This document shows positions 1 to 48,489 of a stretch of DNA of 48,489 bases, piece by piece; position 1 is the first letter of the stretch, and the number at the start of each line of letters is the position of its first letter. This stretch comes from Anaerolineae bacterium (lineage in GTDB: Bacteria; Chloroflexota; Anaerolineae; J036; Brachytrichaceae). A model generated the notes under the pieces. The model made no database searches and had not been told where the DNA came from. It saw only the letters and a list, made by a program, of their open reading frames with translations. The stretch is taken from assembly GCA_018500105.2 (NCBI GenBank), contig JAHBAL020000227.1:1-48489 (forward strand). The letters are read 5' to 3'. The translations under genes were made by a program, and so were the position numbers.

Positions 1-1
1 G

Positions 2-1759
2 CCCAAGCCTGCGGCCACCAGCGCCCCCGCTGCGCCTGCGCCAGCAGCGACGACGGCTCCGGCTGCACCTGCCGCGACCACAGCGCCGGCGGCCCCGGCT
101 GCACCTGCTGATGGCATGAACTCGATCGGCAAAAAGTTGCCCGCCGATGCCGCGCCAAGCGATCATCAAGTCATGGTCATTCCGGCCCAAGGCGCGTCGA
201 GAGACTCGAAATTTGCCGATATCACCGCCAGCGTGTATAACCGAGGTGGTTTGTCGGACCTGTATGCCATTTCGCTCACCCGCCTCAACAAAGATTTCGA
301 AACCATCCCCGGCGCTGCCAAGAGCTGGAAAGTGAGCGCCGATGGCAAGACATGGACATTTTCGCTGCGCGAAGATTTGAACTGGTCAGACAACACGCCC
401 GTCACCGCCGCCGATTTTATCGCCACCCTACAACACACTGCCAACCCCAAGACGGCGTGGGACTTCGTGTGGTATCTCGAAGAAGGCAACATCAAGGGCT
501 ATTCTGAGGCTGCGGCTGGCAAAGGCAAGCTCGAAGAGATTGGCATTCGCCAAGGCGCAAACCCCAAGGAATTGATCATCGAGACGACCAAACCAACGCC
601 CTATTTGCCCAGCTTGTTACTCTATTTCATGCCCATGCAAAAAGCGGCGCTCGAAAGGCATGGCCCAACCTACAACTCAGACCCCAAGACGGCGGTTTCG
701 TCTGGTCCATTCATTGTGACCGAATGGTCGCCCACCCGCTATGTGGCGACGGCCAACAAGAACTTGCCCGATGACCTCAAGCCGTATTTGAACAAGATCA
801 TCGCCTTGCCGTTTGAAAGCCAAATTCAAGCTTATCAAGCAGGCCGCGTAGATTACGCCGTGCCCGCCAACGTAGCCGACCTCAAGTTGGCGCTTGATGA
901 CGCGAAACTGAACAAAGATGTTTCAACCGATGTTGGCGACTTCCGCACCAACTATTTCTTCTTCGACATGTCGAAGAAGCCATTTAATAACGTCAAGTTC
1001 CGCCAAGCCTTGGCGCGCCTGCTCGACCGCGATTCGCTCGCCAAAGCCATCGTCAAGGAGCCGTCGAACAAACCAGCTTACTCCTTCCTCGCGCCCGGCT
1101 TCCCCGGCTCGAATGTCGAAGAATTGAAGCCGCTGCAAAAATATGACCCCGACATGGCAAAGAAACTGTATGCTGAATCGGGTGAAAAGGTGGACAAGCT
1201 GACCTTACAAGTGCGCAACGAAGGCAACCAATCGTATAACGAAGTGCGCAAAGCAGTGGCCCAAGTGTATGCCGATGAAATTAAGAAGGTGCTGGGCATT
1301 CCGGTCGAAATCAAGATTGTCGAGCAAAAGGTATTCATGGACGCGCTGAACGCCAAGCCGACCCAAGTTGACTTTGGCATGATCAGCTACGGCATGGATT
1401 ACCTCGACCAATCGAACATGCTGAGTGTGTTCCGCAGCAATGGTCGTCACAACTGGAATAACGCCAACTATCAGAAGCTGTTGGACGAAGCCGGCCCATT
1501 GACCGACACCGCCAAGCGAAACGAAATGTATCGCCAAGCCGAGAAGTTGCTGGTTGAAGAAGCCCCCGCCGTTTGGTCGCATGTGCAAACCGATGTGGCC
1601 TTGTGGCGGCAATATTTGACTGGCGATGAATTTAAGGGCGGCAAGGTGAACAAGTCGCGCGGGATGTCATTCCCAGTCAACTCGAGCATGGGCAGCACCA
1701 TCCAAAGCGTGTATGTCACCAAAGATGCGTTAACCATGCGCCCAACCCCGCCAAAATAA
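2..1759 (+). CDS. ABC transporter substrate-binding protein, peptide/nickel family (SBP_bac_5), 5' end outside window
   Basis: Periplasmic or lipid-anchored binding protein for an oligopeptide-type ABC importer. The reading frame is open back to base 2, so the listed ATG at 116 is internal. The codons before it encode a low-complexity Ala/Pro/Thr linker, typical of the stretch between a lipoprotein signal and the folded domain in Chloroflexota binding proteins. The signal peptide and true start must lie upstream of the window. The folded part has the family 5 hallmarks: an early LNWSDNTPVTAADF region, the PLLDRDSLAKAI-type segment (here LARLLDRDSLAKAI), and a late block on splitting and re-pairing of lobes. 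It is followed by a palindromic hairpin, then a PhyH gene and two cognate permeases. The ligand cannot be read from sequence. Confidence 0.9.
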   Translation, partial: PKPAATSAPAAPAPAATTAPAAPAATTAPAAPAAPADGMNSIGKKLPADAAPSDHQVMVIPAQGASRDSKFADITASVYNRGGLSDLYAISLTRLNKDFETIPGAAKSWKVSADGKTWTFSLREDLNWSDNTPVTAADFIATLQHTANPKTAWDFVWYLEEGNIKGYSEAAAGKGKLEEIGIRQGANPKELIIETTKPTPYLPSLLLYFMPMQKAALERHGPTYNSDPKTAVSSGPFIVTEWSPTRYVATANKNLPDDLKPYLNKIIALPFESQIQAYQAGRVDYAVPANVADLKLALDDAKLNKDVSTDVGDFRTNYFFFDMSKKPFNNVKFRQALARLLDRDSLAKAIVKEPSNKPAYSFLAPGFPGSNVEELKPLQKYDPDMAKKLYAESGEKVDKLTLQVRNEGNQSYNEVRKAVAQVYADEIKKVLGIPVEIKIVEQKVFMDALNAKPTQVDFGMISYGMDYLDQSNMLSVFRSNGRHNWNNANYQKLLDEAGPLTDTAKRNEMYRQAEKLLVEEAPAVWSHVQTDVALWRQYLTGDEFKGGKVNKSRGMSFPVNSSMGSTIQSVYVTKDALTMRPTPPK

Positions 1760-1776
1760 ATCAGCGCTGTGGATGG

Positions 1777-1810
1777 TCAGCAGGGGCACGGCATGCCGTG
1801 CCCCTGCTGA
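1777..1810. terminator. perfect 34-bp palindrome, probable transcription terminator or REP-like hairpin
   Basis: Seventeen-bp arms beginning TCAGCAGGGGCACGGC are exactly self-complementary with no loop bases. It lies 17 bp after the binding-protein stop. No strong T tract follows, so it may be an mRNA-stabilising or REP-like hairpin rather than a simple intrinsic terminator. Confidence 0.6.
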
Positions 1811-1846
1811 TCATTCATCTTATGCAATCGGTGAGCTTGGATTTTT

Positions 1847-2623
1847 ATGCTTGAACCAATCGGAAAACCCGGCCCGTTGACCGAAGAAGAGCGCTTTATG
1901 TTCGAGACCTTCGGGTATTTGATTGTGCCCGATGCGCTCAGCCCCAGCGAAGTGGCGGCTTGTCTCGACGCCTCAGAACGGGCGCACGCGCCTTATCCCA
2001 AAGGCGAATGGCGACAATTGGGGCATTTATACGAAACTGAACCCGCCATCGAAGCCCTGATTGACCACCCCTCCACTTTCCAAAAAGTGCGAGCGATCAT
2101 GGGTGATTATTTTATTTTGCAAAGCGCATGGTGCACGGTGCAACCAGCGGGCGGCAAATCGGGTGGATGGCATCAAGATGGCTCTGGCGTGTATGAATTT
2201 CGCCGCTTGGCCTTGCCCACGCCGCTGGTGCAACTTCGTATTGGCTATTACCTGACTGATCAATCGCAGCCCAATCAGGGCAATATGGCGATGATTCCGG
2301 GCAGCCATAATGTGGCAATGCCCTTGCCCAAAAGCGTCAAACCTGACACCGATTTTCCCATTACCCAAGTTGTATGCGGCAAGCCCGGCACGGCGCTGCT
2401 TTTTCATCAGGGCGTGTGGCATCGCGCCCACAAAAACGAGATGGATTGGGATCGTTATACCATGCACATGGTCTATGCGCCGCCTTGGCTCATTCCATCC
2501 GACCGATTCAGCAACGACAAAGCCTTTGTCGCCCGAACCACCCCGCTGCGCCGCGCTTTGCTCGGCGAATGGAACCGCCCCGAAGAACCCTTCGGCGTCG
2601 GCTATCCTAAACCCCCATTTTAA
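1847..2623 (+). CDS. phytanoyl-CoA dioxygenase (PhyH) family Fe(II)/2-oxoglutarate oxygenase
   Basis: Predicted cytoplasmic non-haem iron oxygenase that would hydroxylate a small organic substrate with 2-oxoglutarate as cosubstrate. The iron-binding facial triad is visible: H and D in GGWHQDGSG near residue 107-110, and the distal H in HQGVWHRAHKN near residue 188. The Arg that pairs with 2-oxoglutarate probably lies in the same HRAHKN segment. The length of 258 aa is normal for bacterial PhyH proteins. It sits between the binding protein and the permeases of an ABC importer and on the same strand, so its substrate may be what the transporter brings in; this is inference. The start ATG gives a full N-terminus that reads straight into the domain. 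Confidence 0.85.
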   Translation: MLEPIGKPGPLTEEERFMFETFGYLIVPDALSPSEVAACLDASERAHAPYPKGEWRQLGHLYETEPAIEALIDHPSTFQKVRAIMGDYFILQSAWCTVQPAGGKSGGWHQDGSGVYEFRRLALPTPLVQLRIGYYLTDQSQPNQGNMAMIPGSHNVAMPLPKSVKPDTDFPITQVVCGKPGTALLFHQGVWHRAHKNEMDWDRYTMHMVYAPPWLIPSDRFSNDKAFVARTTPLRRALLGEWNRPEEPFGVGYPKPPF

Positions 2624-2742
2624 GAGCCAAGAGCCAAGAACTAAGAACTAAGATTTTGGCTTATTGCGCTTAATTCTTGTCTTTTGATTCTTAGTTCGTA
2701 ATTCGTAATTCTTGGTTCTTGGTTCTTGGTTCTTGGTTCTTT
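2624..2742. repeat. intergenic inverted array of AGAACCA/AGAGCCA/AGAACTA-type heptamers
   Basis: Left arm: AGAGCCAAGAGCCAAGAACT and onward. Right arm: TTCTTAGTTCGTAATTCGTA and then four copies of TTCTTGG. The two sides are imperfect inverted copies built on a 7-bp period. It fills the gap between the PhyH and permease genes. The ORF track starts the permease inside the array (MVLGSWFLVL), which is an artefact. Confidence 0.85.
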
Positions 2743-2753
2743 CTTCCTCAAAT

Positions 2754-3695
2754 ATGGCCCGATTTCTTATTGCTCGATTTAGTGGCATGGCGTTTGTGTT
2801 GCTGGTGGTGTCGTTTCTCACGTTTGCACTGATGTATAACGTGCCCGGCGGCCCATTCGACCAAACCAAGCAGCCGCTCTCCGAAGCCGCGCTGGCAAAT
2901 ATCAAACGCAAATACGGCCTCGATCAGCCGTTTTATGTGCAGTGGTGGCGCTATGTCAGCAATGCCGTGCAAGGCGATTTTGGCACGTCGTATGTGGCTG
3001 AAGGCGACAAAATTGTCACGCTGTTTGGTCGCTATTGGGGCGCAAGTCTCATTTTTGGCGCATTGTCGCTGGCGTGGAGCATCCCGCTTGGCTTGGTGAT
3101 GGGCGTGTGGGCCGCCGTCAGACGGAATACGCTGATAGATTACATTGTCACGCTTATTTCGGTGGTGGGTATCACCGTGCCAGTGTTCGCGCTCGGTATT
3201 TTCGGGCTATATTTGTTTTCGGTGCGATGGAAATTGCTGCCCTATACCGGTTGGGATTTGACCAACGAGCCGTTGACGGCGGTCTTGCCCGTTATCATTT
3301 TCGGGCTGTTGCCGCTCGGAACCATCGCCCGCTACACCCGCGCCGGAATGCTCGAAGTGTTGGCCCAAGACTATGTGCGCACGGCTCGTGCCAAAGGGCT
3401 AGAATTTCAAGTGGTGGTGCTCAAACACGCGCTGCGCAACGCCCTCATCCCCATCCTCACCGTCATCGGCCCATTTATCCCCAACGCGCTGACCGGCTCG
3501 GCCATTTTGGAAAAGATGTTCAACATCCCCGGCGTCGGGCGCTATTTCATAGACAGCATTCAGGCCCGCGATTACCCCGTCATTATGGCAACGGTGCTGA
3601 TTGTGGCGGTGCTGTGGGGTATTACGTATCTGCTCACCGATCTGCTTTATACCGTCGCCGACCCGCGCATTCGCCTCGATGGCTCAAAATCTTAA
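2754..3695 (+). CDS. ABC transporter permease, DppB/OppB type
   Basis: Inner-membrane subunit of a dipeptide/oligopeptide-type importer. The start was moved from 2712 to the ATG at 2754 because the first 14 codons of the longer ORF are translated heptamer repeat. From MARFLIARF the protein has the usual 313 aa: an N-terminal TM helix, a periplasmic loop containing NVPGGPFDQ and KYGLDQPFYVQWWRY, then five TM helices. The EAA-type loop is seen in RYTRAGMLEVLAQDYVRTARAKG. The DppC-type partner follows 3 bp downstream, so the two are translated as a pair. The ATPases (DppD/F) are not in this window and would have to be encoded elsewhere. Confidence 0.92.
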   Translation: MARFLIARFSGMAFVLLVVSFLTFALMYNVPGGPFDQTKQPLSEAALANIKRKYGLDQPFYVQWWRYVSNAVQGDFGTSYVAEGDKIVTLFGRYWGASLIFGALSLAWSIPLGLVMGVWAAVRRNTLIDYIVTLISVVGITVPVFALGIFGLYLFSVRWKLLPYTGWDLTNEPLTAVLPVIIFGLLPLGTIARYTRAGMLEVLAQDYVRTARAKGLEFQVVVLKHALRNALIPILTVIGPFIPNALTGSAILEKMFNIPGVGRYFIDSIQARDYPVIMATVLIVAVLWGITYLLTDLLYTVADPRIRLDGSKS

Positions 3696-3698
3696 CCT

Positions 3699-4610
3699 AT
3701 GCAAGCATCATCCACCGTTTCCAACCGCGCCAGTGTCGCCAGCGCCGCCATAGGCAAGCCGCTTTCGCCTGCCCAACTCGCCTTGCGCCGTTTCAGTCGC
3801 AATCGGCTGGGGCTGCTTGGCACAGTTATCGTGGCCTTATTTGTCTTTTGCGCCATCTTCGCCCCCATTCTTGCCCCGTACGACTACCAAAAAACCAGCG
3901 CGATCAACGCCTACAAGTCACCCGGCGACGCGCCCGAATACTTGCTCGGCACCGACGAATCGGGCCGCGATGTGCTGTCGCGTCTTATTTGGGGCGCACG
4001 CACCAGTTTGATTGTGGCATTGGCGGCGCAAGCCATTATGCTTGTTTTGGGGCTTTTGCTTGGGTTTAGCGCCGGTTGGTTTGGGGGATGGGTTGATTTT
4101 GTGGTCAATCGCCTGATCGAAGTATTTGTCGCCCTGCCGGCCCTGCTTTTCCGTATTTTGGTCGTTATCGTGCTAGGCGGCGGCATCATCAATCTTGTGC
4201 TCGCTATCGCGCTGCTGGCGTGGCCCGAATTGGCGCGGCTGGTGCGGGCGCAAGTGCTGGGCTATCGCGGGCGCGAATTTGTCGAGGCATCGCACGCGCT
4301 CGGCAGCAGCACCGGCGAAATTGCTTGGCGGCATGTGCTGCCTAACATCCTCAACCCACTCATCGTCGCCATCACCTTCAGCATTCCATCCGTCATCATC
4401 CTCGAATCATCCCTTAGCTTTCTCGGCTACGGCATCAACGAACCCACCCCAAGCTGGGGAAAAATGGTCGGTGGGGCCGCCAACTACATCCAAAGCTATT
4501 GGCACTTGGGCATTTTGCCAACCATTTGTTTGTCAATTGTCATGATTGGCTTCTCATTCTTCGGCGACGCCGTCCGCGATGCCCTCGACCCACGCACGGC
4601 ACAAAAATAG
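3699..4610 (+). CDS. ABC transporter permease, DppC/OppC type
   Basis: Second inner-membrane subunit of the same importer, 303 aa. The N-terminus carries the OppC_N region (LALRRFSRNRLGLLGTVIVALF) and then the LLGTDESGRDVLSRLIWGAR block that marks the DppC family. The EAA loop is in QVLGYRGREFVEASHALGSS. The C-terminal DALDPRT motif is also typical. It is separated from the DppB-like gene by only 3 bp. A perfect 25-bp-stem hairpin follows the stop codon, which probably ends this transcription unit. Confidence 0.92.
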   Translation: MQASSTVSNRASVASAAIGKPLSPAQLALRRFSRNRLGLLGTVIVALFVFCAIFAPILAPYDYQKTSAINAYKSPGDAPEYLLGTDESGRDVLSRLIWGARTSLIVALAAQAIMLVLGLLLGFSAGWFGGWVDFVVNRLIEVFVALPALLFRILVVIVLGGGIINLVLAIALLAWPELARLVRAQVLGYRGREFVEASHALGSSTGEIAWRHVLPNILNPLIVAITFSIPSVIILESSLSFLGYGINEPTPSWGKMVGGAANYIQSYWHLGILPTICLSIVMIGFSFFGDAVRDALDPRTAQK

Positions 4611-4614
4611 CCAG

Positions 4615-4669
4615 AAGTGCTAAGTGCTAAGTCCTAAGTAAAAAACTTAGGACTTAGCACTTAGCACTT
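4615..4669. repeat. perfect 25-bp inverted repeat made of AGTGCTA/AGTCCTA heptamers
   Basis: Left arm AAGTGCTAAGTGCTAAGTCC... (25 nt) and its exact reverse complement are separated by AAAAA. The arms are three and a half 7-bp words. The position just after a stop suggests terminator or mRNA 3'-end function. Confidence 0.9.
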
Positions 4670-4682
4670 CCCACTTTCATTT

Positions 4683-5711
4683 ATGTTCATCATCATCGGA
4701 GCGGGGGCGATTGGCGGGACCATTGGGGCGTATATGCTGCGCGGCGGCGAGGAGGTGCTGTTTGTCGAGCAAGATCAGGCCCATGTCGCGGCCATCAACC
4801 AAAACGGGCTGAGCATCAACGGCTACGCCGAAAACTTCACCGTGCCTGCCCGCGCCATTACGCCCGACCAATTGCCTACCGCATTTGCACCAGCCTCGCT
4901 ACGGCGCGTCATTTTGGCAACCAAAGCCCAAGCTACCCACAGCGCCACCGAGATGATTCGGCCTTATCTCGCGCCCGATGGCTATATTCTTTCGGCCCAA
5001 AACGGACTAAACGAGTTAAGCATACAAGCGTTGGTCGGCGCACAGCGCACCATCGGCTGCTTCGTCAATTTCTCGGCAGATTACCTCGAACCCGGCCTCA
5101 TTCATTTTGGCGGGCCGGGCGCGTTTTATATCGGCGAATTGGATGGTCGCCAAACCGACCGCCTGCGCGAGCTGCGCACGGCGTTGGCGCATTGGGGCGG
5201 CGGCCCGGTGCACATCACCGACAATATTTGGGGCTATTTGTGGGGCAAATTGGGTTATGGCGCAATTTTATTCGCCACCGCTCTGAGCAATTTGAGCATG
5301 GCTGACGCAATTGACCAATATCGCAAGCCGTTGGTGGCCTTGGCGCGTGAAGTCATTGCCGTTGCCGATGCCGAAGGCGTGACCTCTATCGGTTTCGACG
5401 GCTATGACCCAAATCTCTATCGTCGCACCGGCGATGTGAATGATCCCGACTTAGCGGCCTCGCTCGATTATTTGGTGTCGCTACGTCGCCGCGATAAAAA
5501 GACGCATAGCGGCATCTGGCGCGATCTGGCAGTGCGCAAACGCAAAACCGAACTCGACCCACAAATGACGCTCATCGCTGAACGCGGGCGCATTCACGGT
5601 GTTCCCACTCCTCGCCTTGATCGCCTCATCGCCATGCTGCGCCAAATCGAAGCCGGAATCCGCCCGCTAGACACGGCGAATCTTGAGGAATGGGTGGTGA
5701 GTAACGAGTAA
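4683..5711 (+). CDS. ketopantoate reductase (ApbA/PanE) family NADPH-dependent oxidoreductase
   Basis: Cytoplasmic 2-hydroxyacid-type reductase of the 2-dehydropantoate 2-reductase family. The N-terminal Rossmann motif is GAGAIGG at residues 6-12. The C-terminal helical half contains NIWGYLWGKLGYGAIL, where the Lys matches the catalytic Lys of PanE. The length of 342 aa is a little above the 300 aa of classical PanE, and no other pantothenate gene is nearby, so it may act on another 2-oxo acid. The last codons are odd: the end of the protein (VVSNE) and the TAA stop fall within the first copies of the GAGTAAC array that follows. The C-terminus has therefore been set or reset by the repeat. 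Confidence 0.85.
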   Translation: MFIIIGAGAIGGTIGAYMLRGGEEVLFVEQDQAHVAAINQNGLSINGYAENFTVPARAITPDQLPTAFAPASLRRVILATKAQATHSATEMIRPYLAPDGYILSAQNGLNELSIQALVGAQRTIGCFVNFSADYLEPGLIHFGGPGAFYIGELDGRQTDRLRELRTALAHWGGGPVHITDNIWGYLWGKLGYGAILFATALSNLSMADAIDQYRKPLVALAREVIAVADAEGVTSIGFDGYDPNLYRRTGDVNDPDLAASLDYLVSLRRRDKKTHSGIWRDLAVRKRKTELDPQMTLIAERGRIHGVPTPRLDRLIAMLRQIEAGIRPLDTANLEEWVVSNE

Positions 5712-5895
5712 CGAGTAACGAGTAACAAGTAACAAGTAACAAGTAACGAGTAACGAGTAACGAGTAACGAGTAACGAGTAACGAGTAACGAGTAACGAGT
5801 AACGAGTAACGAGTAACGAGTAAAACAAGTAACGAGTAAAACAAGTAACGAGTAAAACAAGTAACGAGTAAAACAAGTAACGAGTAACGAGTAAG
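5699..5895. repeat. GAGTAAC heptamer tandem array (about 197 bp)
   Basis: About seventeen consecutive GAGTAAC/AAGTAAC units are followed by four 16-bp units GAGTAAAACAAGTAAC and two more heptamers. It overlaps the stop of the ketopantoate-reductase-family gene. All ORFs of the type LLVTRYSLLVTRYS on the minus strand here are translations of the array. Confidence 0.97.
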
Positions 5896-5966
5896 GCTAT
5901 TGCGGTGAAATAAATGACAGAATGAGTCCGAACAGCGATCAATCCTTCGTCAGGCTCAGGACCGTT

Positions 5967-6050
5967 CTACATAACAACGCCGGTTGCACCGGCTGAGTTT
6001 GTAACCCCCATAGTAGGCGTTGTTATGTAGCGCGGGGATCGATCCCCGTG
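5967..6050. repeat. nested inverted repeats: 15-bp arms around an inner hairpin, then a second palindrome
   Basis: CTACATAACAACGCC at 5967-5981 is exactly complementary to GGCGTTGTTATGTAG at 6016-6030. Between them lies GCCGG-TTGCA-CCGGC. Immediately after is the palindrome CGGGGATCGATCCCCG (6033-6048). The group sits between the two heptamer arrays of a convergent gene pair. It could be a MITE-like insert or REP-type element. Confidence 0.8.
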
Positions 6051-6097
6051 CGGGTGCGGCATCAAGTAACAAGTATTTTAATCACAGTGATGACGCA

Positions 6098-6145
6098 TCA
6101 CTCGTTACTCGTTACTCGTTATTCATCACTCATCATTCATCACAT
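6098..6145. repeat. short inverse-orientation GTTACTC/ATTCATC heptamer array
   Basis: ACTCGTTACTCGTTACTCGTT followed by ATTCATCACTCATCATTCATC. It is the inverse of the GAGTAAC array at 5.7-5.9 kb, so the two form very long potential stem arms around the element between them. It supplies the TGA stop of the minus-strand DarA-like gene. Confidence 0.85.
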
Positions 6146-6460
6146 ATGCTCAAAGCGCTCGACGGGCAAGACAAACACGGTTGCGCCGCCAACTTCGACG
6201 TCAATCACTTGCGCATTGAGTGCGCCCGGCACTTCACGCGGGACGCTGATGTAGGAGGTGCGGCGACGGCCCGTCTTTTTCAGAATCGCCATCACTTCGT
6301 CTACCTTATCGTCTTCGACACCCAGCAATAGGGTGACGTTTTCGCGGCGCAGCCAACCGCCCTCGGTTGCAACGCGGGTAACGCGATGCCCTTTCTCGAC
6401 CAATGCCGACATCGCCTTACCAGCGTCATCGGCTTGCACAATCGCCAAAATCATCTTCAT
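6140..6460 (-). CDS. darA: cyclic-di-AMP receptor, PII-like (DarA/PstA/YaaQ, DUF970)
   Basis: Small cytoplasmic trimeric signal protein that binds c-di-AMP in the family. The 106 aa match the whole family: the start MKMILAIVQADDAGKAM, the central T-loop region GGWLRRENVTLLLGVED, and the C-terminal VEVGGATVFVLPVERFE. This is the DarA/PstA pattern, not a classical GlnB with its uridylylated Tyr. The start ATG has an upstream GGAGAACAAC ribosome-binding region. It is downstream of pheA on the same strand, separated by a heptamer array. The family is known from Firmicutes; the partner in this phylum is unknown. Confidence 0.9.
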   Translation of the reverse strand: MKMILAIVQADDAGKAMSALVEKGHRVTRVATEGGWLRRENVTLLLGVEDDKVDEVMAILKKTGRRRTSYISVPREVPGALNAQVIDVEVGGATVFVLPVERFEHM

Positions 6461-6486
6461 GTTGTTGTGTTCTCCTTTTTATCAAA

Positions 6487-6606
6487 TGCGTGATTGGTTG
6501 AATAGTTGATTGGTTGATTGGTTGATTAATTAAGTGAAGATTAGCGATTGAAGGGTATTACGCGCAACCCTCAAGCAACCAATCAACTACTCAACCATTC
6601 AACCAT
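6487..6606. repeat. intergenic inverted array of GGTTGAT-type heptamers
   Basis: Left part has GATTGGTTGAATAGTTGATT with further GGTTGAT copies; right part has CAACCAATCAACTACTCAAC and CATTCAACC. The arms face each other around about 45 bp. It lies between pheA and darA and touches the pheA stop codon. Confidence 0.85.
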
Positions 6607-6607
6607 T

Positions 6608-7450
6608 TTATTTCGCCCGTTCATAGCTTCCCAACACCCGCAGCATCGAGGCAAATTCGCCCAAGTGGGCCAATGCCCGCGCACAAGCGAGGTCGTTGGG
6701 ATGTCCAATGAAATCAATATAAAAGAAATATTCCCACGCCGAACCAGCCATTGGGCGTGACTCAATTTTGCACAAGTCAATATCGCGCAACGCAAAACAA
6801 GCCATTGCCCGATACAGCGACCCGGGGATATTTGGCACTGTGAAGACAATCGAGGTCTTATACGCCTTCTCTGGCGCGTCTGCGCTGGGCGACGGCGCGG
6901 GTTGCCGCGATAACACCACAAAGCGCGTCACATTCGAAGGGTCATCTTCGATTGACTCGCGCAAAATAGACAATTGATAAATGGCGGCAGCACGACGGCT
7001 GGCAATGGCGGCAGTGTCGCGCCGTTGCTCGGCAGCCAACATCTTGGCGCTGCCCGCTGTATCGTAGACCTCAATGCGTTCAGCACTAGGCAATAATTTG
7101 CGCAAATTGTGTTCACATTGCCCTAATGGTTGCCAATGCGAATACAAGCGCTTAATATCGGTTAACTCGACCCCAGGCAAAGTGAGCAACTGGTGATTGA
7201 TCGGAACCATGACCTCGCCGATGATGTGCAATTGATGCCGCACCAACAAATCATAATTGCGGTGAATGCTGCCCGCTAGGGTATTTTCGACCGGAACCAC
7301 GCCGTGATCAGCATTGCCACTGGCGACAGCATCAAATACATCGTCGAAGATTTTTTTGCCCACCGGCTGGCAATTTGGCCCGAAAAAGTCGAAGGAGGCT
7401 TGCTCGCTGTAGGCGCCCGGCTCGCCCTGATATGCAATGGTTAATGACAT
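6608..7450 (-). CDS. pheA: prephenate dehydratase (monofunctional, PDT-ACT)
   Basis: Converts prephenate to phenylpyruvate in phenylalanine synthesis, in the cytoplasm. The PDT domain starts at AYQGEPGAYSEQA and includes VPVENTLAGSI, the substrate-site region SHWQPLGQC, and the NVTRF motif with its catalytic Thr near residue 172. The C-terminal ACT domain holds the ESRP motif that binds phenylalanine for feedback inhibition. The start chosen is the ATG at 7450, with AAAGG 8 nt upstream. The longer ORF uses a GTG and adds seven residues before the conserved fold. The 280-aa length is normal for a stand-alone enzyme, without a chorismate mutase domain. Confidence 0.95.
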   Translation of the reverse strand: MSLTIAYQGEPGAYSEQASFDFFGPNCQPVGKKIFDDVFDAVASGNADHGVVPVENTLAGSIHRNYDLLVRHQLHIIGEVMVPINHQLLTLPGVELTDIKRLYSHWQPLGQCEHNLRKLLPSAERIEVYDTAGSAKMLAAEQRRDTAAIASRRAAAIYQLSILRESIEDDPSNVTRFVVLSRQPAPSPSADAPEKAYKTSIVFTVPNIPGSLYRAMACFALRDIDLCKIESRPMAGSAWEYFFYIDFIGHPNDLACARALAHLGEFASMLRVLGSYERAK

Positions 7451-7661
7451 AGATACGCCTTTTATATGCACTCAGTATAGCCGCAAATGAAGGTGCGAAA
7501 AGGGGAAAATAACGGCGCAGAGCAGCCTTTTTCGCATAAGGCATAGTGTTTTTGCAAGCGCAATGGCGGGTTTGTACCAATCGCTGACTGTTACGTTGAC
7601 ATAGCTGTGCGCTCACGGGTCGAGGCCAAATATCGCGCTTTGCATCGTGGGTTGGTGCATA

Positions 7662-7695
7662 GTGACCCCTACTATGAATTTATAGTAGGGGTCAC
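7662..7695. terminator. 14-bp-stem hairpin in the pheA/ORF gap
   Basis: GTGACCCCTACTAT and ATAGTAGGGGTCAC flank a 6-nt loop. It lies between the divergent pheA and the plus-strand ORF at 7769. No clear T tract follows, so it is a hairpin of unknown role. The rest of the 7451-7768 gap shows only AT-rich promoter-like DNA and AAAGGAG just before the ORF at 7769. Confidence 0.6.
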
Positions 7696-7768
7696 CTTGT
7701 GATGATATGTTGACTTTGCTAAAACGTGATTGAATTCTATTCTAAGAATTTACACAAAGGAGACTTAA

Positions 7769-8695
7769 ATGAAAAAGTTATTAGTTGGTATCGTTAGTGG
7801 GTTACTCATCGTGGGGGGAGGGTTATGGCTTATTAACCGACAAAATATTTCCACTATCCCCTTAATCCCACTCAGTGATGTTCGTATCAATGAACAACTC
7901 TCCAATCCTGGAAAAGATGACGAAATGATTGCAAAAACCATAGAGAACAGGCTCAAAGAGATGGGATTGGTATATAAGGGGATTAGAACAAAAATTCAAA
8001 CAGATCCATTAATTACCTATACTTGTTGGATTATTAAACTAAGAATGCCTGTTAAAAATGCTGAAAATGAACTACAAGTTACATGGGATAGGATACTTGC
8101 TGGACACGCAATCGTTAATTTACGACGCGAGGGTATATCCATTCCTTGCTGGGGCTTTGATGCCGTTGATGACGCAGACAAATCATTGAACTATATAGGC
8201 TATGGATATGAAAACTTATCGATCATTCGACCCAGAGTAATCACCCCGACACTAGACTTGAGCCCCGGCATCGTAAAACAACAACTTAAAGACACGTTAA
8301 CCCTTGCATTAATGGGGCGCGAGGTGATGGATATCAAAGTGCGCGAATTGAATCCGACCCGCGCAGAGGGCAAGGTGGTTGAAGTGACAGTGCTATCTTC
8401 TCGCGAAGATGTGCTTAGCGGAAAACACTATAAAGCCATAATCGGTTTTACAGATGGAATTTTGAAATTGAACGCTTATAACAAGCTAGATATTGCAATT
8501 GGCAGGTTGATTTTTAAAGATGCGCAAGGCGCTATCCTCTATCAATATCTCCCCAATTTTGATCAAAATCAATTAAATACTTCACAAAGTCCAATCGAAG
8601 GAGCAATTACTCAGCAATCAAATACGAGTAGATTATCCATCCCATCGCTCAATTCGCCTTTGCCATTGCCGACATCCCCAATAAAACGACCATGA
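7769..8695 (+). CDS. hypothetical membrane-anchored protein
   Basis: I do not recognise a family. It is 308 aa with a clear ribosome-binding site (AAAGGAGAC, 8 nt before ATG). The N-terminus MKKLLVGIVSGLLIVGGGLWLI is a single TM anchor or uncleaved signal. The rest is extracytoplasmic, of mixed alpha/beta character. The C-terminus is Ser/Pro/Asn-rich and looks disordered. Codon use and base composition are AT-richer than pheA and the caspase gene on either side, suggesting horizontal gain. It is followed after 50 bp by a second small ORF on the same strand. Confidence 0.65.
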   Translation: MKKLLVGIVSGLLIVGGGLWLINRQNISTIPLIPLSDVRINEQLSNPGKDDEMIAKTIENRLKEMGLVYKGIRTKIQTDPLITYTCWIIKLRMPVKNAENELQVTWDRILAGHAIVNLRREGISIPCWGFDAVDDADKSLNYIGYGYENLSIIRPRVITPTLDLSPGIVKQQLKDTLTLALMGREVMDIKVRELNPTRAEGKVVEVTVLSSREDVLSGKHYKAIIGFTDGILKLNAYNKLDIAIGRLIFKDAQGAILYQYLPNFDQNQLNTSQSPIEGAITQQSNTSRLSIPSLNSPLPLPTSPIKRP

Positions 8696-8745
8696 TATTC
8701 CCTTTATTCGTTTAATGCCAGAAATCAGAAAATAGGAGTTGAAAT

Positions 8746-8928
8746 ATGAGAAATTTAATCACGGTCATTGGGGGCATATTTTCTTTTGGGTTCGTCCCCA
8801 TTCGCTTGTCAGCACAGGTGCCAATGGAGAGGGCGCATATTCAGAAGATGCAACGGGATCTGGGGATAGGCTATATGCTTATGAAGGCATTCCTAATTAA
8901 AATTAAGGAAACCAGACTTATGGTGTAA
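8746..8928 (+). CDS. small hypothetical protein, possibly a truncated remnant
   Basis: Sixty aa with a good AGGAG ribosome-binding site 7 nt before the ATG. The first 24 residues resemble a signal peptide ending in an AQVP-type cleavage region. The remainder is basic and short. It could be a true small secreted protein, or the 5' remnant of a longer gene truncated downstream. It shares strand and low GC with the ORF before it and ends just before a strong hairpin. No family recognised. Confidence 0.4.
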   Translation: MRNLITVIGGIFSFGFVPIRLSAQVPMERAHIQKMQRDLGIGYMLMKAFLIKIKETRLMV

Positions 8929-8932
8929 CAAA

Positions 8933-8967
8933 AACAAGGGCCGATTGGAATACAATCGGCCCTTGTT
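8933..8967. terminator. bidirectional intrinsic terminator
   Basis: Perfect 15-bp stem AACAAGGGCCGATTG / CAATCGGCCCTTGTT with a 5-nt loop, between two convergent units (plus-strand small ORF and minus-strand rpmG). Confidence 0.8.
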
Positions 8968-8985
8968 ACATTTAATCACAACGAC

Positions 8986-9150
8986 TTATTTCTCTTCCTT
9001 ATAAGCCACATGCTTGCGCAAAAATGGGTCATAGCGGCGCAATTCGATGCGCGATGGGTCATTCTTGCGGTTCTTCTCGGTCAAATAAAAATGACCGCTC
9101 TCGGTGCTCTTCAAGCGAATATGAATCCGCACGCCTTTCTTCTTAGCCAT
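8986..9150 (-). CDS. rpmG: 50S ribosomal protein L33 (too short for the ORF track)
   Basis: Translating the minus strand from the ATG at 9150 gives a 54-aa protein. It begins [17 protein letters not shown] and ends [12 protein letters not shown], with [17 protein letters not shown] between (written here from the reading TEKNRKND). This is a complete L33. It lacks the CxxC pairs of the zinc-binding form, so it is the Cys-free type. It binds near the E site of the large subunit. The gene lies 34 bp downstream of rpsR on the same strand, so the two are probably co-transcribed and end at the hairpin at 8933-8967. Confidence 0.93.
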
Positions 9151-9184
9151 GTCAACCTCTTAAATTAAAAAAAACAATCAACCA

Positions 9185-9529
9185 TTACGGACGAGGAGCG
9201 CCAGCAACTGGAACCAAGGCCAACACACGAGCACGCTTGATGGCCGTAGCCAAAAGGCGTTGATTGCGGGCGTTTAGCCCGGTGCGACGGCGAGGCATAA
9301 TCTTGCCTTGTTGATTCACATAGCGGCGTAGCACTTCAAAGTCCTTATAATCGGGCACTTTGCCGCTGGCAGCAAATTCGTCAATGCGCTTGGGGCGCAC
9401 AGCCTCTTTATTAATATTGTTGTAGTTGCTCGCGTTACCATCTGGGCGAAACCCACCCTTCTTGGCAATCTTCTTCTTTGGCTTCATGCTGTCATCAGCA
9501 CCAGTCGCGCTTGGAATGTCGTTATCCAC
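9185..9529 (-). CDS. rpsR: 30S ribosomal protein S18
   Basis: Small-subunit protein that binds with S6 on the 16S central domain. The S18 core is clear: [32 protein letters not shown] and the tail [13 protein letters not shown]. The listed frame starts with GTG at 9529 and gives 114 aa, longer than usual because of an N-terminal lead of about 40 residues. An internal ATG at 9487 ([12 protein letters not shown]) would give 100 aa. The GTG has an AAGGAG 12 nt upstream, which is rather far; the ATG has only a weak GGTG. The start is therefore uncertain. The leader contains two GAGTAAC-like heptamers, one overlapping the SD. Confidence 0.93.
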
Positions 9530-9785
9530 GTTTACTCGTTACTCCTTAACTCTCGTGATGTATTGCGTTAACACATACATCAACCACCTTTTAAAAATAA
9601 GCGATGTATTTTAGCATAGATTCAGTTGCCACAACGAAATTTTAAGCCAGTTGTTGCATTGCCGCGACGACGCTATTCTTTCGAAAAGAGATAGCCAAAC
9701 GAAAGACCCACGCTTTTTTAGATACAATTTAACTAGAACACTGACATTTCAACCACAACGGTAAACCGTTATCCAGCGATTTCTT

Positions 9786-10859
9786 ATGACAAAAAAATTT
9801 ACCAACGGATACGCCCTGTTAATTTCGGTAGACGAAAATAGTGTGCCAAACTGGGCCTTGCCCGACGTGCTGAAAGATGTGAATGCGCTGCGTGATGTGC
9901 TCATTCACCCGCAACGGTGTGGGTATGACCCGAAAAAGGTGCGCGTGATTGCTGGTGCAAAGGCGACACGGCAAGGCATTTTCGATGGCCTAGCATGGCT
10001 GGCAAACAACTTGGCTGCCGACACAAGCGGTAACGCGACCGCGCTGGTCTATTACACCGGTCACGGTTGGCGTGATCCAAATCGCAATCCCCCCGAATTT
10101 TATTTCATCCCCTACGACGTAAAACCGACCAGTGTCGCGGCACGGGCGCTGGCAGCCCGCGATTTTGCCGCCGAAGTGGCAGCATTGCAGCCAAAACGTT
10201 TGTTTGTGGTGCTCGATTGCTGCCATGCAGCCGGGGCCGATGTCAAAGACTTGACCGCAATTGGCAACGCCATCAGCAGCGCCATGCCAGTGCAGGTGGT
10301 GTTGGCAAATGAGGCCGAGGCGACGGCTGACATTACGCCGACGGGTGGCAAAGACTTGAGCGAATTGGCGTTGGGAGCGGGGCGGGCCATTCTTAGCTCG
10401 TCGCAGGCAGCAGAAAAGTCATGGCTGCGCAAAGATGGCAGCATGAGCGTCTTTACCTATTACCTGATTGAGGCACTGACCGGCCACGCGCAGCCAGCCG
10501 GTGGCGCAAACGAAGTGCTGGTGTCAGATGTCATGAGCCATGTTTACCGTAATGTGCCAAAATTGGTGCAGGCCGAACGTAATCAGCCACAGCACCCCGA
10601 CTATCAGGTGAGTGGCAATTTTCCGGTGGCGTTGCTGTTGGGCGGCAAAGGTTTGGCGGCGGGGCAAGCCGCGCCTGACCCGTTGCAATCGCCTAAACCC
10701 AGTGCCCGCGCCATCAAAATTACAGTTGGCGATGGTGTGGCGATTGTTGGCGATAATAATTTGGCAGCCGGCGCGGGTGGGGTGGTGGTGGGCGGTAGCG
10801 TTGGCGGCAGCATCACAACGGCAGTGCAACCCAAGCCACACAAGCCGCGTTTGCGTTAA
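9786..10859 (+). CDS. caspase-like (peptidase C14 / metacaspase-type) protein with Gly-rich C-terminal tail
   Basis: Predicted cytoplasmic cysteine protease, 357 aa. The p20-type fold runs from NGYALLISVDEN to about residue 270. The catalytic His is in YYTGHGW (H93) and the catalytic Cys in LDCCHAAG (C146), so the dyad is intact. No other recruitment or sensor domain is fused upstream. After a short linker the last 50 residues form a Gly/Val/Asn-rich stretch (KITVGDGVAIVGDNN, GGVVVGGSVGGSITT). I know this kind of tail from proteins near bacterial NTPase/protease conflict systems, although I cannot search for it here. It stands alone between ribosomal protein genes and a polyamine transporter. 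Whether it acts in stress response, regulated death or defence cannot be decided. Confidence 0.85.
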   Translation: MTKKFTNGYALLISVDENSVPNWALPDVLKDVNALRDVLIHPQRCGYDPKKVRVIAGAKATRQGIFDGLAWLANNLAADTSGNATALVYYTGHGWRDPNRNPPEFYFIPYDVKPTSVAARALAARDFAAEVAALQPKRLFVVLDCCHAAGADVKDLTAIGNAISSAMPVQVVLANEAEATADITPTGGKDLSELALGAGRAILSSSQAAEKSWLRKDGSMSVFTYYLIEALTGHAQPAGGANEVLVSDVMSHVYRNVPKLVQAERNQPQHPDYQVSGNFPVALLLGGKGLAAGQAAPDPLQSPKPSARAIKITVGDGVAIVGDNNLAAGAGGVVVGGSVGGSITTAVQPKPHKPRLR

Positions 10860-10936
10860 ACCGCAACTTTGCACTCGCATAAGCATCAATAAAACGTATA
10901 TAATCGAGTGATCTTTTAATCTCTATCTCATACGAT

Positions 10937-12037
10937 ATGGCACAACCTCAAGCTGATTTTGCGGTAGAACTCCGTGATGTGGTGAAACAATTCGGCGATG
11001 TCGCCGCAGTAGACCACGTATCTATGGCGATTCGCCAAAAAGAATTCTTTTCGATGCTTGGCCCATCGGGCTGTGGCAAAACCACTTGTTTGCGGATGAT
11101 CGCTGGGTTCGAGCAGCCCACCAAAGGCGATTTGCGCATTAATGGTCTTTCAATGGGCAACGTGCCCGCTTTTCAACGCAATGTGAATACGGTTTTCCAA
11201 TCATATGCGTTGTTTCCTCATTTAACAGTGGCGCAAAATGTGGGGTTTGGGCTGGAAATGAAGCGGGTTGCAACCGACGAGATCAAACGCCGTGTGAAAG
11301 AGGCGCTTGAATTGGTGCGTTTGCCACAATTGGCAGATCGGCATCCGAAGCAAATGTCGGGTGGGCAGCAGCAGCGTGTGGCCTTGGCGCGGGCCTTGGT
11401 CAATCGCCCACAAGTGTTGTTGCTCGATGAGCCGCTGGGGGCGCTCGATTTGAAATTGCGCAAGGAAATGCAAATTGAACTAAAAAATTTGCAAACACAA
11501 GTGGGGATTACGTTTATTTACGTTACCCACGATCAAGAAGAAGCGCTGACCATGAGCGACCGTATTTGTGTGATGAGTCGAGGCAAGGCCTTGCAAATTG
11601 GCTCGCCGCTCGAAATTTATGAGCGCCCAAATTGTCGTTTCGTGGCCGATTTTATCGGCGAAACCAACTTTTTGGATGGCAAAGTGATGCGCATTGATGG
11701 CGAATTTGCTGAAATTGAGGTGGCGGGGCGCAAATTTGTTGGGCGTGTCGGCGAAGGGGCGCGTGTGGGCGATAACGCCACGATGTCAATTCGCCCAGAA
11801 AAGATGCTGTTGGTAGATAAGCCAACACCGGGCGCGTTGAATACCTACGAAACGCGTGTCGCCTCAATTGCTTATGTCGGCTCAGATACGCGGGTCATTG
11901 TGCGTTTGGGCGACATCCAACTCGACGTGTGGGAGCAAAATTCACAAAGCACCCTCGACCCGTCATACTTCTTTAAGCCGGGCGAAGCGGCTTGGCTCAC
12001 GTTTAAACCCGAAAATGCGCTTGTCATTAAGGATTAA
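10937..12037 (+). CDS. potA: polyamine-type ABC transporter ATP-binding protein
   Basis: ATPase subunit of a spermidine/putrescine-family importer, 366 aa. Walker A is GPSGCGKTT, the Q-loop is in VFQSYALFPHLTV, the signature is MSGGQQQRVALARAL, Walker B is VLLLDEPLGALD and the H-loop is FIYVTHDQEEA. After residue 240 comes a TOBE-type C-terminal domain (FLDGKVMRIDGEFAEIEVAG; MSIRPEKMLLV), as in PotA and FbpC. A TATAAT-like box at 10899-10904 lies 32 bp before the ATG. The permease gene begins 4 bp after the stop. Substrate assignment rests on overall PotA resemblance only. Confidence 0.88.
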   Translation: MAQPQADFAVELRDVVKQFGDVAAVDHVSMAIRQKEFFSMLGPSGCGKTTCLRMIAGFEQPTKGDLRINGLSMGNVPAFQRNVNTVFQSYALFPHLTVAQNVGFGLEMKRVATDEIKRRVKEALELVRLPQLADRHPKQMSGGQQQRVALARALVNRPQVLLLDEPLGALDLKLRKEMQIELKNLQTQVGITFIYVTHDQEEALTMSDRICVMSRGKALQIGSPLEIYERPNCRFVADFIGETNFLDGKVMRIDGEFAEIEVAGRKFVGRVGEGARVGDNATMSIRPEKMLLVDKPTPGALNTYETRVASIAYVGSDTRVIVRLGDIQLDVWEQNSQSTLDPSYFFKPGEAAWLTFKPENALVIKD

Positions 12038-12041
12038 TGCG

Positions 12042-12905
12042 ATGTCAACTCAAAACCCCTCAACCCGCCTGTTTGGCTTGATGTTTCCCGGCGCTTTTTG
12101 GCTGATCGTGTTCTTCTTTTTGCCGATCACGCTCATTCTTGGCATCAGCTTTATGACCAAAGGCGGCAGCGGTAGCCCAGAATTTCCACTGACCGTCGAG
12201 AATTACAGCCGTGTTTTTGGCGAAGAATATTTGACCCTATTCGGTCGTTCGCTGTGGATTTCGTTGTTGTCTACCATTTTGACTGTCATCATCGCTTTTC
12301 CGGTCACGATATGGATTGTGCGCTTGCCGAAGAAATGGCGTGACTTGGCGGTGTTTTTGGTCATGATTCCATTCTGGACCAACTTTTTGCTGCGCACCTA
12401 CGCCCTACGGTTCATGTTACTCAACGAAGGGCCGGTGATGCGGGCGATTAATGGTGTTTGGGTGGACAGTTTGGGATTTGAAGACCCAATCGAATTGCTA
12501 TTCACTCAGTTTTCAGTGATGTTGGGTTTGGTCTATGGCAATTTGCCGTTTATGATTTTGCCCCTCTACGCCTCACTTGAAAAATTTGACTGGACCTTGC
12601 TCGAAGCTGCGAGCGATCTTGGCGCCAACGTCATGAATTCATTTATGCGAGTCATGTTGCCCCTTACCGCGCCGGGCGTCATCGCCGGCTCGATATTGGT
12701 ATTTGTGCCCGCTATTGGCAACTATGTGACGGTTGAATTGATGGGTGGCGGCAAATCGCAAATGATTGGGCGCACCATCGCCCAGCAATTTAGCACCGCC
12801 AACCATTGGCCTTTTGGTGCTGCGCTCTCGCTCATGATGATGATCGTCGTCACTGCCGCTGCCTTAATTTATTTCCGCGTTGGGCGCGGCGAAAAAGTTC
12901 GATAA
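12042..12905 (+). CDS. potB: polyamine-type ABC transporter permease, PotB-like
   Basis: Inner-membrane subunit, 287 aa, six predicted TM helices. The ORF-track start (11856) runs through the end of potA in another frame. The ATG at 12042 with AAGGA just upstream begins MSTQNPSTRLFGLMFPGAFW, a normal PotB N-terminus. The EAA-type loop is LEKFDWTLLEAASDLGANVMNSF followed by VMLPLTAPGVIAGS. The gene ends at a strong terminator. No PotC-like second permease and no PotD-like binding protein follow, so the operon here is only potAB. Confidence 0.9.
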   Translation: MSTQNPSTRLFGLMFPGAFWLIVFFFLPITLILGISFMTKGGSGSPEFPLTVENYSRVFGEEYLTLFGRSLWISLLSTILTVIIAFPVTIWIVRLPKKWRDLAVFLVMIPFWTNFLLRTYALRFMLLNEGPVMRAINGVWVDSLGFEDPIELLFTQFSVMLGLVYGNLPFMILPLYASLEKFDWTLLEAASDLGANVMNSFMRVMLPLTAPGVIAGSILVFVPAIGNYVTVELMGGGKSQMIGRTIAQQFSTANHWPFGAALSLMMMIVVTAAALIYFRVGRGEKVR

Positions 12906-12933
12906 ATTTTTCGCCGCCCTCTTTAAAATACTG

Positions 12934-12972
12934 ACCACCCTGCCAAGCATATTGCTTGGCAGGGTGGTTTTT
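12934..12972 (+). terminator. intrinsic terminator after potB
   Basis: ACCACCCTGCCAAGC / GCTTGGCAGGGTGGT stem of 15 bp with a 5-nt loop, followed by a T run. It closes the potAB unit. Confidence 0.9.
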
Positions 12973-13085
12973 GTATCTCCGCAATAATTTGAACTTGCCA
13001 TATTTTCGGCTTTTGCATCTGCACAAAAAAACTTGTGCTAGAATATATTGCACGGCCTTAATTTGCCGTTAACTAAAAAGTTTTG

Positions 13086-13122
13086 CAATCCCCCTGCTGG
13101 GTTAAATTCGGCAGGGGGATTG
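13086..13122. other. 12-bp-stem hairpin in the potB/GNAT gap
   Basis: CAATCCCCCTGC and GCAGGGGGATTG flank 13 nt. The gap 12973-13185 also holds the dyads GCACAA-N6-TTGTGC (about 13020-13038) and TTCTCAC-N5-GTGAGAA (about 13140), which look like operator or leader elements. No T tract follows the large hairpin, so an attenuator or stabiliser is as likely as a terminator. Confidence 0.5.
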
Positions 13123-13185
13123 TGGAATCTAATTACCGATTCTCACCAAGTGTGAGAAAACTATGAGGTGAATAAGTCAAACGAA

Positions 13186-13287
13186 ATGAAAAAAGTGTGT
13201 GAACAAATGCAACTCGTCAATAAACGCATTGTCACAGGCACGATTGCTAGCGCTGTCAAGTCGGTGCGGCAGGGAGCGCCTGTATGA
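13186..13287 (+). CDS. possible 33-codon leader ORF upstream of the GNAT gene
   Basis: ATG at 13186, then MKKVCEQMQLVNKR and a TGA at 13285. It is in the same frame as the GNAT gene that starts 39 bp later. A GAGGTG lies about 14 nt upstream, which is too far for a strong site. It could be a leader peptide, a decayed 5' end of the acetyltransferase gene, or chance. Very uncertain. Confidence 0.2.
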   Translation: MKKVCEQMQLVNKRIVTGTIASAVKSVRQGAPV

Positions 13288-13326
13288 GCCTGTATAGGAA
13301 CCGGCCTATCTCCGGAATGGTGTACC

Positions 13327-14025
13327 TTGAGTGACATATTTATTACAACTACCCGCCCAGATCACTTGTTGGGCTGCGCTGCACTCCAAGCAGTGTGTTT
13401 TCCTTACGTCAGTAAAGACGCGCTATTTACCGAAGCGCATATTGCCAATCATATTTTGCTGTTCCCCGAAGGGCAGTTTGTGGCAATTGATCGAAATAAC
13501 GGTAAGGTTGTCGGTATGACAGCCGGATTCCGAACCCACGATCAGCTCGAACAGCATCGAGGCCACGATTACGCACATGCAACCAGCGATGGCTGGTTCA
13601 CCAATCATGACCTGCACGGTGTTTATTATTACGGCGGTGACATGAGTGTGCATCCCGATTATCGCGGCAAGGGCATCGCCCGCAAATTTTATGATGCACG
13701 TAAGGCATTGTGCAAGCGTTTGGGGCTAAAAGGCCAAATTATTGGCGGCATGATTCCCGGTTTTGTCAACTATAAACAGGCGATGAACGTATATGAATAT
13801 GCCTGCCATGTGATTGCTGGCAATATTTTTGACCCCACCATGACGCCCCAGCTCCGTAATGGCTTCATTTGGCGCGGCATGATTCCAAATTATTTGCATG
13901 ACCCACCGACCGATGGTTGGGCTACGCTCATGGAATGCCCAAACCCCGACTATGTTGACCGCAAGCGCTCAGTCGTTGGTCATCAATGGGGTAGCGACGC
14001 CAGCAAGTGGCATCTTTTGATTTAA
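13327..14025 (+). CDS. GNAT-family N-acetyltransferase
   Basis: Cytoplasmic acetyl-CoA-dependent acyltransferase, 232 aa. The acetyl-CoA pyrophosphate-binding motif A is MSVHPDYRGKGIARKFYDARK near residues 104-124, with the R-G-K-G-I-A signature intact. The N-terminal third carries a FVAIDRNNGKVVGMTAGF strand pair typical of the fold. The C-terminal 90 residues, with PNYLHDPPTDGWATLMECPNP, are an extension I do not recognise. The start codon is TTG; no ATG is available in frame before the conserved fold, and no good SD is visible. The substrate is unknown. It converges with the M20 peptidase gene across a heptamer array. Confidence 0.8.
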   Translation: MSDIFITTTRPDHLLGCAALQAVCFPYVSKDALFTEAHIANHILLFPEGQFVAIDRNNGKVVGMTAGFRTHDQLEQHRGHDYAHATSDGWFTNHDLHGVYYYGGDMSVHPDYRGKGIARKFYDARKALCKRLGLKGQIIGGMIPGFVNYKQAMNVYEYACHVIAGNIFDPTMTPQLRNGFIWRGMIPNYLHDPPTDGWATLMECPNPDYVDRKRSVVGHQWGSDASKWHLLI

Positions 14026-14027
14026 AA

Positions 14028-14237
14028 GTTGCAGGTGGCAGGTTGCAAAGTTGTAAAGTTGCAGAGTTGCAGAGTTGCAGGTTGAAAGTGATCACCTGTC
14101 ACCTGCCACCTGCCACCTGCAACTCTGCTACCTGCCACCTGCCACCTGCAACTCTGCTACCTGCCACCTGCAACTCTGCTACCTGCCACCTGCAACTCTG
14201 CTACCTGCCACCTGCAACCTACAACTCTGCCACTTTG
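14028..14237. repeat. inverted array of GTTGCAG/GTGGCAG heptamers between convergent genes
   Basis: Left side: AGTTGCAGGTGGCAGGTTGC and more GTTGCAG copies. Right side: the complements CACCTGCCACCTGCAACTCTG repeated about six times. The period is 7 bp. The array contains the TAG stop of the minus-strand M20 gene and abuts the GNAT stop. ORFs such as those reading CHLPPATCNSATC are array translations. Confidence 0.95.
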
Positions 14238-15553
14238 CCACACCACTGCATCAAAAAGGCAGCGAGGACGCGGGTGGTGTCTATGACGGAGTCGAGTTCG
14301 ACATATTCGTTTGCGCCGTGTAAATTTGCGCCTTTTGGCCCCCAAGCAAAGGCGGGCACACCATAAAGTTGGGCGAAACGAGTGTCGAGGCCAGCCGTCA
14401 TACCCATGATGGTGGGCAATGGGTCGGGGCCGCCGCGCACCGATTGCACCAACTGCACAAATTCTTGCACAAACGGGTGGTTCTCGTCTTGCACCCAAGG
14501 GTCAGTATGCCAGCCGAAATATTCGATTTTCGGTGGATGGGCGCGGAGCCAAGCACTATTTTGGCTGATGGCGTGAACCCGCGCCGCGATCTCGGCCTTG
14601 ATGCCTTGCTCGGTTTCGCCGGGGATAAACGACATGCGCACCGCGATTTCGCAGCGGCCCGGCACCGTGCTAGGCCAATCGCCGGCTTGCACCATGCCCA
14701 CATTCAAATGGCATGATCGGCGGGCGGCGGGGTTGCTGCGTTCAAATGGCTCATAGTGTTTTGTCGCGGCGCGTTCTTTGTCCCATTCACCCAACATGCT
14801 AATGATGGGCGCCGCCTCGACGGCGGCGTTGATGCCGTCATGGGCGCGTCCAGCGTGTGCGCTTTTACCCTCGACGATGACGCGGAAATACAAAATGCCG
14901 GGGTGGGCGATGCACACATCCAACCAGTGCGGCTCGGTGGCAATGAGGCCGTCGGGCAGGCGGCCTTGTTGTTTGGCCCGCTCGAAACACGCCAACGTGC
15001 CGCCGCCGCCGCCGCTTTCTTCTTCGATCACGCTTTGCAAAATGACATCGCCTTTTAGCTTTACGCCGCAGGCTTGCAACGCCTTGACCGCGAACAGGTT
15101 GGCGATCACGCCGCTTTTCATGTCTTGCGTGCCGCGCCCGATCATACGCCCCAGTTTCGAGGTGCTAGATGGGATGATTGTGGCGGCGAATGGGTCGTAA
15201 TGCCACGCCCCCAGTGGCTCGGCAGAGACAAGGTCAGTATGACCATTTAAGGCGATGCTCCGACCGCATGACCCAGCGTGGCTGCTACGCCATGTGCCGA
15301 TGACATTGCGTCGCCCTGCGAACGGAATCCCCGAATCTACAAAGGCCGGGTGTTGGCTGAGTATGGCGTAATCTGGCTCAAATTCGTCAATCTCGAGACC
15401 GGCTTGCTCATATTGCTGGCGCATAAAAGCTTGGGCTGGGGCCTCGTTGCCGATCACGCTGGGGATTTTGACCAGCGCCGCCAGCGTTTGCACGATTTCG
15501 TCTTGATGCGCCTCGATCCAATCTGAAACTTGCTTTAGGTGGGGTTCGTTCAT
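14219..15553 (-). CDS. M20-family metallopeptidase (ArgE/DapE/ACY1-type amidohydrolase)
   Basis: Zinc-dependent deacylase or peptidase, 444 aa, cytoplasmic. The metal-ligand motifs are all present: SIALNGHTDLV (His, then Asp), GRGTQDMKSGVIANL (bridging Asp), SVIEEESGGGGT (catalytic Glu and next Glu ligand), and the C-terminal HGAN His. The dimerisation lid contains the AHAGRAHDGINA segment. The start was moved to ATG 15553: the 37 codons before it in the ORF track (QSTSQPINQSTNQ) are translated heptamer repeat. The stop codon and last residues (KVAEL) lie in the next array. The substrate is probably an N-acyl amino acid, by family. Confidence 0.88.
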   Translation of the reverse strand: MNEPHLKQVSDWIEAHQDEIVQTLAALVKIPSVIGNEAPAQAFMRQQYEQAGLEIDEFEPDYAILSQHPAFVDSGIPFAGRRNVIGTWRSSHAGSCGRSIALNGHTDLVSAEPLGAWHYDPFAATIIPSSTSKLGRMIGRGTQDMKSGVIANLFAVKALQACGVKLKGDVILQSVIEEESGGGGGTLACFERAKQQGRLPDGLIATEPHWLDVCIAHPGILYFRVIVEGKSAHAGRAHDGINAAVEAAPIISMLGEWDKERAATKHYEPFERSNPAARRSCHLNVGMVQAGDWPSTVPGRCEIAVRMSFIPGETEQGIKAEIAARVHAISQNSAWLRAHPPKIEYFGWHTDPWVQDENHPFVQEFVQLVQSVRGGPDPLPTIMGMTAGLDTRFAQLYGVPAFAWGPKGANLHGANEYVELDSVIDTTRVLAAFLMQWCGKVAEL

Positions 15554-15565
15554 AATCAAGAATTT

Positions 15566-15776
15566 CAACTGGCTGACTGGCTGACTGGTTGGTTGGTTGA
15601 TTAGTTGATTGGTTGACTGGTTGATTGGTTGACTGGTTGACTGGCGGTTCAACCAATTAATCAACTAATTAACCAACTAATCAACTAATCAACCAACTAA
15701 TCAACCAACTAATCAACTAATCAACTAATCAACCAACTAATCAACTAATCAACTAATCAACCAACCAATCAACCAG
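15566..15776. repeat. inverted array of GGTTGAT/GGTTGAC heptamers
   Basis: Left: CTGACTGGTTGGTTGGTTGA and many GGTTGATT copies. Right: CAACTAATCAACCAACTAATC repeated for about 120 bp. The centre is near 15650 (GGCGGTTCAACCAATTAATC). It fills the gap between gabT and the M20 gene, and gabT's TGA is its first word. Confidence 0.95.
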
Positions 15777-17153
15777 TCACGCAACTGATGCAATTGCCGC
15801 TTCGACTACATCCATCCCTTCATGAAGTTGTTCTTCGCTGATGACGAGCGGGAAAAGGAAGCGGATGCCGTTGGAGTATAGGCCGCAGCGAATCATAAGC
15901 ACGCCATTGGCGGCGGCGTGTTGCACGATGGCGAGGGTTTTTGCGGGGTCGAGCGGTTGTTTGGTGTCGCGGTTTGCCACAAATTCCATCGCCAACATGG
16001 CCCCCATGCCGCGCACATCGCCCACAATCTCGAAACGATCTTGCATTTGGCGCATTCGATCACACGCCATGCCGCCAATGTGTTGAGCGCGTTCACACAA
16101 ATTTTCCTTTTCGATGGTTTCGATGGCAGCCAAGGCGGCGGCGCAGGCCACCGGATTGCCGCTGTAAGTGCCACCAATCCCGCCGAGGTGAATCTTGTCC
16201 ATCAGTTCGGCGCGGCCAACTGCTGCCGAGACGGGCATCCCGCCGCCCATGCTTTTCGCCATCACCATAATATCTGGCTCGATATCGTAGTGCTGCATGG
16301 CAAACAATTTGCCCGTGCGGGCCATCCCGCATTGCACCTCGTCTACAATCATGACAATGCCATAGCGGGTGCATGTTTCGCGCATCCGGCGCATAAATTC
16401 GCGCGGCATGGGGATGAACCCGCCTTCGCCTTGAATCGGCTCGACAATGACGGCGGCAATGGCCTCTGGCATCACTTGCGCGATCAAGGCGCGTTCAAAC
16501 GCCTCCCATGTCAGCTCAATCTTTTGCTCTTCGCTCAACCGCAAGGCCGCCGAATTGATGAAGCCTTTGGGGTCAATAACGGCCCCTGAGCGGTAGGTAT
16601 AGGGGAAAGGCACGCGGTAAATTTCGGGCGCGAATGGGCCAAATCCCTTCTTAAACAGCGCGTATTTGCTGGTGAGCGATTGAGTGAGCAAGGTTCGACC
16701 GTGATAGCCGCCCTCGAACGCAAGAATGGCTTGGCGGCCTGTGGCAGCGCGGGCGGTGAGCACGGCGGTCTCGACCGCCTCGGCCCCCGTGTTTTGAATC
16801 ATGGCCTTTTTGTGCCCGCTGATGGGCGTGATGGCGCACAATTTTTCGGCCAAGGCCACGTGCGGCTCGGTGGTGGCAACCAATCCGCAGGCATGAATGA
16901 GGTCGTCGGCCTGCGCCTTGACTGCATCAACGACGGCTTGGGCATTGTGCCCAACATTCAGCACCCCGATGCCGCCCGTAAAATCCATCACCACGTTGCC
17001 GTCAAGGTCTTCGACCATCGCCCCGCGGGCGCGTTTGACCGCCAGTGGGGTGGATTTGGCATAACCAGCCGGCATACTGGCTTCGCGGCGGGCAACTAAT
17101 TCGCGGCTCTTGGGGCCGGGCAGTTCGGTTTTAATTTGGATGGATTTTGACAT
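15777..17153 (-). CDS. gabT: 4-aminobutyrate aminotransferase-type PLP enzyme
   Basis: Class III aminotransferase, 458 aa, cytoplasmic. It would move the amino group from GABA or a related omega-amino acid to 2-oxoglutarate. Visible landmarks: GGIGVLNVGHNAQAV early, TGAEAVETAVLTARAATGR, IVEPIQGEGGF, the cofactor Asp in IVDEVQCGMARTGK, and the PLP Lys in VMAKSMGGGMPVSA. The start is ATG 17153 (MSKSIQIKTELPGPKS). The longer track ORF reads back into the tRNA-Arg gene and is an artefact. A related lysine or ornithine aminotransferase role is possible, but the pattern fits GabT best. Confidence 0.9.
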   Translation of the reverse strand: MSKSIQIKTELPGPKSRELVARREASMPAGYAKSTPLAVKRARGAMVEDLDGNVVMDFTGGIGVLNVGHNAQAVVDAVKAQADDLIHACGLVATTEPHVALAEKLCAITPISGHKKAMIQNTGAEAVETAVLTARAATGRQAILAFEGGYHGRTLLTQSLTSKYALFKKGFGPFAPEIYRVPFPYTYRSGAVIDPKGFINSAALRLSEEQKIELTWEAFERALIAQVMPEAIAAVIVEPIQGEGGFIPMPREFMRRMRETCTRYGIVMIVDEVQCGMARTGKLFAMQHYDIEPDIMVMAKSMGGGMPVSAAVGRAELMDKIHLGGIGGTYSGNPVACAAALAAIETIEKENLCERAQHIGGMACDRMRQMQDRFEIVGDVRGMGAMLAMEFVANRDTKQPLDPAKTLAIVQHAAANGVLMIRCGLYSNGIRFLFPLVISEEQLHEGMDVVEAAIASVA

Positions 17154-17261
17154 GATAAAAATAATTGGGGAATCCTCATCGGGTGTCTGGCTGCGGCAAA
17201 TTTGTCTGGTGGCGATGAGGGATAGACGAGGGATCCGTAAACGAGTTAAATAAAAAGTAAG

Positions 17262-17335
17262 CGCCCTCGGCAGGAATTGAACCCACAACACCCGCCTTAG
17301 GACGGCGGTGTTCTATCCGTTTGAACTACGAGGGC
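17262..17335 (-). tRNA. tRNA-Arg (anticodon CCT)
   Basis: The minus strand folds as a full cloverleaf. Acceptor GCCCTCG pairs with CGAGGGC; the D arm follows; the anticodon stem CCGCC/GGCGG encloses loop GTCCTAA with anticodon CCT; the T arm has GGTTCAATTCC. The discriminator is G and CCA is not encoded. It decodes AGG. It lies between gabT and pssA and is transcribed leftward. Confidence 0.93.
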
Positions 17336-17400
17336 AACGTCTATATTTTACCGCGTGTGTAGAGGTGCAGGCACTTGTGTGGCTTGCAATAAAATTTTTG

Positions 17401-17428
17401 TTTCACAATATGGAATGATTGGTATAAT
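17401..17428 (+). promoter_or_regulatory. sigma70-like promoter of pssA, leaderless arrangement
   Basis: A perfect TATAAT at 17423-17428 with a weak TTTCAC 16 bp upstream. Only 8 nt separate the -10 box from the pssA ATG, so transcription would begin at or next to the start codon. Confidence 0.6.
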
Positions 17429-17436
17429 GTTCCACA

Positions 17437-18111
17437 ATGACGAACAAAATTAATCACACCAACAAGCGCACATGGTTTGTGTGTAGCTTTACTGCGCTGA
17501 ATATGGTTTTGGGGCTGATGGCATTGTTTGCCGCTGCCGCTGGTTTGCTGCCGTTGGCGGCAGCTTGTCTGCTTGGCTCGGTATTGTGTGATGTGCTGGA
17601 TGGTATGTTGGCCCGCAAGCTAAATGCCAACAGCGAGTTTGGCGAGCAGTTCGATTCTTTGGCCGACATGACCTCGTTTACCATCGCAAGTGCGGCGCTG
17701 GGTTATTATTGGCTACAGGCCAGCGCCCCAGCGCCGATCTTGCTCGGTGCGAGTGCGTTGTGGGTGGTGGCTGGGGCTGCCCGTTTGGCTCGCTTCAATG
17801 TCACACCCTATAACGGCTATTATTTTCAAGGCATGCCGACCACTGCTGTGTCGGCGGTATTGGCGGTCGCTTACTTGACCCTGCCGCAGGTGCATTGGGG
17901 CTTGGGGGTGGCATTGTTTGTCGCCTTGGCGTTGCTGATGGTGAGTGTATTCCCCTATGTCAAATTTGCCCAATTGCGCCGCCTACCGAAGTGGTGTTGG
18001 TTGCTGGTCGTGATCTTAGGGGTGCTCAATTTCACATGGTTGTGTTGGGCCGCTGCCATTGCCTATGTTTGCAGCGGCCCTGTCATGTGGGCGCGGCGGC
18101 GCTGGGCTTAG
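17437..18111 (+). CDS. pssA: CDP-diacylglycerol-serine O-phosphatidyltransferase
   Basis: Integral membrane enzyme that joins CDP-diacylglycerol and serine to make phosphatidylserine. The CDP-alcohol phosphatidyltransferase signature is complete: DVLDGMLARKLNANSEFGEQFDSLAD, i.e. D-G-x2-A-R-x8-G-x3-D-x3-D, near residues 52-76. About six to eight TM helices span 224 aa. The pattern of the first cytosolic loop and the overall length favour the type II PssA (Bacillus-like) over PgsA. The 3' end overlaps the stop of the convergent E2 gene by 4 bp. Confidence 0.9.
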   Translation: MTNKINHTNKRTWFVCSFTALNMVLGLMALFAAAAGLLPLAAACLLGSVLCDVLDGMLARKLNANSEFGEQFDSLADMTSFTIASAALGYYWLQASAPAPILLGASALWVVAGAARLARFNVTPYNGYYFQGMPTTAVSAVLAVAYLTLPQVHWGLGVALFVALALLMVSVFPYVKFAQLRRLPKWCWLLVVILGVLNFTWLCWAAAIAYVCSGPVMWARRRWA

Positions 18112-19352
18112 GCCGCGCTGTCGCCCCATGTCTCAATCCGGTGCTTGAGGTCGGCCATAAATGCGTCGGCATTTGCGCCATCTAACACGCGATGGTCGAA
18201 GGTGAAGCTGAGATAGGCGCAGGGGCGAATGGCGATGACATCGCCGTGTGCGCTGCTCAACACCTTGACTCGTTTCTCGACAGCGCCCACGCCCAAAATG
18301 CCCGTTTGCCCTTGATTTAGCACTGGTGTGCCAAACAAACTGCCAGATGCGCCGTGATTGCTGATGCTAAAGGTGCCGCCTTGCAGGTCGTTTGCTTGCA
18401 ATTGCTTATTGCGGGCGCGTTGGGCCAGCGTTTGGATTTGCCGCGCCAACCCTTTCAGGTTTAGCTCGTCGGCGTTCTGAATGACCGGAACCATTAGCCC
18501 ATCTTGCAACGCCACCGCGATGCCGAGATTAATCTCGCTTTTGAGCAATAGCCCCTCGTCGCGCCATTCGCTATTCACCATGCGATGCCGCCGCAACGTA
18601 TGCGCGGTGGCGCTGGCAATGTAGGCCAGCCACGTCAAATTCACCTCGTCTTTGGCGTAAATCGCCTTATTCGCCTCGCGGTGCTTTGCTACTGCCGACA
18701 AATCCACCTCAAATACCGTCGTTACTTGGGCGCTGTGATGCAGGCTGCGCATCATGTGCTCGGCAATCCGCATCCGCATCGGGCTGTGCGGGGTGGGGAG
18801 TTGCGCTAAGTGCTTGGCGCTTGGCTCCTGAATCTCCGCTCTTGGCTCTTGGTTCTTGGCGCTTGGCTCCTGAATCTCCCTTCTTGGCTCTTGGTTCTTG
18901 GTTCTTGACTCTTCTAAATGGGCTAACACATCATGCTTCGTGATGCGGCCATTTTCGCCTGTGCCGATGATGCGGTTGGGGTCGAGCTGATGCTCGGCCA
19001 ACATGCGATTGACGACCGGGCTGAGGCGACCAGCGTAGGGCGTTTCGTTTGGCGTGGCGGTGGCAAGCATGGCGGGCGCAGGTGTGGTTTGGGGGGATTG
19101 AGGCACGATAGCAGCCGCAGCTTCATCAAGCGCCGCCAACACATCGCCCACCCGCACTTTTTTGCCAATTTCGGCTACGATCTTGCCCAATTTGCCGGCG
19201 CGATCCGCCGCAATTTCGAGGGTAATCTTGTCGGTTTCGACCTCGGCAATTGCCTCATTCACCGCCACTTGATCACCAATTTGTTTAATCCACCGAATCA
19301 CGGTGACTTCTTGAATGCCATCGCCCAGCGGTGGCAAAGTAAAGTTTGACAT
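18108..19352 (-). CDS. 2-oxoacid dehydrogenase E2, dihydrolipoyl acyltransferase (branched-chain/pyruvate type)
   Basis: Core subunit of a 2-oxoacid dehydrogenase complex, 414 aa. An N-terminal lipoyl domain carries the lipoyl Lys in VETDKITLE (about residue 42). A peripheral subunit-binding domain follows (LSPVVNRMLAEHQLDPNRIIG, about 107-143). The catalytic domain has the active-site FDHRVLDGANA near the C-terminus. The linker between the last two domains (about residues 145-183) is unusual: it reads RTKNQEPRREIQEPSAKNQE, a translation of the same repeat word found in the intergenic array at 2.6 kb. E1 lies upstream in the same unit. Whether the substrate is pyruvate or a branched-chain oxoacid is not certain; the Lrp neighbour favours branched-chain. 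Confidence 0.92.
   Translation of the reverse strand: MSNFTLPPLGDGIQEVTVIRWIKQIGDQVAVNEAIAEVETDKITLEIAADRAGKLGKIVAEIGKKVRVGDVLAALDEAAAAIVPQSPQTTPAPAMLATATPNETPYAGRLSPVVNRMLAEHQLDPNRIIGTGENGRITKHDVLAHLEESRTKNQEPRREIQEPSAKNQEPRAEIQEPSAKHLAQLPTPHSPMRMRIAEHMMRSLHHSAQVTTVFEVDLSAVAKHREANKAIYAKDEVNLTWLAYIASATAHTLRRHRMVNSEWRDEGLLLKSEINLGIAVALQDGLMVPVIQNADELNLKGLARQIQTLAQRARNKQLQANDLQGGTFSISNHGASGSLFGTPVLNQGQTGILGVGAVEKRVKVLSSAHGDVIAIRPCAYLSFTFDHRVLDGANADAFMADLKHRIETWGDSAA
18803..18918. repeat. AGAACCA/AGAGCCA-type heptamer repeat inside the E2 coding region
   Basis: On the plus strand CTTGGCTCTTGGTTCTTGG occurs in several copies with CTCCTGAATCTCC spacers. The words match the intergenic array at 2624-2742. 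The insert keeps the E2 frame open and encodes only the flexible linker between the subunit-binding and catalytic domains. Confidence 0.9.
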
Positions 19353-19364
19353 GAAATAAAGATA

Positions 19365-19430
19365 AGTTGAGAGTTGAGAGTTGAGGGTTGAGAGTAAGCA
19401 CTCTCAACCCTCAACTCTCAACTCTCAACT
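19365..19430. repeat. perfect 31-bp inverted repeat of GTTGAGA heptamers
   Basis: Left arm AGTTGAGAGTTGAGAGTTGA... (31 nt) and its exact complement are separated by AAGC. It lies between the E1 and E2 genes of one operon, so it may tune E2 expression relative to E1 or mark an mRNA processing site. Confidence 0.95.
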
Positions 19431-19433
19431 GAG

Positions 19434-21590
19434 TTAAAAGAGGATCAACTTTTTCATCGCGGTAGCGATACGTTCGGTGGTTGGCACGACTGCACTCATC
19501 AGCTCTTGGCTGAAGGGCACGAGTGTCGAGGGTGAGGCGACGCGCTCGATGGGGGCATCGAGGTCAAAAAACGCTTCACGGGCGAGCGTCGCGGCAATTT
19601 CGGCCCCAAAACCGCAAAACTCGTTGTCTTCATGCACAATCAAGCATTTGCCAGTTTTGCGCACCGAGGCCAGTACCAAATCTTTATCCCAAGGCACAAT
19701 CGTGCGCAGGTCAATCAGGTCAATTTGTTTGCCGCTGTCATCGGCGATTTTGGCGGCATTTTCGCAAAATTCAACCATCGCGCCCCATGTCACCACCGTC
19801 ATTCGGTCGCCAGCGAGCAAGGTTTTGCCCGCGCCAAAAGGTAGCATAAACTGATCGCCGGGGTAGGGGCGGCGTGCCCAAGCCGCATCATAGCAATAGC
19901 GATGCTCGAAGAAAATGACCGGATCGTGGCCGCGCAGGGCAGTGCGCAACAAGCCCACGGCATCCTCGGCGTTCGATGGAAAAGCGACTTTTAGCCCGAT
20001 AGCGTGGGCATAAGCCACCTCGTTGTTCACGCTGTGCCAAGGGTCGCCGATCTTGCGGAAACCACCCGGCATACGGATGACCATCGGCACGGCAAATTTG
20101 CCCTCGCTGCGCCAGCGCATTGACCCCACGTTCATGATGTGTTCGTGGCAGGCGTCAGCATATTTGCGAAACTGAATTTCGGGCACGGGCATCAGCCCAT
20201 GCAACGCCATGCCTACCGCCCGCCCAATAATGCCTTCTTCGTTTAGCGCGGTGTCGAACACCCGCGCCACGCCATATTTTTGTTGCAAGCCGACTGTGGC
20301 GGCGTGCACCCCGCCTTTATAGCCGACATCTTCGCCAAACATGAGCATTCGCTCGTTGATCGCCATTTCCACATCGAGTGTGCGGCGAATGGCATCAATG
20401 AAATTCAGGCGACGCGGGTCGCTGTAATTGGGCGTTGTTGTGCCGGTCGGCAATACAATGCCATTGGCCTGTAGCCCGCCCAATTGGGGCGGCGTTTCGG
20501 CAAATACGTGGCGGGTGACGGCGGTCTTATCGGGCAGAGGTTGCGTCTCGGCGGCAGCCAGGGCAGCCGCAAGGTCTTGTTTGGCTGTCTTTTCAAGCGC
20601 TTGCCATTGGTCTTCGCGCCATTGGCTGGGCACAAGAAATTGGCGCAGGCGGGCAATTGGATCACGCTGCCATTCGGCGTCTAGCTCGGCCTTGCTTTTG
20701 TAGGCTTGATTATCAACACTGCTGTGGCCTGACAAACGTGGCATGGTCAACCGCAATAAGGCTGGGCCATTGCCTTGCCGCACATAATTAAGGGCGGTGT
20801 GAATGAGGTTCGGGGCAGTGGCTGGGTCTGTGCCGTCGCCGTCCCAAATGCGTAAATTGGCAAACCCGCTCAAATTTTGGGCAATATTGCCGCCGGGGGT
20901 TTGCGCATGAGACTTAACCGAGATGGCATAGCCATTGTCTTCGATGACAAATAAGACCGGCAAACGCATGGTGGTGGCGATATTTAACCCCGACCAAAAG
21001 CCATTGCTGGCAATAGAGCCATCGCCGCCAAATACGACTGTGATTGCGCCCTTGGCTTCTGGCTGTTTTAACACTTCGGCGTGGTATTGAATGGCTTCGG
21101 CCCAGCCCGCTGCGGGGCTGTATTGCGAGCCGATATCGGCAGAAATGGGGATGACACAGGCTTTTTCGCGGGCCGGCATATACATCACGATGCCGACATC
21201 GCGCCCGCCGCTAGGCCCACCGGCGCGTGTCATACCGCCCATCAGCGACTCAGTCATCGTCATGCCCAACCCCAATATCAGCGGGCGATTGCGATAGTAG
21301 ACGAAAGCGGCATCGTGCGGGTGATTTAGCCATTGGCTAACAATGGCTTGGCTGAGTTCGTGCCCACGCGCCGAAAATTGATATTTGACCTTGCCTTGTG
21401 GGGTCAATTCACGCTCTTCTAGTTCGTCGAGGTAGCGTGATCGCAGCATAATGCTTGCGACATCATGCCAATTAACTGACGCGGCAAACTGGCCATCGGT
21501 ATTGGCCGTTGCCGCGTCGGTTTTTTGGCGGGCGTAGCCATTGGTGAGACGCCCGATATTGCTTTCGTATTGGGTAGCGGTTAGGTTCAA
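19434..21590 (-). CDS. 2-oxoacid dehydrogenase E1, alpha and beta subunits fused (branched-chain/pyruvate type)
   Basis: Thiamine-diphosphate decarboxylase component, 718 aa. The first half is E1-alpha: RGHELSQAIVSQWL, and the ThDP/Mg motif GGDGSIASNGFWSGLN ending in EDNGYAIS. The second half is E1-beta: MLMFGEDVGYKGGVH, DTALNEEGIIGRAVGMAL, PMVIRMPGG and a C-terminal IDLIDLRTIVPWD. In many bacteria these are two genes; here they are one polypeptide with a linker near residues 340-380. The frame opens with TTG 1 nt after the Lrp stop. No ATG lies before the conserved region until residue 48, so the exact start is uncertain. It is co-directional with lrp upstream and E2 downstream. Confidence 0.92.
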   Translation of the reverse strand: MNLTATQYESNIGRLTNGYARQKTDAATANTDGQFAASVNWHDVASIMLRSRYLDELEERELTPQGKVKYQFSARGHELSQAIVSQWLNHPHDAAFVYYRNRPLILGLGMTMTESLMGGMTRAGGPSGGRDVGIVMYMPAREKACVIPISADIGSQYSPAAGWAEAIQYHAEVLKQPEAKGAITVVFGGDGSIASNGFWSGLNIATTMRLPVLFVIEDNGYAISVKSHAQTPGGNIAQNLSGFANLRIWDGDGTDPATAPNLIHTALNYVRQGNGPALLRLTMPRLSGHSSVDNQAYKSKAELDAEWQRDPIARLRQFLVPSQWREDQWQALEKTAKQDLAAALAAAETQPLPDKTAVTRHVFAETPPQLGGLQANGIVLPTGTTTPNYSDPRRLNFIDAIRRTLDVEMAINERMLMFGEDVGYKGGVHAATVGLQQKYGVARVFDTALNEEGIIGRAVGMALHGLMPVPEIQFRKYADACHEHIMNVGSMRWRSEGKFAVPMVIRMPGGFRKIGDPWHSVNNEVAYAHAIGLKVAFPSNAEDAVGLLRTALRGHDPVIFFEHRYCYDAAWARRPYPGDQFMLPFGAGKTLLAGDRMTVVTWGAMVEFCENAAKIADDSGKQIDLIDLRTIVPWDKDLVLASVRKTGKCLIVHEDNEFCGFGAEIAATLAREAFFDLDAPIERVASPSTLVPFSQELMSAVVPTTERIATAMKKLILF

Positions 21591-21591
21591 C

Positions 21592-22074
21592 TTAGTCTAA
21601 CGCAATCGCTGTCTCCTGCTTCACTTCGTTTAATACAATGAAAATATGGGTGCGAGCCACGCCAGAGATGCCCATAAGCTTCTTGGACCAAAATTGCTCT
21701 AGGTCACGGTGATTTTGCACCAACACTTTCATCATACAGTCGTATTCGCCAGTGACAGTGTAGCACTCAAGCACTTCGGGCATTTCTTTTACAGTTGACA
21801 AAAAGGCCCCAAGTTGGTCGGGCGAGTGAAGTTGCAAGCTTACTTGAATAAAGCAAAGCAAATCACATCCGAGTTTTTCGGGGTCCAAAATGGCGACATA
21901 TTTTGCAATGTAACCGTCTTGTTCAAGTCGGCGTACACGGGTATGGGTCGCAGGTGCAGACAAATTAATCCGTGTCGCAAGCTCAACGTTGCTTAGGCGA
22001 CCTTCGCGCTGCAAGATTTGTAAAATGGTTTTATCGGTATCGTCCAAAGTGCTTATTTTCGAAGACTTTATCAT
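21592..22074 (-). CDS. Lrp/AsnC-family transcriptional regulator
   Basis: DNA-binding feast/famine regulator, 160 aa. The N-terminal winged helix-turn-helix covers LDDTDKTILQILQREGRLSNVELATRINLS and a recognition helix APATHTRVRRLEQDGYI. The C-terminal RAM ligand-binding domain holds FIQVSL, VLECYTVTGEYDCMMKVLV and a C-terminal ISGVARTHIFIVL. It is the first gene of the unit that continues with E1 and E2. By analogy with BkdR of Pseudomonas it probably senses branched-chain amino acids and controls this operon; this is inference. The start ATG has GGAG about 8 nt upstream. Confidence 0.9.
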   Translation of the reverse strand: MIKSSKISTLDDTDKTILQILQREGRLSNVELATRINLSAPATHTRVRRLEQDGYIAKYVAILDPEKLGCDLLCFIQVSLQLHSPDQLGAFLSTVKEMPEVLECYTVTGEYDCMMKVLVQNHRDLEQFWSKKLMGISGVARTHIFIVLNEVKQETAIALD

Positions 22075-22443
22075 TTTCTCACTCCGTTGTCAATCATTCT
22101 ATTGCGGATTTGTATAATAACATAACAAATTCGGAATTGCTGATTATATTTGAAAGAATGTTTTTATTCTACCGCTATTTTGAGCAAACTTCAAAATATT
22201 TTAAGGTAGAGTTTGCGCTTGGCATTCTGAACTTACCTTAAAACTGGATTCGGCTTATCTATCCTCGAAAAAATAACACTTAGAGTTTTACTAATTTACT
22301 TAACCAAGGATGATATACGCTCTGATTTTACTGGATGATTCTAGTCATCTCACTAATAATCTTCATTCGATTGCTGGCTGAATTTCCTTTCGCTGTAGAT
22401 AATATGGTTGCAAAAATGCTATCAATCGAGCTTTCATCAAAGC
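22075..22443. other. 369-bp AT-rich intergenic region upstream of lrp
   Basis: It separates the start of lrp from the end of the secreted repeat protein. AT-rich promoter-like words are present on both strands (TATAAT at 22113 on the plus strand; TTATTATACA on the minus). A GATGA-N6-TCATC dyad lies near 22330-22350. I see no convincing gene. The ORF at 21972-22241 is mostly lrp antisense. Confidence 0.5.
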
Positions 22444-24306
22444 TTAACGGGTGACAGCCATATTAAATATTTCTGGCACAAAGATAACTTGGTCAAATAC
22501 CTTAACGCTGGCCGAACCTTCGGCGATGGCGGTGGCCCGTCCATCGGTTGCGGTCCACGTGGCCGTGTTCACCATTGTGCGCGTGGCTGGCACGGTCGTG
22601 GTGATAAACGCACTCATACCGGGCGAAAGCACATAGGGCAGATCGGTCAGAATTTGACCGAAGCGAGTGTCGTTGAGGTTGTGTTGGGTTAACGAGATGC
22701 CGGAGATATTGCGAATGGTATAGCAATAGGTCACACGGGTGTTATACGCCACTGTAATGCTGCTGGTCGAAGCGCAATTTTCGCTGCCATCGGCCCCCAC
22801 CGTGACAAAGAGCGCCAATGAGATGGGCGTTACCTCGACATTAGCGGAGGCGTTTGAAGTGGTGGTGAGCACGCCATTGCTGGCATACCAAGTGCCAATA
22901 TGCTTGTGTGTTTGCACCACAGTCGCCGATTTTGTGACAATCATGGTTGCGCCGGGGGCAATGGTTTGATTTAGGCCTTGGTGGACGACACCCAGTTTGT
23001 CATCTGTGATGGTGTGAATAGACAGTGGGATTGAGCCAGAGTTGCGGATGCCATAGCAGAAGGTCAAATTGGTATAAGGTTGCACCACGATTGAGTTGCC
23101 ATTTAAGCAGTCAACTTGGTTGTAGCCTACCCCCATTGACATGATGACGGCGGCTGGCTGCACCGTGACGGTTGCGGTGCTGCTGGCACGCACTGTAACT
23201 GTGCCATTCGAGGCGACCCATGTCGCACGGTTGACCACACTTTGGTTTAAGGTGGCGGTGCGGGTAATAAACCCGCTTGCCCCCGGGTTAAGGGTATAGG
23301 CAAGGTTGCTTAAAATAACGCCGCTGTCTGTGTCTGTCAGCTCGTGCAGGTTAAGCGGAATAGAGCCGGTGTTGCGCACCACATAACAAAAGACCACAGG
23401 TGTATTTTGCCCGACGTCAATGCTATTACGGATGGCGCATTTGCCAAGGTCAACGCCTACGGTTTGTTCAAGCGTAATGTCGGCTTGGATGACATTGATG
23501 GCAGCCGAACTGGTGGCGCTGGCAGTGACAATGCCGTTGCTGGCCGACCAGTGGCTATGATATAGGCGATTTGCGGTCGGTGACTCGGTGCGGGTGATGA
23601 AAGTGCTCATACCGGGTGACAAGCTAATTTGCAAATTGCCTTCAATCAACCCCATGAGCGAATCGGTAATGACGTGTCTGGTAAGCGAGATTGGCCCCGT
23701 ATTTGTGATCGTGAAACAATGCACGATGGGGGTATCGAGTGTAACGGTAATGACCGAGTTGGTTGAGCATGGGCCTTCGCTGGGTAGGCCAACCGTATGC
23801 GAAAAGGCAATTTGCGGCTGTTGCACCGACACAATCACATTGCCGCTTTGGGCGGTGGCGCTGCCGCCGGTGCCGCTCGCTTCCCACAGCGAGTTGGTGT
23901 TGACCGATTGTGTGATGACCAGTGTGCGTGTGACGATATGATTTTGTCCGGGCGACAACGTTAAGGCGATGTTATTATGAATTTTGCCTAGCAAGGCATC
24001 GGTTAATGAATGTGTGGTGAAGGTGGTGTTGCCGGTGTTTGTAATACGGAAACAAAACGTCACAGCACTTCCGGCCAATATGCTAATTTGGCTGGTGGGG
24101 GCGCAGCCAGTGTCAAGCCCGACTGTTTCTTGCAATAACAATTGGGCGACGTCAAAACTCCGAGGTGATGGGTCGGATTGCGGCTGCAAGGGGAGGGCGG
24201 GCGTGTTGGCGGTGATATTTGCAAGCGATGATGCGTGTGGCGCGGCCAGCGAAGAGCATAGCGCAACCATAAACACGAACCTAACCAGCAATCGGTGACT
24301 AAACAT
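22444..24306 (-). CDS. secreted protein with five tandem DUF11-like beta-sandwich repeats
   Basis: Extracellular structural or adhesive protein, 620 aa. The start is ATG 24306 (MFSHRLLVRFVFMVAL), which opens a signal peptide with a cleavage site near APHASS; the longer track ORF adds 67 unrelated codons. From about residue 50 it has five repeats of roughly 100 aa. Each starts (T)VG-x-D/Y and contains two Cys: one early (e.g. DTGCAPTSQI) and one in the F/Y-C-[FY] strand (VTFCFRITNTG). The repeats end with LSPGM-x-[ST]FITRT. The paired Cys may form a disulfide in each. The C-terminus ends FVPEIFNMAVTR, resembling an FLP-x-R tail. The gene shares its strand with an ABC-2 pair upstream. Function unknown. 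Confidence 0.75.
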   Translation of the reverse strand: MFSHRLLVRFVFMVALCSSLAAPHASSLANITANTPALPLQPQSDPSPRSFDVAQLLLQETVGLDTGCAPTSQISILAGSAVTFCFRITNTGNTTFTTHSLTDALLGKIHNNIALTLSPGQNHIVTRTLVITQSVNTNSLWEASGTGGSATAQSGNVIVSVQQPQIAFSHTVGLPSEGPCSTNSVITVTLDTPIVHCFTITNTGPISLTRHVITDSLMGLIEGNLQISLSPGMSTFITRTESPTANRLYHSHWSASNGIVTASATSSAAINVIQADITLEQTVGVDLGKCAIRNSIDVGQNTPVVFCYVVRNTGSIPLNLHELTDTDSGVILSNLAYTLNPGASGFITRTATLNQSVVNRATWVASNGTVTVRASSTATVTVQPAAVIMSMGVGYNQVDCLNGNSIVVQPYTNLTFCYGIRNSGSIPLSIHTITDDKLGVVHQGLNQTIAPGATMIVTKSATVVQTHKHIGTWYASNGVLTTTSNASANVEVTPISLALFVTVGADGSENCASTSSITVAYNTRVTYCYTIRNISGISLTQHNLNDTRFGQILTDLPYVLSPGMSAFITTTVPATRTMVNTATWTATDGRATAIAEGSASVKVFDQVIFVPEIFNMAVTR

Positions 24307-24548
24307 GATGGCTAATTTTAGCCTGAATGTGTGTTTTTGTTTTTTAAATTTTGTTGTTAATACTGGTTGCAATGCAAAGAAAGCGCAATATGGCTTGATG
24401 GTTTTGTTTGAGTAAGCGCGATAAAGATGAGTTAAATTTTTACAAAACCGTATATGAATTGAGTTTGATCGAGAGAACGACAAAATCAATTTGTTTGATT
24501 TTGTCAAACTTGAGATGACTATGCAAGTCCGACTTTAGATGTATTCTT

Positions 24549-25427
24549 TTAAGATTTGTCGGGTTGCCCAATGCGCCGGGCAGATAGCCCCAAGGTGAGT
24601 AAGCTGAGCAGGGCATAACTGAGGGTGAGCAAGACAAAAGGCGGCAAAAGTGTCATCGGGCTTGCGCCAGTGATGGGCACACTAAATTCCCACAATTTGC
24701 CAGAGGCATAGAAATTTAACTCGGTGATGGTGAGGGTGCTGATTGGGCTTAGGCTGGTCAAAACCATCATTAGCCAAGTAAAGAGGCGTTCAAGAGTGGC
24801 TGTGCCAGTGAACACTGCCGCCCCAAAACTGCTGGCGATGAGGGCAAAAATGGGGATGCCGATGACCAAAATCAGCACCAAGGCATAGGTCAGGATGATG
24901 GCTCCTAAATTGGTTTTGCAAAATGTAGAGACGAACAGCCCGATGCTGATAAATAAGATGCCAGAAATGAGCATCACCCATACCGAAATGACCGCTTCGG
25001 CAATTTCGATGCCGCCTAAGATAAGCGGTAAACTGAGTAAGGGCAAGGTGCTGAGGATGAGCAGAAAAGTATAGCCGAGCGGGGCGGTCAATTTGCCGCG
25101 CACAATTTGCCAAGGTGTGATGAGGCTGGCGCGTAAGATGTCGTATGTGCCGCGTTCGCGTTCGCTGCTGATGGCGGTGGCGGTGAGGGCCGGCGCAACA
25201 AAACATACCAAAATCAATTGCATGCCGCTGATGATGAAATAGAGGGTTTGCCCGATGCTGCTGGCGTTGCGGCGCGTTTCGTTTAGCATGGCGGCGGCAT
25301 ACATGAGCAACGCCACCCCGCCGACCACACACAAAAACACAGTCAAAACGCCAAAGGCGCGTGGGCTGCGCATCAACTTGTGTAGTTCGTGCAATGAGAT
25401 CGGGCTAAAGCGTTTGTTGATTGACAT
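24549..25427 (-). CDS. ABC-2-type transporter permease
   Basis: Membrane subunit of an exporter, 292 aa, six TM helices. The ABC-2 pattern is visible: a long first periplasmic segment after TM1, then LTATAISSERERGTYDILRASLITPWQIVRGKLTAP, the conserved segment before TM3. The gene starts with ATG 25427; the GTG just before would add one codon. The cognate ATPase gene lies 37 bp upstream on the same strand. Its N-terminal 20 residues are soluble. The exported substrate is unknown; possibly a lipid, drug or peptide. Confidence 0.85.
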   Translation of the reverse strand: MSINKRFSPISLHELHKLMRSPRAFGVLTVFLCVVGGVALLMYAAAMLNETRRNASSIGQTLYFIISGMQLILVCFVAPALTATAISSERERGTYDILRASLITPWQIVRGKLTAPLGYTFLLILSTLPLLSLPLILGGIEIAEAVISVWVMLISGILFISIGLFVSTFCKTNLGAIILTYALVLILVIGIPIFALIASSFGAAVFTGTATLERLFTWLMMVLTSLSPISTLTITELNFYASGKLWEFSVPITGASPMTLLPPFVLLTLSYALLSLLTLGLSARRIGQPDKS

Positions 25428-25464
25428 CACTTGACAATGACCAGCTTAAAGTGGCATAGATATG

Positions 25465-26463
25465 TTATACCATGACCTTTTGGGGCGTGTGTTGAATATT
25501 GGGCGTGTTGTTTAGCTCAGTGAACGACACCACTTGGGTTCCGCTGTGCATGAGGCTGCGCAAAAGCTGGCTGGCGGCGGCGTAATCGCCGTTGAAGGCG
25601 ATGTGCATTTCTTTGAGCAAATTGAGGGTGGTGTGAGCGGGCAAGGTCGAGGCCGCAAGCGCAGCGGCATAAGGCTGGACGGGTTGCGCGGCACTGACAT
25701 CGGGCGATTCTTTGACAATCGTTAACGCTCGGTCGGGGTCGCCGAGGAAACGGATGCTGATGACACGCTGTGGGTGCTGGTGATCGGCAAAATGGGCACG
25801 CACCTCATCCAGCTCGCCCGAAAAGCTCAATTTGCCCTCATTCAGAAAAGCGATGTGGCTGCATATCGGTTCGATCTCGGTGAGCGAGGCCGACGTGACC
25901 ACGATGGTTTTGCCGAGGCTGCGCAACTCGTTGATGAGGGCATTGGTTTCGACTCTTGCGCGCGGGTCGAGGCCGGTAAACGGCTCATCGAGCAGCATGA
26001 TGGCAGGGTCGTGGACCAAGGTGCGGGCCAGTTCGAGCCGTTTTTTCATGCCGGGCGATAGCTTGTCAACTGGATCGTTGCGGCGATGGTAAAGGTCAAC
26101 CAATTGCAGCAGGTCGGCGCTGAGGTTGGCGCGATCATTTTCGGGCACAGCATAGCAGGCCGCATAAAAGGTCAAATATTCTTGCGCGGTCATGTCTGCG
26201 CCGCCGCCGAGGGTGCTGGGCATGTATCCGACGATTTGGCGGATTTGTTGGGGGTGCTGGGAGATGGTTAGCCCGTCAATAAAAAGATCGCCGCTGGTCG
26301 GTTTTAGCACAGTTGCCAAAATTCGCAAGAGGGTGGTTTTGCCAGCACCGATTGGCCCGATGAGACCAAGCGCGGCTCCGGGCATCACGATCAGCGATAG
26401 GTTATCGAGCGCGGTTTTTCGCCCGTAGCGTTTGGTCAAATTGCGAATTTCGATTGCATACAT
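25465..26463 (-). CDS. ABC transporter ATP-binding protein (ABC-2 export type)
   Basis: ATPase partner of the ABC-2 permease, 332 aa. Walker A is GPIGAGKTT (Ile in place of the usual Asn), the signature is LSPGMKKRLELARTL, Walker B is IMLLDEPFTGLDP, and the H-loop is a Ser (VVTSASLTEIE) rather than His. The last 100 residues hold a domain found in this exporter subfamily. The missing H-loop His suggests altered hydrolysis or a degenerate site; this needs care, since some ABC-2 ATPases tolerate it. It lies next to a conserved hairpin repeat at 26476. Confidence 0.85.
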   Translation of the reverse strand: MYAIEIRNLTKRYGRKTALDNLSLIVMPGAALGLIGPIGAGKTTLLRILATVLKPTSGDLFIDGLTISQHPQQIRQIVGYMPSTLGGGADMTAQEYLTFYAACYAVPENDRANLSADLLQLVDLYHRRNDPVDKLSPGMKKRLELARTLVHDPAIMLLDEPFTGLDPRARVETNALINELRSLGKTIVVTSASLTEIEPICSHIAFLNEGKLSFSGELDEVRAHFADHQHPQRVISIRFLGDPDRALTIVKESPDVSAAQPVQPYAAALAASTLPAHTTLNLLKEMHIAFNGDYAAASQLLRSLMHSGTQVVSFTELNNTPNIQHTPQKVMV

Positions 26464-26475
26464 TATGTTGTGTTT

Positions 26476-26504
26476 GTAGAGACGGGTCGCCGACCCGTCT
26501 CTAC
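26476..26504. repeat. 14-bp-stem palindromic repeat (GTAGAGACGGGTCG type)
   Basis: GTAGAGACGGGTCG and CGACCCGTCTCTAC flank a single C. This is a REP-like hairpin of a kind I know from Chloroflexota and cyanobacterial genomes. It separates the ABC ATPase from the epimerase gene, both on the minus strand. Confidence 0.85.
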
Positions 26505-26520
26505 GGCAAAATTTTTTGTG

Positions 26521-27450
26521 TTATTTCTTTTCTTTCGCTTGAAATGAGGCGACGACTTTTTGAACACCCTCTGCCAGCCCCACTTTGGGTTGATATTTTA
26601 ACAATTCGCGGGCGCGACGCAGATCGGCGCACATATGCGATACGCCGCCGCTTTCGGCGGTGACGCGCAACACATTGACCGATTTGTTGATGGTTTTCTC
26701 AACCGCTGCAACCAAATCATTGATTGAGGTAGCGACGCCACTACCGACATTAATGGTAAGCCGGTTAATATTTTGCGCATTCATGGCATTGACAAGGGCA
26801 TCGGTGACATCGTCAATATAGACGAAATCACGGGTTTGCTTGCCGCCACCGTGAATGATGACCGAGCCGCCGCTGAGGGCTTGGCGCACAATGGCTGGAA
26901 TGACTGCCGGATGCGATGCGCGGGCCACTTGGCCGGGGCCATAGGCGTTGAAAACGCGCAAGGCGACGGTTTCCATGCCCCACAGCGCCCCGATGGTGTG
27001 CATGTAATATTCGGCAGAAAGTTTGCTAACCGCGTATGGCGAAGTGGGGTGGGGCATACAATCTTCGTGCACTGGTTGCTGAATTTGCTCGCCATACACC
27101 GCGCCCGACGAGGCCAAAATGACCCGTCGCACCCCCGCGTCGCGCATGGCCTGCATGATGCCGACCGTGCCATCCACATTGGCGAGATTGTATTCGCCGG
27201 GGTAGAGCACCGATTCGGGCACAGACACCCGCGCTGCGAGGTGGTAGACGCAATCCACGTTTTGTAACAACGACCAAAGTTTGGGCACATCGGTGACTGT
27301 GCCGCGGGTGAAGTTGATGTGCGAGTCGAGGCGGGTTGGGTCGCCGCTGCTCAAATCGTCGAGCACGCGCACCAGATGCCCTTCTTGCACCAGCCGATTT
27401 GCCAATGCAACGCCCAAAAAACCTGCGCCGCCTGTGATGAGAATTTTCAT
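26521..27450 (-). CDS. NAD-dependent epimerase/dehydratase (UDP-glucose 4-epimerase-like)
   Basis: Cytoplasmic extended short-chain dehydrogenase, 309 aa, acting on a nucleotide sugar. The NAD motif is GGAGFLG at residues 7-13, followed by the Asp in VLDDLSSG. The catalytic triad region is ILASSGAVYG and YAVSK. The C-terminal part carries a sugar-binding RVFNAYGPGQ segment. It is homologous to the epimerase at 47.5 kb, but clearly distinct. It is located 15 bp from the HIT gene, reading in the same direction. It probably supplies a sugar for the surface glycan. Confidence 0.85.
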   Translation of the reverse strand: MKILITGGAGFLGVALANRLVQEGHLVRVLDDLSSGDPTRLDSHINFTRGTVTDVPKLWSLLQNVDCVYHLAARVSVPESVLYPGEYNLANVDGTVGIMQAMRDAGVRRVILASSGAVYGEQIQQPVHEDCMPHPTSPYAVSKLSAEYYMHTIGALWGMETVALRVFNAYGPGQVARASHPAVIPAIVRQALSGGSVIIHGGGKQTRDFVYIDDVTDALVNAMNAQNINRLTINVGSGVATSINDLVAAVEKTINKSVNVLRVTAESGGVSHMCADLRRARELLKYQPKVGLAEGVQKVVASFQAKEKK

Positions 27451-27465
27451 GATGGTTATTCTATT

Positions 27466-27864
27466 TTAATCTGCTCGACTGACCATGCGCCCCAGTGGAC
27501 GCCCGCCGATGAGATGCAAGTGAATGTGATAGACGACTTGTCCGCCGTCATGATTCACATTCATCAACACACGGTAGCCGCTTTTGTCAATGCCCAATTC
27601 TTTGGCGAGCCGCTGCGCCGTGAGCATCAGTTTGCCGAGCAACTGCTCATCTTCGGGCGTGGCGTCATTTAGGGTTGGGATAATTTTATTGGGCACGACC
27701 AAAATATGCACCGGCGCGGCTGGGCTAATGTCGTGAAAGGCGGTGACAAATTCATCTTGATAGACGATTTTGGCTGGAATTTCACGCCGCACAATTTTGG
27801 CAAATAGGGTGTCGGTTGGGGCAGAATTGCTTAGAGATTGCGAATTTGTTGGGTGATCACTCAT
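27466..27864 (-). CDS. HIT-family nucleotide hydrolase (HINT-like)
   Basis: Purine nucleoside phosphoramidase-type protein, 132 aa, cytoplasmic. The active-site motif is VVYHIHLHLIGGR, with the three His of HxHxH. The N-terminal half has DTLFAKIVRREIPAKIVYQDE and HILVVPNKII, as in HINT proteins. The ATG at 27864 is preferred over the TTG of the longer frame. A TATAAT box ends 6 nt upstream of the ATG, so the mRNA is probably leaderless. Confidence 0.9.
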   Translation of the reverse strand: MSDHPTNSQSLSNSAPTDTLFAKIVRREIPAKIVYQDEFVTAFHDISPAAPVHILVVPNKIIPTLNDATPEDEQLLGKLMLTAQRLAKELGIDKSGYRVLMNVNHDGGQVVYHIHLHLIGGRPLGRMVSRAD

Positions 27865-28045
27865 GCGCTGATTATAATGAAGCAAGGATGGTAAGTGGTG
27901 CTAACTTAAGAGATAGATAGATTCAAAGAGGGGTAGGCTGATAAGACTAAAGTGGGGGGCAAATATAATCGCAGGTCTTTAAGATGTATCGCTTGTTGTT
28001 GGAATTTTGATCAGGCTATTAAGGTTGCTGAGGCGGTAAAACAAA

Positions 28046-29104
28046 ATGATTTCGCATAAGAAGCGTTGGTTCATGCTCATTTGGGCGGTATGGGCTGCGT
28101 TGTGGTATGGCATTGCTTATTTTCAGACCAGCATTGCAAAAACACAGGGCAATAAATCTGTACATGTGAGCGCGTTGGGTTATGTCATTGATGATGACGC
28201 GCAGGTGGTTCGCCGTCGTCCGAGTTCTCCTAATACACCAACTGAACGCAATGATGTGATCCCGATTGCTTTGCCGACCCCTGTGCCAACGCAGGTTCCG
28301 GTTGTGCCCACGCCATTGCCGCAGCCAATATTGACCCCTACCCCCTTGCGTATTTTGGCGAAATTGCCGCCAGAGCCAACGGTGATGGGCGTGCCGCCCA
28401 CGTTGTCGCCCGATGTGCTGCATCGCACTGCTCGCGTGCCGATCTTGATGTATCACTATATTTCGGTCCCGCCCAACGCCCAAGACCAGTTGCGGGTGAA
28501 TTTGTCTGTGCCGCCCGATCAGTTTGAAAGCCAGTTGAAATATTTGAAAGACAATGGCTATCAGACATTAAATTTATATGCTTTGCACGATCATTTGGTG
28601 AATCATACGCCATTGCCGCCGAAACCGATCGTTTTGACGTTTGACGACGGATATCGTGATCATTATGAGAATGCCTATCCTTTGTTAAAAAAATATGGCA
28701 TGGTCGGCACATTTTTCGTCTTTACCGATCCGGTGTTCCAAAATCACCCGGCCTATCTCACATGGGATATGGCGCGTGAAATGGCGGCCAACGGGATGGA
28801 TATCGAATCGCACACCAAAACGCACCCTGATTTGCGCAATCGCTCGAATGAGTTTTTGAATACGCAAATTTACACCCCGATAGACGCCATCACCGCCCAA
28901 ATCGGCAAACGTCCGCGCTTTTTTGCCTACCCCGCCGGGCAGTATGACGACAATGCCATGCGCGTATTGGCCGAAGCCCAGACTTGGGGCGCAGTGACCA
29001 CCCGCTGGGGGGCCAGCCATTCACTTGACACTTCACTCACTTGGCCGCGTATGCGAGTGAATTATGGCATGTCGGTCGAGGCGTTTGGGAAGATGTTTCG
29101 GTGA
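28046..29104 (+). CDS. polysaccharide deacetylase (carbohydrate esterase 4), membrane-anchored
   Basis: Removes N- or O-acetyl groups from a polysaccharide or peptidoglycan, outside the membrane. The N-terminus (MLIWAVWAALWYGIAYF) is a TM anchor. Residues 65-115 are a Pro-rich spacer (PTPVPTQVPVVPTPLPQP). The NodB domain has VLTFDDGY (metal Asp), HTKTH (two metal His), FAYPAGQYDD and a C-terminal conserved region. It is 352 aa. It opens the glycan region after the HIT and epimerase genes, which are divergent to it. The upstream 27865-28045 gap has no recognisable regulatory feature beyond AT-rich DNA. Confidence 0.92.
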   Translation: MISHKKRWFMLIWAVWAALWYGIAYFQTSIAKTQGNKSVHVSALGYVIDDDAQVVRRRPSSPNTPTERNDVIPIALPTPVPTQVPVVPTPLPQPILTPTPLRILAKLPPEPTVMGVPPTLSPDVLHRTARVPILMYHYISVPPNAQDQLRVNLSVPPDQFESQLKYLKDNGYQTLNLYALHDHLVNHTPLPPKPIVLTFDDGYRDHYENAYPLLKKYGMVGTFFVFTDPVFQNHPAYLTWDMAREMAANGMDIESHTKTHPDLRNRSNEFLNTQIYTPIDAITAQIGKRPRFFAYPAGQYDDNAMRVLAEAQTWGAVTTRWGASHSLDTSLTWPRMRVNYGMSVEAFGKMFR

Positions 29105-29114
29105 GTTAACGATT

Positions 29115-29747
29115 ATGGGACATGTGCAGCGTTATATCCCTTATTTACGCTTGAGTGGTTTCCTGTTTCTGATTGCAGCTTTAAGTGTCATTATTACAAA
29201 TACGGTTATTTGGCTAGATCCACAAAATTTTGGTGCATTCCGTTTGTTTATATTATCCAATTTGTTGCAATTTGGCTGGGCAGGACTGGGTGTTTTCGCT
29301 TTATATCGCGTTTTAAGGCACACCCGAGCAGGTTTTTTTTATGATATTTCTTTGTTGTTAAGTGTTGTCGTATTGGTCATCTGGGGAATTGCTTATGGGA
29401 CTGTAATCATTTTCCCGCCTTCTTTTAGCGAACAAGTGCAACAATTTGAAAGCAAGCGATTTACAAGCAACGATGGTATTCAGCAAATCATGTTCGGTGC
29501 TTTAATTTTTGCGTTGTTTTGGTTGGGGGTTAGTTTAGGTATCAGCAATGTTTTACGTCGAATAGGTTTTTTTACGGCAGCATTAACTTTGATAATTTTA
29601 GGGTTAATGGCCTTTAAAATACTTGTCTCTCCTGTTATGATTGCTAGCGCTTTGATCCCGATTGGCTTAGGCTTACTCATCCGGCGTGTTCAATCATCGC
29701 CGACTATATCCCCTCATTTATCGTCCATCGGGGAATTTCCAAATTAG
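29115..29747 (+). CDS. hypothetical integral membrane protein
   Basis: No family recognised. The ATG at 29115 (MGHVQRYIPYLRLS) is preferred over the track start, which overlaps the deacetylase in another frame. The protein has 210 aa, six TM helices arranged as pairs, and a short cytoplasmic tail rich in Ser/Pro. It is 10 bp after the deacetylase stop, so it is likely translationally coupled. The base composition drops here, and the AT-rich glycan region starts. Confidence 0.6.
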   Translation: MGHVQRYIPYLRLSGFLFLIAALSVIITNTVIWLDPQNFGAFRLFILSNLLQFGWAGLGVFALYRVLRHTRAGFFYDISLLLSVVVLVIWGIAYGTVIIFPPSFSEQVQQFESKRFTSNDGIQQIMFGALIFALFWLGVSLGISNVLRRIGFFTAALTLIILGLMAFKILVSPVMIASALIPIGLGLLIRRVQSSPTISPHLSSIGEFPN

Positions 29748-29814
29748 TTGCGAGACTAAGCGGTTTGACGTTGAGGTTTCTCGTATCAAACCACGTTTTA
29801 TAGATTACAAATAG

Positions 29815-30300
29815 TCAAGGCGCGAGTTTGATCGTTTTGCTGCCAGCCAGTATTGTTTTATTATTTTGTGTGTCATGAGCAATGGCTGTTACATTGTAGA
29901 CACGTGGTTCAAGCAAGGGTAAGGTAAAGGTTGCAACCCAGCCGCTACTAATAAAGTGAGCCTGTTGGGTAGTTTTTACTACATCTGGTCGGCTGAATCC
30001 CAGTTGAGCTATTTGGATGGGTGTTTCGTTGATTAAGACCTCCACCTTTTGAACTGGTTGATCTAATATACTGCTTGCTGCCCAACCCGATACAACAATT
30101 TGATTCCCTACTCTTAAATCACCAGTAAGGGTATCTAAATGCCCTTGCACCATACTTACATTTTTACTAAGTAACGCTTCATTGATTCTCTGATGATCGC
30201 TGTAAAACGATAATATCAAAATGGGCAAGCAAATTAAAGCACTTACCCATAACCAAGGGCTAACTTGAAGGGTTTGGATAAAGCGCCAAGCCTTTAACAT
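29815..30300 (-). CDS. membrane-anchored Ig-like-domain protein
   Basis: 161 aa: a single N-terminal TM helix (WLWVSALICLPILILSFY), then an extracellular beta-sandwich domain. The second half matches a pattern I recall from Ig-like domains of surface proteins: VSGWAASSILDQPVQKVEVLI, then GFSRPDV, SGWVATFTLPLLEPRVYNVTAIAHD. The gene is divergent from the DUF2142-like gene with only 27 bp between starts, so they share a regulatory region. It probably assists the neighbouring glycan enzyme or binds a surface glycan; this is inference. Confidence 0.65.
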   Translation of the reverse strand: MLKAWRFIQTLQVSPWLWVSALICLPILILSFYSDHQRINEALLSKNVSMVQGHLDTLTGDLRVGNQIVVSGWAASSILDQPVQKVEVLINETPIQIAQLGFSRPDVVKTTQQAHFISSGWVATFTLPLLEPRVYNVTAIAHDTQNNKTILAGSKTIKLAP

Positions 30301-30313
30301 TAAACTCGCATTA

Positions 30314-30319
30314 TATAAT
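30314..30319 (+). promoter_or_regulatory. -10 box of the DUF2142-like gene, leaderless arrangement
   Basis: A TATAAT in the 27-bp gap between divergent starts, 8 nt before the GTG start at 30328. No good -35 is seen at 16-18 bp. Confidence 0.45.
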
Positions 30320-30327
30320 TTTTACCT

Positions 30328-32184
30328 GTGGTGCTTGTCCGGCATAAACTTTTATTCCTTATCCTTCTATCTCATATCGTATTAGCGCAAACCTACTCAT
30401 TTACTACGCCGTCGTGGGGGTATTTTGATGAGACGGGGCATTATGCATATGCACGCTATATTGCGGTGAATAAACGATTGCCCGCCATGCGTTTGGCTGG
30501 AGAGGCTGGTTCGCTGGGCGTTACAGCCGACCAATCAACACAGCCGCCGCTTTATTATTTGTTTGCTGCGCTGCCTATTTTTTTTGTAGATGTGAGCGAT
30601 GACTTGCAGGCGCGGTTTACTGCGGGCGGGACAACATCTGTTGTGCCCAATTGGCAGCTTGACCAATTTCCTTACCGTGGCACAGTTTTGGCATTAAGGT
30701 TGTCGCGCGGGGTATCTACAATTTTCGGTGTGCTTGCAATTTTGTTTACTTATAAGGCTATTCGCACTGCGTTACCAGCAAAACCCAAAATGGCCTTATC
30801 CGCTACCGCGATACAAGCATGGTGGCCGCAGTTTGTGATGAGCAGCGCGGCTGTCAACAACGACATTGCTGTAACGTTATGGGGATCGCTGATGCTATGG
30901 ATATTTTTTAAAACGAGACAGATTGCTGAGATGCGCGTGCGTATAAGGTGGTATTGCCTAGTGATCTTTTGTAGCTTATTGGCACCGTTTATTAAAGGCA
31001 CAGGTGTTGCTTTAACGTTAAGTGCTTTTTTGTTTGTTTTGTCAGATCTATCCCAATATCTAAAATCTAATGGTCGAGCACGACACCGCGTTTGGCTGTT
31101 GATGTTTTTCTCTAGCTTTACTGCTGTTGTAGTCATATTGGCTGTTTGGTTGTTTCCTCGAACGTTCGAGGCTTTATTTGCACGTTTGTTTTTCGATATG
31201 GTAACTGGTGCGCCTGTATATTTGAGCAACGCATCACCGTTTACGTTAATTCAGGCGCAACTCAAAGCGGGGGTTTGGCTAACATCGCAAAATTGGACAG
31301 CAACATTTAAAACGCTTTTTGCTGTTTTTGGTTGGGGGCGCTTAGAGTTGCCAGAATATTGGTATCGAATTGCGCTATTCGTGTCAGTATTGCCACTAAT
31401 TGGTATGATTTTTGCTTGGATTGATCGTCGGTATCGCTCAGTAGTGTTTGTTGCTTTATTATTCGTAGGATCTAGTTTGCTAATTGGGCAACTGTGGTTA
31501 TCTCGTTTTTCATTAATCCAGCCGTCAATTCTTACCTCAATCCCGGGGCGATATCTTTTTCCATCCTTAGGTGCAATCATATTTTTAATTGCATATGGCT
31601 TATATTACTTGCCCGATACCATAGGCAAAATTGGGCGTTTGGTTGTTCCAAGTGGTATTGCACTAACAGCTGTGTTGATCCCATGGCTAGTCTTTGTGCC
31701 TGCTTATCGTCCATACCCTTTATTGAACTTACAACAACTTCCGAGCGCGGCAAGATTATTGAAAACGCCAATTACATTTGGCAATAAAATTCAATTGTTT
31801 GCTTATGCACATCCGATACAACAACCAGAAACGCGTTGTACGACAATAACTCTTTTCTGGCGGGCAGTGGCTAACCCAGAGATGGATTATTGGCTTTTGT
31901 TGCAAGTGCTAGATGCGCGTTTACCCAATAGTGAATTTCAACGCACACCGGGACGTGGCAACTTCCCTACTTCGCAATGGCAGGTGGGCGACGTTTTTTC
32001 TGAAACTTATTGTGTCCCTAAATATGATCGGACTATTGTGGGCGGGAATTTAAAAATTGTATGGTTTTTACATGATTCAACGTTGCTGCCAATGTCATTG
32101 ACACGTAAGACTCCTTTGTCGAGTACTTGTGAGCAGTTAGGTCCATGTGATGCCATCTTAAATTTTGAGGAAATAGAAAAATAA
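30328..32184 (+). CDS. multi-TM membrane protein, DUF2142-like (GT-C-type fold)
   Basis: 618 aa with about 11-12 TM helices. The N-terminus follows the GT-C layout: TM1, then a periplasmic loop with the acidic pair PSWGYFDETGHYAYARY, then TQPPLYYLFAALP. This DE-x2-H and PPLYY pairing is characteristic of DUF2142/PMT-like lipid-linked-sugar glycosyltransferases. The last 160 residues form a soluble extracytoplasmic beta domain (RCTTITLFWRAVANPEMDYWLLLQVLD). The start codon is GTG at 30328, immediately downstream of a TATAAT. The donor is unknown; it may transfer sugar to a surface acceptor. Confidence 0.75.
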   Translation: MVLVRHKLLFLILLSHIVLAQTYSFTTPSWGYFDETGHYAYARYIAVNKRLPAMRLAGEAGSLGVTADQSTQPPLYYLFAALPIFFVDVSDDLQARFTAGGTTSVVPNWQLDQFPYRGTVLALRLSRGVSTIFGVLAILFTYKAIRTALPAKPKMALSATAIQAWWPQFVMSSAAVNNDIAVTLWGSLMLWIFFKTRQIAEMRVRIRWYCLVIFCSLLAPFIKGTGVALTLSAFLFVLSDLSQYLKSNGRARHRVWLLMFFSSFTAVVVILAVWLFPRTFEALFARLFFDMVTGAPVYLSNASPFTLIQAQLKAGVWLTSQNWTATFKTLFAVFGWGRLELPEYWYRIALFVSVLPLIGMIFAWIDRRYRSVVFVALLFVGSSLLIGQLWLSRFSLIQPSILTSIPGRYLFPSLGAIIFLIAYGLYYLPDTIGKIGRLVVPSGIALTAVLIPWLVFVPAYRPYPLLNLQQLPSAARLLKTPITFGNKIQLFAYAHPIQQPETRCTTITLFWRAVANPEMDYWLLLQVLDARLPNSEFQRTPGRGNFPTSQWQVGDVFSETYCVPKYDRTIVGGNLKIVWFLHDSTLLPMSLTRKTPLSSTCEQLGPCDAILNFEEIEK

Positions 32185-32284
32185 GACCTTAGTTGTAGGA
32201 CGTGGAGTTGCTAAAAAATATGATTATTCATGGCATGTGGTATAGTTATTATGTGGTTGTTAAGTGGCGCATGGAGGTCGCATA

Positions 32285-32431
32285 ATGAAAATAAACCAGC
32301 TTAATAGAATTATTATTTTTGCTGTTTTGTTAGCTGCGTTTGCGTTAGCTGCAACTATTTCCATGACATCGGCAGACCTAAGCGGGGGTTACGTTGCCTC
32401 GCCGTTGCCACATGGGTTCGAAGGGCGGTAA
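32285..32431 (+). CDS. 48-aa secreted small peptide (absent from ORF track)
   Basis: ATG at 32285 with an excellent GGAGGT 7 nt upstream. The first 30 residues are a classical signal peptide: MKINQLNRIIIF, hydrophobic AVLLAAFALAATI, then SMTSA. The predicted mature part is only about 18 residues (DLSGGYVASPLPHGFEGR). The strong SD supports real translation. It is followed by a second signal-peptide protein 90 bp on. Its role is unknown; a secreted signal, precursor peptide or truncated surface protein are all possible. Confidence 0.6.
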   Translation: MKINQLNRIIIFAVLLAAFALAATISMTSADLSGGYVASPLPHGFEGR

Positions 32432-32521
32432 TATTTTAAATATTTTAAATGAACATAAAATGATAAATGTTCTTTGGTATAATTAGTAGATATATTTATA
32501 TTTATTAAAGGTAAAGGTAAC

Positions 32522-32938
32522 ATGAATATAGTAACCCAAAAATCAAATAACTTTGTGCGCCAATTAGTTTTGGCAACAGTGATGGCACTTGCTGCCTTGA
32601 GTCTCTGGGGGCTTGCGATGTCACGCGGCGACGGAAGTGGCGCAGTTGGTGGTCCGTCAGGATCAGATCCCACTACGAACACTTGTGTTTTGTTTCAAAA
32701 TACAGGGTGTGTTAAAGTGGTTGATCCATCTCTTGCTCCAACAGGTAGCCGGGGTATTGCTATGACGGTGAAGCAAGTAAATGATGCCCCGGATGAAAAA
32801 ATCCTAATTGTTTGTACTACATCAGGTACGGGGGTGCGCTTGCCAGCTGGCCGCATTGACTCAAATTTTAATCTTGGAAACTATATTAGCGAGCCACCCG
32901 GTAGCTTAGAAAATAAATTTGAGCCACTTTGCCCCTAA
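32522..32938 (+). CDS. hypothetical secreted protein
   Basis: 138 aa. The N-terminus NFVRQLVLATVMALAALSLWGLAMS is a signal peptide or TM anchor. The mature part has Gly-rich SRGDGSGAVGGPSGSDP, four Cys (TNTCVLFQNTGC, IVCTTS, PLCP) that could pair, and no known domain. A TATAAT at 32478-32483 and an AAAGGTAAAGGTAAC site directly before the ATG support independent expression. It ends at a terminator. The gene is flanked by surface-glycan and secreted-protein genes, so an envelope or secreted role is likely. Confidence 0.65.
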   Translation: MNIVTQKSNNFVRQLVLATVMALAALSLWGLAMSRGDGSGAVGGPSGSDPTTNTCVLFQNTGCVKVVDPSLAPTGSRGIAMTVKQVNDAPDEKILIVCTTSGTGVRLPAGRIDSNFNLGNYISEPPGSLENKFEPLCP

Positions 32939-32971
32939 TTATTTGCCGTAATTAGAATTTACTTACTAATG

Positions 32972-33009
32972 AAACAGTCTGTAACGTAGTTACGGGCTGT
33001 TTTATTTTT
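32972..33009 (+). terminator. intrinsic terminator
   Basis: AACAGTCTGTAAC and GTTACGGGCTGTT pair (with G-U) around GTA and are followed by TTATTTTT. It ends the secreted 138-aa gene and sits just before the RCC1 gene. Confidence 0.85.
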
Positions 33010-33013
33010 ATAA

Positions 33014-34180
33014 ATGTTTGACAAATACGCTTTTCGTTTTTTTTTCATCGTTGCTTTTACTGGTGTTTCGTCTTTTGTATTTACGCCTTTATATCTGCAA
33101 GCCTCTGCCCCAAAATATCAGCTTATTGCTGCTGGCGAAACGCATACCTGTGCTATCACTGATAATAGCTCGGTAGTCTGTTGGGGATATAACTATGAAG
33201 GTCAGTTGGGAGATGGTACGCAGATTAGTCGTAGTTCTCCAGCTAATGTTATCAATCTGGCACAGCCTGTTGCTCAGCTTTCATCCGGTGGAAATCACAC
33301 TTGTGCCTTGACCAAGACAGGCAATGTATTTTGTTGGGGTAGCAATCGGTATGGACAATTGGGGGATGGTAGTCAGGAGCGCCGCACAAGCCCAGCTCAA
33401 GTTAGTGGGTTGAATGGCGTCTTGGCATTGTCATCTGGATCATGGCACACTTGTGCGGTTTTAGCAGATAGCGTTAAATGCTGGGGTTGGAATGGTGCGG
33501 GGTTACTGGGTGACGGCACACAAACAGATCAATTAACACCAGCTAACGTTCAAGGATCTCTGCGAGGGGTGCAACACATAGCCGTTGGTGCAACTCATAC
33601 GTGCATTTTAATTAATAGCGGTGTTAAATGTTGGGGCTATAACAACTATGGGCAGTTGGGGGATGGTTCAACCCTATCGAAAACTAGTCCAACTGACGTA
33701 ATAGGGCTTGAAGTAGATGTGCAATCAATTTCGGTAGGTGATTGGCATACGTGTGCGATCAAAAAAGACGGAACCATATGGTGTTGGGGATATAACTTAG
33801 CTTATCAGATCGGTGACGGGACACAGATAGATCGTTCGATCCCAGTGAAGGTTGCAAATTTGGTTGGTTCGTTTGCTCAGATCAGTGCAGGAGGTGCACA
33901 TACATGTGTGCGTACTATGGCTGGCATGGCTAAATGTTGGGGCGTAAATGACTCAAAGCAACTGGGAGATGATTCATTTGAGCCTCATAATACAATTATA
34001 GATGTCTCGGTGCTGCCAAAACCTATTTTGGATATCAGTAGTGGTGGTAAGCATACGTGTGCAATTTTGCTGAGCGGCGAATATTTTTGTTGGGGGTATA
34101 ACGCAACTGGGCAGCTTGGTAATGGTATTATGAATACTGCATCTTTATTCCAAGTCTTTTTGCCTTTTGCTGCGCGTTGA
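33014..34180 (+). CDS. secreted RCC1-repeat (seven-bladed propeller) protein
   Basis: 388 aa. A signal peptide (FRFFFIVAFTGVSSFVF) is followed by seven repeats of about 50 aa. Each reads GxxHTCA...CWG-N-GQLGDG (e.g. SGGNHTCALTKTGNVFCWGSN). Seven blades fit the RCC1 beta-propeller. Each blade has one Cys in HTC and one in CWG, so up to seven disulfides could form outside the cell. The C-terminus ends SLFQVFLPFAAR. Such proteins are known in bacteria, but their roles are poorly defined; here it stands among glycan genes. The ATG follows a terminator by 4 bp, so it must have its own weak promoter or be read through. Confidence 0.9.
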   Translation: MFDKYAFRFFFIVAFTGVSSFVFTPLYLQASAPKYQLIAAGETHTCAITDNSSVVCWGYNYEGQLGDGTQISRSSPANVINLAQPVAQLSSGGNHTCALTKTGNVFCWGSNRYGQLGDGSQERRTSPAQVSGLNGVLALSSGSWHTCAVLADSVKCWGWNGAGLLGDGTQTDQLTPANVQGSLRGVQHIAVGATHTCILINSGVKCWGYNNYGQLGDGSTLSKTSPTDVIGLEVDVQSISVGDWHTCAIKKDGTIWCWGYNLAYQIGDGTQIDRSIPVKVANLVGSFAQISAGGAHTCVRTMAGMAKCWGVNDSKQLGDDSFEPHNTIIDVSVLPKPILDISSGGKHTCAILLSGEYFCWGYNATGQLGNGIMNTASLFQVFLPFAAR

Positions 34181-34225
34181 CGTTGAGTGTCTATTCAAAA
34201 TGTGAGTTTTGCTGGTAGGTTAGAA

Positions 34226-35251
34226 ATGAGAATTTCTGTCGCATTATGCACCTATAATGGCGCGATCTATTTAAATGAGCAATTGCAAAGCCTGATGCAA
34301 CAAAGCCGTTTACCGGATGAGTTGATTATTTGTGATGATGCTTCGACGGATGACACCCTAATAATTGCTCGCAGATTTGCTGATCAAGCTCCTTTTGTGA
34401 CACGGGTTCTTGCAAATGCAAACAGAGTAGGGACATCAAAAAACTTTGAGCGTGCTTTAATAGCGAGTTCAGGTGACATCATCGCATTATGTGACCAAGA
34501 TGATGTGTGGCTCTACAATAAGTTAGCTAAGTTATCGTCTATATTTGCTGCGCATCCTCAGGCTGGTTATGTTTTCTCAGACGCTTTGGTCGTAGATAAA
34601 CATTTAAAGCCGTTAAACCCACCTCGGCAGTTGTGGGCATCTGTAGGATTTACAGACGAAGATATTGAGATGTTTTGCGCCTGTGATGCAATGTCGCAGG
34701 TGCAACGATTATTAAGACGAACATTAGTGACAGGCACGACCATGGCTTTTCGCAGTCATTTACGCAAATTCATTTTCCCTATTCCTTCAGAATGGGTGCA
34801 TGATGCGTGGATTTCACTTGTTTTGTCAATCTTTGGTTGGTATGGCGTGCCTGTAAATGCAGCATTGGTGCAATATCGGCAGCATGAATCTCAGCAATTA
34901 GGTGTGCGATCGGGATTGGCGATTCATTCGCCCCAAGTAAATAATGTGGCAAAATTTAAAATTTTTCGCGGTATGGATAAATCGGATAAATTGGGTAAGC
35001 GGCTTGAATCATTGAAGGCGATACAAGTATTAGCGCAGCATTTGTTAATTCAGCAGAATGCCGAAGGCCCTTTGCCTGACTCAGTGATGCGAGTCGTGAA
35101 TGCTTATATCCAACATTCTCAAGATCGAGTAGCAGCTTATCAAGCTACAGGATTACGTCGGTGGCGAATTATCCTAAACTCATTGTTCTCAGGGAACTAC
35201 CACATTTACTCAAACCGTTATTCGAGTATTATCAAAGATACGTTTACATAA
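34226..35251 (+). CDS. GT2-family glycosyltransferase
   Basis: Cytoplasmic or membrane-associated, inverting, nucleotide-sugar-dependent, 341 aa. The GT-A start is MRISVALCTYNGAIYLNEQLQSLM. The metal motif is in ALCDQDDVWLYNKL (D-x-D-D variant). This CDQDDVW pattern matches the rhamnosyltransferase-like GT2s of O-antigen loci. The ATG at 34226 is chosen over the GTG at 34187, which adds 13 residues before the fold. It starts 45 bp after the RCC1 stop, and the second GT2 follows 22 bp downstream. Confidence 0.88.
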   Translation: MRISVALCTYNGAIYLNEQLQSLMQQSRLPDELIICDDASTDDTLIIARRFADQAPFVTRVLANANRVGTSKNFERALIASSGDIIALCDQDDVWLYNKLAKLSSIFAAHPQAGYVFSDALVVDKHLKPLNPPRQLWASVGFTDEDIEMFCACDAMSQVQRLLRRTLVTGTTMAFRSHLRKFIFPIPSEWVHDAWISLVLSIFGWYGVPVNAALVQYRQHESQQLGVRSGLAIHSPQVNNVAKFKIFRGMDKSDKLGKRLESLKAIQVLAQHLLIQQNAEGPLPDSVMRVVNAYIQHSQDRVAAYQATGLRRWRIILNSLFSGNYHIYSNRYSSIIKDTFT

Positions 35252-35273
35252 AGCATATTTTTATGTTATTTTC

Positions 35274-36194
35274 ATGGCGAACGAGCAAGTTAACATTTTG
35301 TTGTCGTCTTACAACAGCGCTTCTTTTTTGCGGGCACAGCTAGATAGTTTGCTGACCCAAACCTATCCGTCGTTACACATAATTATTCGTGACGACGGAT
35401 CATCTGATGGCACCCCCGCTATTTTGGCTGAATATGCCAATGCTTATTCTCAGCAAATTACAGTTGTTTTAGGCGAACATATTGGTGCTGCTGCCAGCTT
35501 TTTTCAATTGTTGGTTGAAAGTAGTGACTATAGCGACTATTTTGCATTTTGTGATCATGATGATATTTGGTTTGAAGACAAAGTTGCGAAGGCGGTGCAA
35601 ATAATACGCAAGATGCCAGACGGCCAACCCAATTTATATTGTGGTCGCCGCATATGTGTAGATATAAATTTGAAAGAAGTTGGCTATAGCCTACTCCCAA
35701 CTTATGTTGGTTATGAAAATGCCTTGGTTGAAAATATTGTCGCTGGTTGCACCGTCTTAATGAATAAAGCAGCGCGGCGATTGCTTTGTCAGGTCATCCC
35801 CAAAAAGATGATTATGTACGATTGGTGGTGTTATTTAGTTGTTTCTGCATTTGGATACGTGCATTACGATGCACAACCATATATGCTGTATCGGCAACAT
35901 GCAGGGAATTTGAAGGGTGACACCCCCTTATGGTATAAGCGATTGTGGCAGCGCGGCTTGCGCTTGTTGCGTCAGCGCCGAGGGGTATATACAATTAGTG
36001 ATCAAGTTGCCGAATTTGTGCATCATTATGGCGAGTGTTTAGCCCCTGAAAGACGTGATATGGCGCAAGCGTTATTAATGGCTCGTAGAAATTTGGCTGC
36101 GCGGATAGCTTATGCACTACACACCCCGTTACGACGACAAACTTATTATGATCAACGCTTATTGCAATTTCTTATTGCGGCGGGGTTATATTAA
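35274..36194 (+). CDS. GT2-family glycosyltransferase
   Basis: 306 aa, with start MANEQVNILLSSYNSASFLRAQ and IIIRDDGSSDGT, then the metal motif AFCDHDDIWFEDKV. It is homologous to the gene before it, probably from an old duplication, although the pair has diverged clearly. The C-terminal third, with LLRQRRGVY and a helical tail, is typical of the same rhamnosyltransferase-like group. It reads into the exporter ATPase gene 12 bp downstream, so it is likely one operon. Confidence 0.88.
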   Translation: MANEQVNILLSSYNSASFLRAQLDSLLTQTYPSLHIIIRDDGSSDGTPAILAEYANAYSQQITVVLGEHIGAAASFFQLLVESSDYSDYFAFCDHDDIWFEDKVAKAVQIIRKMPDGQPNLYCGRRICVDINLKEVGYSLLPTYVGYENALVENIVAGCTVLMNKAARRLLCQVIPKKMIMYDWWCYLVVSAFGYVHYDAQPYMLYRQHAGNLKGDTPLWYKRLWQRGLRLLRQRRGVYTISDQVAEFVHHYGECLAPERRDMAQALLMARRNLAARIAYALHTPLRRQTYYDQRLLQFLIAAGLY

Positions 36195-36206
36195 TTAAGA
36201 ATAGAT

Positions 36207-36962
36207 ATGTCGGATGTTCAAGTTGATTTAGTAAATGCTTCGTTACGGTTTCGCATTTATCATAATCCTACCCCCTCATTAAAGGAAACCATCACAAGTC
36301 GGTTTACACGTCGCAAACAGCTTTTTAATACGATCACCGAATTTTATGCGCTCAAAGATATCACGCTAAGTATCAAGCGCGGTGAACGGGTAGGGATTGT
36401 TGGCTTAAATGGCGCAGGCAAATCTACCTTGCTCAAGGTGATTGCGGGTGTATATCCATTGCATCAGGGTTCGTTACGGGTGAAGGGTCGTGTTATTCCG
36501 CTTATTGAATTAGGGACTGGTTTCAATATGGAGATGAGCGGGCGTGATAATATCTACTTAAATGGGGCCATGCTTGGCTTTTCGCCTACCGAGATGCAAG
36601 CTTATGAGCAGAAAATTATTGATTTTGCAGAGATTCACGAATTTATTGACTTGCCGCTAAAGTATTTTTCAAGCGGCATGAGTATGCGACTGGCATTTTC
36701 AATTGCAACTTTGATCCAACCCGAAATTTTGATTGTGGATGAGATATTCGCTGGCGGCGATGCTAAATTTGTTGGCAAAGCCACTGCCCGCATGAATAAT
36801 CTGATTAATAGCACCCCGATTGTTATTTTTGTGTCGCACCGAGCTGAACTCGTAAAGCAGATTTGCAACCGTGTTGTGGTATTGCATAAAGGACAATTGA
36901 TGAACGATGGCGACCCAGAAACAATGATCCAATATTATATGGATCATATTGTTGCTGGATAG
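36207..36962 (+). CDS. polysaccharide/teichoic-acid exporter ATPase, Wzt/TagH type
   Basis: ATPase of a glycan exporter, 251 aa. The order is typical: an N-terminal extension (RFRIYHNPTPSLKETI), Walker A GLNGAGKSTLLK, the family-specific VIPLIELGTGFNMEMSGRDN, signature YFSSGMSMRLAFS, Walker B ILIVDEIFAGGD and H-loop FVSHRAELVK. Nothing follows the catalytic domain, so it lacks the C-terminal carbohydrate-binding domain of O9a Wzt and resembles KpsT/RfbE. It precedes the Wzm-type permease by 52 bp, and both lie in the middle of the glycan locus. Confidence 0.9.
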   Translation: MSDVQVDLVNASLRFRIYHNPTPSLKETITSRFTRRKQLFNTITEFYALKDITLSIKRGERVGIVGLNGAGKSTLLKVIAGVYPLHQGSLRVKGRVIPLIELGTGFNMEMSGRDNIYLNGAMLGFSPTEMQAYEQKIIDFAEIHEFIDLPLKYFSSGMSMRLAFSIATLIQPEILIVDEIFAGGDAKFVGKATARMNNLINSTPIVIFVSHRAELVKQICNRVVVLHKGQLMNDGDPETMIQYYMDHIVAG

Positions 36963-37014
36963 CACAGTAGCCGATAAGTCAGAATTGAGAAAACCTTTCA
37001 CCCAATAAGAGAAT

Positions 37015-37842
37015 ATGATGCTAAGAACTTATGACGCGGCCAAAAATGAAAGCTTTATTTATTTTTTGCGGCGAAATTTCCATGATCTATGGATTTACCG
37101 ATTTGCTATTTTTAATTTGATACGCAATGCTGTCATCATGCGGTATCGCCGCTCGTTATTGGGTGTATTGTGGTCACTTATCAACCCTTTGCTTATGATG
37201 TTTGTGATGACAGTCGCTTTTTCAATTTTATTTCAACAAGACCCATTACGTTTCTCTACGTATGTTTTGAGTGGTTTAGTGGGTTGGGGGTTTATTTCAG
37301 GCAGCATTACAACAGGTATGAACGCACTCATTGCTTCCGAAGGTTTTTTGCGCAAACTATACGCGCCTAAATTAATGTTTCCCTTAGTTACTGTCGGTGT
37401 TGAGTTAGTGAATATGGGCTTTAGTCTAATTTGCTATTTTGTGGTCGGTTTACTTGTAGGATTGCATGTCAGCTTGCCCTTTGTTCTTTTGCCTTTTGTG
37501 CTATTGCTCATGCTCGTTTTTAGCTATGGCTTGGCCTTATTCATGAGTGTGATCACAGTTTATTTTCGTGATATCGCTCATATTACTGGAGTCATCATCC
37601 AAGCTTTATTTTATACCTTGCCGATCATATACCCGCTTGAAAATTTCCCGGAATCAAGTCGGATTTGGTTTTATTTCAATCCGTTTTATCATTACATTTC
37701 CTTATTACGTCAGGTGCTTTATTATGGCGAATGGCCTACTTTTGCTGAGTGGGGTATAACTGTTATGATTAGTCTGATATCTTTATTTTTGGGCGTTGCA
37801 GTGATGAAGCTTCGGGACCGTGATTTGGTTTATCGCTTGTAA
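37015..37842 (+). CDS. polysaccharide exporter permease, Wzm type (ABC-2)
   Basis: Membrane channel of the glycan exporter, 275 aa and six TM helices. The N-terminal amphipathic region is FHDLWIYRFAIFNLIRNAVIMRYRRSLLGVLWSLINPL, the family hallmark. FYTLPIIYPLENFPESSRIWFYFNPFYHYISLLRQ is the C-terminal hallmark. It would translocate an undecaprenyl-linked or lipid-linked glycan together with the ATPase gene just before it. Next downstream is the NRPS-like gene, which strongly suggests a modified glycan as cargo. Confidence 0.92.
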   Translation: MMLRTYDAAKNESFIYFLRRNFHDLWIYRFAIFNLIRNAVIMRYRRSLLGVLWSLINPLLMMFVMTVAFSILFQQDPLRFSTYVLSGLVGWGFISGSITTGMNALIASEGFLRKLYAPKLMFPLVTVGVELVNMGFSLICYFVVGLLVGLHVSLPFVLLPFVLLLMLVFSYGLALFMSVITVYFRDIAHITGVIIQALFYTLPIIYPLENFPESSRIWFYFNPFYHYISLLRQVLYYGEWPTFAEWGITVMISLISLFLGVAVMKLRDRDLVYRL

Positions 37843-37914
37843 CGGATTAAATTTGGAATAAAGTTCATTCACCCCATCTCATTCCACTTCAACGTAGCGC
37901 TTGCGCTAGATTAA

Positions 37915-38025
37915 ATGCTGGCTAGTACAATTGCTGATATGCCGCAGGTGATTACACCGCGGCAACTTCGGCACGCAGATTGGCAAATGCTTGAGCATTT
38001 GATTGATGAAACAGAGAAAATGTAA
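37915..38025 (+). CDS. possible 36-aa ORF directly before the NRPS gene
   Basis: ATG at 37915 to TAA at 38023-38025, reading MLASTIADMPQVITPRQLRH and ending in an acidic helix EHLIDETEKM. It ends 10 bp before the preferred NRPS start. No good SD is seen. It might be a docking or MbtH-like accessory, but it resembles neither in length or motif; it could also be chance. Low confidence. Confidence 0.25.
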   Translation: MLASTIADMPQVITPRQLRHADWQMLEHLIDETEKM

Positions 38026-38035
38026 AAGGTTTTGT

Positions 38036-41000
38036 ATGTCTACATCTAATTTAGAAGAACGAATTGCTAATTTATCACCCGAAAAGCGGGCATTGCTAAA
38101 CCAACGTTTGCAGGAATATTTGGCGCGAGAAAAGAAAGCATTTGCGATTGCTAAACGTGATTTAACCCAACCTAATGTGTTGTCATATTCACAGCAGCGG
38201 CTATGGTTTTTGCAACAACTAGAGCCGGATAGTAATGCTTATAACGAAACCAGTATATGGCGCTTGGAAGGTAAGTTGGATGTGCAAGTGTTTGAGCGTA
38301 GCTTGCGTGAGATTATGAAACGCCATGAGGTAACACGCACAAAATATAGGCTGGTCAATGATGAGCCAGTTCAAGTCGTTGCCTCTACAGATGAATTTAG
38401 CCTGCAAGTCTTTGATTTACGACATATTCCCGAGGCTGAGCGCGAAACACATTTGCACCGCCAAGCGCAAGCCGATAGCCAACGCCCCTTTAATTTAGTT
38501 GATGAAATCCCTATCCGCTATAAGCTTTATCAGTTAGCCGACACAACGTATATTTTCCTGAATGTGCATCATCATATTTGCTCGGATGGTTGGTCTTCGG
38601 GGGTGTTTTATCGCGAGCTAGGTGCGTTGTATAACGCTTTTATTAGTGGAAAAGCATCGCCGCTGATGCCGATTAGTATTCAGTATGCTGATTATGCTGT
38701 GTGGCAACGACAACAGCTACAAGGCGCAAAACTCAATGATCTATTGCAATATTGGCAACAAAAATTAGCTGGCGTTCCCGAATCACTTAATTTGCCTTTT
38801 GATTTTGCACGGCCAGAAAGTCAAAGTGCTGAATCTGGGGTTAAGCGCTTTGTTGTGCCAGCAAATTTAGTGGGTGGCTTAAAGCAATTGGCTCGCCAAA
38901 GTGATGCCACGCTTTATATGGTTTTATTGGCGGCTTTTAAAGTTTTGCTGATGCGTTACACCAACCAAACTGATATTGTGATTGGCAGTCCAATTGCGAA
39001 TCGGCAGCACCCCGAAATTGAAAGCCTGTTAGGGATGTTTGTGAATACATTGGTGATGCGCAGCGATTTGTCAGGTAATCCTAGTTTTCGCGATTTGTTA
39101 CGACAAGTGCGACAAACAGCATTAGATGCCTATGATCACCAAGACTTACCATTTGAGAAGTTGGTTGAGGTCTTGCAACCCACACGGCGTTTGAACTATA
39201 ACCCTATTGTTCAAAGTATGTTGTCGGTGCAAAACACACCTAAAAGCAGCTTTGAATTGCAAGGTCTATCTGTTGAGCGACTACGCAGTGGAGAAGAAAA
39301 GTCTAAATTTGATTTGTCTCTAGCTTTTAATGAAAATGTAAATGGCTTGACGGGTCAACTTATTTACAATATCACGTTATTTGCCGAAGATACTATAGAT
39401 CGCTTAACTGATCACCTGCTAATATTATTTGCGGGAATTATTGACAATCCTGAATGCGGTATCGAAAAACTGCCAATCATCTCAGAAGCTGAACACACAC
39501 AATTCTTAAAGTGGAATGCGACCACCAAAAACTATCCAAAAGATCGGTGTATTCATGAGTTGTTTGAGGCACAGGTGCTCAGAACGCCCGAAAATATAGC
39601 TGTTGTATGTGATTCAGACAAACATTTGTCACCATCCACATTTGCCACGAAAAGCTTAACGTATCGTCAATTAAACGAAAGGGCAAATCACCTTGCACAT
39701 CACTTAAAGACAATTGGCGTTGCGAATGAGGGATTGGTTGGTATTTTTCTTGATCGTTCGTGTGAAATGATCATCTCTATCATGGGGGTGTTAAAGTCTG
39801 GGGCGGCTTATGTGCCATTTGAGCCAACGTATCCACGCGACCGAATTGAAAGTATTTTGAAAGATGGCGGCATTCAGTTTATGATTACGAGTCGTGATCT
39901 GTCCGCCATGTTGCCGCCTGATATTGCAACAGTTGTCGTAATGGATACTGATGTTGAGCAAGAATATTCAGCAGAACCACCTGTTACTTTGTTCCAACCT
40001 CGCCAACTAGCCTATGTTTTATTTACTTCAGGCAGCACAGGTCAACCCAAAGGCGTAATGGTGGAGCATCAGCAAATTGTCAATTACGTTTACGCAATGT
40101 TGGGGTGGTGCGTGCCTCCGGGTAGCAGTTGTGCAATGGTACAACCATTAACGGTTGATTCTTGCTTGACGATGCTTTTTCCCCCTTTGTTGTCTGGCGG
40201 TGTCCTTCATGTGATTTCACGAGATCTGGCTGTAGATGCACATGGTTTAGCGGATTATTTACAGCAAAATAACATTGATTGTTTGAAAATAGCCCCCTCT
40301 CATTTAGCTGCTTTGCAATCGGGCGATAGCACGGTGAGGTTACTTCCGTTGCAAAGCCTAATTATTGGCGGCGAGGCTTCACATTTTGCGTGGGTAGAAC
40401 AGTTGCAACAGTTACGACCTGGCTGCAAGATTTTTAACCACTATGGGCCGACCGAAACGACAGTGGGGGTCTTGACTTATCCTGTTTTTTCTGCCAAACC
40501 GAAATCTGCGGGACTAACCACACCTATTGGTTATCCGATAGCAAATACACAAACCTATATCCTAGATAAACATCTTCGACGTGTTCCAGTCAATGTTTCG
40601 GGTGAGTTATATATTGGTGGCGATAACGTGGCACGTGGCTATCTTAAGCATTTAGATTTGACCAACGAAAAATTTTTACCCAATCCGTTTGCCGAAGGGG
40701 TTATGTATAAAACGGGTGATTTGGCTCGCTATTTAGTCGATGGCGCAATTGAATTTTTGGGTAGAGACGATTTTCAAGTGAAAATTCGCGGTTTTCGTAT
40801 TGAACTCAGCGAGATTGAGAATGTATTGCTGCAACATCATTTTGTCCAACAATGCGTTGTGGTTGCCCATGAGAAAAGCATAGAAAATAAGCAGCTTGTA
40901 GCGTATGTCGTTTTGCACCCTGACAAGGTTATTACCATTGATGAATTGCGCAATTTGTTGCAACAAAAGTTGCCAGCGTATATGTTGCCAGCCGCAATTG

Positions 41001-43138
41001 TGATATTACCTGCCTTGCCACATAGCGAACATGGCAAGGTAGATCGAAAAGCATTGATGGAGCGGCCCATCGAGAAACAGATCTCGCTTTCTCAGACAAC
41101 AGTTTTGACGCCTATCCAAAGCGAAATTGCACATATATGGCGTGAGTTGTTGCGGTTAGACCACGTTGACATGACCGATAATTTTTTCGACTTAGGTGGG
41201 CATTCATTGCTAACCGTGCGGTTATTGTTGCAAATCGAGCAACGTTTTGGGGTGCGGTTGTCTTTGCGGCAATTTATTATTGATCCAACCATCACATTTT
41301 TGGACAGTGAAATTACCAAAGCTAAATTGCAAGTTAAACATGTTGGCGACGACGAAAAAATACAAGTGACAGATGATGAGGTGAATGTTTTTGAAGGTGA
41401 TGAGGCTTTTAATCATTGGTATGATACATTAGGGAAACTCACACAACAACGCAGCAAAAAGAGCCTGTCTTGGCGTAAACGAATTATTGCTAAGATCCCA
41501 AAACCTATAATCTTTAAGGCTATTCGTTGGTTGTCTAATCAGCCTCGTATCCAGCAGCGTTATCGGGAGGGAGATTTAGTTGATTTAATGATGCGTTATC
41601 ACCAAGCCTCTGAACTAAACCTTTCAGTGAATATGGTGATTCACAATGCGATTTACTATCATTGGCTATGGGATTATATAGATGTATTAGTTCCGATGAA
41701 AAGTCCAAAGATGGTGACAAAAAATACATTTTGGGCGCGAGTTGAGGGATTCGATTTATTGATTAAAGCTAAAGAAACTGGGCAAGGTGTTATTTTGGCA
41801 AACGCTCACATATTGCCAGCTTACATCTCAAATCTAACTGCACTGATCAACTTTAAAATTATGGGATACGGGGTGATGTCAAAAACATCAAATACCTCAA
41901 ACACTATTGAAAAGGAAAGAGCTTTTTGGGCACACCAACTTGAAATTGCTTGGAAAGTTTTACAACAGGGGGGAGTTGTTAGTATTGGTGCAGATGTGGT
42001 CGAAGGGGCAGGACCTACTCATGATAGCGAATTTTTAGGGCGACAGCGTTATTTTCGCACTAGTTTTGCTGAGTTAGCCTTAATGACGAATGCGCAAGTA
42101 ATTTTAGTCACAGGTGAAGCCATACCTGATCAGCCAATGAAAATTACTTTGTCGGAATTAGATAAAGGTGATCCTCAATTATCACATCAAGACCGTGTTA
42201 AATATTTGATGTGTCAGTATATAGAGAACCTAAAAAAGATGTGGCAGACTATGCCTTGGATGGTGGATAAAAACTGTATTAGAGATTATCTTGATTATTG
42301 GCCGATCGTCCAACCTGAACTTAGAAATTTGTTTTTTTTATCTTTTCGGCGATTTGATTTTTCCATTAATCATTTTTCTGATTTAAAAGCAACCAAAAAT
42401 GTATTTAATTTTATTTATGCACGTCAAATCTTTGATTCATTGCCGGCGCATAAAAAAATTAAACATTATAAGACGCAATATTTTTTTTCATGGCTTGCTG
42501 ATGGAAGTGATTATTTTCCTAAATTAGGATCTTCTACTCCTTATCTATTACTTTCAAACTTAGCATTATATATCTATATGCAACGCTCAGACATAATTCT
42601 TCAATTTCCAGATATTATGAATCAGGATCGTCTAGCATTTATTTTTTGGTTTTTACGACATGCAACCGAAGAATATAAGATCCCGTCTGAGTTAACTATG
42701 GCGATGAATCAATCACTCATGAATTGGTCGGCAGAGCATAAGCAGGCTTATGCTTCACTCCCAGTTAAAATGAATTTACCTTGCTATATTTGGCAAATTC
42801 GTAAAGATTTGCAGCTTGCTTTTCCAAACTTTGATACTACGACTCAACCCCATGAGGTTGTGCCTTTTCTATTATGGTTTTTTGATCAGGGATTAAAAGA
42901 ATATTCATTTATTACACAAACTGACAATATGTGGAAAATTTTTAAACAGTGGGCCAATGAAGCTGATATTACGATGCCCACCTTAACTCGGATAGCGGCT
43001 GGCTTATGGCAATCACGGGCCGACTTGCAAGAGGCATTCAAAAAACCGGAAAATGAAGATCACCAACCTTATATCGAGTGGTTGCTTTCACAAAGCCATT
43101 TTTCATCTGGATTGCGTTTTGAAGCTGCTAAATCATAA
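38036..43138 (+). CDS. NRPS-like protein: C-A-PCP fused to an LpxL/HtrB-like acyltransferase-like domain and three helical repeats
   Basis: 1700 aa. Start ATG 38036 with AAAAGG 6 nt upstream; the track start adds 11 codons. Condensation domain about 45-470 with HHxxxDG (HHICSDG). Adenylation about 500-1000 with LFTSGSTGQPKG, YGPTETT, YKTGDLARY and HGKVDRKAL. Carrier protein about 1015-1085 with the phosphopantetheine Ser in DLGGHSLL. After about 1180 there is no thioesterase, reductase or second module. Instead a domain of LpxL/HtrB type follows: GVILANAHILPAY, GGVVSIGADVVEG, RYFRTSFAELALMTNAQVILV. Its H-x4-acid motif reads H-x4-Y. The end has three repeats of YIWQIRKDLQLAFP type. Eight adenylation pocket residues I could assign give an Asp-like code. 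It lies between a glycan exporter and a GT2 gene. Product and acceptor are unknown. Confidence 0.85.
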   Translation: MSTSNLEERIANLSPEKRALLNQRLQEYLAREKKAFAIAKRDLTQPNVLSYSQQRLWFLQQLEPDSNAYNETSIWRLEGKLDVQVFERSLREIMKRHEVTRTKYRLVNDEPVQVVASTDEFSLQVFDLRHIPEAERETHLHRQAQADSQRPFNLVDEIPIRYKLYQLADTTYIFLNVHHHICSDGWSSGVFYRELGALYNAFISGKASPLMPISIQYADYAVWQRQQLQGAKLNDLLQYWQQKLAGVPESLNLPFDFARPESQSAESGVKRFVVPANLVGGLKQLARQSDATLYMVLLAAFKVLLMRYTNQTDIVIGSPIANRQHPEIESLLGMFVNTLVMRSDLSGNPSFRDLLRQVRQTALDAYDHQDLPFEKLVEVLQPTRRLNYNPIVQSMLSVQNTPKSSFELQGLSVERLRSGEEKSKFDLSLAFNENVNGLTGQLIYNITLFAEDTIDRLTDHLLILFAGIIDNPECGIEKLPIISEAEHTQFLKWNATTKNYPKDRCIHELFEAQVLRTPENIAVVCDSDKHLSPSTFATKSLTYRQLNERANHLAHHLKTIGVANEGLVGIFLDRSCEMIISIMGVLKSGAAYVPFEPTYPRDRIESILKDGGIQFMITSRDLSAMLPPDIATVVVMDTDVEQEYSAEPPVTLFQPRQLAYVLFTSGSTGQPKGVMVEHQQIVNYVYAMLGWCVPPGSSCAMVQPLTVDSCLTMLFPPLLSGGVLHVISRDLAVDAHGLADYLQQNNIDCLKIAPSHLAALQSGDSTVRLLPLQSLIIGGEASHFAWVEQLQQLRPGCKIFNHYGPTETTVGVLTYPVFSAKPKSAGLTTPIGYPIANTQTYILDKHLRRVPVNVSGELYIGGDNVARGYLKHLDLTNEKFLPNPFAEGVMYKTGDLARYLVDGAIEFLGRDDFQVKIRGFRIELSEIENVLLQHHFVQQCVVVAHEKSIENKQLVAYVVLHPDKVITIDELRNLLQQKLPAYMLPAAIVILPALPHSEHGKVDRKALMERPIEKQISLSQTTVLTPIQSEIAHIWRELLRLDHVDMTDNFFDLGGHSLLTVRLLLQIEQRFGVRLSLRQFIIDPTITFLDSEITKAKLQVKHVGDDEKIQVTDDEVNVFEGDEAFNHWYDTLGKLTQQRSKKSLSWRKRIIAKIPKPIIFKAIRWLSNQPRIQQRYREGDLVDLMMRYHQASELNLSVNMVIHNAIYYHWLWDYIDVLVPMKSPKMVTKNTFWARVEGFDLLIKAKETGQGVILANAHILPAYISNLTALINFKIMGYGVMSKTSNTSNTIEKERAFWAHQLEIAWKVLQQGGVVSIGADVVEGAGPTHDSEFLGRQRYFRTSFAELALMTNAQVILVTGEAIPDQPMKITLSELDKGDPQLSHQDRVKYLMCQYIENLKKMWQTMPWMVDKNCIRDYLDYWPIVQPELRNLFFLSFRRFDFSINHFSDLKATKNVFNFIYARQIFDSLPAHKKIKHYKTQYFFSWLADGSDYFPKLGSSTPYLLLSNLALYIYMQRSDIILQFPDIMNQDRLAFIFWFLRHATEEYKIPSELTMAMNQSLMNWSAEHKQAYASLPVKMNLPCYIWQIRKDLQLAFPNFDTTTQPHEVVPFLLWFFDQGLKEYSFITQTDNMWKIFKQWANEADITMPTLTRIAAGLWQSRADLQEAFKKPENEDHQPYIEWLLSQSHFSSGLRFEAAKS

Positions 43139-43204
43139 TCTTTGAAAGGTTAATGGCTATACCATTGCGCTAACCCATGTGAAAGGCCTATCTCGCTAGA
43201 CATT

Positions 43205-44575
43205 ATGTTCAATCAGTTATGGCATCCTATCCGGGCGCAATTGCGATATCGTGCTTCTTGGCTTAAACACCATTCCTTAGATGTACTTGAGCCGCGCCCA
43301 CAAGTCGCACAACAGCGACGAATTAATGGGCAAGTCAGCGTATCTGTGGTTATTCCTACGCTAAATGGTGCTAACGATCTTGCCCAGTTACTGCCTGTCT
43401 TGCATCAGCAACAGGGTATCACTCATCTTGATTTGATTGTGGTAGATTCTGGCAGCCAAGATGGCACTGTCGAACTAGCCCAGCAGCATCAAGCCAGGGT
43501 GATAAAAATTGCACCGAGCCAATTTACGCATTCATATGCTCGTAATATTGGGGCTGCACAAGCAAAATCTCCATATGTGTGTTTTATGGTGCAAGATGCT
43601 TTACCCAGTAGCCCTACGTGGCTCAACCAGATGGTTTATGCGCTGAATGCGAATAAACGCTGCGCGGCGGTATCATGCATTGAACAACCCAAAGCAGATG
43701 CAGATTTGTTCGCGATATGTAACGTTTTTCTGCACAATGAATTTATGGGAGTGCAAGCCCGGGATCGGTTACTTCGCCCTACTTATTCAAAAAAGTATGT
43801 GGCGCGACGACGAAATGCACAATTAACCAATGTCGCGTGTTTGTTGCCACGTGACATTGTGATGCAATACCCATTTGAGGGTGATTATGGCGAAGATTTA
43901 AATCTGGGCTTGCGTTTAATTGATGCAGGTTATCGCATGGTCTTGTTGAACACAGCGCCTATTATTCACTCACATAATCGCTCGGCTAGTTACTACTTTC
44001 GTCGGTCTTATGTGGGTGAACGGATGACGCTAAATGTATTTTTAGATTATCCATTGCCTGTTGTTTCTCCGCACTGTTTTATCACAAATTTAGCGTTTTG
44101 TTTGGCTGGATTAGCGCATCTGAATTTGATTCTAAAAGAAGTAAAAGAACATTACTTTATACATGCTCTGGAGTTTTTGCGCTATTTCACTAGTAAACTA
44201 GAGGTTGTTTATGATTTTTACGACAACGAAGGAACTCGACAACTGCCAACATGGGATAAGGAACTCAATAAACAAGTGCATGAAGTGGTAAATACACTAC
44301 GAATGATTGCCCCATACCGTTTTGATAAAGAGCAAGGTTGGGAAGATAGATTGCCTGCTACATGGCTTTTGTCCCGCATCTTAGCCCTTGTAGATGGCTT
44401 AGAGCGATTTAAGAATGAGCATCACATCATTATGCCGACATCTCAAGAATTATGGTCATGTATTATCAATGCATTTGGGCTTTATACAGGCAGTATGCTT
44501 GCTGCAATGATGCACAGCGTGCCCCAAAAAGCCTTATGGGAGCAGCTTGACCAAGAATTACGGACAGGCGTTTAG
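43205..44575 (+). CDS. GT2-family glycosyltransferase, rhamnosyltransferase-like with C-terminal helical extension
   Basis: 456 aa. Residues 1-40 are basic; the GT-A domain is VSVVIPTLNGANDLAQLL, DLIVVDSGSQDGT, then the catalytic region with VCFMVQDALPSS and GDYGEDLNLGLRLIDAGY (the ED is the probable base). The last 200 residues (HYFIHALEFLRYFTSK, PTWDKELNKQVHEV) are a helical extension not seen in the two other GT2 proteins of the locus. It follows the NRPS-like gene by 66 bp on the same strand. It could be the sugar transfer step that acts on, or next to, the NRPS product. It ends 18 bp before an IS630 element. Confidence 0.85.
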   Translation: MFNQLWHPIRAQLRYRASWLKHHSLDVLEPRPQVAQQRRINGQVSVSVVIPTLNGANDLAQLLPVLHQQQGITHLDLIVVDSGSQDGTVELAQQHQARVIKIAPSQFTHSYARNIGAAQAKSPYVCFMVQDALPSSPTWLNQMVYALNANKRCAAVSCIEQPKADADLFAICNVFLHNEFMGVQARDRLLRPTYSKKYVARRRNAQLTNVACLLPRDIVMQYPFEGDYGEDLNLGLRLIDAGYRMVLLNTAPIIHSHNRSASYYFRRSYVGERMTLNVFLDYPLPVVSPHCFITNLAFCLAGLAHLNLILKEVKEHYFIHALEFLRYFTSKLEVVYDFYDNEGTRQLPTWDKELNKQVHEVVNTLRMIAPYRFDKEQGWEDRLPATWLLSRILALVDGLERFKNEHHIIMPTSQELWSCIINAFGLYTGSMLAAMMHSVPQKALWEQLDQELRTGV

Positions 44576-44593
44576 TGCTCTTGCTTTTTGCTA

Positions 44594-45982
44594 GTACATC
44601 TCCGCAGAAATCTCTCCCCCTAGCAACTCGGATTATTTAGTCAATGGTCGCCCCTTGTAAGTCCACTTGAACGGCTTTGCCATGGTGCGATTAAAGAAAT
44701 CGATAAAATCCAAAATACGCTGCTTCAGATCTGCTGTTGAGCAGAAACTTGCGCGTTTCAGCAACCGCCGCACCAAAATACTAAACCATATCTCGATTTG
44801 ATTCAACCATGAACTATGTTTCGGCGTATATACAAACCGTATCCGATGGGCAATATCTTCAAGAAATGCCATCCGTGTTGCCATCGATTTTAGAACGCCG
44901 CTTTTGCCCTTCTCACCCAAATCTTCGCTGATGCCACACAAACGCGCCACCAGCCTCACCAGCGTTTCTGACATATGCGTGTTAAGTTGATCCATTACAA
45001 ATATCCACTGCATCAGCGGATTTGGATTGCTTTCGATTGTCCTTGCCACATGATCTGCAAAATCCTGCTCGGTTCGTCGCTCTCCCACCGTTGGCGACAC
45101 CACTGCTCCGCTTGCCACATCAAAGTTTGCGATCAATGCTTGGGTTCCATGTCACTCATACTCAAATTCGCGGCATTCAACCTTCCCTACACCCATTGGT
45201 AGATTCTCCGCGATCCGCTCCAATGCCTGTATCCCAGTCATCTCATCCACACTCAGGGTGCATCCCCCTTTCGTGGCTACCTCAGCCGCTTGCTCATAGA
45301 CATCACATACTTTTTTGACACGTGCGTCAAACTCAGCGGCAGCTTCTTCGTCCTCAGGTCGGCTGTTTAGCCAATAGCGGCTTAAATGTGGTTTGATCTG
45401 TGCCTGATTTTAAAAATCGCCCAACACTGCGGTCTGAAATACTCTCTACAATCTTACCTTTGATCGCTTCGTTTGCTAATATCTGCGGTGTCCAATGGCT
45501 AATTGGGTACCCGCTGTCTTGTGGACATTCACACGCAAGTGCAATTATTTTTACAATGGTTTCTGCATCAAATTTTGCGGGTGCACCGCTTCGCTCTGCG
45601 TCTGAAAATACTTTTACCATTTCCGACTCTAATTCTTCCAGGTTGCTTAGCCCAGTCTTTTTATCGATCTGCTGTTCAATTGTGTTTAATTGTGCTTGGG
45701 CGGCAAGCCATCGTTTTCGCCAGTGGCGCACTTTATCGCGGCTTAATCCGCAATTTCGGCGCATCTGTCCATTGCTTATGCCGTTCACACTCAACAAAAT
45801 GATTTTTGCACGCTCAACTAAGCCAGCGGGTAACACGCGTGATTTTGTCATTTCTTCAAGTATTTGTTTTTGATTTGCGCTTGCAGGCATGGGTTGATGG
45901 GCAAGATGTTGTATCATTTCCCATCATTATCACGCCTTCTTTGTCACCCTATGCAGGGTGTGGGTTTTCTGCGGAGTTGTAC
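44594..45982 (-). mobile_element. IS630-family insertion sequence, degenerate
   Basis: 1389 bp bounded by 17-bp terminal inverted repeats: GTACATCTCCGCAGAAA on the left and the complement GTACAACTCCGCAGAAA on the right, one mismatch. A TA dinucleotide lies on each side (44592-44593, 45983-45984), the target duplication expected of IS630/Tc1 elements. The transposase on the minus strand is broken by a frameshift and a stop. It lies between the GT2 and a membrane-protein gene in the same operon-like run. Confidence 0.9.
44633..45917 (-). pseudogene. IS630 transposase, inactivated by a frameshift and a nonsense codon
   Basis: The N-terminal helix-turn-helix part starts at ATG 45917 and runs to a frameshift at a TTTTTAAAA tract near 45405-45415; removing one A restores the reading GRFLNQAQIKPHLSRYWLNS. 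The frame then reads through RPEDEEAAAEFDARVKKVCD and SVDEMTGIQALERIA (with the first catalytic Asp) until EYE-stop-HGTQAL near 45150, where a TGA replaces a likely CGA. The last part has [10 protein letters not shown] and [13 protein letters not shown], the second Asp and Glu. Two lesions make a silent relic. A programmed frameshift was considered, but the later stop rules out a functional product. Confidence 0.9.
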
Positions 45983-46016
45983 TAGATAGATTTTGGGTGT
46001 GTATCCATACTCAATA

Positions 46017-47366
46017 ATGATTAATACCATGTTGTATCCAAAACTTGTAAAAGTAGCTACAGCGCTAGTTATATTTTGGGTCACCTTCTTTTTCGCCTAT
46101 CGTTTATATCGTCTGATAGACAAGAATGCAATCAACGTCCTTTTCTATGACCAGTGGGATTTCTTAGTGCCACTTTTTAATCAGAGAGACGCATGGACAA
46201 TATTCTCGCGGCAACATGGGCCGCATCGTGAGGGCATAGGGTTAATTTTCACTCAGTGGCTATATAACGCGACGGCTTGGGACGTGCGAGCAGAAAGTTT
46301 TATGTTATTTGCCTTCATGCTAGTGGCTTTATTGATTGCATTTCGAGTAACCTATGTCATTAATAATAAAACAATTCATGTGACCGACTTTCTGCTCCCG
46401 ATGATCTTTTTAACGCCACGTCACTACGAAACGTTTGTTGGTACACCGAATCTTGGCTATAGCGTGTTGCCTGTGTTAATGATTACATTGTATGCGGCAA
46501 CAATGCTCGTGAGCCATATTAAGTTCCGAGTCATAGCAATTGTGTTACTCAATTTTTTACTTTTGTATTCAGGGTTTGGTCTTTTTGTCGGTGTGCTTAC
46601 CCCAGTCTTGTTGCTATTTTATTGTTTTAGTGATTCTCGGAATCGCCCAGTTTACTTTATGGGCATAATAAGTTGCGCTTTCGCGACCATCCTCTTTTTT
46701 TACAATTACAGATGGACGCCTGCGGTAAGCTGCTTTCATTTTCCCGACGAAAACCCATTAAGCTATATTCGGTATATGTCAATTATGTGGGGTTCGTTTT
46801 GGGGCTATCGTTACGATATACAACAAGATAATCTGTTGATTAATGTCTTTAGTTTGGGTTTTTGTCTTATTTTGCTTTGTTTTTATGCTGTTTTTTACTG
46901 TTTTAGAGAAGCCTTTATGAATTATCGCGTGATCAAACCAGCAGGGCTTATTATTTTATTTTTGATAGGATTTTCTGCGATATTTACAGTTTTTACTTCA
47001 GTAGGGCGGTTATGTTTGGGTCTTGAAACGGCTGGCGCTTCGCGTTATATGATGTTATTAGTTCCGGGTATGTGGGGGCTGTATTTGTTTTTAGGGCGCA
47101 ATGTTATAACTGAGCGTTATCCTTTTGCAAGAGCAATATTCGCCCTAATTTTTGTTGTTTCATTTCTACAAAACGACCCGCGTTATACACTCGAAGCGCA
47201 AGATTTTAATATTCGTAAAAGCAAATGGCTTGCATGTTACAAAAGCGAGCAAGACCCTTTCAAATGCTCGGCACAACCAGAAACTGGCATTCATCCTAAT
47301 GTTAAATCAATTGTCCCAAAGCTCGAGTTTTTGAAAAACGCGAAACTGAACTTGTTTGCTGATTGA
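46017..47366 (+). CDS. hypothetical multi-TM membrane protein, possible GT-C-type glycosyltransferase
   Basis: 449 aa with about 10-11 TM helices. After TM1 a periplasmic loop has VLFYDQWDFLVPLFNQRDAW and RQHGPHREGIGLIFTQW, an acidic-pair and His-rich pattern similar in position to GT-C enzymes, but I cannot name the family. The ATG at 46017 lies 35 bp from the right end of the IS630 element. The track start (TTG 45993) is even closer to the IS end. The insertion has probably removed the original upstream region or cut the operon. The C-terminus is a short soluble tail with two Cys. Confidence 0.65.
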   Translation: MINTMLYPKLVKVATALVIFWVTFFFAYRLYRLIDKNAINVLFYDQWDFLVPLFNQRDAWTIFSRQHGPHREGIGLIFTQWLYNATAWDVRAESFMLFAFMLVALLIAFRVTYVINNKTIHVTDFLLPMIFLTPRHYETFVGTPNLGYSVLPVLMITLYAATMLVSHIKFRVIAIVLLNFLLLYSGFGLFVGVLTPVLLLFYCFSDSRNRPVYFMGIISCAFATILFFYNYRWTPAVSCFHFPDENPLSYIRYMSIMWGSFWGYRYDIQQDNLLINVFSLGFCLILLCFYAVFYCFREAFMNYRVIKPAGLIILFLIGFSAIFTVFTSVGRLCLGLETAGASRYMMLLVPGMWGLYLFLGRNVITERYPFARAIFALIFVVSFLQNDPRYTLEAQDFNIRKSKWLACYKSEQDPFKCSAQPETGIHPNVKSIVPKLEFLKNAKLNLFAD

Positions 47367-47475
47367 GCATGTGTCAATTTTCATTGGTTTGCATACCATA
47401 ACTTCAATCGCAAATCCACCCAAAGCCCCTTGGACACGCGCCTAAAGCCAAGTAAACTGTGCCATCAACAGCACC

Positions 47476-48396
47476 ATGAAAATACTCATCACCGGCGGGG
47501 CCGGATTCATCGGCTCGCACAGCGTCGAAGCCATCCTCAGCGCGGGCCACAGCGCCCGCATTCTCGATAATTTCAGCACCGGCAACGCCGACAATCTTGC
47601 CCACCTTACCCCACAACAAAGCGAAAATGTGGAATGGTGTAAAGGCGACATCACCGACCTGCCGACGGTGCAAGCCGCCGCCCAAGGCTGCGACGCCATA
47701 CTACACCTCGCCGCGATGGTCAGCGTGCCCCAGTCCATCGTCGAGCCGATGTATACCTTCAACACCAATGTCACCGGCACGGTCAATGTGCTTGAGGCGG
47801 CCCGGTTGTCGGGCATCACCCGCGTAGTCATGGCTTGCACCTGCGCCGTATATGGCGATTTGCCCGGCACCAAAGACGAAGCCTCATCGGTCAGCCCACT
47901 CGTGCCCTATGCCACCAGCAAATTGATGGGCGAAGAATGGATGCAAATTTACGCCCGTTGTTACGGTATCACCACCGTGCGGATGCGCTATTTCAACGTG
48001 TATGGCCCGCGCCAACACGCCAGCTCGCCGTACAGCGGCGTATTGGCAAAATGGAGCGATGCCGCCCGTGCTGGCAAAACCCTGTTAGTATTTGGCGATG
48101 GCGAACAAACCCGCGATTTTGTCTCGGTGCACGATGTGGCGCAGGCCAATTTGCGGGCACTAATACACCCCACGCTCGAAGGCGACGAGTTGTTTTGTGT
48201 CGCCACTGGTCAATCGGTCAGTCTAAATCAGGTTTTGCACACGCTCAAACAAGTGTCGCCGCAGCCGGTCAATTGGGATTACAAACCGCCACGCGGGGGC
48301 GATATTTTGCATTCGTCGGCCAACAGTGGCAAACTGCAACGCATTGGCTGGCGGCCCCAAGTCAGTCTTGCCGATGGCCTAAAAGAATTGTTGTAA
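47476..48396 (+). CDS. NAD-dependent epimerase/dehydratase (UDP-GlcNAc/glucose 4-epimerase-like)
   Basis: Extended SDR, 306 aa, cytoplasmic. NAD motif GGAGFIG at residues 7-13; triad region VMACTCAVYGD and YATSK, with Thr/Cys in place of the usual Ser pair. MRYFNVYGPRQ is the sugar-binding segment. It is GC-rich, unlike the AT-rich glycan genes just before it, and resembles the epimerase at 26.5 kb in family but not closely in sequence. It probably makes a UDP-sugar or related donor for the surface glycan. The 109-bp upstream gap has no clear promoter. Confidence 0.85.
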   Translation: MKILITGGAGFIGSHSVEAILSAGHSARILDNFSTGNADNLAHLTPQQSENVEWCKGDITDLPTVQAAAQGCDAILHLAAMVSVPQSIVEPMYTFNTNVTGTVNVLEAARLSGITRVVMACTCAVYGDLPGTKDEASSVSPLVPYATSKLMGEEWMQIYARCYGITTVRMRYFNVYGPRQHASSPYSGVLAKWSDAARAGKTLLVFGDGEQTRDFVSVHDVAQANLRALIHPTLEGDELFCVATGQSVSLNQVLHTLKQVSPQPVNWDYKPPRGGDILHSSANSGKLQRIGWRPQVSLADGLKELL

Positions 48397-48419
48397 AAAC
48401 TTAGTCGCTGGGCTTGCTA

Positions 48420-48486
48420 AACCACGAAAGACACAAAACACACGAAAATAGAATTTTTTTTCGTGTGTTTTGTGTCTTTCGTGGTT
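48420..48486. repeat. perfect 29-bp inverted repeat (AACCACGAAAGACACAAAAC...)
   Basis: Left arm begins AACCACGAAAGACACAAAAC and is exactly complementary to the right arm, with a 9-nt loop TAGAATTTT-like centre. It follows the epimerase stop. Words of type ACGAAAGACACAAAACACACG suggest the same building principle as the other arrays. The window ends here. Confidence 0.9.
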
Positions 48487-48489
48487 AAA

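What the first reader, a model, noticed from the sequence alone, without database searches (positions are those of the whole stretch)
9786..10859. Stand-alone caspase-like protease with a GDN-rich tail
The His-Cys dyad is intact (YYTGHGW, LDCCHAAG). The tail (VGDGVAIVGDNN, GGSVGGSITT) resembles low-complexity segments seen in Chloroflexota proteins of NTPase/TPR/CHAT conflict systems. No sensor is fused or adjacent, so activation would have to come in trans.
Basis: partly seen in the sequence, partly recalled or inferred. Interest (0 to 1): 0.52.

Follow-up and report, generated by a model that had tools for sequence, protein, structure and literature searches.

The report
Bacterial caspase tagged for a remote sensor
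This bacterial gene makes a caspase-type protease whose glycine-rich tail matches the front end of one immune-sensor-like protein encoded elsewhere in the same genome, which suggests that the sensor switches the protease on through matching tails, as inflammasomes do in animals.

Summary
The ORF at 9786-10859 is a real 357-aa Peptidase_C14 protein with an invariant His93/Cys146 dyad. Its tail is residues 310-345. The tail is not unique. In the whole genome one other protein carries it: a 1002-aa NACHT NTPase on contig C37, with the motif at its N-terminus, directly before the NTPase. A profile built only from other species' caspase tails recovers the same two proteins as top hits. In relatives the same caspase and tail are fused to a NACHT NTPase in one polypeptide (L075, L076, L086), or stand near a separate motif-bearing NACHT/STAND gene (L108, L095, L090, L198). 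The motif also links small effectors and a CHAT protease to neighbouring NACHT sensors. The gene is accessory: it is absent from the closest sister genome, lies at a synteny breakpoint, and is outside the clade of caspases typical of its family. Best reading: an effector protease recruited in trans by an NLR-like sensor through a homotypic, probably beta-rich (amyloid-like) motif. This follows the known logic of bacterial amyloid signalling (BASS) and effector-associated domains (EADs), but uses a caspase and unlinked genes. Partnership, assembly and protease activity are untested. New variant of a known kind.

The parts
9786..10859 (+). 357-aa caspase-like protease (Peptidase_C14) with a C-terminal motif tail
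9786..10652 (+). Caspase domain, residues 1-289
   Evidence: Pfam match residues 8-273; confident AlphaFold core, most 10-residue blocks pLDDT 82-97 apart from loops near 148-200; Foldseek to metacaspases and paracaspases
10062..10064 (+). Catalytic His93 (GHG)
   Evidence: Invariant in 14 homologs
10221..10223 (+). Catalytic Cys146 (D-C-C-H; second Cys invariant, some homologs have DSCH)
   Evidence: Invariant in 14 homologs
10653..10712 (+). Variable Pro/Ala linker, residues 290-309
   Evidence: Poorly aligned region; pLDDT about 50-55
10713..10820 (+). Tail motif, residues 310-345: IKITVGDGVAIVGDNNLAAGAGGVVVGGSVGGSITT, shared with the N-terminus of the C37 NACHT NTPase
   Evidence: two short strands at residues 326-329 and 332-335
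10821..10856 (+). Basic C-terminal end AVQPKPHKPRLR, residues 346-357
   Evidence: Read from the sequence; pLDDT below 50 for 348-357
9623..10895 (.). Stretch lying between two blocks that are unlinked in sister genome G172; holds only the caspase gene
   Evidence: Left homology ends at 9622; right homology begins at 10896 on a different contig

Best explanation
The gene encodes an effector protease of an NLR-like conflict (programmed cell death or defence) system whose sensor is encoded elsewhere. The likely sensor is the 1002-aa NACHT NTPase at G000:C37:8023-11031, which carries the same motif at residues 34-66, just before its NTPase domain, and whose long C-terminal part gives only a sub-threshold HEAT-repeat match. 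Proposed mechanism: a trigger makes the NACHT protein oligomerise; its N-terminal motifs then nucleate a beta-rich homotypic assembly that captures the caspase tails; crowding of the protease domains activates the His93/Cys146 enzyme, which cleaves cellular proteins. Shown here: the catalytic residues, the shared motif, its effector C-terminal and sensor N-terminal placement, natural caspase-motif-NACHT fusions, nearby caspase/NACHT pairs in relatives, and the accessory status of the gene. Inferred: physical partnership of these two proteins, oligomerisation, beta or amyloid-like structure, proximity activation, cell death or phage defence as the outcome.
For: Own genome: a search with the tail alone returns itself and only C37:8122-8223, E 0.08, 44% over 34 aa. 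A profile from 8 foreign caspase tails (window left out) ranks the window caspase first and the C37 protein second of the whole genome, E 0.018 and 0.127, then short poor matches. Score 75 with 0/5000 shuffles; next own-genome frame 42. The hit is a NACHT protein with the motif at residues 34-66 of 1002. C37 belongs to this genome: its argC-type gene is 82% identical to sister G172 and tetranucleotide correlation with the window is 0.957. Fusions in one ORF: L075 C14+NACHT; L076 C14+NACHT+FGE; L086 C14+NACHT; L090 1236-aa C14+NACHT+FGE. Separate pairs: L108 stand-alone caspase followed on the same strand by a STAND/FGE protein with the motif; L095; L090 divergent pair; L198 caspase and NACHT-FGE sharing GAIAQGIGNTV. 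Motif copies within a locus resemble each other more than copies from different loci, 84.8 against 65.4, 0/5000 permutations.
Against: The two genes are unlinked here, unlike most BASS or EAD pairs. Direct E-values in the genome are weak for such a short Gly-rich stretch (0.08; 0.127). The window tail matches C37 well but not uniquely well: 7 of 39 other motif copies, among them two NACHT-class proteins from other genomes, score higher, so cognate specificity is not shown. The genome is a 574-contig draft, 92% complete, so a better partner could be missing. The C37 NACHT score is only just above the curated cut-off in the complete-protein scan (27.2 against 26.7). AlphaFold gives the tail low confidence (pLDDT 44-54). 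No activity or assembly is tested.
Confidence: 0.68

Rival explanations
1. The tail is a homotypic adaptor, but it works as an ordinary beta-roll or oligomeric bundle (YadA-head-like repeat) that brings caspase and NACHT together without amyloid templating.
For: The motif of two related small effectors gives weak Pfam YadA_head matches, 14.6 and 15.0 bits against a cut-off of 25. The spacing xGxGAIAQGxGxxAxGxGGVxVGG resembles a left-handed beta-roll repeat.
Against: The YadA scores are below threshold and E about 0.03-0.04. The 20-40 aa length and the effector C-terminal / NLR N-terminal placement are those described for amyloid signalling motifs (PMC8086366, PMC7889193).
Confidence: 0.35
2. 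The tail binds another, unseen partner (the missing 8% of the genome, or a divergent motif type such as the INTGGGA...GRD motifs on other NACHT proteins here), and the resemblance to C37 reflects shared motif chemistry only.
For: Several other NACHT proteins of this genome carry a different Gly-rich motif (C318; C354). Some foreign NACHT motifs match the tail better than C37 does.
Against: C37 is the only second hit in the genome with two different queries, and the other own NACHT loci score 42 or less against the tail.
Confidence: 0.2
3. The tail is a functionless low-complexity extension, and the caspase is a free-standing enzyme with a housekeeping or stress role.
For: Low AlphaFold confidence for residues 301-357; no adjacent partner in the window.
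Against: 29 of 88 homologs carry a strict Gly-rich beta-type tail and other tail types recur. Tails are fused between caspase and NACHT in several phyla. The gene is absent from the sister genome and lies outside the family-typical caspase clade.
Confidence: 0.08

Closest known systems
Bacterial amyloid signalling sequences (BASS1-10) linking NLRs to effectors (Dyrka et al. 2020, described in PMC7889193, PMC8086366, PMC12261475)
   Same: Short motif of 20-40 aa at the C-terminus of an effector and the N-terminus of an NLR-like NTPase; CHAT and TIR effectors are known besides BELL.
   Different: Effector is a Peptidase_C14 caspase, genes are unlinked here, host is Chloroflexota (BASS reported mainly from actinobacteria and cyanobacteria). 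Whether the motif equals one of BASS1-10 could not be tested; no amyloid data.
Effector-associated domains (EAD1-12) of bacterial conflict systems (Kaur et al. 2020, PMC7159879; 2021, PMC8195603)
   Same: One copy of a small non-catalytic module on a core NTPase, another on an effector such as a caspase, sometimes encoded elsewhere in the genome.
   Different: EADs are folded helical or alpha+beta domains; this is a 36-aa Gly/Val beta-type motif with no Pfam EAD match. The same genome runs a separate EAD7 network of 20 copies above cut-off.
Caspase-CARD/inflammasome and apoptosome
   Same: Protease recruited by homotypic contacts to an oligomerising NACHT or AP-ATPase sensor.
   Different: No Death-fold domain; the connector is a short motif. 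Works-like comparison only.
Bacterial NACHT (bNACHT) antiphage proteins and DGR-diversified NACHT-FGE sensors (PMC10907252)
   Same: NACHT NTPase as core; relatives of the partner end in an FGE/CLec sensor.
   Different: Effector is a separate protease joined by a motif; the C37 protein has no FGE domain; no phage data.

Membership tests
Caspase family, Peptidase C14 (PF00656) | Profile match above curated cut-off | tested here: met
   50.6 bits against 21.4
Caspase family, Peptidase C14 (PF00656) | His-Cys catalytic dyad | tested here: met
   H93 and C146 invariant in 14 homologs
Caspase family, Peptidase C14 (PF00656) | Caspase-hemoglobinase fold | tested here: met
   Foldseek best matches metacaspase 9 (E 1.9e-9), GSU0716, MALT1, procaspase-1, all prob 1.00; global TM-scores are moderate, 0.42-0.47 by query length
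Caspase family, Peptidase C14 (PF00656) | Proteolytic activity and P1 preference | not testable with these tools
   Needs protein
BASS-type amyloid signalling pair | Same 20-40 aa motif at effector C-terminus and NLR N-terminus in one genome | tested here: met
   Residues 310-345 of the caspase and about 34-66 of the C37 NACHT protein
BASS-type amyloid signalling pair | Effector and NLR genes adjacent | tested here: not met
   Different contigs in this genome; met in relatives such as L188, L190 and the divergent pair in L090
BASS-type amyloid signalling pair | Motif matches a BASS1-10 profile | not testable with these tools
   Profiles not held; the defining paper is not in the library
BASS-type amyloid signalling pair | Forms amyloid or prion-like foci | not testable with these tools
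   Experiment needed
RHIM / PP / BASS3 motif | Core G-hydrophobic-Q-hydrophobic-G | tested here: not met
   Window tail has AIVGDNN and VVVGGSV, no Q in the core (sequence); core defined in PMC7885112. Relatives L082/L086 carry AVQIGGDN
EAD system | Match to a curated EAD domain | tested here: not met
   Only PF00656 found in the window protein
EAD system | One module copy on a core NTPase and another on an effector | tested here: met
bNACHT antiphage system | NACHT domain in the sensor partner | tested here: met
   C37 protein 27.2-30.8 bits against 26.7
bNACHT antiphage system | Protection against phage | not testable with these tools
   Experiment needed; no PADLOC match for the C37 protein
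YadA head beta-roll | PF05658 match above cut-off | tested here: not met
   Two related effectors reach only 14.6 and 15.0 bits against 25

The most novel reading that the evidence does not exclude
The tail belongs to an undescribed family of amyloid-type signalling motifs, and this is a bacterial caspase switched on by prion-like templating from a NACHT sensor encoded elsewhere in the genome: a private channel that runs beside the genome's EAD7 network.
Probability: 0.3. Interest if true: 0.75.

Novelty: new variant of a known kind. Interest (0 to 1): 0.52.

Why it matters
It gives a stand-alone bacterial caspase a concrete candidate activator and a testable wiring rule: matching short motifs, not gene neighbourhood, decide which sensor drives which protease. 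If right, orphan caspases in other genomes could be matched to sensors by tail sequence, and caspases would join the effectors run by short beta motifs, a bacterial parallel to inflammasomes and necrosomes.

Tried and rejected
(1) Sensor fused to or next to the window gene: none; neighbours are ordinary and no second motif lies in the window. (2) Tail unique to this protein: rejected. (3) Housekeeping caspase: rejected. (4) C37 as contaminant: rejected. (5) Classical RHIM: core Q missing in the window tail. (6) Curated EAD in the window protein: none. (7) Solved homolog by sequence: none. (8) First pass over NACHT loci read minus-strand hits in the wrong frame; redone. (9) A simple composition filter for GDN-rich windows found only the window tail and missed the C37 motif; alignment scores and profiles found it. 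(10) The C37 NACHT protein has no ortholog in the other family genomes, so co-inheritance could not be traced.

Full report
WHAT IS THERE. The ORF 9786-10859 (+) encodes 357 aa. Pfam finds only Peptidase_C14, residues 8-273, E 2.6e-13. In 14 homologs His93 and Cys146 are invariant. An AlphaFold model built on 14 sequences has mean pLDDT 76.6 and pTM 0.76. Most of the core is at 82-97; loops near 148-197 and everything after residue 300 are low, with two short strands in the tail at 326-329 and 332-335. Foldseek places the fold among metacaspases, MALT1 and procaspase-1, best E 1.9e-9. No solved chain is recognisable by sequence. The tail, residues 310-345, is Gly/Val/Ile-rich: 10 G, 7 V, 4 I, 2 D, 2 N.

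THE TAIL IS SHARED WITH ONE NACHT SENSOR. Searching the whole genome with the 36-aa tail gives itself and one other place, C37:8122-8223, E 0.08, 44% over 34 aa. That place is the N-terminus of a 1002-aa protein whose NACHT domain follows at residue 158: ADISVKSGAGVSGSDNTVAGQQGVAVRGNVGGDVITG. As an independent test I built a profile from eight tails of caspases of other species, leaving the window out. In the whole genome it ranks the window caspase first (E 0.018) and the C37 protein second (E 0.127), followed by short poor matches. Pairwise, tail and C37 N-terminus score 75; none of 5000 shuffles of either reaches this, and the next best of 214 own-genome frames, including the other NACHT loci, scores 42. 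The E-values alone are weak; the strength lies in two queries agreeing and in the hit falling at the effector-recruiting end of a NACHT protein.

C37 IS PART OF THIS GENOME. Its argC-type gene is 82% identical to that of the sister species G172 and far from other genera. Its tetranucleotide profile correlates 0.957 with the window, as high as window chunks among themselves.

RELATIVES JOIN THE SAME PARTS. Of 396 genomes of the class, 78 have a homolog at E <= 1e-6; a wider scan gave 79 loci from Chloroflexota, Accumulibacter, Desulfobacterota, cyanobacteria and others. Several are single proteins with caspase, tail motif and NACHT domain: L075 Desulfobacterales, L076 Anaerolineae, L086 Accumulibacter, and a second protein in L090. 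L082 has caspase, the motif and a P-loop at the contig end. Others are stand-alone caspases with a separate motif-bearing NTPase near by: L108, where the next large frame downstream on the same strand, about 0.7 kb away, is a STAND/FGE protein (its NACHT score, 22.1 bits, is below the cut-off of 26.7, but the related NPHP3_N P-loop family passes); L095; and L090, a divergent pair. In L198 a caspase with GAIAQGIGNTVVG lies near a NACHT-FGE protein with GAIAQGIGNTVLG.

THE MOTIF IS A GENERAL CONNECTOR. The eight-tail profile hits 43 of 396 class genomes at E <= 0.01. In many loci a 110-250 aa protein ends with the motif and the next gene, of about 850-1000 aa, starts with it and continues into a P-loop NTPase (L188, L189, L190, L191, L193). 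Pfam confirms NACHT with a C-terminal FGE domain in several of the large proteins, and a CHAT protease between two motif-bearing NTPase-type proteins in L206. Copies in one locus resemble each other more than copies from different loci, mean 84.8 against 65.4, none of 5000 permutations as high. Gene duplication and shared base composition within a genome could add to this, so it supports but does not prove cognate specificity. The window tail itself is eighth-closest to C37 among 39 motif copies, so specificity of this pair remains open.

ACCESSORY GENE. In the sister genome G172, which has no detectable copy, homology from the left ends at 9622 and homology from the right starts at 10896 on another contig. 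The family's usual caspases, with helical C-terminal domains, form a separate supported clade; the window protein falls in a motif-rich group of 20 rows, 17 with a beta-type tail, that mixes Chloroflexota, Accumulibacter and Desulfobacterales. That group's support is mixed (91/99). Strict Gly-rich tails are found in 29 of 88 homologs, and the label changes at least 6 times on the tree, so tails are swapped as modules. The C37 NACHT protein is also private: no ortholog in the other 27 family genomes.

A SECOND CHANNEL IN THE SAME GENOME. The gene after the C37 NACHT protein (L010 11041-11904) has Gly-rich stretches and a C-terminal EAD7 (2e-16). Another caspase of this genome, on C276, has an N-terminal EAD7 and lies near an 894-aa frame with EAD7; the genome has 20 EAD7 copies above cut-off. 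So the genome wires most conflict proteins with EAD7 and, as far as seen, only this caspase with the beta-type tail. That the EAD7 protein bridges C37 to the C276 caspase is a guess.

MECHANISM AND LIMITS. By analogy with BASS pairs (PMC7889193, PMC8086366), EAD systems (PMC7159879, PMC8195603) and NACHT antiphage proteins (PMC10907252 and references there), I infer that an activated C37 oligomer presents its motifs, captures the caspase tails and activates the protease by proximity. The assembly may be amyloid-like; weak YadA-head matches (14.6 and 15.0 bits, cut-off 25) leave a conventional beta-roll open. BASS1-10 profiles are not held, so membership could not be tested. A limited literature search found no description of caspase C14 effectors using such a motif; most subscription papers, including the original BASS paper, are not in the library, so novelty is provisional.

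Noticed in passing
7517-8929: Second stretch absent from sister genome G172, where about 150 bases stand instead; it holds the 308-aa ORF 7769-8695 of unknown function.
   Followed up: partly
G000:C37:11041-11904 (L010): Gene directly after the motif-bearing NACHT gene: 287 aa with Gly-rich beta-type stretches and a C-terminal EAD7, a possible adaptor between two wiring systems.
   Followed up: partly
G000:C276 (L012, L007): Caspase with N-terminal EAD7 close to an 894-aa frame that also has EAD7: a local effector/sensor pair in the EAD7 channel.
   Followed up: partly
L026 (C318) and L023 (C354): Two other NACHT proteins of this genome carry a different Gly-rich motif (INTGGGAVIEGAV...GDFAGRD; GAVIGPQASISAGGDFVGRD) before the NTPase, perhaps a second motif class with its own effectors.
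   Followed up: no
L090 1696-12829: Accumulibacter locus with a fused caspase-motif-NACHT-FGE protein, a separate NACHT-FGE protein with the motif, and a further caspase with the motif: all arrangements side by side.
   Followed up: partly
L098, L100, L102, L103, L106, L107, L109, L114: Cyanobacterial homologs end in a different short conserved tail (GKFITNINEAHGIHIGD-type).
   Followed up: no
5699-5894, 14093-14233, 15649-15775, 18813-18913: Arrays of short tandem repeats, mostly units of 7 or multiples (also 8 and 20), between or overlapping gene ends.
   Followed up: no
44633-45917: Two minus-strand frames resembling the halves of an IS630-type transposase (by eye).
   Followed up: no
L010 4568-6652: 694-aa frame that looks like a ThyX thymidylate synthase interrupted by an intein-like insert (by eye).
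   Followed up: no
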